Under the pieces are notes generated by a model. It was not told the origin of the DNA. It saw only the letters and a list, made by a program, of their open reading frames with translations, and made no database searches. DNA of 64,000 bases, from the NCBI GenBank assembly GCA_035771175.1, contig CM069612.1, positions 23,728,987 through 23,792,986 on the forward strand, read 5' to 3'. Positions 1 through 64,000 of the stretch are shown one piece after another. The stretch's first letter is position 1, and the number at the start of each line of letters is the position of its first letter. The stretch is from Paratinospora sagittata (taxonomy: Eukaryota; Streptophyta; Magnoliopsida; Ranunculales; Menispermaceae). The position numbers were made by a program, and so were the translations under genes.

Positions 1-397
1 GATGTTTAAGGCCTCAAGAAGTTCAAACAGGTCTGCAACCATGTCATTGAAGTTCACCTTTTCTGGTTCAGGAGGCTGTTCTGAGAGCCCATACCCTCTG
101 AAATCAATTGCAAGTGCCCTATACCCAGCATTTGCAACTGCAATCATCTGGTGTCTCCATGTATACCATATCTCTGGGAACCCATGAAGGAACAACACCA
201 CCTTGTCACCTAATCACCACAAAATCTCAGTTCCAAGCACTAAATACCAATTAAATCAAACACAATTCTGTTAAACTAAGCTAAAAAAGAAAAAAATTAA
301 AAGTTGGGAACTTAGATTAATCGTTACCTGATCCAATCTCAGCAACATGAAGCTTAATTCCTCTTACAGGAACAAAATTGTGCTGTATTGGATCCAT
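1..397 (-). CDS. Epoxide hydrolase (alpha/beta hydrolase), 5' part only
   Basis: Two exons are visible. Exon 1 is 397 to 328 (starts MDPIQHNFVPVRGIKLHVAE, phase-1 donor GT at 327-326). Exon 2 runs from 209 off the left edge. Spliced, the protein reads on through GDKVVLFLHGFPEIWYTWRHQM and an FRGYGLSE segment. HGFP at about residues 32-35 is the oxyanion-hole motif of soluble epoxide hydrolases and related alpha/beta hydrolases, and RGYG-S is also typical of that group. The nucleophile aspartate and the His/Asp charge relay lie outside the window. Such enzymes hydrolyse epoxides (fatty-acid epoxides, for example) to diols and are usually cytosolic or peroxisomal in plants. The family call is firm; the substrate is unknown. 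The gene is transcribed out of the window, so its promoter lies at about 398-900. Confidence 0.85.
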
Positions 398-2919
398 TTG
401 GGTGAGTGAGTGGTGCTGGGAAATTGGACTTCTTTACTAGATAATGGCATGTGATTGTGATGCTTGTGGAGTTCAAATGTTTTGCAAACTTCTTTTAATA
501 GAAGAGAAAGGTAAGTTCTATGTGTCAACAAGACTCACTTTTCTAGTGGAAAACATGGTTTGATAAAGCGATTTAGGGAGAGAGAGGCCACTTAGCTTGT
601 AATGGAAAAGCAGGAACAGAGATTAATTTGGAATTTTCTGTGAGTCTTTTGAAATTAACGAGATGGGCGAGGGTGACATGCTTGTTTTTAGCTCTATTTT
701 CACTGATAAATCAAAGAATCAGGTAAAACATGATGACCTTGTGAAAATGATTTGGGCCATTTTACATTGTGCACATAAATTTCATCATCTCGTATAAAAT
801 TTAAAGAGTAATACTATTTTTAAACGTAATTTTTAATTTATATTGACGGGACGTTGTTTATATATAATATATAAAAAAAATTATAATAATAGAACTACTT
901 ACATCATATATTATCATGTAATACAATGTTAAAAAAAATATTGAGAAATATATCTCCTAAACATTTTTTTAATTTAAAATCTTTTTTTTCATATTTAGAA
1001 TTACATGATTAAATATTTGCAACCTAACCTTGAAGAATGATTTGGGCTATTCAACCTCTTATTTTTTAAAATAAAGATTTCTTAAATAAAAAAATATTTA
1101 AATGTGTTGTACTGTCATCAAAAAAATAAAAATAAAAATTATGTTGTACTCTAAAAAGGAACTTTAGTAAATAGGTTTTTAATATAATTCTTTTAGGTCA
1201 CGTAGGCCCTGTTCATCTAGTTAATGTCCCTCTCTTTCACAAGTAAGAGAGTTCAAGTCTTGACACCAACAAAATAAAGGGTCAACTATTATTGATAATG
1301 TTCAATGATTTTGTTGTAGGCTTTTCACCTTACTTGTCAGGATTATGTATCCTTAATCGAAAGGCTTTGCTCTCTTGTGCTCCGGTTTCTGTCTAATTTT
1401 ATTTGAGGCTTATACACCAATTTTGTGAATCTGTTGTTCTTTAGAATAATTCATGATGTTGATAAAATGTATTTTTTTACATACGAAGGAAGCAATAGAA
1501 TGAGAAAAAATTGTTTTCTTGAAATAGAGTTAAATTAAAGAGGACTTGTTACATCAATTATTACTTGAATTTATTAAATCAGACTAGCAAAAGGTTAGGA
1601 GTTAAGTGTTGACTTAACGTTTGATAAAGCAAGGTGGAGGAAACAAATCTATATGGCTAACCCATGTAGTTAAAAACAAAGAAGAAAAGAAGAAGAAAAG
1701 CTTAGTTGAATTGATTTTGGAAGAAAACTCTAAAATCTGTGTATTGAAAACTAGTTTGGATGGCATATTTTGTAAATTAAGAAATTTCGCTTACTATCAG
1801 TTGTACAAAGTTTTGTTATAAAATCTTTTTTCAAAAGAAAAAAAAAATTTACTACAAGTCATATGGAATTTGGTGGATTAATTGGCAAGAATTATATTAT
1901 TGGCTATTTAGAAAAGCTTGCTTTATGATGAAAAAACAAATACTTTGTTGTGAGGGTATAGGATTTTAAGGCTTTTTTTATAAAAAGAAAAATAAGAAAA
2001 AGAAATATTAGAGAGTCGAGTAATCAACTGGGATTTTTTTTTTCTTTTTTTTTTTGCTGAACTGGGTTTAGACCCTAATGTATTCCCGTGAGGTGTCAGA
2101 CTCTTTTAGGATGCACTAATCCCTATACTAATCGGTATGTCCCCGGATTATCATCATCAAGAAGAGCGTTATCAGTCGAGTTTGATAATCTGTCATTTCT
2201 ATTAGCATTACTTATTTTGATATAACCTATGTTAGGAAGCCTTTATCCTCAGCAGGTGCCCGCACAAATCTATAATATATACTTAATAACTCACTCCAAA
2301 GGAGACTCCTCAGCGCGCCACGTCAGCATGCTTAGAAAATCATGTTTGACCCAAAAAAAAAAATTGTGGACTAATTCTTAATTTTGAAGATCTATTATGA
2401 ATTAACCCCACAACCATACCTAAACAGTCATATAAAAATAAGTGTTCAGACTATTTTTTTTTTAAAGTAGCAATCCTCTACGCCAGCTTATCCACATTAT
2501 AAAGACTAATCTACTTGGAATGGGTACCACTAAAGGAACATAGTGGCATCGATATCAAATGAGTCTATAACATCCCAAGGATAAGCATTAAAATAAAAAT
2601 TGTGGACTAATTCTTAATTTTGAAGACATAATAATGATCAGCTGACAAAAAAATATTAAAAAATGGGAGTATGATCTTAACCTCATTGGTTAATTTAGCA
2701 TTTCTACTTAATCATTTTGTCCAAACGTACTGTTGCCCATGTGATCTTGCAGCCTTTCTTGACTACTGTTACATGAAGATTTTTCCTGATTTTGTCTTAG
2801 TTGTGAGAGATGGCCATGGATGGTTGTCCGTCCTGATCTTCTGCCTAATTTTGTCCAAGTCTGAGAGATGCCGCAGCCTTTCTTGACTATTGCCCATGAA
2901 GTATTGTTACATGTGTTAT
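398..2919. other. AT-rich spacer
   Basis: No gene is supported here. The left part should contain the promoter and 5' UTR of the epoxide hydrolase. Around 2745-2900 there is a diverged local duplication (both copies contain CAGCCTTTCTTGACTA). The ORFs present are short and of low complexity. Confidence 0.6.
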
Positions 2920-5302
2920 TGTAACGACCCACTTTTCGCACCATACATTGTGATGATGTGGACTGCCAATACGAGGTCTTGTACACGTAGTTGATGTGTA
3001 TAATACTCGTATACTGTGTTTACGAGGTATTTTAATAAATTTGTGTGTTTGATATGTATTAGTGTATAATGGTCTAATATATGAAATAATCATGTGTTAT
3101 GATCAATTAGGTGTTAAATTACATGTGTTATGGTCAATATCTAAGATATTCACATGTTCATTAAATAATGAATGACTGGTGGAATGAATGAAAATTAAAT
3201 AAAGAATAAGTGTCTTAATCACATTCAGCCACCATGCACTCATTTAGACACCTATTAGCTTGTGCATGCTATGTCATAAGTGTCTTAATCAAATTCAGCC
3301 ACCAAGCACTCATTTAGACACCTATTCCCAAATACAGCCACCATAAACGCATTTAGACACCTAGTAGCTTGTTGGCATGAGTTGTTTGTGGCTGAAATGT
3401 ACAAGTGACGTTGCATAACTGAATATTGAGCTAGAGAGAAAATGAGAATACGGGTGAGGAAGGAGGAGATTTGGAGCTCCAAATGAAGGTGAGCTACATG
3501 GGTTTTGATGTGAAAATTAATGATTTTTGTTTGCTCCTCTCTTCATTTTCCTCAACATAAGTAACATGCAATGAATTCCTATGGTTAGAAATTGAACCTG
3601 GAGAATGGAAGTTCTGGGTTGGAATGGATTGAATTGGAGGCTCAAATCATGGGAAATGAATTCCTGGACCATTGGTGAGTATCTTGATGATAATTTCACT
3701 GATTTTTCTATGGTTGATTTGGGTATTCTAGACCGTTGCTGAGTAGGGGTTTTGGAACCCAATTTCAGTAATTGAATTGTGATGTTTTGATGTGGCTAAT
3801 TGCTGAAAATTGAGCTTGAGTATTTTGTGATGATAAATTACAGAGATTTAGGTACAAAACTTATCAATTTTTGAGTTTAATGTTAAGCACAAGTATGCTT
3901 GATGTGCTGAAAATGTTAGAGCGTTGGAGATGCTAAAGGTAAATTGGTTATTGATTAATTGGTGGTCAAATGATTAAATTGATTACATGTTTAATTGCTG
4001 AAAACGGATCTTGGTGGTTGGTGTTGCTGAAATTTACAGGGATTGCAATACTGAATTTGATAAAGTTTAGTTGGGTGATGAGCACAAGCTAAGTACTTGT
4101 GCTGCAAAAGTGATGGAGTGAGGAACACATTGGTAAGGTGTTTATTGATGTATTATGATTAAATCAGTGATTAATTAGTGATCAAATGATAATAATTGAT
4201 TAAGTTCATGTGCTGGAATGTATGTTTATGTGTGCAATGTGGAATTGCAGATTATTAAATGGGGATATGAAATGAACAAGTGAAGTACTTGTGTGATAAA
4301 AGTCGAAAATTGGCTAAGTATTGAGATTGTGGACGTAGGCAAATCTTGTATATGTGAGTATAGTTTTCTTGATTTGGTTCTTGTATGACATTGTACGCAT
4401 ATAAAATGTTTGATTGTATGCATGTTATATATATATATAATGCATTGAGTTTTATGGATCATGCAAACTGATTTTAGCACTTGGAGTTTGTAATGATGAG
4501 GCTTTGCGATTCCTCATTGTCATTTCGTTAGGACTTAGACCCAGATGAGGTTTTGCGAGTCCTCACTGTCAGTAGGTCTGTCCTAACAAGGGTTGCGATC
4601 CTTGAAATGACTGTGAATTGGGTGATGAGAAGCTGTGTCTACCTTGTACGGCCATACAAGGGTTAGACCCGCTCTCTTGCCTTGCGGAGGAGGGAGATTG
4701 TGCATTGTGGTATTGAAAATCATGCAATTTATGTTGTTGACATGTATGATATATTCGTTAAATGATGCATGTGTTGAATAAGTGTTTGAAATGATTTTAA
4801 ATGTCATATTTCTCTAAATGTATATACTTGTCATCTCAAGAACTATATTCACTGAGCTGTTGTTTGCTCACCTCATTTCCTCCAATATTTCAGGTATTGA
4901 GTCGAAGGGAAAAGGAAAAACTCCGTGAGTGATAATCACGTGAGCCTTTGTCTAGTATGTGTGTGTAGGCTTGGAGGAAATAAATTATATTTTTGTTATT
5001 TTGATATGTATACTTATCACACATTATATATATATATATATATATGTATTATCATCTAGATGGGATGTGTGGGCATATATATAGCTTAATATATTGGATG
5101 ATGAAATGAAAATGTGACGTGTTAATGAGATCTATATTGGATTTGATTTGTGGTATAGGAAAAAAAAAATTCTATACATTTTGGGAAGAATTGTGAGAGT
5201 ACGTGAAGGCTGACAGTGTATTATATACTGTATATGAGTATGTACAGTGTATAGTACACTGTGCCGGTCATGACGTCAACCTACGTCGGGGGCGTCGTGA
5301 CA
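2920..5302 (+). repeat. 5' LTR of the outer Gypsy element
   Basis: The LTR begins TGTAACGACCC and ends GGCGTCGTGACA (TG...CA termini), about 2.38 kb. The start is fixed by its repeat at 19781 after a polypurine tract, the end by the primer-binding site that follows. A related LTR lies at 40041-42401. A short (TA)n tract sits near 5021-5045. Confidence 0.85.
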
Positions 5303-5306
5303 ATAT

Positions 5307-5318
5307 TAGTATCAGAGC
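5307..5318 (+). other. Primer-binding site of the outer element
   Basis: TAGTATCAGAGC lies four bases after the 5' LTR. It differs by one base from the TGGTATCAGAGC site complementary to the 3' end of initiator methionine tRNA, used by many plant LTR elements. Confidence 0.7.
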
Positions 5319-6452
5319 ATAAGTTTAAAATTCGTAAAAAGATAAAAGCTTTATGATATTATGATTGTTTAAATGGGTATACATATGGGTAGTCCTAATA
5401 TGTTGAGCCTAATCCAATATGTTATCTTGCCTGAGAATCACCTATGTCGGTGAACTCTAGATGTGTGGAAAAGACCAGTCAAGATTAACAATGGAAATTG
5501 CTGATCAAGAAAGGATCAGAAGGCTGAAAGAAAAAGAACTGGATGTAATCCAGTGATAATAAACTATATAACTGATATATGGCTAGTGAAACGAAATGCA
5601 TAGCTTATGAGCTTGTGGTAAAGTTGTAATGTGAGAAAGACAGAGGCTTGAATCATTGATAGCTCCAGATGTGGGTGCCAATGGTGTGAGTATTTCTGTA
5701 AAAACAGACTGAAGTCAAACTAAAATAAATAGAAGGTCTCAATGATAAGCCAGATGGAATGAAAAGATGTGAAAATTATGAAAACTTTCAGGAAAAGAAA
5801 CTTTCCTAACTTAACTGGCAGTCTGATAGTAGACGTAGTAAAGAATTTGTTACTCTGCTTGGAGACCAACTTAGAGAATGATTAAGTCTCTGCCACTGAT
5901 AAAGCACATTAGCTAAGTTTTAGCTAACTGATGATAAGAGATTATAGAAAAGTGGGTTAAGGACTCCTGATATGATTAAGGCATGAGATTAATTAAAGAA
6001 GCTATTTTATGATGGCTTCTATCATCATGCTGAAATGGATTTAAGGCATGAAAAAGGTTATCTTGTTAAAATGTAGTGACATGCCTAACCAGAAATACAA
6101 ACATGAATTAAATAGACTGGTATAGTTTATTTTTGGAATGATCATTCTGAGAATGATAAGGATCTAGAATAAATTCCAGTATCCTATACGACAGGTTTGA
6201 TAATTGTTGGGTTATAACTATATGCGTAAGTTGTGAGGCAACCTATAGATCTTAGGTTAGCCAATGTTGTGGTGAAATTATTAACACCAACAATACTAGT
6301 AAGATAGCTTGTACCGTCGTTTGAAGCCGAGTCATCAACACCAGTGTTAGGTAAAAAGAGAAATAAGGAATGTAAGGAAATGTTGGGGCAAGAATATGAA
6401 ATTAAAGATGAGTTAAACATTGAGTAAGGTTGAGATTTTGGCAGTATTAGTG
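5319..6452 (+). pseudogene. Degenerate gag region of the outer element
   Basis: Position just after the primer-binding site is that of gag. No ORF of useful length survives and no gag motif can be read with confidence. The last five bases (TAGTG) are the left target duplication of the nested element. Confidence 0.45.
6448..6452. repeat. Target site duplication, left copy (TAGTG)
   Basis: TAGTG directly precedes the 5' LTR and recurs at 16687-16691 directly after the 3' LTR. Five bases is the standard Gypsy length. This fixes both ends of the nested element. Confidence 0.92.
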
Positions 6453-9400
6453 TGTGACGCCCCGAAAATTATTTCATCTAGCCCATAACCAAATTGCATT
6501 TTTGCCCAAACTCTATGTGTTGTTTGATGATTGTTTAATGTTTGTATAGTTGATGCTTGATAATGTATATAAATATATGTATCATAAATTGTATATGAGT
6601 CATGTTAAATTAAAGTATAATGCATATGTTATGATTTATGCATGGGCTCATTAAACCATGAATTGATATGGGTTAGGATTGATTGAATAAAAGGATAAAT
6701 GAGAATGAAAATTTGGTGTATTAAATGGATTGAACATTTAAAATACATGGAAGCATGAGATTGGTTAAAATACATGTGGTTGGTATGGGTAGTATGAGAC
6801 CAACACATGTGAAGGTTGGTGCATGAAAATGGACAAGTGTCCCATGCTCACTTCTAGAATCCAAGAATGTGCTAGCAAATGAGGTGAGTGGAGGAGAGAA
6901 TCCAAGAATGTGCTAGCAAATGAGGTGAGTGGATGAGAGAATCCAAGAATGTGCTAGAAAATGAGGTGAGTGGAGGAGAGAATCCAAGAATTTTCTAGAA
7001 AATGAGGTGAGTGGAGGAGGGAATCAAGGAAGTGCTAGAAAGAGGTGAGTGGAGAGAAAGGAAAGAAGAAGAGAAAGAAAAGAAGAGAAAGGAAAGAAGA
7101 AGAGAAGGAAGGAGAGAGTTGCAGGAGGAAGATCCCTGCGACGTTTCCATCAAAGAGGTGGATCTTTGGAATATACGGTCAGATTGAGCTCAAATTTTAT
7201 CAGCACGTTCGTAGCTTATGGTTCTTCATTCTGGTCGGTGGAGATCTTGATCAGAGGTTTCGTCTAAGAGATCTAACCTCTCAAACAAAGCTGGTCGGAA
7301 AGTCTAGATTTCTCGCACCGTTTCGGTAAAACTTATAGATCTACTAAATCTACCGTTAGATGGCTACCAAATTTGGGTATGTCGTTTAAAACTGATATTT
7401 CTACAATCGGAACGGTGGAGATCGTAATTAAAGGCTTTTTCTAAGAGATATAATCTCTCAAACGAAGCTGGTCGGAATTTCTGGGTTTCTCATGCCGTTT
7501 CGGTCAAACTTGTATATCTCCTCAATCTACCGTTGGATGGATATAAAATTTGGGTATGTAGTGTATAACAGAAATTTCCGTATTCTGAACGGTGGAGATG
7601 TATATACAATTAGTAGTTTTTGTGATATAGCCATTTGATTTTGGGTATCTGCAGCAGGAAAGGAGAAACTGTCTGATTAGACACTTGTTCATCAAAGATA
7701 CATATCTTTTCGGTCCACCGTTGGATTGGGCTGATATTTGGACAGAAGGTTTGTTTCTTCACATACTTCAATCTGTACGGTTGATTTTGTGATTACATAT
7801 TTCTATTGGTAGATTAATACATCTGAACAGAATATTAAATGAAGAATTGGTAAGGTGCTTGTATTGGACCTAAATTTAGAATATGATCTTAGACATTTCC
7901 AAATAGCTTGCATGTCAACTATGTTGACCTAGTTGCCATTGTTGATGAAACCATGATGCAAAATCAGTAATATACATGGCTGAACATGGTGACCTAGTGT
8001 AAATCGACAATATGGCCTAAGTATGGAAAATTTCATATTTTAGGGCTTTTGATGCTTTTGGCCTAGAATCATTGAATTGATGCAACTTATGTTTAATTAA
8101 GCATGATTAGGGTTGATTATGCTACTGATTTGGTGGTTGTGACCATATCATGGGTTAGGCCTATTTGTGATTAAGTGACCCAATTTGGGCATGTTTATGC
8201 CTAAGGAATTGAAAATCAGTATCTTTTGATTAATAGAATGGTTTATGAATGAGAACTATGCATTAGAGGCCTAAGTCATGTGATTTGAGTTGAATGATGG
8301 GATTAGATGAGATTTAGGCCTATTGTCTATATGTGAGATGATTTAGGGTTGATGTGTAATGTCTATGTGATTGAGCATAGAAATTGACGTATGGTAGGAC
8401 ATTGATGAATGTTTCAGGATCTTGATTGGGTTGATTCGGTTTGGAGGTCGTGTGTGGTTAAATACTCTCGCGAGGCTTGGTTGTGAGTAGACTTCATTTA
8501 TGATTATATCTTTTATGTCATCATATCACTTATATATATTGTATCTTGAAAGCATGAATGTGTTCTAATGTTTTGAATGATGCATTGATTTGAGAAAACC
8601 TTATGACTTTGGTTGGACCCATCTATCTGGCTAATAGGGGGACTTAACCTTGTCATAAGAGGGTTTTAGGAAAGGAAATGATTGGGATCAACGGCACGGT
8701 GAAATAGACGTGTACTAGTAACCCAAATAAACATGATTGGGATCAACGGCACGGTGAAATAGACGTGTACTAGTAACCCAAGGCATGTGGAATGTGGATC
8801 CAAATTGATAAACTTTTACCTGCATCGAACCTATTATAAATGCTTGATATCTATATGTTATGAGCTTTTAATCATGCTACACATTGACATGCATACATGG
8901 TTTTTATTGATGAGTATTGATAGCATATTTGAATTCTATTCACTGGGCATCGTTGGCTCACCCTCATTTTCCTCTTTCAGGTCCTTCTGTCCCGAATAAG
9001 GGCAAAGGAGTAGTCATATCTTGAGGGCCTTGCCTGCGAGAGAATCCAAGGCCTCGATGTGAGTTGAGAGGCATTTTGATTGAATTGTGTTTAAATTATG
9101 AAGTACTATATTTTGGATTATGTAATTATAACACTTACCACATTGTAGTATGGGTGAGTTGGGACTTGTTAGATAGACTATGTGGGCATATGACGGTTTT
9201 ATTTGTACCCACAATTTTGGACTTTATGAGTATGTCAATTTTAATGGACTGTAGGGATTATGATTATTATTTATGGTTCATTTTTTTATGGATTATCTCT
9301 TGTCTTGGATGATTAATACGGTGGGTAGTTTTGTTTAATACCTTTTGATATCATATTGTTGTTTGGGATAAGGCTTGTAGGGTCTCAACCACCTCACGGG

Positions 9401-9501
9401 AGTTGAGGAGTGGTCGGAGATGCCTACGCCGGGCGTCCCGCTCCGGCATTCCGCATGCCATTCCCTGCGGGGTTGGTGGTCCGGGGCGCGGGGTCGCCAC
9501 A
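6453..9501 (+). repeat. 5' LTR of the nested element
   Basis: Begins TGTGACGCCCCG and ends GGGGTCGCCACA, 3,049 bp. It contains a five-fold 41-bp tandem array (6856-7050), a two-copy 55-bp repeat near 8683-8780 and a diverged two-copy block around 7260-7560. Basic Glu/Lys/Arg-rich ORFs near 7045 come from purine-rich repeats and are not genes. If it acts as a promoter, it drives transcription towards the RKD gene. Confidence 0.92.
6856..7050 (+). repeat. 41-bp tandem array in the 5' LTR
   Basis: About 4.8 copies of a unit containing GAGGTGAGTGGA, each starting near AGAATCCAAG, with small differences between copies. The same array occurs in the 3' LTR from about 14041, so it predates the insertion. 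Confidence 0.85.
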
Positions 9502-9503
9502 GT

Positions 9504-9515
9504 TGGTATCAGAGC
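9504..9515 (+). other. Primer-binding site of the nested element
   Basis: TGGTATCAGAGC, the canonical initiator-tRNA-Met site, starts two bases after the 5' LTR. Confidence 0.88.
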
Positions 9516-9656
9516 CTGATTTTACTAGGTTTGGTCTATGTATTGGACTTAGATAACTTTAACCTAGGAATTGGGTGAGAGATTTAGGTGATTAAAAAGC
9601 TTAAAGGAACTAATTTAAAAGCCTTACTATCATATTTTCTGTGTGTATTATATGAT

Positions 9657-10398
9657 ATGGGTAGTTATGAGGCGGGCACTAGTGGGGCCGAGGCTAGTGG
9701 AGCTGCAGGGGCAGCAGGACCTCAAATGGCTGTACCTCAGCCTATGCCTACACCTGCTCCTATTGATGTGGAGAACCCCACTGATCAACGGATCAGATTG
9801 CTAGAGAAGTTCATGAAGTTAAAGCCTAAGGAATTCACTGGTGGGGTTGACTTGAAGAAGGCCGAAGATTGGCTGAAGAATGTCGAGAAAATCAGTCGCT
9901 TCTTAGAGCTTGATGAGGAGTCTCTGGTTCTATGTGCTGCTCACACACTGGAGAGTGATGCAGAGGACTGGTGGCCTTCAGTGTTGGATACACAGGGGAC
10001 AGTGAAGAGTTGGGACACCTTCAGACGGTTGTTCTTACAGGCTTACGTTCCAGAGACTGAGAGACAGGTTAAGCAACTCGAGTTTTTGAATCTCGCATAG
10101 GGCACCATGTTAGTCAGGGAGTACGAGCTCAGATTTAGGCAGCTCGCAGTTTATGCCCCTGGGTTAGTTCAGACGCCGAGTGACAAGATTATGAGGTTTT
10201 CTTTAAACCTAAAGCCCGCGATCCGACAGGCCTTGTCTGTGACGAAGATGACTGATTTTACCACAGTGGTCCAGAGGGCCAAACAATACAAGTTGGCTGA
10301 GCGGGTTGATGGTATGTCTACACGGGCAGCTCCAGCACGCCTGTCACACCTGCAGCCAGCACTTGTTGACTTTGGAGTCGGAGTTACTATTGGTTAGC
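9657..10398 (+). pseudogene. Partial gag of the nested element, with an in-frame amber stop
   Basis: The likely start is ATG 9657 (MGSYEAGTSG); the frame is open from 9588. An Ala/Gly/Pro-rich N-terminus is followed by the retrotransposon gag core: KPKEFTGGVDLKKAEDWLKN, a DAEDWW motif, and FRRLFLQAYVPETERQVKQL. A TAG at 10098-10100 falls within an otherwise continuous frame, which resumes at once with GTMLVREYELRFRQL; a CAG glutamine is the likely ancestral codon. Homology fades after about 10340 (GMSTRAAPA), before any CCHC zinc knuckle, and a 58-bp tandem array follows. It would supply at most a truncated capsid. The family call is sure. Stop readthrough cannot be judged from sequence. Confidence 0.85.
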
Positions 10399-10425
10399 AA
10401 GCCTGTCGAAGTTCCTATGCATCTG

Positions 10426-10625
10426 CACTCCTGCAGTCAGCCGGTTCATCGCACGCCATTCTTGAGCCGCACGCTCTCCTGTTCAGCCGCATGCTTGTCG
10501 GTTTCATCGCACGCCATTCTTGAGCCGCACGCTCTCCTGTTCAGCCGCATGCTTGTCGGTTTCATCGCACGCCATTCTTGAGCCGCACGCTCTCCTGTTC
10601 AGCCGCATGCTTGTCGGTTCTTCAA
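10426..10625 (+). repeat. 58-bp tandem array at the gag/RKD junction
   Basis: About 3.4 copies of a 58-bp GC-rich unit, with CAGCCGCATGCTTGTCGG starting at 10484, 10542 and 10600. It lies exactly between the end of gag homology and the 5' flank of the RKD gene, and has no counterpart elsewhere in the window. Confidence 0.9.
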
Positions 10626-10779
10626 CACGCTTGTCAGTTCGTTTGTGTGAGTTATACTACTGCTAGTCTGGTTTTCTAGGGGTGGTGGAGTTGGTGATTG
10701 AGTTTGTTGGAGGCTGAGATTTTCTGGGCATTAAAAGGAGAAGATAGTAAAGGAAGAGAGAAAGAAGAGAAGAAATATT

Positions 10780-12085
10780 ATGGCAGGAGGAGAAGGAGGA
10801 GCAGCTCCGGCGCCGAAACAGGATGAGTTGCAGCCACATCCGACGAAGGAGCAGCTGCCCGACATTTCTTACTGCATTACCAGCCCTCCACCATGGCCTA
10901 ACAGAGACATGGTGGATATTGGAGAAGACCCATTTCTCTTCTCAAACCAATTCCACCCACTTGATTTCAGCTGTTCAAGTTTTGGTAGCAGCCCGTATAC
11001 GTGGGAGCCTCTTCTAGAATATGGCTTACGCGAGGCAGTGGTACCACCCTTCATGAATTCTTCAATGGATGAAGATGAATTTCCAAGCCAACTTAATGAA
11101 CTTGAAGAAGCGGAGAAACAACAGATTGTGATGCATGAAAATGGAGAGGGGATGAGTAGTACTGGTACTAATCATGTGGACTTTGGAGGTTTGAATCAAA
11201 TGAGAATTGGATTAGAAGGGGAGAAACAACAAATTGGGATGAATGAAAAGGGAGAGGGGATGATTAGCTGCTGCAGTAGGAGTATTAGTGGTACTGGTAG
11301 TGATCATGAGGAATCGATGACGAAACTGAAGAGGGTGAAGACTCTATCACGCACGAACCTCTCACGCTACTTCTACATGAGCATATCAGAAGCTGCAAAA
11401 GAACTTAAGGTGGGCTTAACGCAGCTGAAGAAGAGGTGCAGGGAATTGGGCATCCCTAGATGGCCTTACAGAAAGTTGATGAGCTTGCAGGTCGTTATAA
11501 AAAATGTTCAGGAATTGGTGGAAGGAGAAGGTGTTTGTGGAGATATGAAGATAAGAGAAGCGTTGAGGTTATTGGAGGAACAAAGGAAATGGCGTCACAG
11601 AAATGCACTGCAGGAAATGGGGGAAGGAGAAGGGGTTAGTAGAGATATGAAGATAAGAGACAGGTTGAGTTTATTGAAGGAACAAAGGAAATGGACTCAG
11701 AGAAAGGTGATGACCTTGCAGACCGTTATGGCAAATGTTGAGGTATTTATCACCATTATATATTGATCTGTATAAGTATTTTGATATCTCAACTTGGGGA
11801 TGTTCTGAGTAAGATAATTACTTGTTAATTAATTATGTACTGCAGGAAATGGGGGAAGGAGAAAGGCTTGGTGGAGATATGAAGATAAAAGATGCTTTGA
11901 GTTTATTGGAAGAAGAAAGGAAGTTGATGGAAGAGATGCCAGATGTGCATCTTCAGGAGAAAACAAAGAAACTAAGGCAGGCTTGGTTCAAGGCCAACTG
12001 CATGAAAAGAAAGGAAACCAACGGCAAGAAAAGAAAAGACATGACGCTAGAGTGGCACCCAGTTGCTATTTCTCGTTTAAATTAA
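10780..12085 (+). CDS. RKD-type RWP-RK transcription factor gene inside the retrotransposon
   Basis: Two exons, 10780-11742 and 11846-12085, encode 400 residues with no stop or frameshift. The N-terminal 190 residues are acidic and divergent. The RWP-RK domain is at about 195-244: FYMSISEAAKELKVGLTQL, KKRCRELGIPRWPYRKLMSL, then KNVQEL, with RWPYRK at 227-232. This is the DNA-binding signature of plant RKD proteins, nuclear regulators of egg-cell identity and early embryogenesis. A coiled-coil module (GEGEG..DMKIR..L.LL.EQRKW) occurs three times in a row, ending in MEEMPDVHLQEKTKKLRQAW as in RKDs. The 103-bp intron (GT 11743, AG 11845) is phase 0. The gene lies in the same orientation as the LTRs and replaces most of pol. 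The start was chosen because it follows a purine-rich leader and gives the longest frame. It may be a functional copy, a retroelement passenger or a decoy; the sequence cannot decide. Confidence 0.9.
11743..11845 (+). other. Intron of the RKD gene
   Basis: 103 bp, GAG|GTATTTATC donor and TACTGCAG acceptor, AT-rich, with in-frame stops. Joining at these sites restores the third coiled-coil repeat (NVE then EMGEGERL). The intron is in the sense orientation of the retroelement transcript. Confidence 0.85.
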
Positions 12086-12460
12086 CAGTTTATCATGTAT
12101 GAAGTGAGTAGTGATTTTCACAAACTTGGCTGAATAAAGTGTCAACTTAAGTAGATCTTGTGATCATTGGTCTTAAGAGATACTGATTAAGCTGTTTTAT
12201 GAGTAGATGCTAGAGTAACTAAATTTATCAAGTCCCCTAAACCCTAAAATGATGGCCAATCATGAAGGTTGCATATCATGTCAGATGATCAATGTGTTAC
12301 TACACTTCTATACCTAAATTAAAAGTAGGGGACTTAAGTTTATGATGTGGAGCAACTGATAACAGTTTGTCTTAAATTAACAATAGACCGAATATCAGAT
12401 GTCTTCATATTGAAATTCTCCATTTTCCTTTAGTAAAAGGGCCTATTCCTATTAGTATGT
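12086..12460 (+). other. Presumed 3' flank of the captured RKD gene
   Basis: AT-rich, no ORF, no retroelement homology that I recognise. It probably represents the 3' UTR and downstream DNA carried with the gene. AACAGTTTATCA at 12084-12095 is shared with the 21-bp array that follows. Confidence 0.5.
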
Positions 12461-12544
12461 TTGAACAGTTTATCAGTACTTTTGAACAGTTTATCAGTAT
12501 GTTTGAACAGTTTATCAGGACTTTTGAACAGTTTATCAGTACAT
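12461..12544 (+). repeat. 21-bp tandem array at the RKD/integrase junction
   Basis: Four copies of a 21-bp unit containing TTGAACAGTTTATCAG (starts 12461, 12482, 12503, 12524). Integrase homology begins immediately after. Its core resembles AACAGTTTATCA at 12084, next to the RKD stop codon. Confidence 0.9.
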
Positions 12545-12545
12545 T

Positions 12546-13573
12546 CCTTCCCGAGGAGACATAATGCTGTTTGGGTTATTATTGATCGCTTGACCAAGTC
12601 CGCTCACTTTCTACCGGTGAACACTAGGGATTCTATGGGCAAGCTGAGCAGACTCTATATGCGGGAGATAGTCAGATTACATGGAGTGCCAGTTTTGATT
12701 GTGTCAGATAGGGATCCGAGGTTTACATCGGTATTCTGGCAGGGGTTGCAGAGGCAGCTCGGCACTAGACTAGATCTCAGTACCGCTTTTCACCTGCAGA
12801 CGGATGGCCAGTCTGAGAGGTTGATATCGATTTTAGAGGATATGCTTCGAGCTTGTGTCCTTGAGTCCAGTGGTAACTGGGAGGAGTACATACATCTGTG
12901 TGAGTTCGCGTACAACAACAGCTATCAGTCCAGTATTGGCATGGCTCCTTTTGAGGCATTGTATGGTCGACCCTGTAGATCTCCGATCTGTTGGACGGAG
13001 GTAGGGGATGTTACGGTGATGGGACCAGAGTTTGTACAAGAACACACAGAGAAGATTAAGAGGATCAAGCATAATATGAAGGTAACCCAAGACAGGCAGA
13101 AGAGTTACACTGATGCCAAGCGGAAAACCGTAGAGTTCGAGGTGGGTGACCAAGTTTTATTGAAGGTCTCACCTCAGAAGGGCCAAACTAGATTTGGGAT
13201 AAAAGGCAAGCTCGCTCCTAGATTTATTGGGCCGTTCGAGGTTTTAGAACGAATTGGCCCCGCCGCTTACCGATTAGCCTTGCCACCTCAGTTAGCAGCA
13301 GTCCACAATGTCTTTCACGTGTCAATGTTGAGAGTGTACAAGAGTGATTTTGATCACGTTTTGGACTGGAGGAACATTGAACTGAGGCAGGATGGGACTT
13401 ATGATGAGGAACCTATTCAGATACTTGATCGGAAGGTCCAGAGGTTACGTAACCGTGAAATTCCGATGGTTAAGGTGAGATGGCAGTTCCATGGCGAGGA
13501 ACAGGTTACTTGGGAGCGTGAGGACTACATGATGGAGCACTTTGCCGAGTTCATGGGCTTAGGAAATTCTTAA
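12546..13573 (+). pseudogene. C-terminal integrase and chromodomain-like tail of the nested element
   Basis: The frame is open and ends with TAA at 13573. It starts inside the integrase core (HNAVWVIIDRLTKSAHFLPV), so the first catalytic Asp is lost. The second Asp (VSDRDPRF) and the Glu (TDGQSER) remain; the usual HPQTDG reads HLQTDG. The GPY/F-type C-terminal region (RFIGPFEVLERIGPAAYRLA, HNVFHVSMLRVY) is intact and is followed by a chromodomain-like tail (DRKVQRLRNREIPMVKVRW, ending MEHFAEF). It cannot catalyse integration but may keep nucleic-acid or chromatin binding. The upstream 30 codons of the open frame come from the 21-bp repeats. No methionine lies near the homology start, so expression would need fusion or an internal start. 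Confidence 0.88.
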
Positions 13574-13603
13574 CCTTAAAACTTCGAGGACGAAGTTCAT
13601 TCT

Positions 13604-13616
13604 AAGGTGAGTGTGA
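13604..13616 (+). other. Polypurine tract of the nested element
   Basis: AAGGTGAGTGTGA abuts the 3' LTR after the CGAGGACGAAGTTC stretch found at the end of many plant Gypsy polyproteins. It is less pure than usual. Confidence 0.6.
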
Positions 13617-16600
13617 TGTGACGCCCCGAAAATTATTTCATCTAGCCCATAACCAAATTGCATTTTTGCCCAAACTCTATGTGTTGTCTTGATATGTTTG
13701 GTGTTTGTTTGATGATTGTTTAATGTTTGTATAGTTGATGCTTGATAATGTATATAAATATATGTATCATAAATTGTATATGAGTCATGTTAAATTAAAG
13801 TATAATGCATATGTTATGATTTATGCATGGGCTCATTAAACCATGAATTGATATGGGTTAGGATTGATTGAATAAAAGGATAAATGAGAATGAAAATTTG
13901 GTGTATTAAATGGATTGAACATTTAAAATACATGGAAGCATGAGATTGGTTAAAATACATGTGGTTGGTATGGGTAGTATGAGACCAACACATGTGAAGG
14001 TTGGTGCATGAAAATGGACAAGTGTCCCATGCTCACTTCTAGAATCCAAGAATGTGCTAGCAAATGAGGTGAGTGGAGGAGAGAATCCAAGAATGTGCTA
14101 GCAAATGAGGTGAGTGGATGAGAGAATCCAAGAATGTGCTAGAAAATGAGGTGAGTGGAGGAGAGAATCCAAGAATTTTCTAGAAAATGAGGTGAGTGGA
14201 GGAGGGAATCAAGGAAGTGCTAGAAAGAGGTGAGTGGAGAGAAAGGAAAGAAGAAGAGAAAGAAAAGAAGAGAAAGGAAAGAAGAAGAGAAGGAAGGAGA
14301 GAGTTGCAGGAGGAAGATCCCTGCGACGTTTCCATCAAAGAGGTGGATCTTTGGAATATACGGTCAGATTGAGCTCAAATTTTACCAGCACGTTCGTAGC
14401 TTATGGTTCTTCATTCTGGTCGGTGGAGATCTTGATCAGAGGTTTCGTCTAAGAGATCTAACCTCTCAAACAAAGCTGGTCGGAAAGTCTAGATTTCTCG
14501 CACCGTTTCGGTAAAACTTATAGATCTACTAAATCTACCGTTAGATGGCTACCAAATTTGGGTATGTCGTTTAAAACTGATATTTCTACAATCGGAACGG
14601 TGGAGATCGTAATTAAAGGCTTTTTCTAAGAGATATAATCTCTCAAACGAAGCTGGTCGGAATTTCTGGGTTTCTCATGCCGTTTCGGTCAAACTTGTAT
14701 ATCTCCTCAATCTACCGTTGGATGGATATAAAATTTGGGTATGTAGTGTATAACAGAAATTTCCGTATTCTGAACGGTGGAGATGTATATACAATTAGTA
14801 GTTTTTGTGATATAGCCATTTGATTTTGGGTATCTGCAGCAGGAAAGGAGAAACTGTCTGATTAGACACTTGTTCATCAAAGATACATATCTTTTCGGTC
14901 CACCGTTGGATTGGGCTGATATTTGGACAGAAGGTTTGTTTCTTCACATACTTCAATCTGTACGGTTGATTTTGTGATTACATATTTCTATTGGTAGATT
15001 AATACATCTGAACAGAATATTAAATGAAGAATTGGTAAGGTGCTTGTATTGGACCTAAATTTAGAATATGATCTTAGACATTTCCAAATAGCTTGCATGT
15101 CAACTATGTTGACCTAGTTGCCATTGTTGATGAAACCATGATGCAAAATCAGTAATATACATGGCTGAACATGGTGACCTAGTGTAAATCGACAATATGG
15201 CCTAAGTATGGAAAATTTCATATTTTAGGGCTTTTGATGCTTTTGGCCTAGAATCATTGAATTGATGCAACTTATGTTTAATTAAGCATGATTAGGGTTG
15301 ATTATGCTACTGATTTGGTGGTTGTGACCATATCATGGGTTAGGCCTATTTGTGATTAAGTGACCCAATTTGGGCATGTTTATGCCTAAGGAATTGAAAA
15401 TCAGTATCTTTTGATTAATAGAATGGTTTATGAATGAGAACTATGCATTAGAGGCCTAAGTCATGTGATTTGAGTTGAATGATGGGATTAGATGAGATTT
15501 AGGCCTATTGTCTATATGTGAGATGATTTAGGGTTGATGTGTAATGTCTATGTGATTGAGCATAGAAATTGACGTATGGTAGGACATTGATGAATGTTTC
15601 AGGATCTTGATTGGGTTGATTCGGTTTGGAGGTCGTGTGTGGTTAAATACTCTCGCGAGGCTTGGTTGTGAGTAGACTTCATTTATGATTATATCTTTTA
15701 TGTCATCATATCACTTATATATATTGTATCTTGAAAGCATGAATGTGTTCTAATGTTTTGAATGATGCATTGATTTGAGAAAACCTTATGACTTTGGTTG
15801 GACCCATCTATCTGGCTAATAGGGGGACTTAACCTTGTCATAAGAGGGTTTTAGGAAAGGAAATGATTGGGATCAACGGCACGGTGAAATAGACGTGTAC
15901 TAGTAACCCAAATAAACATGATTGGGATCAACGGCACGGTGAAATAGACGTGTACTAGTAACCCAAGGCATGTGGAATGTGGATCCAAATTGATAAACTT
16001 TTACCTGCATCGAACCTATTATAAATGCTTGATATCTATATGTTATGAGCTTTTAATCATGCTACACATTGACATGCATACATGGTTTTTATTGATGAGT
16101 ATTGATAGCATATTTGAATTCTATTCACTGGGCATCGTTGGCTCACCCTCATTTTCCTCTTTCAGGTCCTTCTGTCCCGAATAAGGGCAAAGGAGTAGTC
16201 ATATCTTGAGGGCCTTGCCTGCGAGAGAATCCAAGGCCTCGATGTGAGTTGAGAGGCATTTTGATTGAATTGTGTTTAAATTATGAAGTACTATATTTTG
16301 GATTATGTAATTATAACACTTACCACATTGTAGTATGGGTGAGTTGGGACTTGTTAGATAGACTATGTGGGCATATGACGGTTTTATTTGTACCCACAAT
16401 TTTGGACTTTATGAGTATGTCAATTTTAATGGACTGTAGGGATTATGATTATTATTTATGGTTCATTTTTTTATGGATTATCTCTTGTCTTGGATGATTA
16501 ATACGGTGGGTAGTTTTGTTTAATACCTTTTGATATCATATTGTTGTTTGGGATAAGGCTTGTAGGGTCTCAACCACCTCACGGGAGTTGAGGAGTGGTC

Positions 16601-16686
16601 GGAGATGCCTACGCCGGGCGTCCCGCTCCGGCATTCCGCATGCCATTCCCTGCGGGGTTGGTGGTCCGGGGCGCGGGGTCGCCACA
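13617..16686 (+). repeat. 3' LTR of the nested element
   Basis: Begins TGTGACGCCCCG and ends GGGGTCGCCACA, 3,070 bp. It matches the 5' LTR with a constant offset after one 21-bp insertion near 13694-13714, and contains the same internal arrays. Confidence 0.92.
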
Positions 16687-16691
16687 TAGTG
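16687..16691. repeat. Target site duplication, right copy (TAGTG)
   Basis: Exact match to 6448-6452, directly after the 3' LTR. Confidence 0.92.
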
Positions 16692-19600
16692 ACTCTAATT
16701 TTGTTCGTACCTGGACCCAATAAAAATGGAAAAAGAAAAGTGATGTTAACGAATTATGAAAATCAGAATTGGTTTCCATTACCTGAGCAGAAGTGACAAA
16801 CTGCGTACATTGTATCTCGACCTATGATTGTCGATTATCAATCTAAAAAAAAAAAAAAAACGAGATGTGTTAGTCTCCAGTTAGTCGATATGGAATGCCC
16901 CAATATGTTTTATCAATGTGACTCCACCAAATATTAGAGAATAAATTAAAGGAAATACAAGACCAAAGCCAGATGGTAGTATGACATTGATAACAGGTAT
17001 GATCAACATTTTGTTATTGTGAATATTCTGATGTATTGTTGGACCTACCTAGTCCTTTATCTCTAGTGATATGGTAGACAAATTGTATTATCTTTTGCTA
17101 TAATCATGCATCATTGATTGTGAGTATGCCTACAGGAGAAAGAATCTATCTTGATATGGTTAGCAAATAATAGGTGGAATAAATATGAGGGTCATTACGT
17201 AATTATGGACTTTAGAATATGAAATTTTTGGAATTGAATGTTTTGTTGGGTATGATTGGCTGGTCACCTCTCATGCCAGGTGGAGCATCTATCCGAAAAG
17301 AAGTAACAATTGGAATAAGTGAAAAATTCTCATTTCGAATCTCGAGAAATTTATACCCTCAAAATCTTCTATCTAAGATAAGCGAGTTAGTGACGAGGAA
17401 ATGGAGAATATGGCTAGTACAAAGCCATGTAGAGTAATGTAATAGAACACTGATGCCAGTCTAATATGCATCTTCATTCCTTCATATAAAGAGTACCTGA
17501 GGAATTGTGAGGATTGAAGGTAAGTACATGTGTTACTAGAAAAAGAAAAAAAAAAGAGATTGATTATCTTTGATATACCACCTTGGAGAGCATTTGTGAT
17601 AATATGGAAAGAAGGTATAATGAAATATGTTTAAGTATGAATTACTGATAACTGGGCATGATAACAAAAAAAGAATGAATACCTTTACCAGGGATAGATG
17701 GTCGAATTCGATTAACTAAATGAAGCCAAAGTTTCGTTAAGATCATTTTGAGATCTAGGTACCATCAGTTAAGAATTCGAGAAAAAGGATGTAATGCAGA
17801 CTGTTTTAAGACAATATATTGATATTATGAAATTTTGGGTACCCTTGATTAATGTGTCAATCATGTTTATAGGCTTGACTCAGTGGGTATGTGAATCATA
17901 TCTTGAGTAGTACATAGTCTTCGATGATGATATATGAAATTGTCCCAGAAAATAAGCTGAGCATGACTAGCATCTTAGTATTAATTTGTTGTCACTGAGA
18001 GAGCACCGATTGAGTGCCAAACTTGGTGAATATGAGGTTGAATATAATTAAGATGAGAATTTTTGGATCACATGACCAATTTAAATAGTATCGTTAAGGA
18101 TGCTGCGAAGGTCAAAGTGATCATAGTACTTTGACAACTGATTTTAATGATGGAAATCAGAAGTTTTCTGGTCTTAGTTGTATGCTATAGAAAGTGCGTG
18201 GAAAGATCCTTGAAGCTATTTGTTCCACTCACGAAACTAAACCAGATGAATGTTATATAGTGTGTGGACCGTTGTGCATGGAAATGCTCTCACAGTATTA
18301 AATGTTATTATTATTTTCAGAGCCTGGAAGTAATTTTGATTGATGAATATCACGTCCAAATCTGAATTTTGTAGTGATACAAAAGGATAGGTTAATTACA
18401 TGTGTCTCCAGATATGTGGTAGTGCACGAGAATAACTATCCTAAGAGTGAATAAAAATTTGGTGATCGTTAGTTTGATTTGATGAGAACATTTCTTCTAT
18501 AGAGTCTGAAGTAATTATTTGAACGGAAAGAAACTTAATATGAGATAAGAAATGAGGCAAGAATTCCCAAAGGATTTGAGTTTATATTGAATTATTATCC
18601 TGCGAAAGGTCAATATGTTGCTAAGGCATTGAGCAGGAAACAGGCTAAAACTGGAGTAGGCCATAAATGGAGTTTGTTGTGAGTGAGAGTTACAGTTATG
18701 AGTGTACTCTCTATTACTCCATGTGTTGATCTTTGTGCTCGGATGCATGTTTAGCTAATTGATACTCATATTCAGAGAGTAAGATTTATGATGAGACGGG
18801 TATGATATCAGTATGAAAAATTATGGACTTGGTAAGATAAATTGTGTCAAATGAGGATGGGATTCCAATGGTATCGTATGGGTTATGGGTAGATATGATA
18901 CCATCTGGATGACCATTAGTGGACTGATAAGTCTATGTATTCTTCCAATGAACACCAGAATTCTATTGATAGACTGAGCAGATTGTATATGTGTGAGATA
19001 TGGAGATTTGTGGGAGTACTCAGATATTTGTCATGTCGGATTAAGATCCGAAGCTTGTGTCGAGATCTGATATATGATGCAGACTCGATTTGGTACTCAT
19101 CTCCTTCTCAGTATTATAGTGTATTCTCAGACTGGCTGACAGACTGAGAGAGTGACTTGATGCTTGCGAGTATGCTCGGGTCTAGTATACTTGAATTTTG
19201 GTGGAAGTTGGAAGGAATACTTTATGTGTAAACTGATGTGTATAACTATTATAATACCATAAGGATGGCACTCTAAAGGTTTGATAATAAGCCTTATAGA
19301 TCTCCAACTTGTTGAATTGAAAGTGTGAAGTTATTGTTATTGGTGCCAGAGGATAGTATTAAATACACAAGGTTGGTATATAGGCCTTGAAATGTAGTGT
19401 GGCTGACTCAGTTTTGTTAAGGGTCTTACCACAGAAAAGTCAAATGAGATTTTCGATTAAAAAAAAAAAAAAAAAACGTGCACCGTAATCTGTTGGACCA
19501 TTAGAGATCCTTGATAGGATAGGTCCATTGGCTTACCGATTTGCTCTACGGTCACAGTTGATAAGTGTATTGATATTGAGGAAATGTCATTCGGAATTCA

Positions 19601-19767
19601 TATATGTTATGGATATAACTCAATTCTAAGTTGGGGAGGAGACTATGTAGTAAGAAGAGCAAACCTGGGAGCGGGAAGATCAGATGCGGAAGAGATTTCA
19701 TGATTTGTTCACCTCTTGAGGTAATAATTAAATTTCCATATATTAAATTTCGAGGACGAAATTCCCT
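16692..19767 (+). pseudogene. Degenerate pol of the outer element
   Basis: No frame is intact, but short stretches keep the order of a Gypsy polyprotein. ELNVLLGMIGW near 17230 resembles the segment downstream of protease. PLPGIDG near 17690 followed by AKVSL and an EKD segment corresponds to the start of reverse transcriptase. SIDRLSRLYMCEI near 18960 corresponds to integrase. VGPLEILDRIGPLAYRFAL near 19500 is the integrase C-terminal region, and CGAGGACGAAATTCC at 19750 closes the region. Frameshifts and stops are dense throughout. An inverted copy of part of this region is at 36765-37905. Confidence 0.75.
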
Positions 19768-19780
19768 AAGTTGGGGAGAT
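19768..19780 (+). other. Polypurine tract of the outer element
   Basis: AAGTTGGGGAGAT directly precedes TGTAACGACCC of the 3' LTR, the usual arrangement in plant Gypsy elements. Confidence 0.75.
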
Positions 19781-20180
19781 TGTAACGACCCACTTTTCGC
19801 ACCATACATTGTGATGATGTGGACTGCCAATACGAGGTCTTGTACACGTAGTTGATGTGTATAATACTCGTATACTGTGTTTACGAGGTATTTTAATAAA
19901 TTTGTGTGTTTGATATGTATTAGTGTATAATGGTCTAATATATGAAATAATCATGTGTTATGATCAATTAGGTGTTAAATTACATGTGTTATGGTCAATA
20001 TCTAAGATATTCACATGTTCATTAAATAATGAATGACTGGTGGAATGAATGAAAATTAAATAAAGAATAAGTGTCTTAATCACATTCAGCCACCATGCAC
20101 TCATTTAGACACCTATTAGCTTGTGCATGCTATGTCATAAGTGTCTTAATCAAATTCAGCCACCAAGCACTCATTTAGAC
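19781..20180 (+). repeat. Truncated 3' LTR of the outer element
   Basis: Collinear with 2920-3319 over 400 bp; I saw no mismatch or gap. The match stops abruptly at CATTTAGAC, so about 2 kb of LTR and the right target duplication are deleted. Confidence 0.9.
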
Positions 20181-20606
20181 TTATTGCATCACTTAGTTAA
20201 TTATTTATTTTTAATAATATCCGTTTTGAAATCAACTAATCTTGAAGTTTGTCATCCCCATCACCCTTACTACTCATCCAATTATATTTTAGAGATATTA
20301 TTACCGAGTGTAATCTTAACATTTATTAATTACGCATAGAATAATATTAGCTATCAGTGCATAACCAAAAAAAACAAAATATATACGAGCATTTGAATAT
20401 GTTATATTAAATCTTGGGGCCAAATGAAATTGAATTATATATATATATATACTCACATTTTACTTTTTTCGACCCTTTGGTTGGTACAAGTTGCTTATTA
20501 ATTAATTCCCACCAGCTAGCTTATTTGTTTAATATTCAACTAAAGTAGCTCTAGATTTACTTTTTGTATATACCTTTCTCAATTTTTAACTTGCATACAC
20601 ACCTCG
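20181..20606. other. AT-rich spacer
   Basis: Nothing gene-like; a (TA)n tract lies near 20437-20450. Confidence 0.6.
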
Positions 20607-20838
20607 ACCTATTCCGACACCAAATTCCTTATCCCACCAAGAATTAAATAGTGCCTCAATAATTGCTATAGTTTATTTACTACAAACCTATTCCGACACC
20701 AAATTCCTTATCCCACCAAGAATTAAATAGTGCCTCAATAATTGCTATAGTTTATTTACTACATACCTATTCCGACACCAAATTCCTTATACCACCAAGA
20801 ATTAAATAGTGCCTCAATAATTGCTATAGTTTATTTAG
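20607..20838 (+). repeat. 79-bp tandem repeat, three copies
   Basis: Units starting ACCTATTCCGACACC at 20607, 20686 and 20765, exact 79-bp period, very few differences, last copy slightly short. Confidence 0.92.
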
Positions 20839-21085
20839 GCTTAGATCATGATTCAGCCCTTTTTTTTAATTGTCTTTCTTCCCCCTTTTTCTAATCACAG
20901 CTCATTCTTTCATTTCTTTATTATTTTGTGTGATAATCATTCTAATTCTAGGGACCTACATGCTATATTTCTTTTCTGCCATGGATGAGATACCTTTTTC
21001 TTGGATTCCAAGGCCTTTTTTTTGAAATTTCACTTCGTCTTTGTTTTTTTTTTCCAATGGGGGACGGATTGTAGTCAACACCTGC

Positions 21086-22032
21086 TTCCTGGACAAAAAG
21101 TGAGAAGTGGGTCTCTCTGATAAACTTGAAATATTCCAGGAATGATGAGCAAAGGGGCCCACATAAAACACAAGCCTTAACATCAATTGTTATATATATA
21201 TCATGTATTGTATGTAAATATTATTATCTGCAATCAAATTTTCCAAAATTTTGAATTGCAAATTGATGATTAAGACAATCATATAGAAGAACCCCAACTA
21301 CACCCCACCAAAGAAGAAGACCGAAAGCTGTTATAAGCTGCTGACCCATTAGAGCTTTTGTGTTTTCATTATTATAGGAAAGGAAAGCCAGTCAGTACCA
21401 TAGCTATAGGACCTCCACTTTCCTTACCTTACTTTCTTGCTTCATTCATACAACAGATAAAGCTGAAATGGGTGACAAGGACATCCATTTCTTTTCAAAC
21501 TTTTCCTAAGTTATTCCTGGACAAAAAGTGAGAAGTGGGTCTCTATGATAAACTTGAAATTTTCCAGAAATGATGAGCAAAGTGGCCCACACAAAACACA
21601 AGCCTTAACATCAATTGTTATATATATATCATGTATTGTATGTAAATATTATTATCTGCAATTCAAAATTTTGGAGCCCACACAAAACACAAGCCTTAAC
21701 ATCAATTGTTATATATATATCATGTATTGTATGTAAATATTATTATCTTCAATTAAATTTTCCAAAATTTTGAATTGCAGATTGATGATTAAGACAATCA
21801 TATAGAAGAACCCCAACTACACCCCACCAAAGAAGAAGGTCGAAAGCTGCTATAAGCTGCTGACCCATTAGAGCTTTTGTTTTTTCATTATTATAGGAAA
21901 GGAAAGCCAGTCAGTACCATAGCCATAGGACCTCCACTTTCCTTACCTTACTTTCTTGCTTCATTCATATAACAGATAAAGCTGAAATGGGTAACAAGGA
22001 CATCCATTTCTTTTCAAACTTTTCCTAAGTTA
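21086..22032 (+). repeat. Tandem duplication of about 430 bp
   Basis: Copy 1 (21086-21513) and copy 2 (21514-22032) both start TTCCTGGACAAAAAG and end TTTTCCTAAGTTA. Copy 2 has an extra internal duplication of about 85 bp around 21672-21756. Differences are few, so the duplication is recent. No ORF is conserved, which fits duplicated promoter or spacer DNA. Confidence 0.88.
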
Positions 22033-22121
22033 AAACCCAACAAAGCTTTACCTTATAATTTATCTCAATCTCTCTTTCTCCTCTCTCTAACAGTAGAGTC
22101 CTTTGTTGGTGACACATGGCT

Positions 22122-22880
22122 ATAACACCCCCACTGTAACTTTATTGCTAGCTATAATCAATCATATTATTTATTATATATTTTTACGCCACAATTTCTG
22201 CACTTATGTCTCTCTCTCTATACAGCGTTATAAAAGAAAAAACAAAAAAAATAAAGCGCCGGCGCTGCTCAGATGAATGAAAAAAAAGGACATCACTGTG
22301 TCTAAGTGTCTCCTCCTCCCTTCTTAATTTAATTACTTACCATTTGTTTTTAACTCATTTCAACTAACTAATTAATAAATAAGAAAGCTATTAAGCTCTG
22401 TAAACATGAGTAATGATGCGTAGCAATAACAACTTAAAGTAATATATTATATATATATTATATATATATTATAACACCCCCACCGTAACTTTATTAAGCT
22501 CTGTAAACATGAGTAATGATGCGTAGCAATAACAACTTAAAGTAATATATTATATATATATTATAACACCCCCACCGTAACTTTATTGCTAGCTATAATC
22601 AATCATATTATTTATTATAAATTTTTACGCCACAATTTCTGCACTTATGTCTCTCTCTATACAGCGTTATAAAAGGAAAAATAGAAAAAATAAAGCGGCG
22701 CTGCTCAGATGAATGAAAAAAAAAGGATATCACTGTGTCTAAGTGTCTCCTCCTCCCTTCTTAATTTAATTACTTACCCTTTTTTTAACTCATTTCAACT
22801 AACTAATTAATAAATAAGAAAGCTACTAAGCTCTGTAAACATGAGTAATGATGCGTAGCAATAACAACTTAAAGTAATAT
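22122..22880 (+). repeat. Tandem duplication containing TATA boxes
   Basis: Units starting ATAACACCCCCAC at 22122, 22471 (a 92-bp partial unit) and 22563. The two long units each contain CAGCGTTATAAAAG, so TATAAAAG appears at 22229-22236 and 22668-22675. Both also contain GATGCGTAGCAATAAC towards their ends. Confidence 0.88.
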
Positions 22881-22890
22881 TGCTTCCCAT

Positions 22891-23342
22891 AGCAGCAGTT
22901 CTCAGCAGTAGCTCATCTCTTTCGTCCTACCTTCCTTCTCTGCTACTGCAATTGAGACAGTCGAGGTGCTTCCTCGAGCCACACAACGCTATAAAAGTAA
23001 GTAAAAAATAGCAGCAGCTCATATCTTTCTTCCTACCTTCCTTCTCTGCTACTGCAATTGAGACAGTCGAGGTGCTTCCTCGAGCCACACAACGCTATAA
23101 AAGCAAGTAAAAAACAGCAGCAGCTCATCTATTTCTGCCTACCTTCCTTCTTTGCTACTGCAATTGAGACAGTCGAGGTGCTTCCTCGAGCCACACAACG
23201 CTCGAGCCACACAACGCTATAAAAGCAAGTAAAAAACAGCAGCAGCTCATCTCTTTCTGCCTACCTTCCTTCTCTGCTACTGCAATTGAGACAGTCGAGG
23301 TGCTTCCTCGAGCCACACAACGCTATAAAAGCAAGTAAAAAA
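22891..23342 (+). promoter_or_regulatory. Four tandem core-promoter-like modules with TATA boxes
   Basis: Four units of 106-122 bp, each a pyrimidine-rich stretch, then GACAGTCGAGGTGCTTCC, then a TATA box in GCTATAAAAG. The boxes are at 22990-22997, 23096-23103, 23218-23225 and 23324-23331. Unit 3 has an extra 16-bp duplication (CTCGAGCCACACAACG). All units point to the plus strand, towards the ORF at 23773. TATAAAAG after a pyrimidine-rich tract is like a plant core promoter; activity is inferred, not shown. Confidence 0.55.
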
Positions 23343-23578
23343 GATAAGAAAAGAACACAATATTTTTTTTTTAATGTTTCTTAGAAAAAAGAGCTAGAGC
23401 TAGCTTTGTTCTCATCAGCTCTTTCTTCCTTCAGTGCTCATATTCACTAACACTAACTCCATAGTATGTATATACTTTTTTGTTGGAAGAAAAAAAGAAA
23501 AAGAAAGAAGCCCAGAAACCCAGAAGAAATTTATAACCCAAAAGAAAAAATGATGTATAGTTAGCTAGCTAGAGGGCA

Positions 23579-23582
<4 letters not shown>

Positions 23583-23618
<36 letters not shown>
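23583..23618. repeat. (AT)n microsatellite
   Basis: An uninterrupted AT dinucleotide run just upstream of the ORF at 23773. Similar runs occur near 24187-24214 and 62816-62850. Confidence 0.9.
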
Positions 23619-23623
<5 letters not shown>

Positions 23624-23772
23624 TAGCTACCTCGAGACCACAAAACTCACAAAATTAATGAGGATTGCTATTTTGTTGACTTTGTGTTTATTATCTGACC
23701 ATTCATTTAAACACTCTAATCTTGATATGTTTGATAAACATGCAGACAATACACCCGTGAAATACTCGATAA

Positions 23773-24156
23773 ATGGATGAGAACTCAAATTGCTTCATGC
23801 TGGCCAGAGAATTTTCTTATAGATTACTTAATCCAGCAATCTTTGAGTCATTAATGATGAAGTTACAAGACCATCTGTATGATTACAGGCTCCAACCTCA
23901 AATTGTGGATAATGAAGATCGGCCTTTTCTCGAAATCGATGAAACTTTCGTTTATTGTTGGTCTCCAAGAGAAACAAGCACGCTAATGGTTTATTGGTCC
24001 ATCATTGGTCGACCTACTATAAGAGTCGTTCTAGATGACGAAGCGGAGACTAGGTACCCTGAAAATTTGTATGATGTTTTTTGGCATGACCTTATGGAGT
24101 CCGGTCTGCCAGTAATTTCAACATATGTACCATATTATTATGCGTGGGCGTATTAA
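23773..24156 (+). CDS. Unrecognised 127-residue ORF
   Basis: An ATG-to-TAA frame of 127 codons with protein-like composition: MDENSNCFMLAREFSYRL at the start, acidic and aromatic residues spread evenly, FLEIDETFVYCWSPRE in the middle, RVVLDDEAETRYPENLYDVF, and a Tyr-rich end (YVPYYYAWAY). There is no signal peptide, membrane segment or motif I know. It lies 430 bp downstream of the repeated TATA modules in the same orientation, which makes it the only candidate target of that array. The leader holds an (AT)n run. It could be a lineage-specific gene, a fragment of a larger gene with unseen introns, or chance. No function is proposed. Confidence 0.4.
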   Translation: MDENSNCFMLAREFSYRLLNPAIFESLMMKLQDHLYDYRLQPQIVDNEDRPFLEIDETFVYCWSPRETSTLMVYWSIIGRPTIRVVLDDEAETRYPENLYDVFWHDLMESGLPVISTYVPYYYAWAY

Positions 24157-24188
24157 ATTAATGTATACATCTAAATGTGCGTGCATGT

Positions 24189-24221
<33 letters not shown>

Positions 24222-27200
24222 ACTCATAATAGATGTATAAATGTAATATAACCTATGAATATAAAAATATGTAATATTAGATAAATGTTATACGACACTT
24301 TACTTTTGTATATTATACAATTAAATGAAGAAGACATACAACCACCTATATATTTCAAGCATGTATTTACCTAGCTATATAGTGTTTGTTTGTTGCAAAA
24401 CTTTGAATAATAATAATAAGAAGCAGATAATTATATAAATATTTGTTAAATAAGTAAGCGTCACGTGATAATTAATTACATTTTCTAATTACACACCAAT
24501 GAGCAGTTTGATATATGTCATTGTAAATACCTCTCACTATTTGTTTTTTTCTTTTCTTTCATCTATTTCTTCTTTTGTTTTCTTTCTCAACCACTCCCCC
24601 TTTTCATCTCTCCAGCAATCTCTCTCTATCTCTTGCTTCATTTCCAACCATTCCCTCTCTTCATCTCCATCTACTGCTTCTCTTCATCTCTTCATCTCTT
24701 CAATGCGAATTAAAGTATTGATGCGACTGCGGATTTTTGTCGGTTGAGTCTCCAATCTATAAAAAGAAGAAGTAAGCTTTTCTTTTTTTATATCTAAATT
24801 TCTTTTTGGGCAGATAGGGTCGGAAAAAAAAAATTAGAATACAGATTCAGATTAAGTCAATTAAACTATATTCAATTTTATTTTTCATACAAGAGATCTA
24901 AGTCACATGTGCTTTTAAACATGTACAACGGGAGAAGATAACTAATATCTACATTTTTTATTCTTTCTTCCTCAATTTTCTTAGTTATTTATCATAGAAT
25001 TATAGAATCATAATATCTTCTTCTTTTTTGGTACAGTTCAGTCATTCAAGAAGACATTCAAGGTTAGTGCATCTCTTGAATGTTTTGCTTTTGATTTTTC
25101 AATTTAGGATTTTCTTTCAGAATATTTGAATTACTTATTCTTTGATTAAATTGTAGATTTAGAATCTTAGTAGAAAATTCATGTTTTTTATTTCATCTGG
25201 CTAGGTTTGAACTTAGATAGTTTCGAATTTGCTTGATTGTTTATACATGAATTCCTTCATGAAAACACCTCAAGCTGATTGATGACTTTAATTCTTCTTA
25301 AATATTTTAAGTACTTTAAGGGTTGTTCTTTGGTTTCTAGAGTTTTTTTTTAAAGTTATTTTAGTCAATAAACTAATGGGTTGTACTAACTTTTTTAGGT
25401 TGTGGAGAGAAGAGAAGAATTGTTTCCTGTAAATCTTGGACGCGAATATTGAAGATGAACAATAATATTATTTTAATCAATTAGTTAATATTATTCTTAA
25501 CATCAATATTATTTATACAGAATGGTAACATTTTTAGTAAATCTAAATTGAGTATATAATAGTATTATTTTATTAACGCCACTCATCGGGCGGGGCTACA
25601 AACTTGTATATTTAATAAATTGCTCCGTTTGCGACAAGAACCCGGACCTTCAACTTTCACAACACCTGGGACGACTATGCCATCGTGTCATTGTAATAGA
25701 TATATCCCTCATTTTATGTGGAAAATAAGATAAAAATCTAACTTTCAGCATTTTCATGTAGGCCCCACAAGAAAGCAGTAAACTAACAACCACGGCTTCT
25801 TCGGCATGGAATAAACTAAATAAATGAAATAAAAATAAAAATTAGTGTTTGATGTATAAGAGATGAGTTCTCGGGCCCATCATTTTTTTAACTAAAGGGG
25901 TGAAAGAATAACCAATTATAATAAATTTTTCTATGTTCAATCAAGCAATTATGGGAAAATGTTCTCTAAGTACAATTTTTTCAAGAATTTTTTTTAAGAA
26001 AATACTATTTTCTCAAAAAAAAAATTCTTAGCTATCAATCACATCCTAAAAGGCCTAGTATTAATGTCGATGAGAAACCCATTTATATTTAATGTAATAA
26101 ACTTGTCTATTTTTAATGTGAGACTGATATTTTGGTTTATAAATACGTAACACACATGTTATAATAGTATCAAAACAGTTGGGTAGCTTTTTTTATCTAG
26201 TTTAATAAAACAAAATTAATCTTGATATTGACGTTATAAAATTGAAATAGCAAAATCGATGCCACCTATGCATGAAGGAGTTGCCGTGACATATACAATA
26301 GTCCTAAATAATAATCTATCAATAATACATCACCTTATTATTTACTATTTTACTTGCTTCAGCTTTAAAGCATCTTTCATACAACCACATAAGTGCATGC
26401 TATTATTAAATATTAATATCCTTTTTCTTTAGCTCAATTTAGATTTGAATTCCCCAATTCATAAGTTTAAAGAAACCATCTTGGTGATCAGACGAAAAGA
26501 ACTTTTGGATTGAGATGCCTCAACTATATACAACAAAGGTTCTAACAATTACTTCAAGAGAAGTAGTCAGCAAAAAGTTTTTTTTTTTTTTTATTGCTGT
26601 TTGGTTTTTTTATTGCTTCTGGTAGTGATTACCAACTAGAAATAAAATCTTGTGTAATTGATAATTTAACAAATTTTGCGTTTAGGCGAGTTTGGTCAGC
26701 TTTTATAAAAATGTTTTTAAAAAAAAAAAAAAAAAAAGATCAATACAACTTTTCAACTGCAGTTTGGTCTTAAAGCAAATGATGTTAAACGCCTCAAAAA
26801 ACTGTTTTCAGTCCGAAAGAAGATTGCAAACATTCAAACAAACGGGGCCCTTAGACTAATGACTTCCATTGAAGCTGCATCAAATCAAAAATTGCAAATA
26901 TAGAACAATTGTTGCATTTACTTATTTGCCTACAAAATATTGTTAAGATTAAAGAAACTGAATGAGTAACATTCCTGTGATTTTAAGTTCTCTATGCTTT
27001 GCTTCTGGCTGTTGCTGTGTCTTTGTACATTTTGATGTTTGTGATAGTCTGTCATAATCTTATCTGGATGATGGTTCTTTTCACAGTAGGTAGTATTGAA
27101 AAATTTATGTTCAAGGGAATTGATTTGATTTTGAGTCTTTTACCTCCATGACAGTGCCCTGCAAATGCCATATCAAGCTTGTGAATTATGAACCCTGAAG

Positions 27201-28363
27201 AGCTTCCATTAATTGACAAGTTCTATCTTTTTTCACAAACAAACATTGTTTAAATTCTGAAATCTATATAGAAAGGTCTATACCCTGTTGTGTCATTTCG
27301 CTTTCAGAATCTTTCCATAGAAGTAGTTTGTTTCCTAAGGCTATGAATCATGTCACTTTTACCAACCAAGATGAAAACGGAAACCAACCATGATTTGTAA
27401 TAGGTGCAGCTGTTAAAGTGATGGAAACAGCAAAAGCAAGGTAGGACCGCGAATTGCGCTTATTCCAGCACAGATGAAAGCCACTTTGTGGATGAGAAAG
27501 AAAGGAAAACAAAATGAAGGGCCTACTACTGGGAATGTGATAAATGGATCCAATCCATCTTGTCTTCGCTTAAACGCAGAACCGACAGATGTAACATAGC
27601 TTTCTGCAATCCATTCTTGTAGTTGAGACACTTCGTTTAGAAAATTACATCCTAAAAGTGGCATTTAGATGTGAAACAGAACTTCAAAAATTGAAAAAGA
27701 ATTTTGGTTTCTAAGCATGGAATTAATCACTTCACTGTTTCATTTTGTGGTAAAAAAAACTAAACTCATGATGGTGAAGTTGCTGGTTGAACTTGAACCA
27801 GGTCAATAGGGCCCTGTTACTTCTTAATAAGAAATGCTTCTGCTTCTTATTATAGAACATTTGGTTCTGAACCTGTTTGAGACCAATCTAAATTGCAGAA
27901 AAAAGTAATGCAAGCAGTAGCAGAAGAACAATTTTCCATGATTTCTTCTTCTTTTTTCTTCCAGGCGCAATTGCTGGGGAATTGATTATGAATTACATGT
28001 GATTTTTGGAATAAAGAATATGCATCTATAACTCAAATCTGAGAGTTTTACAAGAGTACCAAAAGATGAAAGAATAGGAAAACCAGGTATGGTTCTAACT
28101 AATATAGTAGTAGGAGATAAATATTCTGGGTGGCAATGGATTATTCCCCATTCACTTCCATCTATAAATTGGATCTCTCTCTTCAGTCTTATAATTCTTA
28201 TATTGGCAGCAAAGTAGTCTCTGCCAGAAATCCCAAATGGTAAAAGAGACTAGCAAAAGGGCAAGTCTGAAAATAGGTAAGGACTCCTATTTCTCTTGCA
28301 AGCCAATCATACATACCACATCAGGTCAATACTTTTGGTTAATCAAACTTAGATAACAATAAC
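24157..28363. other. AT-rich spacer with small repeat remnants
   Basis: No supported gene. A pyrimidine-rich block lies at 24590-24690. A SINE-like fragment is listed separately. Near 26690-26850 a segment ends with AACAAACGGGGCCCTTA, which is like a hAT-type MITE end, but I could not match a second terminus. The last 400 bases probably hold the 3' UTR of the transporter. Confidence 0.55.
25560..25700 (-). mobile_element. Possible tRNA-derived SINE, minus strand
   Basis: Read on the minus strand, TGGCATAGTCGTCCCAGG resembles a pol III A box and CCGGGTTCTTGTC a B box about 35 bases later, followed by a body and an A/T-rich end. No target duplication was found. Confidence 0.4.
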
Positions 28364-30808
28364 TCACTCTTTCTGCACCAGTTGCTCCACATCTCCTAGC
28401 TCAACTTCATTTCTTTGCCATTCGTCTCCCTTCTGAAATATCAACTCAATCTGCTCCAAAGACTTCCCCTTGGTTTCTGGAACAAACATATAAACAAACA
28501 AGACGGCAAGTATAGAAATGGCAGAAAAAATGAAGAAGGTTCCAGCAACAGTAATGGCTTCTGAGACGGAAAGGAATGACATTGCAACCAAACCGCTGCT
28601 CACCCTATTCCCGACAGTCCCAAAAGCAGAGGCTTGAGCTCGCAGCTTAAGAGGGAAAATCTCAGATGTTATTACCCAGCAAACTGGGCCTAGTCCAATG
28701 GAGAAGAAAGCTACATTACCACAAACTGCTAAAATCGCAAGAGAAACACCTAATTTTCCATCCCCCAAAAACGAAAGAGTAAGCGCCAAACCGAACAAAC
28801 ATACAGTCATTCCAATTGTGCTCACATATAAAAGTGGTTTTCTCCCCACTTTATCAACGAGAAAAATGGCGATCAAAATGAAAACAGTCTTGGTAAATCC
28901 GACAGAGACTGTAGCAGCAAGAAGCTTTCTTTCATCCTTGATTCCAGCATCTTTTAAGATTGTGGGACTGTAATAAACAGTTGCATCTATACCCGAAATT
29001 TGTTGGAAGCATTGGATTCCAAATCCTGTAATTAGCATCCGGCGAACTGAAGGAGATGGATTCAACAGTTGACGCCAGGCGGCTTTTTCCTCAACCATCT
29101 CTGGATTAGCCTTTTTAGCTGCTTCCTCTATCTCAGCCAGTCTCTCTTCTACTTCTTCTTCATTTTCAGTAGTCTTCAATAGCACATTTCTCGCTTCATC
29201 AATTCGGTTCTGCATCACCAACCATCTTGGGGACTCGGGGATGATGAAGAGCGCGAGGGCAATAAAGACTGAGGGTAGGATTCCAACAGCAAGCATTATC
29301 CTCCAGTTAATATGTGGTGAAAGACCCGAAAATGCATAATTTGAGACATAACCAAGAAGAATTCCAACATTTATGAAAACCTCAGGGAAGGAGGTAAGAG
29401 ATCCTCGGGTGATGGTTGGTGATATCTCGGCAATGTAGACAGGGGCAATCATGACACCGAAGCCAATTCCGATGCCGGCTAAAAGTCTTCCCATCATAAG
29501 TACAAAGTAGGAGGGGGCAATTGTCATTATAGCAGCGCCGGCTTGGAATATAATGGCTGCTATTCCAATTGTCCATTTCCGACCAACAGCATCAGAAGTT
29601 TTCCCTGCAGCTAAACTTCCTATAAGAGAAATGATGCTCAAACACCCAACAAGAACTTCTTGTTGCACCTCAGATATCTTTAAGTCTTCCTGAATGAATA
29701 TAATAGCTCCGCTCATTACACCCACATCTGCATATTGGAAAATCAAACTTTAAATCAATAAACTTATTAGTTTGATTGTTTGACCTTAGAAGACTGCTAT
29801 ATGCATTAATCCATCTTCGGATAGCTTGACATAATTTTTCATCTCATAATGCTAGTCTTTAAAGTTAAAAAATATCAAATGCTAAATAGATTTAGGGAAA
29901 GTCTTTGATACTGCCAAACAATGACCTTTTGTTCACTAAAATGCAAATGGGCATACATTTAATCAACAGAAAGTATAGGGCTTTGGCAAAATCTTGGGAT
30001 CATATAGCTAAAATTCAAAGTAAAACTTACTCAAATCAAGAAAGATAACATATTGCAAACTAGATCCAGAAATCAATCATATTTTTAGGGCAGGAGCAAC
30101 AAGATGACTTGGCTGATCTACTGATGAAAACAAGTTTGACTAAAAATCAAACTGAAGGAAGTGAAGTCAAAAACACAAAGATCTGGCTTTCTTACTAAAT
30201 GGGATGTTCTACATTATCAAATGCAATAACCAGATACTAAGATCTAGCAATTCTAGACCATTCCTAGTGTCAAAAACTAAAGGAAGGAGCAAAAAAAAAA
30301 AAGGGGGGGATTTTTATTTTTTATTTTTTATCATCTCTTCCTTTTGGTTGAGATACAAAACAAAAGATGTAAAAAATTCACAGTTCTAATCTAAACAGGA
30401 ACTTCTTCCCTGCATCCAAATAGAGAGAAAAACAAAAAAAACTCTAAAAAGGTAAAAAATAACAAGATTGCACAAACAAATTCGAGATGGGCTTCCTCAA
30501 AACCTAATCAGATTAAAATTCCAACAGAGAAAACAAGATAAAAAAAATACTTTTTTTTAAAGAAAAAAGGAGAAATTAGTAAAATTACCATAACCCAGAA
30601 GAACAGAGTTGAGAGAGGCAAAGACGGCACAAGCAAAGACATATTTCATACTGTTATGTGCGATCTTGCTCTTCTGCTGTTGCTGCTGATGCCCTTCATC
30701 ATCTATAACCTCCGAATCCATTCTCCGGTACTTATTCTTAGTTCCCAAGGGAATCCCAGACAACCCATCTCCTCCATTCCCATTTTCCTGAAAGCCCACC
30801 AATCCCAT
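28364..30808 (-). CDS. Polyol/monosaccharide proton symporter (major facilitator superfamily)
   Basis: Two exons: exon 1 30808-30589, exon 2 29727-28364, 861-bp intron with GT-AG ends; a GAT codon is split by the intron. The product is 527 residues, the usual length for plant polyol transporters. Twelve membrane segments are expected. Seen in order: LLGYDVGVMSGAIIFIQEDL across the splice, GRKWTIG in the first half, PESPRWL at the end of the first half, GRKPLLY in the second half, and PETKGKSLEQIE near the C-terminus, all sugar-porter signatures. The N-terminal tail (MGLVGFQENGNG, then a poly-Gln stretch) resembles the PLT4-like branch from memory. It imports polyols or monosaccharides with protons, typically at the plasma membrane; the substrate is not readable. 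An in-frame ATG at 30820 is a possible alternative start. The gene is intact and flanked by spacers. Confidence 0.93.
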
Positions 30809-31060
30809 CTTCCCCCACACAAGTATCAGAGACAGAGGAAGAAGAAGAGGAAAAAAAAAACAAAAACAGAGACCTACCCAGAAAAAACTAGAAATAGAGA
30901 GATGAAAAGATTAGATTTTTCTGGGCAGATGTTAAGAGGATTGCTGTGCTCCAGATCTGAAGGAAGGAAGAAGAAGAGGAAGAAGAGGAAGAAGAAGACG
31001 ACGACCAAGTAGAGAGAGAGAGAGAGAGATAGAAGTGGGTCCCTTCCTAAACTCTTTCTC
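30809..31060 (-). promoter_or_regulatory. 5' leader of the transporter with (CT)n on the sense strand
   Basis: Upstream of the start the minus strand is pyrimidine-rich, including a CT dinucleotide run (AG on the plus strand at about 31012-31030). Such tracts are common in plant 5' UTRs and proximal promoters. The transcription start is not determinable. Confidence 0.45.
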
Positions 31061-32217
31061 TAAGAGGCGTGAATGTGAAATTTTTGTGTATTTTTTTCTG
31101 CCCTTGTGAAGCAATCCAGTTGTTGTTGCTGTCGTTACTAATGTTGTTCAAGGCGCTCCCCGCGGGATTGACGTTTCTCCCTCTGGTCGTACTTGCTTTT
31201 GTTTTGTTATATATGAATTTTCTTTCCTTTTTTTTGGGGGGTTTTTTTAATTAAGAGGTAAGAAAGTAGATGGAGAAGGAGAAGGAGAAGAAGCAACGAA
31301 GAATGAAGTGTTGCGTTTGGTAAAATCCATGTCGGTGAGCCGTGATTTTTTTTCCCACATTGGCTTCCAGCTTCAGTCATGTAAATTTCTACCAAGTCCT
31401 TGAGTTTCTGGCGAGGAAGAACCGCTGGAGAATTTTCGTTTTGAGTTTCTGTTTTTTCTTTTCTTTTTTACCGCCCGCTTTTTACTTGAGAAAATGAGTT
31501 TTAGTTTGAGAGGACTCCTGTTAATTGACGGAGAATTTATCATTTTTTTTTTAACTTTGATTTACATTGTGTTAAAGAAATAGCCTAGTGCATTCTCTAC
31601 AATATTTTGAAAAAGTATGAGAGACTACCTGAGTTTATTGTATACAACCTTACCTTATATTCTGACTGATTTCACGACTTAAACTCGTGACTACCTGTAA
31701 TTAACACATTTGAGTCTAATGTACATTGTATACTTACATTATTTTATATACAAATTATTGCCAAAGGCATCGTGTATCTATGTAATTAGATTAGAGAATG
31801 AAATGAGTTCATACAGCTAATCCATGCCCATATATATAATTAAAAACCTCCTAAAGTAAGCTAAGCTAGTTGTGGGATTGCAGTCTTTACAATGATCAGA
31901 GTTTTAATTGCCTTGATGGCTTTTAACGAAATGACAGGGTCTTATTCGTGTAAATACCTTAAGCTTCGTCTTCAACACAGGTGCAGTGAAGATATCTTTT
32001 AGATGCATACGTTGGCACAATATTTTTTGTGGAGTATCATTTCAACATCTTTCCTTATCTTAAAATTGGATGGGTGTTCGTAAAATGAGATCAAACGAAC
32101 CCTTGCTACTCAACCCCATGTGGTATTGCATTATTTTACTACAAACAAGTGGCCATCTTAACTAGTAATTAAATGGCTCATCTTACTTTGATTTTGAGTT
32201 ATATATTTAACATTTAT
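31061..32217. other. AT-rich spacer
   Basis: Contains the upstream region of the transporter gene. No gene supported. Confidence 0.55.
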
Positions 32218-32775
32218 CCATTCTTTTTTATTTCCAACTTTGTATTTCAGTATTCTAACATGTAAGTAGGTTAAAAAATAATTTGTTTTTCACAAGTTGA
32301 TGCCTTTTTTATTTTTTATTTATTATTTTTTTTGGGTACAGAGCCATTAATAAAAATTATTAAAATGCAGTTGAGAGAGAAGTGCACTGGTGAAGAAAAT
32401 ATTTTTTTTTTCCATTCTTTTTTATTTCCAACTTTGTATTTAAGTATTCTAATATGCAAGTAGGCTAGAAAATAATTTGTTTTCCACAAGTTGATGTCTT
32501 TTTATTTTTTTATTTTTTTTGGGTACAGAGTCATTAATAAAAATTATTAAAATGCAGTTGAGAGAGAAGTGCACTGGCGAAGAAAATATTTTTTTTTCCA
32601 TTCTTTTTTATTTCCAACTTTGTATTTAAGTATTCTAATATGTAAGTAGGCTAGAAAATAATTTGTTTTCCACAAGTTGATGGGTTTCTTATTTTTATTT
32701 TTTTTTGGGTATAGAGCCATTAATAAAATTTATTAAAATACAGTTGAAATAGAAGTGCACTGGTGAAAAAAATGG
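32218..32775 (+). repeat. Tandem repeat of about 190 bp, three copies
   Basis: Copies start with CCATTCTTTTTTATTTCCAA at 32218, 32412 and 32598 (periods 194 and 186). Each contains CCATTAATAAAA or TCATTAATAAAA and AGAAGTGCACTGG. Homopolymer T runs differ in length between copies. Confidence 0.9.
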
Positions 32776-34203
32776 GCTCATCAATAGAGGATTTGTAGCT
32801 ATTTCTATTTCCATTGTATCCATGTCATTTAAAGTTTGTAATGCATCATATTGAGGAGAAAAAAAAAATCTTATTATACATTTACATATTTTAATTTTTT
32901 TTTAAAACTTGATATAAAAATAAAATAAAATTAATGTTAGTATTTTTGAAAGGTTTGTTACATCCCAAAACTTCCTGTTTTACATATAGTATAAATTTGT
33001 TGAGTCATCTCCTTTTTTGCATGACACTTTTATAGTTTTATATGTGAGCAATATATTTTTAATTAATAATATATCTATGTTTGTATTTCCATTTAATTGA
33101 AAACTTCTTTGTTCTATGCTTCAGTCATATACATATATATATCTTTTATGTTGAATATGAACAAAACATCAAGGGAATATTTATTTTCTTAATTTTAAAA
33201 TGCAGCCTTTAAATTTCCTTCTTTATTTTGTTTATTTTTTTTTCGTTTGTCCTTAACATCATTATAAGCATAAGTTTCTTTTTTATTATATATAAAAGGT
33301 TACATCAAAAAATATTTACATATATGCTTACATATAGTGTATGTAAGCATATATAATAAATACATGAATACCATTTTAAGTGAAGCATCATTGTCTAACT
33401 CAAGATAGACATTAGAAAATTAATTCCAATTCTCATCTGTTAACTTTAAAGAATCATGAGTTTGAATTTTCGACTAAAAACATTAAAAAAGAAATTTATG
33501 TCTAATATTGTTATGTATAGAATGATATGATGATTTATTTGATTCCTAGTTTTAAATTTTATTTTTCCTGTTTTATCCTAATGACCTTTTAATATTCCTT
33601 CCTTGCCATTCACTTCCTTATTAGATTCTTCCTCCATCGACATATGTTTTGTAATCCCCGAAAGACCTTTTTTTCTTTATTAGTAATTTTTCGACATTTG
33701 AAAGGTGTTCTCATTCTCTTTGAGTAAGACTAATCATTTTAGACTCAGGCATGACAGAGACATTTGGACTTATCCTCCCAACAAAGGCGAATATATGAGA
33801 GCACGCTTAAGCTCAAACTTGAGACTTGGATCTCAACTCCACTTATAGTCAGTTCCTTGATCAATTGAACTACAGCATATTGATCCAAAAAAAAATAACA
33901 CTTTTATATATAATGCAAATTAATGGTGGATATAAAAGTAACAAAAAATCACTTTTTTCTAGGCCTACCACTTGATTGATAACTTTAAATTTATGAAACG
34001 TGGAAGAAATGTTGAACACGTTCCATGATAATGTGACTAGCCATCCAAAAATACTTTAAGGTTTTCTTTTCTTTTCTTTTTTCTTTATATTTTTTTTAAA
34101 AAATATTTTTGTTATGTATTAAGCAAAGACCATTGCCCATCTTAGTACATTTATTTACATTTGTTTACTTATTTATCTATTTGTTTAATATCCACATGAT
34201 GCA
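32776..34203. other. AT-rich spacer
   Basis: No gene. A short inverted repeat (ATATGCTTACATATA versus its complement) lies near 33320-33355. Confidence 0.55.
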
Positions 34204-34486
34204 AGTAGGTATGCATATATTTTTTTTTTTGAAATCTAAAGGCCTTCAAAAGGAAGAGGAGAGAGGACACGCCTCATCAAACACCACATCAGAAATAATC
34301 CAAGGAACTCCTCAAGCCCTACCAGCTCAAGAGATACAACAAATTTACTTAGCTTATGGATAACAACATTCCATTCTCTAGGTATGGAAATGATGTTAAT
34401 AAAAGGCCAAGAACTCAGAAATATTTTGCAATATTCAATTATTTCTCCCTCTTCAAAGAGCTCCTTAGATGAGTAGGTATGCATAT
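34204..34486 (-). mobile_element. 5'-truncated LINE tail with 15-bp target duplications
   Basis: A 253-bp insert (34219-34471) is flanked by AGTAGGTATGCATAT at 34204-34218 and 34472-34486. On the minus strand it ends in poly(A), seen as a T run after 34219. The minus-strand frame reads ISIPREWNVVIHKLSKFVVS, like the RNase H-type domain at the end of plant LINE ORF2. Structure and target duplication fit target-primed reverse transcription with severe 5' truncation. Confidence 0.85.
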
Positions 34487-36060
34487 TAAGACATCATAAA
34501 AATATATAGGCTCTTGATTTTTATTTTTAACGTACAAAATGAACATTTACAAATTAATGATGACTAATATATAATCTTCGATAGGGTGCAATTTTTCCTT
34601 TGAATATAAATGAATGTTTATAAATTTTAAAATTTGTGTAACCTAGAAATCAAGTCTTGAATATTATAAAGTCAAGGAGTTGACGTGGGCCAAATTGTTT
34701 TAAGAATAGTCTTATGGAGACAGCCTTACACATTTGACTTTGAAAAAAATATGTGACTACAATTCCATGTGTCAATGCCTAAAAATGGCACAGGTATCTC
34801 ATGATGTCAATCCCATATGTTGGATCAGCTTATTGAAAGATTTAAGGTTTTAGCCAACTTGGTGAAATGATTGGGGTCTGTGGTAAAAGTGATTGAGGAA
34901 TAAAAGTTTTAATATTAAAATTTATGTCCACTTTAATCGCATCCATTTGAAAAGAGTCGTCCAATGCCCTTATAATGCTCGAATGAGGATTAGTCTTGTC
35001 CAAAAGAAAAAGAGAGATTGAAGGTTTTGTTGGTAAAATTAGAAGTTGAAACTCTTAATTTTTTTTTTTTTTAAGTGATTGCAATTATTTTATTTTTTTT
35101 CGCCCTTGGTAAGTGTTCTTATGCTTAAAATAAGCATTTTCAGCATTTTAAAAAGTTGGTCACATCCAATTTTTGCAATTGAGGTTATTTTAGTTATGAG
35201 CATTTATAATGAAGTGAAAAATATCTATTGACATGTTTTGTCACATAGGTTTTTAATTACTTATCTATAATCACTTTTTAAATAGAATGTTCATTTATCA
35301 AAAAAAAAAAAAAAGTCTAAACTATGCCAAGCAAAAACTATATCTGAAACTTCTTGTTGATTTTGTAGAATTTTGAATTATGTAATTATATTTTAATGGA
35401 TAATATCTAATAGCCACTATATCTTTGTAATGTTTGAGAAAATTAATTTTACATTGGCATATAATCAAAATGTAATGTATTTAAAATAAAAATTTTTGTT
35501 CAACCTAATTAGACTTAACCAAGACTTTTCTTAATTACATGTGTCAGCTAATGATTAAATTGTTGGGTAGTGGTATTTATATGAATTTAAAATTGTATAA
35601 TTAATGTGACATTAGTTAAAGTGCTTTAAACCACATATTGGTTTTACATACTCTTATATTATTAGTTTTAATGATTATGGTCCTTAAATATTATTTCTTC
35701 TATTGTGTTTACTTCACAAAAAGTTACTTTTCTCCATGAAAATAGCTAAATAAATATTTGAAACGACACCTCTCCCCGTTGATCCGTTGATGGTGGGACC
35801 TTAAAAATCATGGGAGAAGGTTTTCCACCGATTTTGTGTGGACTTCTCTCAACTTAGGTTATTATATGCCTTTGTCCGGCCTTCTATGTTACGTTTGTGG
35901 GCTTGTCTCACGAACGATATTTTTCTATGGGCCTTGTCCTATCTACGATTGTCGAACCTAAGAGTGTTCACGGGAATCGGCAAAACCGGTTATGTTTGAT
36001 TTGGTTTCTAAGAGAATCAGTTCAGTTTTCAATTTTTGTTTCTAGAAAATTGATCGCCTA
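34487..36060. other. AT-rich spacer
   Basis: No gene or clear repeat seen. Confidence 0.5.
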
Positions 36061-36600
36061 GAACAGTCCGCTGCCTCTTGTTCACTATTTAAAGTTACCG
36101 AGGACAAGACCGAGTCTAGTAGAGTCAGATTGACCACAAATCCGGCATTATAATAGTATAATATGTGAATTCCAAGTGTACAGGCATAAATGCGACAATA
36201 TAAACATTATATGACATAATGCAGTGTAAATGAACATTAGGTATGATAATAACTGAATGTAAACTTTAATAAAAGTTATAAAACACGCAAACCTATGTTT
36301 CGTTCCCCACCTTCAGATAAAAACTTCTTCTTTTTTCGATCTGGGGCTTTTCTCCGGACAGAACTTCGTCGCACCGCATCGAGAGTCTCGAACAGAGAGT
36401 CTCAAAAGACTAAAAACTCAAAATGAGTGAAAAGAGGAGGAAAAATCACAATTTGGAGTGAATTTGGTGTGAAAAATGAAGAGGGGGGTTGGTTTATATA
36501 GAGGTTTTGGCGCCTGGACTTCCGGGTGGGCTGCTCGGACTTCCGGGCAGGTGAAATGCCCCAATTTTTTTTTTTTTGTGAAATACAAGGTATTACACTC
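36061..36600 (-). mobile_element. Retroelement LTR-like fragment, minus strand
   Basis: CTGCCTCTTGTTCACTATTT followed by AAAGTTACCGAGGACAAGAC is close to 47560-47600 in the LTR-like element at 47340-48435. The segment ends near a TTTATATAGAGG motif that would be a TATA region on the minus strand. Much diverged; extent approximate. Confidence 0.5.
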
Positions 36601-36764
36601 TCTCAGTCTTTCGACCAGTCTGAGAATAAAATATCACACTGAGAAGGAGATGAATACCAAATCGAGTCTGTATCATATATCAGATCTCAACAAAATTTTC
36701 GGATCTGAATCCGACATGACAATTATCTAAGTACCCCCATAAAATTTCCCTATCTCACACATAT

Positions 36765-37905
36765 GCAATCTGCTCAGTCTATCAAGAGAATTCTGGTGTT
36801 CATTAGAAGACTTATCAGTCCATTGATGGTTATCCAAATGGTATCATTTCTATCCATAACCCATAAGATACCATTTGAATCCCATCTTCATTTAACACAA
36901 TCCATATTACCAATTCCATAATCTTTCATACTGATATCATACTCGTCTCATCATAAATCTTACTATCTGAATATGAGTATCAATCAACTGAACATGCATT
37001 CGAGCACAAATATCAATACATTGAGTAATAGAGAGTACACTCATAACTGTAACTCTCACTCACAAAACAATCTCCATTTATAACTAACTGATAGTTACTA
37101 CTCCAATTTCAGCCTGTTTCCTGCTCAATGCCTCAACAACATATTGACCTTTTTCAGGATAATAATTCAATATAAAATCAAATACTTCGGGAATTCTTGC
37201 CACATTTATTACCTCATATTCAGTTTCTTTCCGTTCAAATAATTACTTCAGACTCTTAAAATTCGAAGGTAGTGTGACCTTTTCATTATAGAGGCAATGC
37301 TCTCATCATTTCAAAATAACTACCAACTAATTTTTATTCACTTTCTTGATAGTTATTCTTGTGTACTATCAAATATCTGGAGGCACAAGTAATTAACCTA
37401 TCCTTTTGTATTAATGCACAACTCAGATCTGGACGTGATATTCATCAATCACAATTACTTCCAAGTTCTGGAAATAGTAATACAATCAATTTTTAAATTA
37501 AATTTATTTTTAATACTGTGAGAGCTTCCCCATGCACAACGGTCCAAAAATTATATAACATTCATCTAGTTTAGTTTCGTGAGTTGAATAGTTAGCTTCA
37601 AGGATCTTTTCACGCACTTTCTATAACATACAACTAATACCAGAGAACTTTTGATTTCCATCATCGAAATCAGTTTTAACAATTCTATGATCACTTTGAC
37701 CTTCCCAGTATCCTTAAAGATACTATTTAAACCAGTCACGTGATCTAAAAATTCTCATCTCAATTATATTCAAAACTCATATTCACCGAGCTTGGCATTC
37801 AATTGGTGCTATCTCAGTTATTACAAGATAATCCCGAGGTGCTATTCATGCTCTTCTTATTTTTTGGGACAATTGCATATATCATCATCGAAGACTATGT
37901 AATGA
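36765..37905 (-). mobile_element. Inverted, degenerate copy of the outer element's pol region
   Basis: The reverse complement is collinear with about 17925-18985 of the outer Gypsy element. For example, ATCTGCTCAGTCTATCAAGA (36768) is the complement of the segment near 18970, and GGGACAATTGCATATATCAT (37866) that of the segment near 17940. Both copies share the same broken integrase reading near the first catalytic region. No LTRs are attached. Confidence 0.8.
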
Positions 37906-39494
37906 CCAAGATATTGTTCATAGATGTTAATGATGTGTTCATCCAACAGTGACTAATATTTGGTCCCTCTTGAACTTGTTACCAGTTGGTTCATTGACCA
38001 TCTTCAATCTTTTCTCGTTATGAGATCCCTGAGGAGCTAATGATTATTATTGTTGAGGATGGCTGCAGTGAAAAATTTTGTAGTGTGTAATCTTTTCCTT
38101 GTCCAGTTTGCTTAATAAAATCTTTCCTTTCTCATAAAAATAGAAGTGTAGGTGAGATGAAGATTATGAGTATCCTATTGTAGCTCTTACACAAGTAGGA
38201 AGAGAGACAATGAGGATTGAAAGCCAAGAGATATCATTGAATGAAAAACTCAGGTAGTTATCTGCTTAATTATTCACAAGGATGAATAAGATATGATGTC
38301 AATCATAGGATTAAAGTATGCTCGGTTAAGGGGGGAAGCACTTTAAAAGTAATATATGTCATATGATTAGCACATCCTGTTAAAATTGGAAGAAATTTTA
38401 TCAGGCCACTATTTGGATAGTCATGTTTTACTGAAGATAATGTTTGGCAATGAAGAGGAAGAGAAGACCTTAAATAACATGAATCAATATAATTAAGAAA
38501 AGTATGGCACAATAATTGTAGACTTATCCGTTGATAAAGCAAAGTGAAGCAAGCAGATTCATGTAGCGGACTTAGGTTGTCTTTTGATTAAAAAACAACG
38601 ATACAATCCGAAAAAAAAATTCTGAAAATGACTTTTTATCATTTTTTGAAAATAGGGTTTTTTCTCTTTTTGAGTAAAATTCTTAAAGTTGTTTTCAAAT
38701 TCAACAAACCATATGCATTTTACATTTTTTTAGATTTTTAGATGTAGAAAATTGTATCAAGTCATGAACTAAATAGAGCCTTAGCTACTTGTTCAATTGA
38801 GTGAGTTTTTTCAAAGGCTAATATACTTATAGGGAGCATCTTGTTGTAGTTCATTTTTATCTTGTTTTTTAGCATTGAATTAGAGTTGAACCGCTTAGCA
38901 AAGTGAATTGAGATTCACTTCATTAAAATCATATGATTAATATGAAGTGTGAATTGTGTGTTATGTGTGACGTGTCTAGATCCATGTGTCGTGGAATTTG
39001 ACAGGTTTCAATTTTTTCAAGGTTGATCTCCTTCAAAAAATATGCCATTTTTTGTGAATTGAGATTCACTTCATTAAATCATTATGAAACTGTGATCCTA
39101 AATGATTACTAGGTGTATGCTGAAAATGCACATCATGCGATTGTTCAATTCCAATTATTTCTTCTCAAAAATATGTAACTGAGATGTTAAATACTTCCTA
39201 CTCATAACTCTATGTGATTGACATGGTTATATAATGGCTATAAGTCATCTCTAGTGCGTGTTATCAGTAAAATAGAACATATGGAAGCATCATATTTTAA
39301 GCTTCATAAATTGTTGTCTGTATTGTTCTGGATTGTCTATGCTTGGACAAATGCTTTTATGCTCATATTCACTCTATGTCCACCTCCACTGATGGCTTAC
39401 ATTTCCTTTAAATTGTTACTTTGTTGAAGTCATAAGCTTTAATTTCTTATTTTGTTTGAAAGAATGACGATTGTATTTTGCTTATTATGTCCAG
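37906..39494. other. Spacer, probably including the 5' part of the MULE
   Basis: No gene supported. The MULE terminal inverted repeat should lie here, but I could not identify it. Confidence 0.5.
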
Positions 39495-40040
39495 ATGACA
39501 GATAGGTTTGTTTCTATAATATGCTACAGTGGTGGTTCTGTAGTACATGGTTCGCGAGGTGCATCATACGATAGACCGCCAGTCGGGCTTGTAAGAGTCC
39601 GATTAGGCATTGGTCTTGAAGAATTTGAAGGTGTTATTCAAGGTGCACTACGGATTTCAACGTGTGCAACGATCAATATGACCTATAGATATCCTTTGTT
39701 TTTTGGCGAAAAGGATTTCAATTATACGGTGCTTCCGATTACCACTGAGTAAGGGCTAAGGGATATTTTTTTCATGTTGCAAGAGGTCCCACCTCCTACT
39801 AATATGGAGGTGTATGTAAAAGTTGTTGGTGGAAATCCAACCCAAGGTCGTCAAACGGGTCATCGCCGAAGCCACATGAATTTTGGCGGTCATAGTACAC
39901 GGAGATCAATGGAGCACATTGGTCCGAGTACAGCTTCACCTCTTGATGCTACAATCGATCACATGACCAATGATTCTGAAGATGCCACCCCTTCAAATGT
40001 ACATTTGTCTGATGATAATTTCAATTTTGAAGACGACAAC

Positions 40041-42401
40041 TGTAACACCCCGTAATTTTAATTAAATACATACGTTGAAGTACGCGTATATCGAGATATA
40101 TAATACACGTATTTTATACGTATGAGCTAAATATACGCGTGATAATACACGTATTTGATACGTATGCACTAAATATACGCGTGTATGATTAGTAAATAAA
40201 TAAAATTATGAAATTGATTCATTTATGGGGTTGGTTAATTAAAAATGTGGATTGGAGTATGATGTAATGACTTAATGCATAGTATGATGTAATACATGTG
40301 TATATAATACATGTGAAATAAGTGAATTGAGTGGATGATAAATGGTTTAATGAATTAAAGTGATTAATTATGGGGTGAGTTGGTTAGTTATTGAGCATGA
40401 GGGGTATTGGATCATTTAAATATCAACTTTCATAATTTGACTTTCCACCTCTTACTCTCCAACATGTCAATATCCAACATGTAAAACAAATAGAAAATAA
40501 AAGAAAAGAAGAATAGAAAGAAGTTGCTGGAAGCAGAAGAGGAGAACCGAGAAGGAAGAAGGAGAAGAAGAAAAAGAGGAGGGATTCGCGCGAAATCAGG
40601 ACCAGAGGTAAGTGATTTCCCTCTATTTCTTCGTAAAATTGATATCTAAGCTAGATGTAAACTTTCTAGCGGACTAATTTTAGCTATGGGAGTCGTTTTA
40701 CGGCGTTTTCACCAATTGGGGGTTTTGACCTAACGTGAATGAAAATCCGCTAGAAAGGTAGAAAAACGTTCCCTGGACTGTCGGGATCCCGAATATGTGG
40801 TTAGATTCAATTTCATAATTTTTGGAGACCATTTGACAATTTTAATACAATTTACATCTTTCGGATGAATAGTGAATAGTGAATAGTGAATAGTAAAAAT
40901 AAATAATGAATAGTGAATAGTGAATAGTAAGTGTATAATGAATAGTAAATAGTGCACAGTGATAGTGAACAGTGCATAGTGAACAACGCACAGTGCACAA
41001 TGAACAATGCACAGTGATGTAAATAGTACTGTGCAAAGTGATGTGAACCCCAATGAAACCCCGGTTTGAGATCATAGAATAGTGAAGAACTGAATTCCGG
41101 ACGTTAGAACATGACATTTGGATATGCTTTGATCGGTTTAGTAACTAAGTATATGGTGTCGTGAAAATATGATTTGGACATCTATTTTCACTGTTCTTTC
41201 TTGTGGAAATATCTAGATTGACCACAGAAACGAGATAATAGTTTCTTCAATTGTTTATGAGTCCTAAATGGATTTATTATTCGTGATTTGAAGTGAGTTG
41301 AGATGTACATAGATATGAATACATGAAATTGAATTATGGGGTGATTGTGACAGGTTAAATTAGTTGGATTTAACTTGGACCTGAACTCGAAAGCGACGAT
41401 GATTGGGTTTAAGTAGAACGTATTGTACTGTGAGTATAGTTTTCTTGATTTGGTTCTTGTATGACATTGTACGCATATAAACTGTTTGATTGTATGCATG
41501 TGATATTATATATATAAGGCATTGAGTTTTATGGATCATGCAAACTGATTTTAGCATTGGAGTTTGTAATGATGAGGCTTTGCGAATCCTCATTGTCATT
41601 TCGTTAGGAATTAGACCCGGATGAGGTTTTGCGAGTCCCCATTGTCAGTAGGTCTGTCCTAACAAGGGTTGCGATCCTTGAAATGACTGTGAATTGGGTA
41701 ATGAGAGGCTGTGTCTACCTTGTACGACCATACAAGGGTTAGACCTGCTCTCTTGCCTTACGGAGGAGGGAGATTGTGCATTGTATTATGGAAAATTCAT
41801 GATATTTATGTTGTTGACATGTATAATATATTCGTTGAATGATGCATGTGTTGCATAAGTGTTTGAAATGATTTTAAATGTCATATTTCTCTAAATGTAT
41901 ATAATTGCCATCTCAAGAATTATATTCACTGAGCTGTTGTTTGCTCACCCCATTTCCTCCAATATTTCAGGTATTGATTCGAAGGGAAAAAGAACGTGTC
42001 TGGTATGTGTATGTATGCTTGGAGGAAATAGATTATATTTTTGTTATTTTGATATGTATACTTATCACACATTATATATATATATATATGTATCACCTAG
42101 ATGGGTTATGTGGTAAGATTATATAATGCTTGGGATGATGGAATGAGATGATCATAGATATTTATCAGGTGAGAATTTAATTTGTGGAATGAATGGAATA
42201 AATGTGAGTGGAATGATCATCTATATATATTTGATTTGATTTGATGTGTGGTATATAAAAAAAAAAAATTCTGTTCATTTTGGGAAGTATTGTGAGAGTA
42301 CGTGAAGGCTGACAGTGTATTATATACTGTATATGGGTATGTACAGTGTATAGTACGCTGTGCCGGTCATGACGTCAGCTTACGTCAGGGGCGTCGTGAC
42401 A
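40041..42401 (+). repeat. LTR related to the outer Gypsy element
   Basis: The start TGTAACACCCCG and the end GGCGTCGTGACA match the family at 2920-5302, and the right half (from about 41430) is closely similar to 4350-5302. The left half has diverged; it contains a minisatellite of GAATAGT-like units and variants (40865-41045). Confidence 0.85.
40865..41045 (+). repeat. GAATAGT minisatellite inside the LTR
   Basis: Short degenerate units such as GAATAGT, GAACAGT and GCACAGT repeat over about 180 bp. The minus-strand frames are Tyr/His/Leu repeats and not proteins. Confidence 0.85.
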
Positions 42402-42421
42402 ATATTTACATAAGGCATTTT

Positions 42422-42921
42422 TGTCACACCCTGAGTTGCACATCGTGCCCCCTACCCAGGTGCGGGCGCACCCCCTCGGGGCGAACGCCTAGCCATTATG
42501 GATCCATAATATTGTCCCATCCCGGTACAGCCACCGCCACACAAGGACGTCTCTTGTACACGGGATCATTTGTCTGACACTATTCATGAATAGTGTAGGG
42601 CCTCCCCCAGAATCGAACTCGAGACCTCCCTTAAGGAGTCTAATTTCGCATTCTGAGTAGCCACTGAACCATTGGCTCAGTGATTACTTAGAATGCGAAA
42701 TTAGACTCCTTAAAGGAGGTCTCGAGTTCGATTCTGGGGGAGGCCCTGCGCTATTCATAAATAGTGTCAGACAAATGATCCCGTGTACAAGAGACGTCCT
42801 TGTGTGGCGGTGGCTGTACCGGGATGAGACAATATTATGGATCCATAATGGCTAGGCGTTCGCCCCGAGGGGGTGCGCCCGCACCTGGGTAGGGGCACGC
42901 TGTGCAACCCAGGGTGTGACA
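42422..42921. repeat. 500-bp near-perfect palindrome of two tRNA-headed units
   Basis: Arms of about 250 bp (42422-42671 and 42673-42921) are reverse complements with scattered mismatches and almost no loop. The outer ends are TGTCACACCC and GGGTGTGACA. Each arm, read outward from the centre, begins with an A-box-like TGGCTCAGTGATTAC (right) or TGGTTCAGTGGCTAC (left) and has a B-box-like GAGTTCGATTC about 50 bases later, as in pol III promoters of SINEs. This suggests two SINE-like units joined head to head. Confidence 0.88.
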
Positions 42922-45404
42922 ACAACAATGCCCACCTCAACAAAGACAATGATGAAAACAGTGATGAGGATGATGGACATGAGATGGATAATTTTGTTGA
43001 TATGCGTGGTACTTTCTTGAGAGTAATTGAAAATGATGGGTCTAGTATGCATCGCCACTACGAGAAGATGGCAATGGCGTAAGCATTGAAGAAACGGAGT
43101 TACAAGACACTGAGTTGCATAGTATGGGTGGTACAGCACAACCTACCATAGCAAGTTTTAAGGCTCCATCACCGAATTTCATGGAACTTAATCATGAAGC
43201 TATGACCCCATTGTCAGACAATCATGATAACATATCGATGGGGTGGAACGAGTCACAAGAACTTTGCGAAGGACTCATATTTTCCTCAAAGGAAGACTTG
43301 CAACATAGAGTAAAACGATGTTGTATAGCCAAGCAACAAGAATATGTCGTGGTCGATTCAAAACCCAAGTTTTGGTCAATTAGGTGTAAGAAATGGAAAG
43401 ATGGTTGTCAGTGGAGGCTACGGGCTTCGAAACGCAAGAAATCGAGATTGTTTGAGATCACAAAATGCCCATTCCCACACATATGTATTTATGCCCAAAT
43501 GTCGCAAGATCATAGACAATTGGATTTAAAGCTAATATATCGCGAAATTTTTGATATTGTAAAGCGAGATCCTTCAACTTCTGTGTCGGCGCTACATCAA
43601 GTAATTAAAAATAATTACAAATACGATGTGCATTACAGAAAAGTGTGGCGTGCAAAAAAAAAAAGGTGATGGAAAAGATATTTGGTGATTGGGAGGGATC
43701 GTATAACTTACTCCCAAAATGGATGGATGCATTGAATGCTAGTAATCCAGGTTCGCACGCATTTGTAAATCACTACGAACCTGACAACAATGGGATAGCC
43801 ACGTTTCATCGTTCTTTTTGGGCTTTTGGTCCCTCAATTGAGGGTTTTAAGCATTGTAGGCCTATTATACAAATAGATGGTACACACTTATATGGAAAAT
43901 AACGCGGTAAGTTGCTCAAAGCCACGACAATCGATGCAGCCAGTCATATATTCCCTCTCGCATTTGCTATTGTTCATCAAGAAAATACTGACAACTGGGC
44001 TTGGTTTCTAAGGAAGCTTCGTTATAGCGTGACTAACAGAGAAGGCATTTGCCTTGTCAGTGATCGTCACCCTGGCATATTGAATGCAGTTAAAAGAGTA
44101 GAGAATGGTTGGACCGAGCCGGAGGCATATCATAGGTTCTGTTTGAGGCATGTGGGTAGTAATTTCAATGATAAGTACCGTAACGAGAAGTTGAGAGATT
44201 TGGCCAAGGCAGCAGGGTCACAACACCAACCACGCAAGTTTGAGGCACTAATAAAAGAACTAGAGCAACAGAAAGAGGGTTGCACAAGATGGTTTAATCC
44301 CATTACCCTTCCTAGAGAGAGGTGGACAATGGCTTACGATGGTGGGGTGCGGTATGGTTGGATGACTACGAATGTCGCTGGTTAGTCTTTGCATTTACTT
44401 ATTTGAATTCTCTGAGCTATTTTTTTTATTGTCAATTACTGTTTGATTTGTTTCGTGTTTTTTTTCTTTAGAGTGTTTCAATGGAGTATTGAAGGGGGCT
44501 CGATTTTATCCGGTCACAGCATTGGTTCAGTTGACGTTTTATAGATGTGTTGGGTGGTTTATCGTTAGACGACAAGAAATAGATGAAACAATTAGTAATG
44601 GAGAAGTTTTCACAAAGTATGCGGTTGAGAAAATGAAAAATTGGGGGCTTAAGGCAGGGAACCACACTGTTACAATGATCAATCGACAGCTTGAGACATT
44701 TGAGGTTGTTACCGGTATACAAGATGTCCGCATGAACAAAGAGGGAACACAAGCAGGTCGTTCGACTAAAAGATCGTTTCTGCAGCTGCGGAAAATGGCA
44801 ATGTTATGGGATTCCTTGTTCACACGTCCAAGCAGCGTGTCGTTATGCTTCGATCAATTGTGACCAATACATTGATCATTGGTACCTCCTCCAACATTAC
44901 TCTAAGTGTTATGAAGCTCAGTTTCATCCCATTCCGCACGAATCTTATTGGCCACAATGTACTATTCCGTAAACGATGATACCTGATTCTGGTCATGTTC
45001 GCAAATCTGGTCGACCGAGGTTGTCGCGCCTAAGAAATGAGATGGATATAAGGGAACCCTCGTCTAAGATTAGATGTGGACAATGTGGAGAAGAATGCCA
45101 CAACAGGCGAAAGTGTCCAACCCTCCGTGATGGGGCTGCATAAGCTATTGTTTGCCCACATATATTTCATGTTTTCTACTTTTTCAGTCTCCTGTATCTT
45201 TTGCAATGTAATATGACACTTTGGAATAGACTTTGTCATGTATGAGCTATTGTCTAATAATGATTATCGCATGCAGTTGCAATGTTCTGTACCTTCCGAT
45301 TATATATTGTTTTATTCTCTCATTTTTATCTTTTTCTAATATTTCTTTATCAACGTTTGATCCTAATGTGCTAATTAAATGTAATGTTAGTTCATCTACG
45401 TTAG

Positions 45405-46215
45405 ATGGATCCAGGACCTTTAAATCCATCAGTACTATCGTTGCAGGCCCGTCATCGATCTGGTCCCATATGGGATGGAGAGGTACTTACGTATTATTTT
45501 GATATTTAATCCCTTTTGAATTAAATCTTTGATTGACAATATAATAATTTAATTTTGCAGCCAGTGCAAGAGTTGCATTGCCGACGTAGGGAAGCCGTGG
45601 TCCATCGCACACTTCCGCTTGACCTACGTATTATTCCATACTTGCAGCGAGCTGGTTTTTATGGGGTAGCACGTGTTGGATACATTCAGTTAGACTGGTA
45701 CTTAATTACGACCTTCATTGAGCGTTGGCGTCAAGAGACCCATACCTTCCACCTTACATGCGGAGAGGCGACTATTACACTCCAAGATGTGGAGGTGCAA
45801 TTGGGCTTGCGTGTCGATGGTCTACCAGTGACGGGATCGACCAACCTTCTTTACGAAGATTTATGTGCTGAGTTGATCGGGTTCATTCCACTTGGGAAAG
45901 AAAAACGTGGGGGACGATTGAGTCTAGTCACCCTTGGAGAAAGAGTTCCAAACTTACCCGAAGAAGCAACAGAAATTGAAATACAACAGTATGCACGAGC
46001 ATATATTTTGCAATTGATTGGAGGTGGGTTGTTGTCAGACCAGTCAAACAACCTTGTACACCTATGTGTTCTGCCTCTTCTTGCGGACTTTGATGTTGCC
46101 GGTACATATGCGTGGGGCAGTGCAGTGCTAGCATGGTTATATCGTCAAATGTGTCGTGCGGTTGATTATGACAAATGAGGTGTTTCAGGAGCACTGGTAC
46201 TAATACAACTATGGG
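45405..46215 (+). pseudogene. Plant mobile domain (PMD/MAIN-like) ORF, truncated
   Basis: Exon 1 45405-45482 (MDPGPLNPSVLSLQARHRSG), intron 45483-45560 (GT...TTTTGCAG), exon 2 from 45561. The protein shows the PMD pattern: IPYLQRAGFYGVARVGYIQL, FIERWRQETHTFHLTCGEAT, QLGLRVDGLPVTGST, ARAYILQLIGG, and WGSAVLAWLYRQMCRA. PMDs occur in MAIN/MAIL proteins of plants and in plant transposons. A TGA at 46176 interrupts the frame, which reads on as GVSGALVLIQLW until an LTR begins at 46216. The ORF starts 260 bp after the end of the MULE transposase in the same orientation, so it is probably the second gene of that element. It is inactive as it stands, and the C-terminus is missing. Confidence 0.85.
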
Positions 46216-47297
46216 TGTGGCGACCCCGCACCCCGAACCACCAACCCCACAGGGAATAGCGTGCGGAATGCCGGGGTGGGACGCCCGGCATAGGCATCTC
46301 CGACCACTCCTCAACTGACTTGAGGTGGTTGAGACCCTACGAGCCTTATCTCAAACAACAACATAATATCAAAAGGTACTAAACAAAACTACCAACCGTA
46401 TTAATCATCCAAGACAAGAGATAATCCATAAAAATGAACCATAAATAAAATCATAATCCCTATAGTCCATTAAAATTGACATACACATAAACTCCAAAAT
46501 TGTGGGTACAAATAAAAACCGTCATATGCCCACATGGTCTATCTAACAAGTCTCAACTCACCCATACTACAATGTGGTAAATGTTACAATTACATGTCAA
46601 AAGCCCCTTACCATTCAATAGCACTTTCATTTTTACAAATCCAGCATGAAACCCTCATTCTCAACCATCTAATCGAACCATTGAAACCCAACCAAAATCA
46701 GATATGATGAACAACTCATAAAGAGGAGTTCAAAACTGGAAATTTCAGTTCAAAAGAGCAAGATTTTATTTGAGATTCAAGCCTCCAAACCCTTTCCTTT
46801 CTTCTTTCTTTCGTTCCTCTGTTCTTCCTCTTTCTTTGCTCAAGTTTAGCAACTCAAAATGTGCTGGAAAATTCAATAAATTTCCACTTAAATTTGCGCA
46901 ACCGCCTCACTGATCAAACGGTGAGAAGCGCGCTTCTCTGGGTAAGGTGCGCGCTTCTCCGGGTAAGGTGCGCGCTTCTCCTTATCCAAAAATATAATTT
47001 TTCACCCTGAACAAGTGAGACGCACGCTTTTTCCCTTTGGGAGCGCACTTCTCTGAACATACTGAAAAATCACCTCTCGGTTTTGACACAGAAGCGCATT
47101 TCTTGCGTTCCTAATTTGAAATTTCACTAAATATTGGGCATTTAATGACATGGTTAACATTCTAAAGTACTAATGACCCTACTATATATGTAATGTCATC
47201 ATTCTTAAGCCCATATACATACGTATAGGCGTATAAATACATCTTGTAAGACATAAAAGTCAATGTATATGTTTGACTCAAATGTACGGGTGTTACA
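46216..47297 (-). mobile_element. Inverted LTR related to the nested Gypsy element
   Basis: The reverse complement ends like the 9501/16686 LTR end: TGTGGCGACCCCGC here corresponds to GGGGTCGCCACA there. Similarity runs over several hundred bases. The other terminus is GGTGTTACA. It is only 1.08 kb long, so it is a shorter family member or internally deleted. It contains direct repeats with GCGCGCTTCTC near 46925-46980. No target duplication: ATGGG on the left, ATCCA on the right. Confidence 0.8.
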
Positions 47298-47339
47298 ATC
47301 CAAAACTGATAATTTAAAGGTATGCACACTTTTAATTAA

Positions 47340-48435
47340 ATTAGATAAAACAATTCAAAAATTTCATAAATTATAAAAAAAATAAACATTAAGAAAAATA
47401 AATCTACCCAAGTCAATCTTCAAAATTAACCCTGTTGACTGTATGGTGGCAATCTTCACTGAAAAATAGCTTTTAAAATAATCAACTAGATTAGTCTCTA
47501 GTCTGAATGGTGGAGTCACAATGGTTTTGCTTAAATACCACTCTTTTAGAGCAGCAAGCTGCCTCCTGTTCACTATTTAAAGCTACTAGGGACAAGACTA
47601 TATTTAGTTAAATTAGATCAATTATTATTCCAGCAGAGTAACGACATAAATTGAGGCTAGAGTGTAACTCTTTGTCCTTAAGACAATTATGTCTTGCTTA
47701 GGTGCTCACGGTGTATGACACTTGTCTCCCAAGATACAACAATTTCCTTCTTGTGACAGCAACACTTCAACTCACAAGAATAATTGAACCAAAATTGGTT
47801 GTACTTACTTACAAAAGAATGCTAAAAGCAGAGAAGAGAAAAGAGAAGAAAAATCAGAGATTTTAAAATTTTTTGGGATGAATTTTCTGAGTTCTGGAGG
47901 GCTCTATTTATAGGCAAATCATGGTTGTACATGGTGCCTATTTTTGCACCGTTGGATCGAGTTTGATTGGCTCTAGACGCGATCTAACAAATTTGATTGA
48001 TGCACCTGATCGAGTTTGATTGCCTCTAGACGCGATCTAACAAATTTGATTGACGCACCTGATCATACACTAGTGGATCGTATCCGATTGATTAACTAAT
48101 CACGACCCTGAGCCTTCCTTGTGTGTGTGTGTTAGCTGAAATTCAAGTATAGTACTCTAGCTACACTTATAAATAAATAATTAGAATTATATCTTTTCCA
48201 CGTGGGATTAAAAGATTATTTTCAAATTTCACCACTTTATACTTATTATGTAGGCTACTTTAGACTCAATTTCTGATTTATATATAAATGAGTATAGCTA
48301 AATACTTATATATTCTTAATCTTCAAATATCAAATATTAATAATCAACTTTATCCCATCCAAAATCACTTGTGTTCCACTTTAATATTTAACTGAAATTG
48401 GTAAAAAATAATGTTTAATTACTCATTTTTCAACA
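47340..48435 (-). mobile_element. LTR-like retroelement fragment with TGTTGAAAAA start, minus strand
   Basis: The minus strand starts TGTTGAAAAATGAG at 48435 and is homologous to 61223-62180 on the plus strand. Shared parts are CCTTGTGTGTGTG/CACACAAGGAAGG, a CTCTATTTATAGG (TATA-like) region at 47908, and a frame with LETNLVDYFKSYFSVKIA. A 57-bp direct duplication lies at about 47947-48060. The termini resemble Copia LTRs, but no protein domain confirms the superfamily. Confidence 0.7.
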
Positions 48436-48677
48436 ACAAATTCATTCCTAGTGCTCAATCAAACACTATCTCAATTTTCAAGCATCCTATTATGGCATTA
48501 GCAGTATAATAAATCAGCTCGGTTCGAACCGCCCGAGTCGACCGCAAGCGGACCGGTTCATCAGACCGGTCTGCTCCGCCCAATTCCTCTCCCCCGTCAC
48601 GGCTTAATCGCCGACTCCAAAAACCTATTCCATCTCGTCTCCTTCTCGCTCTTCTGCATTTCTCAACGGCCAAAAAG
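48436..48677 (+). promoter_or_regulatory. Short upstream region of the STA1-like gene
   Basis: Only 242 bp separate the start codon from the retroelement end at 48435. The final 100 bases are pyrimidine- and GC-rich, like a plant 5' UTR. No TATA box stands out, as expected for a housekeeping gene. Confidence 0.45.
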
Positions 48678-51600
48678 ATGGTTTTCGTTAGAACCCCAAA
48701 CAACGAAACCCTAGCCCTAAACATAAACCCTAATTGCACCTCTCTCCAAACCCTAAAGCTCTCAATCGAACAAAAATCCAAAATCCCCACAAATCTCCAA
48801 AGACTCTTCTTATCCCCATGGCGGTTAATCTCCGACGACGAATCCGTCACCGTCTCCGATCTCGGCGTACGATGGAACTCAACCCTAACTCTCCATCTCC
48901 CGTTGCTCGGCGGAATGCAAGCTCCGGTGCCCCCAAAACCCCGGCTCGAATTCCTCAACACGAAGCCGCCGCCGAACTACGTCGCCGGACTCGGTCGTGG
49001 CGCCACCGGATTCACCACTCGGTCTGATATCGGTCCGGCCAGGGCCGCGCCCGATCTCCCTGATCGCTCCGCGACGACGATCGGTGGCGCTGCGGCCTCC
49101 GGGATCGGTCGCGGACGAGGCAAAGGCGGCGCCGGCGAAGACGAAGAGGAAGAAGAAGCGGACGAGAGGGGTTACGACGAGAACCAGAAATTCGACGAAT
49201 TCGAAGGGAACGATGTAGGGCTTTTCGCTTCGGCCGAGTACGATGAGGACGATAAGGAGGCCGATGCGGTTTGGGAGAGTATTGATAAGAGGATGGATTC
49301 GCGGAGGAAGGATCGGAGGGAGGCGAGGTTGAAGCAAGAAATTGAGAAGTATAGGGCATCAAACCCTAAGATTACGGAGCAATTCGCAGATTTGAAGCGA
49401 AAGTTGTATACTTTATCGGAGCAAGAGTGGGATAGTATACCGGAAATTGGGGATTATTCGTTGAGGAATAAGAAGAAGAGGTTCGAAAGCTTTGTTCCGG
49501 TGCCGGATACATTGCTCGAGAAGGCGAGGCAGGAGAAGGAGCATGTTACGGCATTGGATCCAAAGAGTAGGGCGGCGACGGGGACGGAGACGCCGTGGGC
49601 GCAGACTCCGGTGACTGATTTAACAGCAGTTGGAGAAGGGAGAGGGACGGTGTTGTCGTTGAAGTTGGATAGGCTTTCGGATTCGGTTTCGGGGTTAACT
49701 GTGGTTGATCCAAAAGGGTATTTGACAGATTTGAAAAGTATGAAGATTACTAGTGATGCCGAGATTTCGGATATAAAGAAGGCTAGATTGTTGCTCAAGT
49801 CGGTGACGCAGACAAATCCGAAGCACCCACCTGGTTGGATTGCTGCGGCGAGGCTTGAAGAGGTAGCTGGGAAGATTCAAGCTGCTAGGGAATTGATACA
49901 GAAAGGGTGCGAGGAGTGTCCGAAAAATGAGGATGTTTGGTTGGAGGCGTGTAGGCTTGCGAGTCCGGATGAAGCAAAAGCTGTGATAGCAAGAGGTGTG
50001 AAAGCAATTCCCAATTCAGTGAAGCTGTGGATGCAGGCTGCAAAGCTGGAGCATGATGATAAGAACAAGAGGAGAGTGCTGATGAAAGGACTTGATCACA
50101 TTCCTGATTCTGTGAGGCTTTGGAAGGCAGTTGTGGAGCTTGGCAACGAGGAGGAAGCAAGGGTTTTTCTTCAAAGAGCTGTGGAGTGTTGTCCTTTGCA
50201 TGTGGAGCTTTGGCTTGCTCTTGCAAGGTTGGAAACTTACGATAATGCGAAGAAGGTTCTTAATAAGGCAAGAGAGAGGCTTTCCAAGGAGCCTGCTATT
50301 TGGATTACTGCTGCAAAGCTTGAAGAGGCTAATGGAAATACTGCTATGGTTGGGAAGATCATAGAGAGGGGTATTCGGTCATTGCAAAGAGAAGGGTTGG
50401 AGGTTGACAGAGAAGCTTGGATGAAGGAGGCTGAGGCTGCAGAACGGGCTGGATCAGTTGCGACCTGCCAGGCTATAATCCGTAACACGATTGGTATTGG
50501 GGTTGAAGATGTTGACAGAAAAAGGACTTGGGTTGCTGATGCGGAGGAATGCAAAAAGAGGGGTTCCATTGAGACTGCTCGCGCTATCTATGCTCACGCA
50601 CTTACAGTATTCCTTACCAAGAAGAGTATTTGGCTTAAGGCAGCACAACTTGAGAAGAGCCATGGAACTAGGGAGTCCCTCGATGCTCTACTTAGAAGAG
50701 CAGTTACTTACAGGCCTCAAGCTGAGGTTCTTTGGTTAATGGGTGCTAAAGAGAAGTGGCTTGCTGGTGATGTTACTGCAGCTCGGGCAATTCTTCAGGA
50801 AGCCTACGCTGCCATTCCTAACTCGGAGGAGATTTGGCTTGCTGCATTCAAGCTGGAATTTGAGAACCATGAGCCTGAGAGAGCGAGAATGCTTCTTGCT
50901 AAAGCCCGGGAAGGAAAATGCACAGAGAGGGTCTGGATGAAATCAGCTATAGTTGAGAGAGAATTGGGGAACACGACAGAGGAGAGGAGATTACTTGAGG
51001 AAGGGTTAAAGCGGTTCCCTTCATTTTTCAAGTTGTGGCTGATGCTCGGACAGCTAGAGGAACGGCTTGGTAGCTTGGAGCAGGCTAAAGAAGCTTACGA
51101 GGCAGGTTTGAAGAATTGTCCCAGTTGCATTCCCTTATGGCTTTCACTTGCTAGACTGGAAGAGAAGATGAATGGGTTGAGTAAAGCTAGAGCGATTCTT
51201 ACAATGGCCAGGAAGAAGAATCCCCAAAATCCAGAACTTTGGCTTGCTGCAATTCGAGCTGAGTCAAGGCATGGCAACAGGAAGGAAGCTGATATTTTGA
51301 TGGCAAAGGCATTGCAGGAATGTCCCACAAGTGGTATATTGTGGGCAGCATCAATTGAGATGGTCCCTCGTCCCCAGCGCAAAACCAAGAGTATTGATGC
51401 ACTCAAGCGATGTGATCACGATCCACATGTAATTGCTGCTGTGGCAAAATTATTTTGGCATGATAGAAAGGTGGACAAAGCGAGAAACTGGCTTAACAGG
51501 GCAGTGACTCTTGCTCCAGATATTGGAGACTTCTGGGCTCTATATTACAAGTTTGAGCTTCAGCATGGTACTGAGGAAAACCAGAAGGATGTCTTGAACA

Positions 51601-51773
51601 GATGCACTGCGGCAGAGCCAAAGTATGGTGAGAGATGGCAGGCAATTTCTAAAGCTGTGGAGAATTCTCACCAACCAATAGAAGCCATTTTAAAGAAAGT
51701 AGTGGTTGCTTTGGGAAAGGACGAAAGTGTTGCTGGTGCTGTAGAAAACAGTTTTAAAGTACCCACTAACTAA
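48678..51773 (+). CDS. STA1: STA1/PRP6-like pre-mRNA splicing factor
   Basis: A single 1,031-codon exon. Residues 1-80 form a ubiquitin-like domain ([18 protein letters not shown] at the start), a feature of plant STABILIZED1. Residues 85-300 are the PRP1/PRP6 N-terminal region: [20 protein letters not shown], an acidic Gly/Glu stretch, [20 protein letters not shown], and [20 protein letters not shown]. From about 365 to the end there is a long series of HAT/TPR-type repeats ([43 protein letters not shown]). The protein bridges U5 and U4/U6 snRNPs in the tri-snRNP in the nucleus; in Arabidopsis it is needed for splicing and stress-related mRNA turnover. The length matches the family (about 1,030). 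The start is the first ATG and places the ubiquitin-like domain at the N-terminus. The coding sequence is GC-richer than its surroundings. A retroelement ends only 243 bp upstream. Confidence 0.95.
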
Positions 51774-54262
51774 CATCAACCACTTCAGAAGATGCGTGGA
51801 TGAGGAAGAGAACTGCTGCAGTTGCTGCAGATGCTGGTGAATGCTCAAATTTCTTGAATGGATCTGTGAAGTTCTCTCTTTGTTCAAATATTTAGTAGGA
51901 TAATACTACTCGATTCTTGGAATGTAATATGTGCTTATTTACAGTGTCCTACTCCTACAGTCTTTTTGAACATTGGAGCTTGTAGTTTCTGTGGTAGTTT
52001 ACCAATGATCTTGATTATGGAACTAAAAGAGGAAGCATGCTAGTCATATATTCCTTAAACTTCTGTGTTATATCATATGATTGCTGCTAATCATATCTAT
52101 TGTTGACCACATTGTGTGATGTCTATCATGAAAGTTATCTGAGTTGTAAATAATGTCACGCTACTAAGGCTGCTGGTTTTTTTCCTGGATTGAGGGCTCT
52201 CTCCATTGATAGATGCTGAACCTTATAATATCCTATCATGATACCATACTCTTTCATTAGCAGTCATGCTTGCCCCTATCTAGAAATTAGTTGCTTTGCA
52301 CAGTAACTGGGTGTGTTATTTAGAAGTGAGCCGTGGTCCTGTTTGAAAGACTACCTTGCTAAACAAATTGGAATTTTGCACTTTAAACCAGCATGCACTT
52401 GAAGTCATATTTCTAGATTGTTGTTTACTCGGGAAATATAGATTTTTTTTGTTATTTTCCTAAGTGGACGTATAGGAGATAGATGAGCTCATTAGGAAGA
52501 ATGCTGAACTTGTCATGACCATTGGCGCCACACTACATTCAGTCTTCTGTCAATGAGAGAGAGGATAATTGCAAACAAAGTTTTGTTGATTTGAGTACTT
52601 CATATGATTCTCTTAAGTTGCAATAATATTGTTTTAACAGGTTTTTAATAAGTTCACGTGTAATCTAGGTGATTTACTTCATACATAAGTCAAGTATAAA
52701 ACACCATAATTACTGTAAAATAGTGGCTGGAATAAAATAAAAACAAAGCTCATCTTTCCTAATATTTTGTTGTATAAGTGGTAGTTCCAAGCCAAATACT
52801 ATGTTCCATTACGATACTCATCAAAAACATAAATCATAAGCTAAACTCATTCACAAAAGATCCAAAATCAGTTAAAATTCAAGTTGGTGCATGACATCAA
52901 AGTAGTGGTAAACGTTTACAAAATTCCTATATTTCAAACAGTTGGATCTTTTGCAACTTTGCATAGTAAAAAAATTACTGTTTGTTTACAAGACTATCCT
53001 ATTGTTAGTCTATAGCACTGTGATTTGGAATGTTCCAACTGTTGAGATGGTGGGAAGGTACTTGAGCCTCAACACTCGGGTTAATAATAAGGAGATCCTT
53101 TCATCCTCAAGGACTGTTTTTGAGCTGCATACAAAATCAATTAGAACAACTAGTCTTTGAAATACAGCTTTTGAGGGCTTTTGTAAACAATATGAGCAAT
53201 AAGGGGATCTTTTTGGATGAAGATGCAGAGAAAAATAGAGAGCTTCAAGAATCCAAACTGGCAAAATTGATTCCATTGCCTTGAATTAGGCTTTGATTCT
53301 TGGTTTATGTGTTTCAGCTGACTGAGAAAGCTTTTAGATCATTTAATTCATGATAATATCTGTTATTATGGTGTTTTGTAGTTATGATTCTTTTCCTTGA
53401 AAATGTCATTTAGTTGCAAATTTCTGATGTTTACTTTCTGGCTTCATGAAGCTCCAGCCTTTTTGTAATCATTCTTCAATATGATGCTTAAGCCTATTTG
53501 AGGTTTACTAATATGATAACTACTTAGCTTCAAGTTGCTGTTTGAGCCTACTTTTTGGGACTTGAAATGACCTCGTCAGGGGATACATTATCCTTGTCAT
53601 TGAGTTAAGTAATACTTGGCCATTTCATCCTTAAATAAGGGAAATAGATTTTGAGGACGACCACTATGGAGGGTGAACATATATTCTTACATTGCAACCA
53701 TCAGTTGGTAATTTTTTGGGTCGGGGAAGGGTAATGTGTTAATGATTGAAAGCTTCAATAGCCTGATTTGAACTGTGTTTAATTGAGCTGTGCTTCTGAT
53801 CACCTATTTTGTCATGTTCATGTCACTAAATGATATTTCCTGTTGTATCAATGATTCTTACCATAGTTCTGATTTGAACAAGAAGCACCTTAGTGCAAAG
53901 GAAAATTTTGGGATATCTTGGGATGCTAAGAATAATTATGGACTGTCTCATAGATAAAATGATGTTGACATAAACAAATGGTCCTGGGAAAAACAAAATG
54001 AAAACTTCCTTTCATGATAGAATTATCTTATTTGACTTCTCCTTGATTTAAAGTTTTAAACTACTTCATTATCTTGTTACCTATTAAGGCCATTAGCAAA
54101 AGATGATTGGTGTTATTTCTTGAAATCAGTCAAACTTTACAACTTTGCAAGATTAAGTTGTATAAGAGAAGAAGCCATGCCATGACTTTTAACTGTTGCA
54201 TTGATCTATGCTCCCTTGGCCAAGATATGTTAACATGAGGAAGTTTGCTTCTTGGCGCTTCT
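51774..54262. other. Spacer between convergent genes
   Basis: Holds the 3' UTR of the STA1-like gene at its left end and that of POR at its right. No further gene; short ORFs near 53000 have no recognisable domain. Confidence 0.55.
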
Positions 54263-55992
54263 TCAAGCCAAACCCACAAGCTTTTCACTGACCTCCCACA
54301 CTTTTCGTGCCTTATCGGCATCACTAGCTTCTTGTGATAGCTGATTCTCAAATGAAGCCGAGTCCTTGTTCCAGCTCCAGTAAACACCTGACTTGGTTAA
54401 GCTTGGTTCGCTTACAACCTGGCAACAAATCAAAATTTAACCTTGATGAGTTCATTGAATTATGCAAATGCTCTAGTTTCTCTTATCTGTTCTTTCTTTT
54501 CTTTTTTTCCTCTAATACCTGTGCAAGTCTTTTTCCAGATTCCTCCTCTGAAACAAAGCCCTTGGTGATGTACTTCTGGAACGGAGGGAAGAGGAGTCGG
54601 AACAATGGGATGTGCTCTCTAAACAGACCTGTGGTTGCAATACAACCAGGATAAAGCGAAGCAAAAGTAATGCCAGTTTCCTCGTGAAAACGCCTGTGGA
54701 ATTCCTGCATTGTTAGCATATTGCAGACCTTGCTGTCCTTGTAGGCCTTGGCACCATCAAAGATCCCTCCGTCAATCATTGCGGAACTGTTAAGTCCATT
54801 TAAGCCTCCTGAGAGCCCCCTTAGATCCCCAAGGTTTGCTTTTGGAGGAACATTTCCGGCCAACGTGTTCGTATTCCCTGAAACATTTTCCATCATGTCA
54901 AGCCAAAACAATATTTTACAACATCAATTATTTGCAAAAATGGATTGTCATCTAAAGGTACCTGTGATTGAGCCAACGATGATTAGACGCTTTGACGGGT
55001 AATCGGATTTTTGCAGGTCATCAAGAAGCAATCGAGAAAGAAGGAAATGTCCAAGATGGTTCGTTCCAACGCTTAGTTCAAATCCTTCTGCGGTGAAACT
55101 GGGCTCTTTGGCGGTGGGCTGGTACACAGCTGCATTGCAAACCAAGACATCGAGTGGCCTTTCCGATCGCCGGAAATTGTCTACAAATTGCCTGACACTG
55201 TCAAGAGAGGCAAGATCAAGGTGCATGATGGTGTAATTCTCCTTGGCAATGCCTGCCGATTTCACTGCTCTCTCTGCTTTTAGGAAATCCCTGCAAGCCA
55301 TTATCACATGCCATTTTCCCGTCTCAGCTAAGGCCTTGGCCGTGGCTAGTCCAAGACCTGATGAAGCCCCGGTGACTATCACGCTACCCTTTCTCAGAGT
55401 TTTCTTCCCTTCTGTAGCAACACGGGTAAACGTTGGTGTTGTTGCTGAGGTTTGTGCTCTGACTGTGCCTACTGTGAATTTCCTTTGGCTAAATTCCTTC
55501 TGTAAGTTCATCACACACATTGGCATTACAAAAAATTAAACAAATTCCACGTGATACAATTAGGAAGTTGTTGAATACATGGTTTCATAATCCTTTAGAA
55601 CTTGAATTATTTATGGGTCAATGGGATTGAATTGAAACTAAGTCATGTTACTTCTTACCTTTACATTGATTCTTTTTTTCTTTTCTTTTCACATTATATG
55701 ATTCTAGTCTGAAACCATTTAAGCTTGAATTATTTAATAACTGTACCTTTCTTTTTAACACTAAGGGATTGAAGTCAGATGTAAAATGGTCAGAGAGAGG
55801 AACACCCAAGAAATTTGTATCCTTGAGAGAGACATTTAACTTGCCCTGCCAACATAGCGAACAAAACTCAGTTCAGAACTTAGAAAAGAAAATGTAATAA
55901 TCAGAGTCACAGAACAGTTGAAAATTTTGTTTTAAAGACTTTAAGACCTCTTTGTGGATGCAGAGAGCAGAAGGAAGAAGAGAGGCTGCCAT
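54263..55992 (-). CDS. POR: Light-dependent NADPH:protochlorophyllide oxidoreductase
   Basis: Five exons, all GT-AG: 55992-55948, 55845-55747, 55499-54962, 54877-54519 and 54418-54263; 1,197 bp, 398 residues. Residues 1 to about 65 are a Ser-rich chloroplast transit peptide ([15 protein letters not shown], then GKLNVSLKD). [16 protein letters not shown] (about 90-105) is the NADPH-binding Rossmann motif, and YKDSK has the catalytic Tyr273 and Lys277 of short-chain dehydrogenases. POR-specific stretches include [38 protein letters not shown] and [20 protein letters not shown]; the end is [16 protein letters not shown]. It reduces protochlorophyllide to chlorophyllide in light, bound to plastid membranes. 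The POR family is certain; isoform A, B or C is not resolved. The gene is intact and convergent with the STA1-like gene. Confidence 0.96.
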
Positions 55993-57490
55993 AAACACAA
56001 GCAAAATCAGAGACACTGAAACTGTCACAACTTTGCTTTGTAGACTTCCATATAAGATGGAAATATCATGTATTTAAAGTGGTTTGAGCGATCACCATAT
56101 TGGAGGATGTGTGACAAGAGTGACAGTGAAGAGAAGATAAGGTTAGAAAAGCCTCCTTGGGCATAAAAAAAAGATAAGAATGGCATCCTTTGACCCTTGA
56201 CATTGAGGAAGAAATCAAGAACTGAACAGTTGTGATACTAGTCTTGAGTCTAGGGAGGTAAATGTGATTTTAAGTAACTAATGAGGGGTGTAAATTCTAA
56301 AGGGCAATAAGATAAAGTATCTTCAATGAATCTGCCACGTGGATGTTACCAACCAATGGGATTCTCAGCTTTAGATTTCATGAGATATTAATATTGATTT
56401 TTATAGATTTGGACATTTGGATATTTGGATATTTGGATATTTGGCTCACTTCCCAATGCATTCCAGTGTTCCATTTCCCAAAGGTTGTGGGCCTAGGTGT
56501 CTAGTACTATCTTGTCAGTCCATTTCATCCAATCCCCATTATTGCTGACGTGTTATCTCTTTTTATGACACGTGTTATTTATTTTAGTTCATAATTATGA
56601 CCTATAGTATTTATTAATTTTTATTTAATTTTTATTTTATTATTTTATTATTATTATTTTTTTCATAAGATATATGTCATAAAATCTCATAATTTGTTAG
56701 CTTTTTTTATTATTAATTTTCTTATATTGCTATTTTGGTTAATTAAATAAAAAAATGGTGTATAATTTTTGGTAATTCTTTTGTTTTTGTTGATGAAATA
56801 AAACATGTTTACCTCTTTGTCAAATTTCATCAAATTTTATCTAATTTTGTGTTAAATTTTTGTATTTTCTAATTCAAAAAATTGAACTTTTATCAAAGTT
56901 TTATCGAATTTTGTCAAATTTTTGTATTTTTAAAATTACCTCCATTCTTTAATTCGACAAGTTTGTCATCGAAAAAGTTCTCCAAAATTCGGGATTTTTT
57001 TTTGTTTTTTCATATCTCAAAAGTTCATTTTATCTCATAGTAAAATATTCTCAAGAATTTTAGTGGATGCACTGATCATCTTACTTTGTCTTTTCACAAC
57101 TAATTATTGATCCTAACATTGTTGTCTAACCTTTTTTATAATTTTTTTTTTGGATAAGAAAAGAGAAATATATCTACTAAACTGGAACTAGAAGAAATTC
57201 TCATCTATTAATTTTACTTTTGTATGTCTATTGTTGGGTTCTTCCTGGTTATTTACCGAGCAAGGTGACTGGATTCATGCTTACTGTTTCATTAATGAAT
57301 GTGCTTTGGATGAAGAGAGTATTAAAGTTACAATGGATGATTTCTCCACGCTCTCCAAGAAATTGTTCCTGCATTTGGAGCTTCTACAGATAGCCTTGAA
57401 AGATGCAGGTAGGTTTGAGTTTCTACTTCCGATTTTTTTTTTACCTTTACACTGCTAGGTTCTGAACTAATCAGTTTAATCTTATTCTTC
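55993..57490. other. POR promoter region and AT-rich spacer
   Basis: Apart from the G-boxes, low-complexity AT-rich DNA (56580-57200). An open frame at 57231-57458 (DWIHAYCFINECALDEESIK) looks protein-like but matches nothing I know; it may be a gene fragment. Confidence 0.45.
56335..56574 (-). promoter_or_regulatory. G-boxes upstream of POR
   Basis: CCACGTGG at 56335-56342 and CACGTG at 56569-56574, about 345 and 580 bp upstream of the POR start. A GATAAG I-box-like site is near 56135. G-boxes bind bZIP and PIF-type factors that control light-regulated genes including POR. The motifs are seen; binding is inferred. Confidence 0.45.
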
Positions 57491-57539
57491 CATTACAACT
57501 CAAATGATATATTTAATCAGTTAAATCCCAAGGCCATAT

Positions 57540-58048
57540 ATGTTGTAATCTTATTTTGCCTTTAGCTGACAAATGTTGGTCATCTTTTCTTTCAGGTGCC
57601 CTTTTTCTTTAAGTATTTGGGATGAGTGGCGGAATAGAATTGGGGTTAGGTTCTCCTATCCAAGGTCGGTTGAGAAGTCTTTAGTGCTTACCCATATTCG
57701 GGGGCTTAATGGTAGGCAAACTAAGATTGTGAAGGCGGCGAACCTTGCAACAATACGGATGATTTGGATGGAAAGCAATTATCGTATTTTTTATAATATT
57801 TCTAGAAGAGTGGAGGAAGTATGGATTGATGTTTTGATTCTTGTTAGTTCATAGTTAGTGGCCTTTAAATTAATGACGACTATTCCATTAATGGGTGGAT
57901 TAGGAACTGAGGAGAGTGTTTGTAGTGAGGATTCGTGTTGTGTTTTTTTGTGATTTTCTTTGAGCACTGTTGATGCACCCTTTTGTTGTGTAATTGTTTG
58001 CTTATTTTTATCTTTAATAAATCTGTTTGTTTACTCTAAAAAAAAAAC
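57540..58048 (+). mobile_element. 5'-truncated LINE tail with poly(A)
   Basis: The plus frame at 57573-57854 (PFSLSIWDEWRNRIGVRF, IRMIWMESNYRIFYNISRR) resembles the C-terminal zinc-binding region of plant LINE ORF2. It is followed by a 3' UTR and an A run (58039-58047). A possible imperfect target duplication is present: AAATCCCAAGGCCATAT near 57521 and GAATCCCATGGCCGTAT near 58055. Confidence 0.65.
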
Positions 58049-58829
58049 AAATGATGAATCCCATGGCCGTATTTACCATTAATTTTTCATTGATTCTTCT
58101 TTTGTAAAAGAGGAGAGCCTGCTGACAATATTTTTGGAAGGTGTACTTTCTCTCGTATTTTAGCAAGTTATTCAGTTTGCTTCTGATCATTTTTCTTCTC
58201 GACTTAATTCAACTCAACTCAACTAAGTTTATTTTTTTAACTACTTAAGGTCGACTACATGAATCTGTTTTTTCTATTTTTCATTTTATCGAAGGCTAAG
58301 TTTGACATTCAAGTTTGTGTTTGTTTTCTTGAAAAGATAAAAAATTGTTGACATCGATTCTTGCCTTCCCCTTGAATTTGGTTTAATTATTAAATTATGA
58401 ATTTATGTGTGTACACGTAAGAGCAGGATACCTAGTTTCTACTGGCGGGCCCTGACAGTGGTGGGTTCTAAATTGCAACTGCCTCCAAATGTTCCGAGTG
58501 TGGCAAACTGGTTTATATCATTCAATTGATGAGGACTGGTGTTTTAATGGGCTTATGGATTTCAACCCATAGAAATAAAAGCTGGGCCAGAGTTCTGGCC
58601 CTAGAATTGTTCTTTGAGGCTAAAGGATTTAATTGAACATGCTTTCAGGTTGGGTTTGGTACTAAGTGAAATCACTTTTTGGCCATTGATGTTCTCATTG
58701 GCCTATGTCAAAATTGTTCACTTGATCTTATTCTGACTCAATTTCTCTTAACATGTATTCTTTCATTATTATTTTCCATTTAGGTTGAATTTCAAGCTCA
58801 TATCACAAGTGCTTGTCTTAGGAACACCC
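58049..58829. other. Spacer
   Basis: AT-rich, no gene or repeat identified. Confidence 0.5.
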
Positions 58830-59054
58830 AAATACATTAATATATTAACCAAGGGGGTTTGGCTCTAGTAGTTGAGGGCAAGTACCCTTAACCCTGAGGT
58901 TGTGAGTTTGAAACCGAACTCAAGAGACAAGCCTTCTTTTCCTCTTAGTATATTGACCAACGGTGTCTAAGGGCATTTGTGGCCTTACCCCAGAAGGATT
59001 AGTAGGATAGAAATCCTGATACCTGCCGACTTAAAAAAAAATACATTAATATAT
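58830..59054 (+). mobile_element. SINE with 16-bp target duplications
   Basis: A 193-bp body (58846-59038) is flanked by AAATACATTAATATAT at 58830-58845 and 59039-59054. It starts with a tRNA-like head: A-box-like TGGCTCTAGTAGTTGAGG and B-box-like GGTTGTGAGTTTGAAACC. It ends CTGCCGACTT plus poly(A). The exact duplication and the oligo(A) tail mark retroposition. Confidence 0.88.
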
Positions 59055-59714
59055 CTACATATCCAAGTCATACATATATATACCTCTATTAACATGAAGT
59101 TAGATCACTTCATCAATCCAAACAAAAAGTGTAGGCTAGGATCCGGGTCATAACCACCTTCCTTATCAATCTAATAGAAAAAAAAGAGAAACTTACCAAA
59201 AAGGAAGAAAAACCTGGAAAGAAGGAATCCAAAGTTCTCACAGTGCTTAGAATTCTTATTCAAATTTGCATGAAAAGAGAACTTATTGATCATAAAACCC
59301 AAAAAGAAGATTCCCCTTAAAAGTGAATCAACAAAGTAAGCTATATATCCAATAACAACAACTTCAGCATTAAGAAAGCCACATTAGTGAAGGAACCTCC
59401 CATCTTCATCCCCAAATGATTCTCTCATCTCTCTAAAAGCTAATTAAAGTTGGAAGACATCAAGACAAAGCATTCAAACCTAACTAAACAAACAAAAGTG
59501 CTCTCCAATTTTTCTTTGATGGCCGGTTGGTTGGCTATGGCTAGCTCCATAAATGGAAATACACGTGTAAATCAACTTTCACACAAAGCAAGATATATAC
59601 CATGGTTTCCTTACTTATATTATGGTCAAGTTTGTCAAGCTAAAAGCCAAAGTTTATAGATCGGGTGAATGACAGAGTTAAAGGACACAAAATTTTACTA
59701 TAAAATATATTTGA

Positions 59715-59816
59715 GTTCGAGCTTCTTGACCTATTTGCACAACGACGTCTTTGGGTATTTGTGACCGTGCCTCAGAGAAATAATGAGGGTAGGGCCCTTC
59801 ACACCCTTGACTTAAA
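59715..59816 (+). mobile_element. Partial SINE of the same family
   Basis: CAACGACGTCTTTGGGTATT onward follows the 3' half of the SINE at 58846 (CAACGGTGTCTAAGGGCATT), including the CTTGACTT plus poly(A) ending. The tRNA-like head is reduced to a B-box-like TTTGAGTTCGAGC. Diverged copy. Confidence 0.6.
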
Positions 59817-61035
59817 AAAAAAAAGAAAAAAAGAAAAGAAAAGGTTGACTCTATGTATATCATTATGTACATAATGGTATGTGGACCAGATTTATATTAC
59901 AAAGTAAAAAAAAAAAAAAAACTAATATGAAAGAAACAAGTAAACATTTGCAAGGAATTTTAACACGAGACCTCTACAATATATAACAAAGCTCTGATAT
60001 TATGATTGAGAGATTAAATTGATAGAACTAAAAGCTGATATTTAACTACTCTGACTACTATATATGGTGTATGTGCGTTAGAGATGGATCAAACTTAATT
60101 TCATGGGTCATTACCACGTGGCAGTGTAGAAAAGGGTCAAATATGTTGGACAAGAATTAGTGGTAAGCTGCTCCATTAATTAATGGGGTTCCTATATTTG
60201 TCTAATCAATTATATTAAGACCATAAAAAGTACTCTTCAAGCTTAATTAATTTATCTTGCTTGTTTCATACTCATTGGAATGTGTTAGGTAAGAGAGCGT
60301 GCATGAGTGATATGATCACATATACAGGATGATGCATATCATATGATCTATTGCATGGCCCTTCACAATACCATGCAGACACGCCAATGGTTTAGCGCCC
60401 TTTAAGTCACGAGGGATTGAATCTCTCGAGTGCTTATTATATAACGCGTACGTGTCAAAAAGATTTACAATCTCGTTGCAGTTGTCAATACATTTCATGC
60501 ATGCAGTAATTAAGGAAGAACTTTGCTGTAAAAGATCACATAATTAAGTTCTAATATCTAATTAATAAAACGTTGTAAATCATATATGCATATGCGAATT
60601 GAAATAATAGTTTTATTTAAAAATTGAAGAGTTCATCACATGAAATATAAATGTGAATCTTCTCCTTAATAGTATAAAGGTCTTTCGAAGTAAAATCTTA
60701 CATTTGGCAGGTCTAAAGGTGATTAAGTGGCAGAGACAACATCGGACAATTTGAATTCAAGTGCAAAGGTGGTTGAGTAGGGACTTATCATCGGTACAAG
60801 TTGAAATCAAGGCCCGCCAAGAATGATATCAAGATATGACATATACAGCCGTGGTGCTAGTGTGAGATTATTGGAGCCTAATTGCTCGTGGTGAGTTTGT
60901 TAAGGTGCATGGCCTAGTACAGTTGGAGACCAACTTGCTAATGACGATAATTGGTCATCTAGATTTCTGTCCAAAGTGGAGATTATTGAATGCGTATAAA
61001 TCAAAATAATAGTCCCATGTCAAAACTCAAAAGGC
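59817..61035. other. Spacer
   Basis: No gene. A-rich runs at 59817-59845 and 59906-59922. Confidence 0.5.
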
Positions 61036-61215
61036 CTGTTTTTTTTTTTTTTTTTTTAAACTTCGGTATCCGGGCCAACTTGCATACACCTGACTAATTC
61101 TAAGATGGTGCAAGCCCCTAGCTCGCAAAGAGGACACCCTCTAAAACTTTAGAAAAAATCTTCGTTCATACCTTAGAATGACGATAGGAGAATGGATCTT
61201 GGGACCTCAACCAAG
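61036..61215 (-). mobile_element. SINE-like element, minus strand
   Basis: A T run (61039-61057) represents poly(A) on the minus strand. The body contains CTTCGGTATCCGGGCCAACT and GCACACCTG-like segments seen at the 3' end of common plant SINEs. No target duplication found. Confidence 0.5.
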
Positions 61216-61222
61216 TAAAGAC

Positions 61223-62270
61223 TGTTGAAAAATGGGTAATTAAACATAATTTTTCACCATTTTCAGCTAAATATTAAAGTGAGACCCACAAGTAATTTTG
61301 AATGGGACTAAGTTAATTATTTATCTTTGATATGTGAAAATTAAGAATATATAAGTATTTAGCTATACCCATTTATATATGAATGAGAAATTGAGTCTAA
61401 AGTAGCCTACTTGATATGTGTAAAGTGATAAAATTTGAAAACAATATTTTAGTCCTACATGAAAAAGATAGAATTTTAATCATTTACTTATAAGTGTAGC
61501 TAGAGTACTACATTTGAATTTCAGCTAACACATACACACAAGGAAGGCTCACTACGCATGAGCTCGCGCCCGCATGTGCCAAGGCGATTGGGCGACTTAG
61601 AGCTCATTGTGCGCACAACACTTCCGCACGTACACATCGTCGCGATGAGTTGGAGAGCTTTTCGTTTTCAAAGATTGAGTGGAAGATCGACACGATTTGA
61701 TTATAAATAGAGCCCTTCAGAACTCAAAAATTTATCCTAGAAAATTTTAAAATCTCTGAATTTTCTTCTCTTCTCTCTTATTTGCTTTTAACATTCTTTT
61801 GTGAGTGAGTACAATCAGTTTTGGTTCGATTATTCTTGTGAGTTGAAGTGTTGTTGTCACAAGAAGAAATTTATTATATCTTGGGGGACAAATGTCATAC
61901 ACCGTAAGCATTTAAGCGAAACATAATTGTCTTAAGGACCTAGAGTTACACTCTAACCTCAATCTATGTCATTACTCTGTTGGAATAGTAATTAATATAG
62001 TTTAACTAGACATAATTTTGTCCCTAGTACCTTTAAATAGTGAACGAGAAGCAGTTTGCTGCTCTAGAAGAATAATATTTAAGAGAGACATTGTGACTCC
62101 ACCACTCAAACTGGAGACTAATCTAGTTGATTATTTTAAAAGCTATTTTTCAGTAAAGATTGCTATCATACAATCAACAAAGACTTGGGCACGTCGTGAA
62201 CAACAACTCCACCACACTTTGACTTTAGTACATCAAAAGGCCTTTAATTGTCCAAAGGTGATTAAGTAGA
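61223..62270 (+). mobile_element. LTR-like retroelement fragment with TGTTGAAAAA start, plus strand
   Basis: Starts TGTTGAAAAATGGG at 61223 and is homologous, inverted, to 47340-48435. It shares the CACACAAGGAAGG segment, a TTATAAATAGAGCCC (TATA-like) region at 61700, and a frame with LETNLVDYFKSYFSVKIA near 62120. No matching second LTR nearby and no pol domains. Confidence 0.7.
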
Positions 62271-62364
62271 GATACTAGTTGAATTTAATTCTTGAAATAA
62301 TAAGTTGACCAAAAGAATATTTCTATATCTATGGTCATTTCATCATTACGTTAATATACATAAT

Positions 62365-62521
62365 TTTGGTTGGGGGTGGAAAGTTCAAATTGGAACTTAT
62401 ACCACCCATCAATATGTTGGCCAATAGTTTTAAGATTGTTTGTGGCAGCGCTCTAAAGAGATTGGTAGAAAATCAAAAATTTTAATACCTACTTACCTCA
62501 AAAAAAAAAAAAAAAAAAAAC
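62365..62521 (+). mobile_element. Possible SINE remnant with poly(A)
   Basis: A short segment ending ACCTACTTACCTC followed by a 20-base A run, similar in layout to the 3' end of the SINE at 58846. The head is not recognisable. Confidence 0.4.
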
Positions 62522-62814
62522 ATAATTTTTAAAGTAACACGTCAGAACATGCTAATTAATGACTTTTATTTACAACTTGACTAGTACTCCAACATTCAAA
62601 ACCCTTCTTTGCACATATGATAAAGTTCCTAATTGAGATATTACGCCATCCATCATCAATGAACATACATCACATGCAACTCACAACTTATAATAAGCGT
62701 CATTATCATGATGATTCATCATCAATCACTACACACACTTAGTGCTCCAATTGTGGAGCCCACCACCATCAATCAAATGACACGTGCGGCATTCACTTTC
62801 TTGCTTAATTAACT

Positions 62815-62852
<38 letters not shown>

Positions 62853-64000
62853 ATTATGGCCCAAGGAATATTAATTAATTGCGTGATGCCTTACAATTAT
62901 TTTGGTTCTTCTTATATTGTGGTGCCAGTCGTTTTCTTCGTGTTGTGGCGTCTTCACAAAGCCAAACGTGAAGAATTAACAGACATATTATACACACTTG
63001 TACCTGTCGGCGAGGTGAACCATTGTCTCTGATTTCAGACCATACGATCCTCCTCTGATTCGTACGGTAATTAGCAAGATTGATTCGTGGGACACGTGTC
63101 AAAGCTCTAGTTTTCGTGTCATTTGAACATAGCAGGCCATGTTATTGTATATGTCATTTGAAATTAATAGATTTATTCGGCACAATCCAACAATTTTTAA
63201 GAGCAATGTTAACAAAATATATTTTTTAAATGAGTTTTTAAAACATTTTTTTTAGATGTGTATAAATTTAAGTATATATATTAACAAGAACCGGAAGACA
63301 AGTCTTTGAGACATTATCCACATTTATAAATTTATTATACAAGGGGCCAAATCTTCATAAATATTAAAGTTTACCAATTACTTTTATTAATTAATAGAGT
63401 TCACTAAATTCCCATGTTATCTCATTTGGCCACATAAATATTTTAGTTATATGGTATGAGTTTTGGTATATAAATTAATTGCAAACGTCTACCAAGTATA
63501 ATAATCAAGCAAGCAAATAATTGTAATATTAGGGACAAACATATGCAGTATATGTGGTATTGAATGCACGCGCAATGATTAATGGTGACCTAATTATTAA
63601 CAAATGGAATTATTAAAATGTTATAAAGATATGAACTTGATTCATATATCCTAGAAATCCTTTTTTTCTGCTCCATTGTGACTAGCTAGCACTAATTTAA
63701 GCTTTGGGGAGTTTATACTCTGTTTGTAGATTCTCTAAATAAAAATCTGCATGTAATTAAGGATCTTATTTTTTAATGCTAACTATATATAGTTACAAAG
63801 TATTTTACTTATATATCACCTCTTTTTTAACTTCTTTTTTCTTAGACCAAAGTCCTTTCCAATATTTTCTAAAGTAAAGGAAAAACAAATCACCTAATTA
63901 ATTAATACAACATTTTTCTTCTGAACAAATCAATTGTCTTTTTTTTATTCATAAAAATTTAGGTGAGGGGAGGCTATCCTAATTCAGGGTCAGGACATGT
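62522..64000. other. AT-rich spacer to the window end
   Basis: Contains a (TA)n run at about 62816-62850. The open frame near 62784-63032 starts inside this microsatellite and has no recognisable domain. No gene supported. Confidence 0.55.

Follow-up and report, generated by a model that had tools for sequence, protein, structure and literature searches.

We are highly confident that the genome of Paratinospora sagittata holds a dispersed family of defective LTR elements in which a complete RKD gene stands between gag and integrase. This gene was likely taken, introns included, from the RKD family of the host, and its copying since then has likely gone through element RNA. In a STABILIZED1 tree the window groups with Stephania (support 0.967), a placement likely within Menispermaceae or close to it. 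Genes of the RKD type encode regulators of egg-cell and embryo identity. It is well known that plant LTR elements capture host genes, and the literature that we searched held no case of an RKD gene carried by a retrotransposon, in agreement with the first-pass annotation, which knew of no such element.

The copy in the window (the whole stretch of 64,000 nucleotides analysed here) lies at 6453-16686 and is a defective LTR retrotransposon carrying a complete RKD gene. Its parts are as follows.

6448..6452, no strand: target-site duplication TAGTG, left copy
6453..9501, + strand: 5' LTR, family 1
9504..9515, + strand: primer-binding-like site TGGTATCAGAGC
9657..10397, + strand: gag remnant with an in-frame stop at 10098-10100
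10445..10619, + strand: 58-bp tandem repeats separating gag and RKD, their copy number differing between elements
10780..11742, + strand: first remaining RKD exon, a fusion of three exons of other copies
10897..10898, + strand: site of precise loss of intron 1 (144-159 bp where kept)
11107..11108, + strand: site of precise loss of intron 2 (98 bp where kept)
11344..11487, + strand: RWP-RK domain, residues 189-236
11509..11603, + strand: coiled unit 1, an internal repeat
11611..11705, + strand: coiled unit 2
11743..11845, + strand: intron 3, present in 40 of the 40 copies read
11846..12085, + strand: last RKD exon, including coiled unit 3 and the stop
12086..12540, + strand: RKD 3' untranslated or downstream sequence with short tandem repeats
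12541..13573, + strand: integrase remnant with an SH3_Tf2-1 match and a weak chromodomain match
13604..13616, + strand: degenerate polypurine tract AAGGTGAGTGTGA, directly before the start of the 3' LTR at 13617
13617..16686, + strand: 3' LTR
16687..16691, no strand: target-site duplication TAGTG, right copy

The element has the marks of an LTR retrotransposon: its two LTRs have TG...CA ends and differ in pairwise alignment by 1 mismatch in 3049 aligned bases and one 21-bp indel, and it shows a 5-bp target duplication and a primer-binding site that we take to be of the initiator-Met tRNA type. The first-pass annotation had reported two LTRs, a primer-binding site, a perfect target duplication and a polypurine tract; all stand, the tract in degenerate form. 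Within the element, no frame of at least 120 codons belongs to anything but gag, RKD and the integrase remnant, so the element lacks protease, reverse transcriptase, RNase H and the beginning of integrase. The element is not autonomous, its gag being interrupted by a stop and its integrase surviving only as a remnant (Pfam SH3_Tf2-1, E 2.7e-26; rve, 8.6e-4, and Chromo, 0.0065, each under its curated cut-off). SH3-like and chromodomain parts at the C-terminus of integrase are the mark of Ty3-type chromoviruses; on these matches the element is at most a candidate member, and the reverse transcriptase by which that clade would be assigned has no frame in it. The initial description of a stopped gag, a pol that is mostly gone, and an RKD gene standing where protease, reverse transcriptase and RNase H should be was accurate.

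The RKD reading frame starts at ATG 10780, runs through the exon ending at 11742, crosses a 103-bp GT-AG intron and closes in the exon at 11846-12085, giving 400 codons. The gene is intact and of RKD type, as first read: its product contains an RWP-RK domain (Pfam E 1.4e-21), and its best matches are RKD relatives. The 120 listed of 570 protein matches carry PF02042, many of them named RKD and a few NLP-like. The RWPxRK core is retained, but several conserved DNA-binding positions have changed, and P201S, H230Y, T238V and L239V differ from 97-100% of these 120 relatives. The intron structure had to be corrected to a single intron, two further introns having been lost relative to related copies. 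Introns 1 and 2 are gone and intron 3 is retained, an intron loss of the kind that marks retrogenes. Read by eye, the sequence between 12086 and 12540 contains no poly(A) tail at the 3' capture border.

Is the gene mobile? Throughout the 1.29-Gb source genome, a diagnostic 37-mer of the three-unit RKD occurs at 172 places (at most 3 mismatches; reversed control, 0), of which the 100 listed fall on 24 large contigs, so that any of these insertions might act as a fresh source of an embryogenesis regulator. An earlier figure of 570 element copies, obtained with a first 39-mer, was dropped in favour of 172 because the host RKD gene L078 matches that 39-mer with one mismatch. The first genome search yielded 717 candidates, and the 40 best-scoring copies were read; their main stretches are 98-100% identical, and 35 of these 40 best-scoring copies have a full RKD open frame. 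Six family-1 copies have perfect and distinct target duplications (the window copy, TAGTG; C22, ATACC; C17, CCATG; C25, TTATG; C21, GTATG; C2, GTCTT), a seventh, C24b, has its own with one mismatch, and the LTR pairs of family-1 copies are 0-0.7% apart. Since seven family-1 insertions have their own target duplication, the elements form a transposing family; an assembly chimera is excluded by their recurrence at many loci with such duplications. The further gag-RKD-integrase copies with different duplications that the first-pass annotation had proposed to look for are present at many loci, the six insertions besides that of the window among them.

The same data bear on whether an ordinary RKD gene was invaded by, or inserted later into, an LTR element without the two ever having moved together. 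The gene in the window keeps an intron and is intact beside a broken gag, as might be expected in that case, but gag, RKD and integrase recur with the same borders at many loci whose target duplications differ, and the gag stop lies at the same codon in five copies (window, C22, C17, C25 and C21). We give this explanation a negligible probability, and its version in which RKD entered the element at a later time is ruled out by the many loci with their own, distinct duplications. A second alternative is that the copies spread mainly as DNA, by segmental or tandem duplication rather than retrotransposition. Tandem runs do occur (C11 with a period of 7389, C4 with a period of 6887, and C8 arranged LTR-internal-LTR-internal), the upstream bases of C5b and C18 are identical (300/300), and C4029 and C327 are 99.995% identical across 20 kb; against this, dispersed copies stand between 5-bp duplications of their own, introns were lost exactly at splice sites, and spread chiefly as DNA is very unlikely.

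The introns offer a natural record of how the family was copied. Three introns are present in 18 of the 40 copies, intron 1 is missing from 19, and introns 1 and 2 are both missing from 3, the window copy included; all introns in these copies are GT-AG, and the losses fall exactly at their borders. Genome-wide, with at most 3 mismatches, the spliced exon1-exon2 junction is found at 40 places, the spliced exon2-exon3 junction at 4 and the exon1-intron1 border at 169, and a genome-wide search for loss of intron 3 in three-unit copies returned 0 places. A tree of the copies requires that intron 1 changed 4 times, with 2 of these changes forced by starred branches, and that intron 2 changed twice, both times forced; it sets the window copy among intron-bearing copies at 97/93, values from a bootstrap that had not settled. 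As introns are cleanly missing from some copies, the copies were likely made via spliced RNA. The initial suggestion that the gene is mobile and spreading is borne out by these exact losses together with the dispersed copies, distinct target duplications and near-identical LTR pairs. The series of intron states is the natural counterpart of the intron-loss assay for retrotransposition, with three introns acting as natural counters of passage through spliced RNA. In the part of the report on mini-Tnt1 cited here (PMC2923131), the loss of an intron from an NPTII cargo likewise marks such passage, and template switching between RNAs was inferred as well; mini-Tnt1 is an engineered vector, whereas the RKD family is natural and has three introns as markers.

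Where did the cargo come from? The host gene L078 has no family-1 sequence beside it within its 3.4 kb. Its exon stretches of at least 50 bases are 86-93% identical to the element RKD, except for a 357-base stretch at 76%, and its introns match at 89.6% (intron 2), 87.4% (intron 3) and 76% over 59 bases only (intron 1). The RKD cargo likely derives from the host's own RKD family. The search for a donor proposed in the first-pass annotation thus led to L078 as a relative of the donor, with one exon stretch and intron 1 much less similar to the element RKD; the exact donor may lie in the tandem arrays on C1 and C14.

We propose that the gene was taken up, introns included, from the host's RKD family, and that the 5' LTR would then drive transcription of the element. 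Since RKD is sense-oriented, introns 1 and/or 2 would be spliced from part of the genomic RNA. Most of pol is absent from the copies, and gag is broken in at least five of them; protease, reverse transcriptase, RNase H and integrase would therefore come from an autonomous relative. Two points count against this mechanism. No three-unit copy has lost intron 3, which would require the splicing of element RNA to stop short in a regular manner; and C6, C11b and the window copy may in part share their loss of intron 1 through recombination and not owe it to separate splicing events.

Another LTR family, family 2, holds the same RKD block, joined inside gag and integrase; its match to family 1 is confined to the stretch from about 10002 to 12650. 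It has four distinct target duplications (CCCTC, AAAAG, TGCAT and GCATC), and the motif TGGTATCAGAGC is also found behind its 5' LTR. Template switching within gag and integrase would later have brought the RKD block, which had by then lost intron 1, into this family. Block exchange of this kind illustrates how cargo passes among retroelements. In L077, a third element, the RKD is of the single-unit form, and introns 1 and 2 are present while intron 3 is absent.

Several known systems resemble the RKD family in part. The cited portion of the work on pepper NLR retroduplication (PMC5664825) describes whole host genes that lie within LTR elements and keep fewer introns than the parent genes, and also MADS-box transcription factors within such elements; unlike the pepper case, here a single RKD lineage occupies 172 places, shows graded intron states within one family and has its block also in a second LTR family. 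Maize Bs1, as described in the portion of PMC13317346 used here, is likewise an LTR element bearing transduced host gene sequence, but it comprises segments of three genes, none full-length, whereas the present cargo is a complete multi-exon regulator with introns, in many copies. At the tomato sun locus, treated in the same portion, the LTR element Rider brought a host segment to a new place, as here; the sun segment affects fruit shape, while the RKD gene is internal and amplified.

Is the cargo more than a passenger? Among 31 young copies we observed 87 nonsynonymous, 23 synonymous and 4 nonsense changes; in the absence of selection, 79.3, 28.2 and 6.5 would be expected, and this comparison of 31 copies revealed no purifying selection. 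Purifying selection as the cause of the open frames is accordingly unsupported among the young copies. We lean somewhat towards regarding the RKD cargo as a dead passenger, intact only through the youth of the copies and without a role for element or host, a view that fits both these counts and the changes at conserved sites, 11 on the element side and 3 on the host side. It has to contend with the open frames, counted among best-scoring copies only, with the older pair formed by the window copy and L077 (no stop in 311 codons, dN/dS 0.60) and the comparison of element RKD with host (dN/dS 0.56, host branch included), and with the success of the RKD block in more than one element family.

According to the cited part of PMC9437720, RKD genes are able to direct plant cells to the fate of an egg or an embryo; clonal seeds in citrus are linked to a transposon beside an RKD gene. 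The citrus gene CitRWP/CitRKD1 is alike in that its relation to a transposon matters for embryony; there, however, a MITE sits in the RKD promoter, whereas here RKD itself is the mobile element's cargo. With this known role in egg and embryo (PMC9437720), the 172 places, the transfer of the block between LTR families and the open reading frames, an element-made egg-cell or embryo regulator might boost the element's own germ-line expression; given the missing selection signal among young copies and the altered DNA-binding positions, we think such a benefit to the element unlikely. Slightly less probable again is a selfish element armed with an egg and embryo regulator: in the female germ line the RKD protein would activate the LTRs, and the element would thereby multiply where its copies are inherited, a second LTR family would have taken up the cargo, and host RKD genes would have expanded into long tandem arrays in answer. 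The RKD family permits a direct test of whether a transposon profits from, or spreads, a reproductive master gene.

A search by sequence for a solved RWP-RK structure found none, its 4 matches all pairing the coiled part with designed repeat proteins. Within that coiled part, the sequence just before unit 2 looks like the end of intron 3.

The window element has the build that the first-pass annotation gave it, with two LTRs, a primer-binding site and a 5-bp target duplication: aligned with each other over 3049 bases, the LTRs show a single substitution, besides a 21-bp indel; 5-bp TAGTG borders both element ends, and a primer-binding-like site comes after the 5' LTR.

6453-9501, 5' LTR
13617-16686, 3' LTR

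Between the LTRs, a gag remnant interrupted by a stop is followed by 58-bp repeats and the RKD gene, then by what is left of integrase, with a C-terminal match to SH3_Tf2-1; protease, reverse transcriptase and RNase H have no frame of at least 120 codons. Frame and domain analysis likewise upholds the description of an intact RKD gene (400 codons, two exons, a clear RWP-RK domain) beside a broken gag and a mostly missing pol. The domain is present in all 120 protein matches listed (of 570), the closest two of which belong to Stephania and Thalictrum. Where coiled unit 2 begins, about ten bases resemble the end of intron 3 (11600-11622 versus 11831-11850), as if a piece of this intron had turned coding during unit duplication.

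A search of the source genome (1.29 Gb, 4049 contigs) with the RKD gene gave 717 candidates, and we read the 40 best-scoring, whose main stretches are 98-100% identical. A full frame is kept in 35 of these 40, a share that does not describe a random sample; a premature stop interrupts four, one of them also lacking the ATG, and one more lacks the ATG alone. Allowing up to three mismatches, a 37-mer diagnostic of the triplicated RKD, with its three coiled units, matches the genome at 172 places (reversed control, 0), the 100 matches listed lying on contigs C1 to C24; shifted by two bases, it has 0-2 mismatches in the 40 read copies versus 18 in L077, a third RKD-carrying element type, and 16 in L078, a host RKD gene. 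Copies also run in tandem at C11:19383201-19406352 and C4:9399672-9414430 (periods 7389 and 6887), and one near 18002000 on C8 is arranged LTR-internal-LTR-internal.

Ten loci beyond the window copy were read at length. Seven are two-LTR elements of the window's family, family 1 (C22, C17, C25, C21, C8, C2 and C24b), two belong to a second LTR family (C4029 and C327, near-identical contigs), and one, on C1, lacks the 5' LTR. Perfect, mutually different 5-bp duplications flank six of the eight two-LTR copies, counting the window and C8, a tandem whose right end lies outside the reading; that of C24b has one mismatch. Further copies with different target duplications, the earlier check on mobility, are thus present in this genome. 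LTR pairs diverge by 0 to 0.7%, and with a rate of 1.3e-8 substitutions per site per year the family-1 insertions would be at most about 0.3 million years old. The gag stop lies at the identical codon in the window, C22, C17, C25 and C21, which argues that several insertions inherited one broken gag and so suggests helper functions supplied in trans. At this position C4029 and C327 carry a sense codon; C8, C2, C24b and C1 gave no match to the search motif.

Every intron present in the 40 read copies has GT-AG borders and every loss is exact: all three introns are kept in 18 copies, intron 1 is gone from 19, and introns 1 and 2 are both gone from three. Across the genome, with up to three mismatches, the exon1-exon2 fusion left by loss of intron 1 occurs at 40 places, the exon2-exon3 fusion (intron 2) at four and the exon3-exon4 fusion (intron 3) at none; the exon1-intron1 border is kept at 169 places, which may include other element types. 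One exon2-exon3 fusion (C22:29129459) is absent from the 40 exon1-exon2 places, so intron 2, it seems, can be lost without intron 1. On an IQ-TREE tree of the 40 copies (37 different), whose bootstrap had not settled, four changes are required for intron 1 and two for intron 2; well-supported branches force two of the former and both of the latter. The window groups among intron-bearing copies (support 97/93), and C6 and C11b are family-1 copies lacking intron 1. In laboratory vectors, intron loss of this kind is taken as evidence of reverse transcription (PMC2923131). Across the 18 three-intron copies the length of intron 1 ranges between 144 and 159 bp; intron 2 is constant at 98 bp (37 copies) and intron 3 at 103 bp (40 copies).

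How did a second family come to carry the same RKD block? The likeness of C5b and C4029 to the window is confined to a block from about 10002, within gag, to about 12650, within integrase, with identities of 94-100% per 100-base step up to 12601 and 88-89% in the following step; beyond the block, identity falls to about 40-67% in a forced alignment. The C5b LTRs, about 1.9 kb in length, begin with TGTAACACCCCG. Both ends were obtained for five of the eight family-2 loci examined (C5b plus seven), giving four distinct duplications. On the tree, intron 1 is missing from all 19 copies of a clade supported at 100/99, and family-2 sequence beyond the block was checked in 10 of them. Together, the block borders, the duplications and this clade fit a single transfer of the block into family 2 from family-1 RNA lacking intron 1, which template switching from that RNA would have carried across. 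The C5b and C18 insertions have one common flank (C5:44510852 and C18:35471259 have the same upstream flanks on different contigs), and C4029 and C327 are 99.995% identical over 20 kb; both pairs are duplicated or haplotype sequence.

Other RKD genes were found with a Stephania RKD as query. L078, on C1, has canonical residues, and its 3.4 kb contain no family-1 sequence next to the gene. Compared with the element's, its exon stretches of at least 50 bases show 86-93% identity, one of 357 bases being lower at 76%; identity is 89.6% for intron 2 and 87.4% for intron 3 (intron 3 shuffle control, 50 shuffles: average 53%, maximum 64%), and in intron 1 the match is limited to 59 bases at 76%. Because the likeness spans introns and exons, the RKD was probably captured with its introns from the host lineage of L078. 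The search for a donor thus led to this lineage, not to the exact donor locus.

C22:34128686-34129099, minus strand, L077

The gag, repeats and leader of L077 resemble those of other RKD elements; its RKD has just one coiled unit and keeps introns 1 and 2, intron 3 being absent; after it come a putative RNase H-integrase link, read by eye, and stretches 82% like the family-2 integrase. The single unit suggests that triplication arose later than capture. The host RKD family is hugely amplified as well: another RKD-type gene, with one exon of about 154 residues and mostly stop-free, forms long tandem arrays (C1:3344053-3444757, C14:9159870-9334941, C14:11753993-11776056, and on C1851, C2748, C2386 and C1553) that make up most of the 137 matches to the Stephania query.

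For selection we compared 31 copies, leaving out the duplicate C327 and eight further read copies. Of their 114 changes, 87 are nonsynonymous, 23 synonymous and 4 nonsense, where absence of selection predicts 79.3, 28.2 and 6.5, so the young radiation looks neutral. The older comparison of the window with L077 gives a dN/dS of 0.60 (311 codons), and that with L078, which includes the host branch, 0.56 (261 codons). At positions conserved in the 120 plant relatives listed, the element side has 11 changes, including P201S and H230Y, and the host side three, of which one, at an exon end, may be an artefact.

The earlier statement that no RKD-carrying retrotransposon had been described agrees with the literature among the matches listed, judged by titles and abstract openings, and the available part of a 2026 review of plant gene capture mentions neither RKD nor RWP (PMC13317346). 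The nearest kind of cargo is the NLR and MADS-box genes retroduplicated into LTR elements (PMC5664825, likewise in part).

Elsewhere in the window, STABILIZED1 groups with Stephania (FastTree, 31 relatives, support 0.967). Direct repeats of 402 bp, 100% identical, lie on either side of the RKD element (2918-3319 and 19779-20180). A purine-rich stretch precedes 19781, and the repeats may be the LTRs of an enclosing element in which the RKD element is nested. Two further features lie downstream.

43046-46178, MULE transposase pieces, then on their strand a frame with the plant mobile domain (PMD)
46216-46595, minus strand, fragment of a family-1 LTR, 92.7% identical to LTR ends
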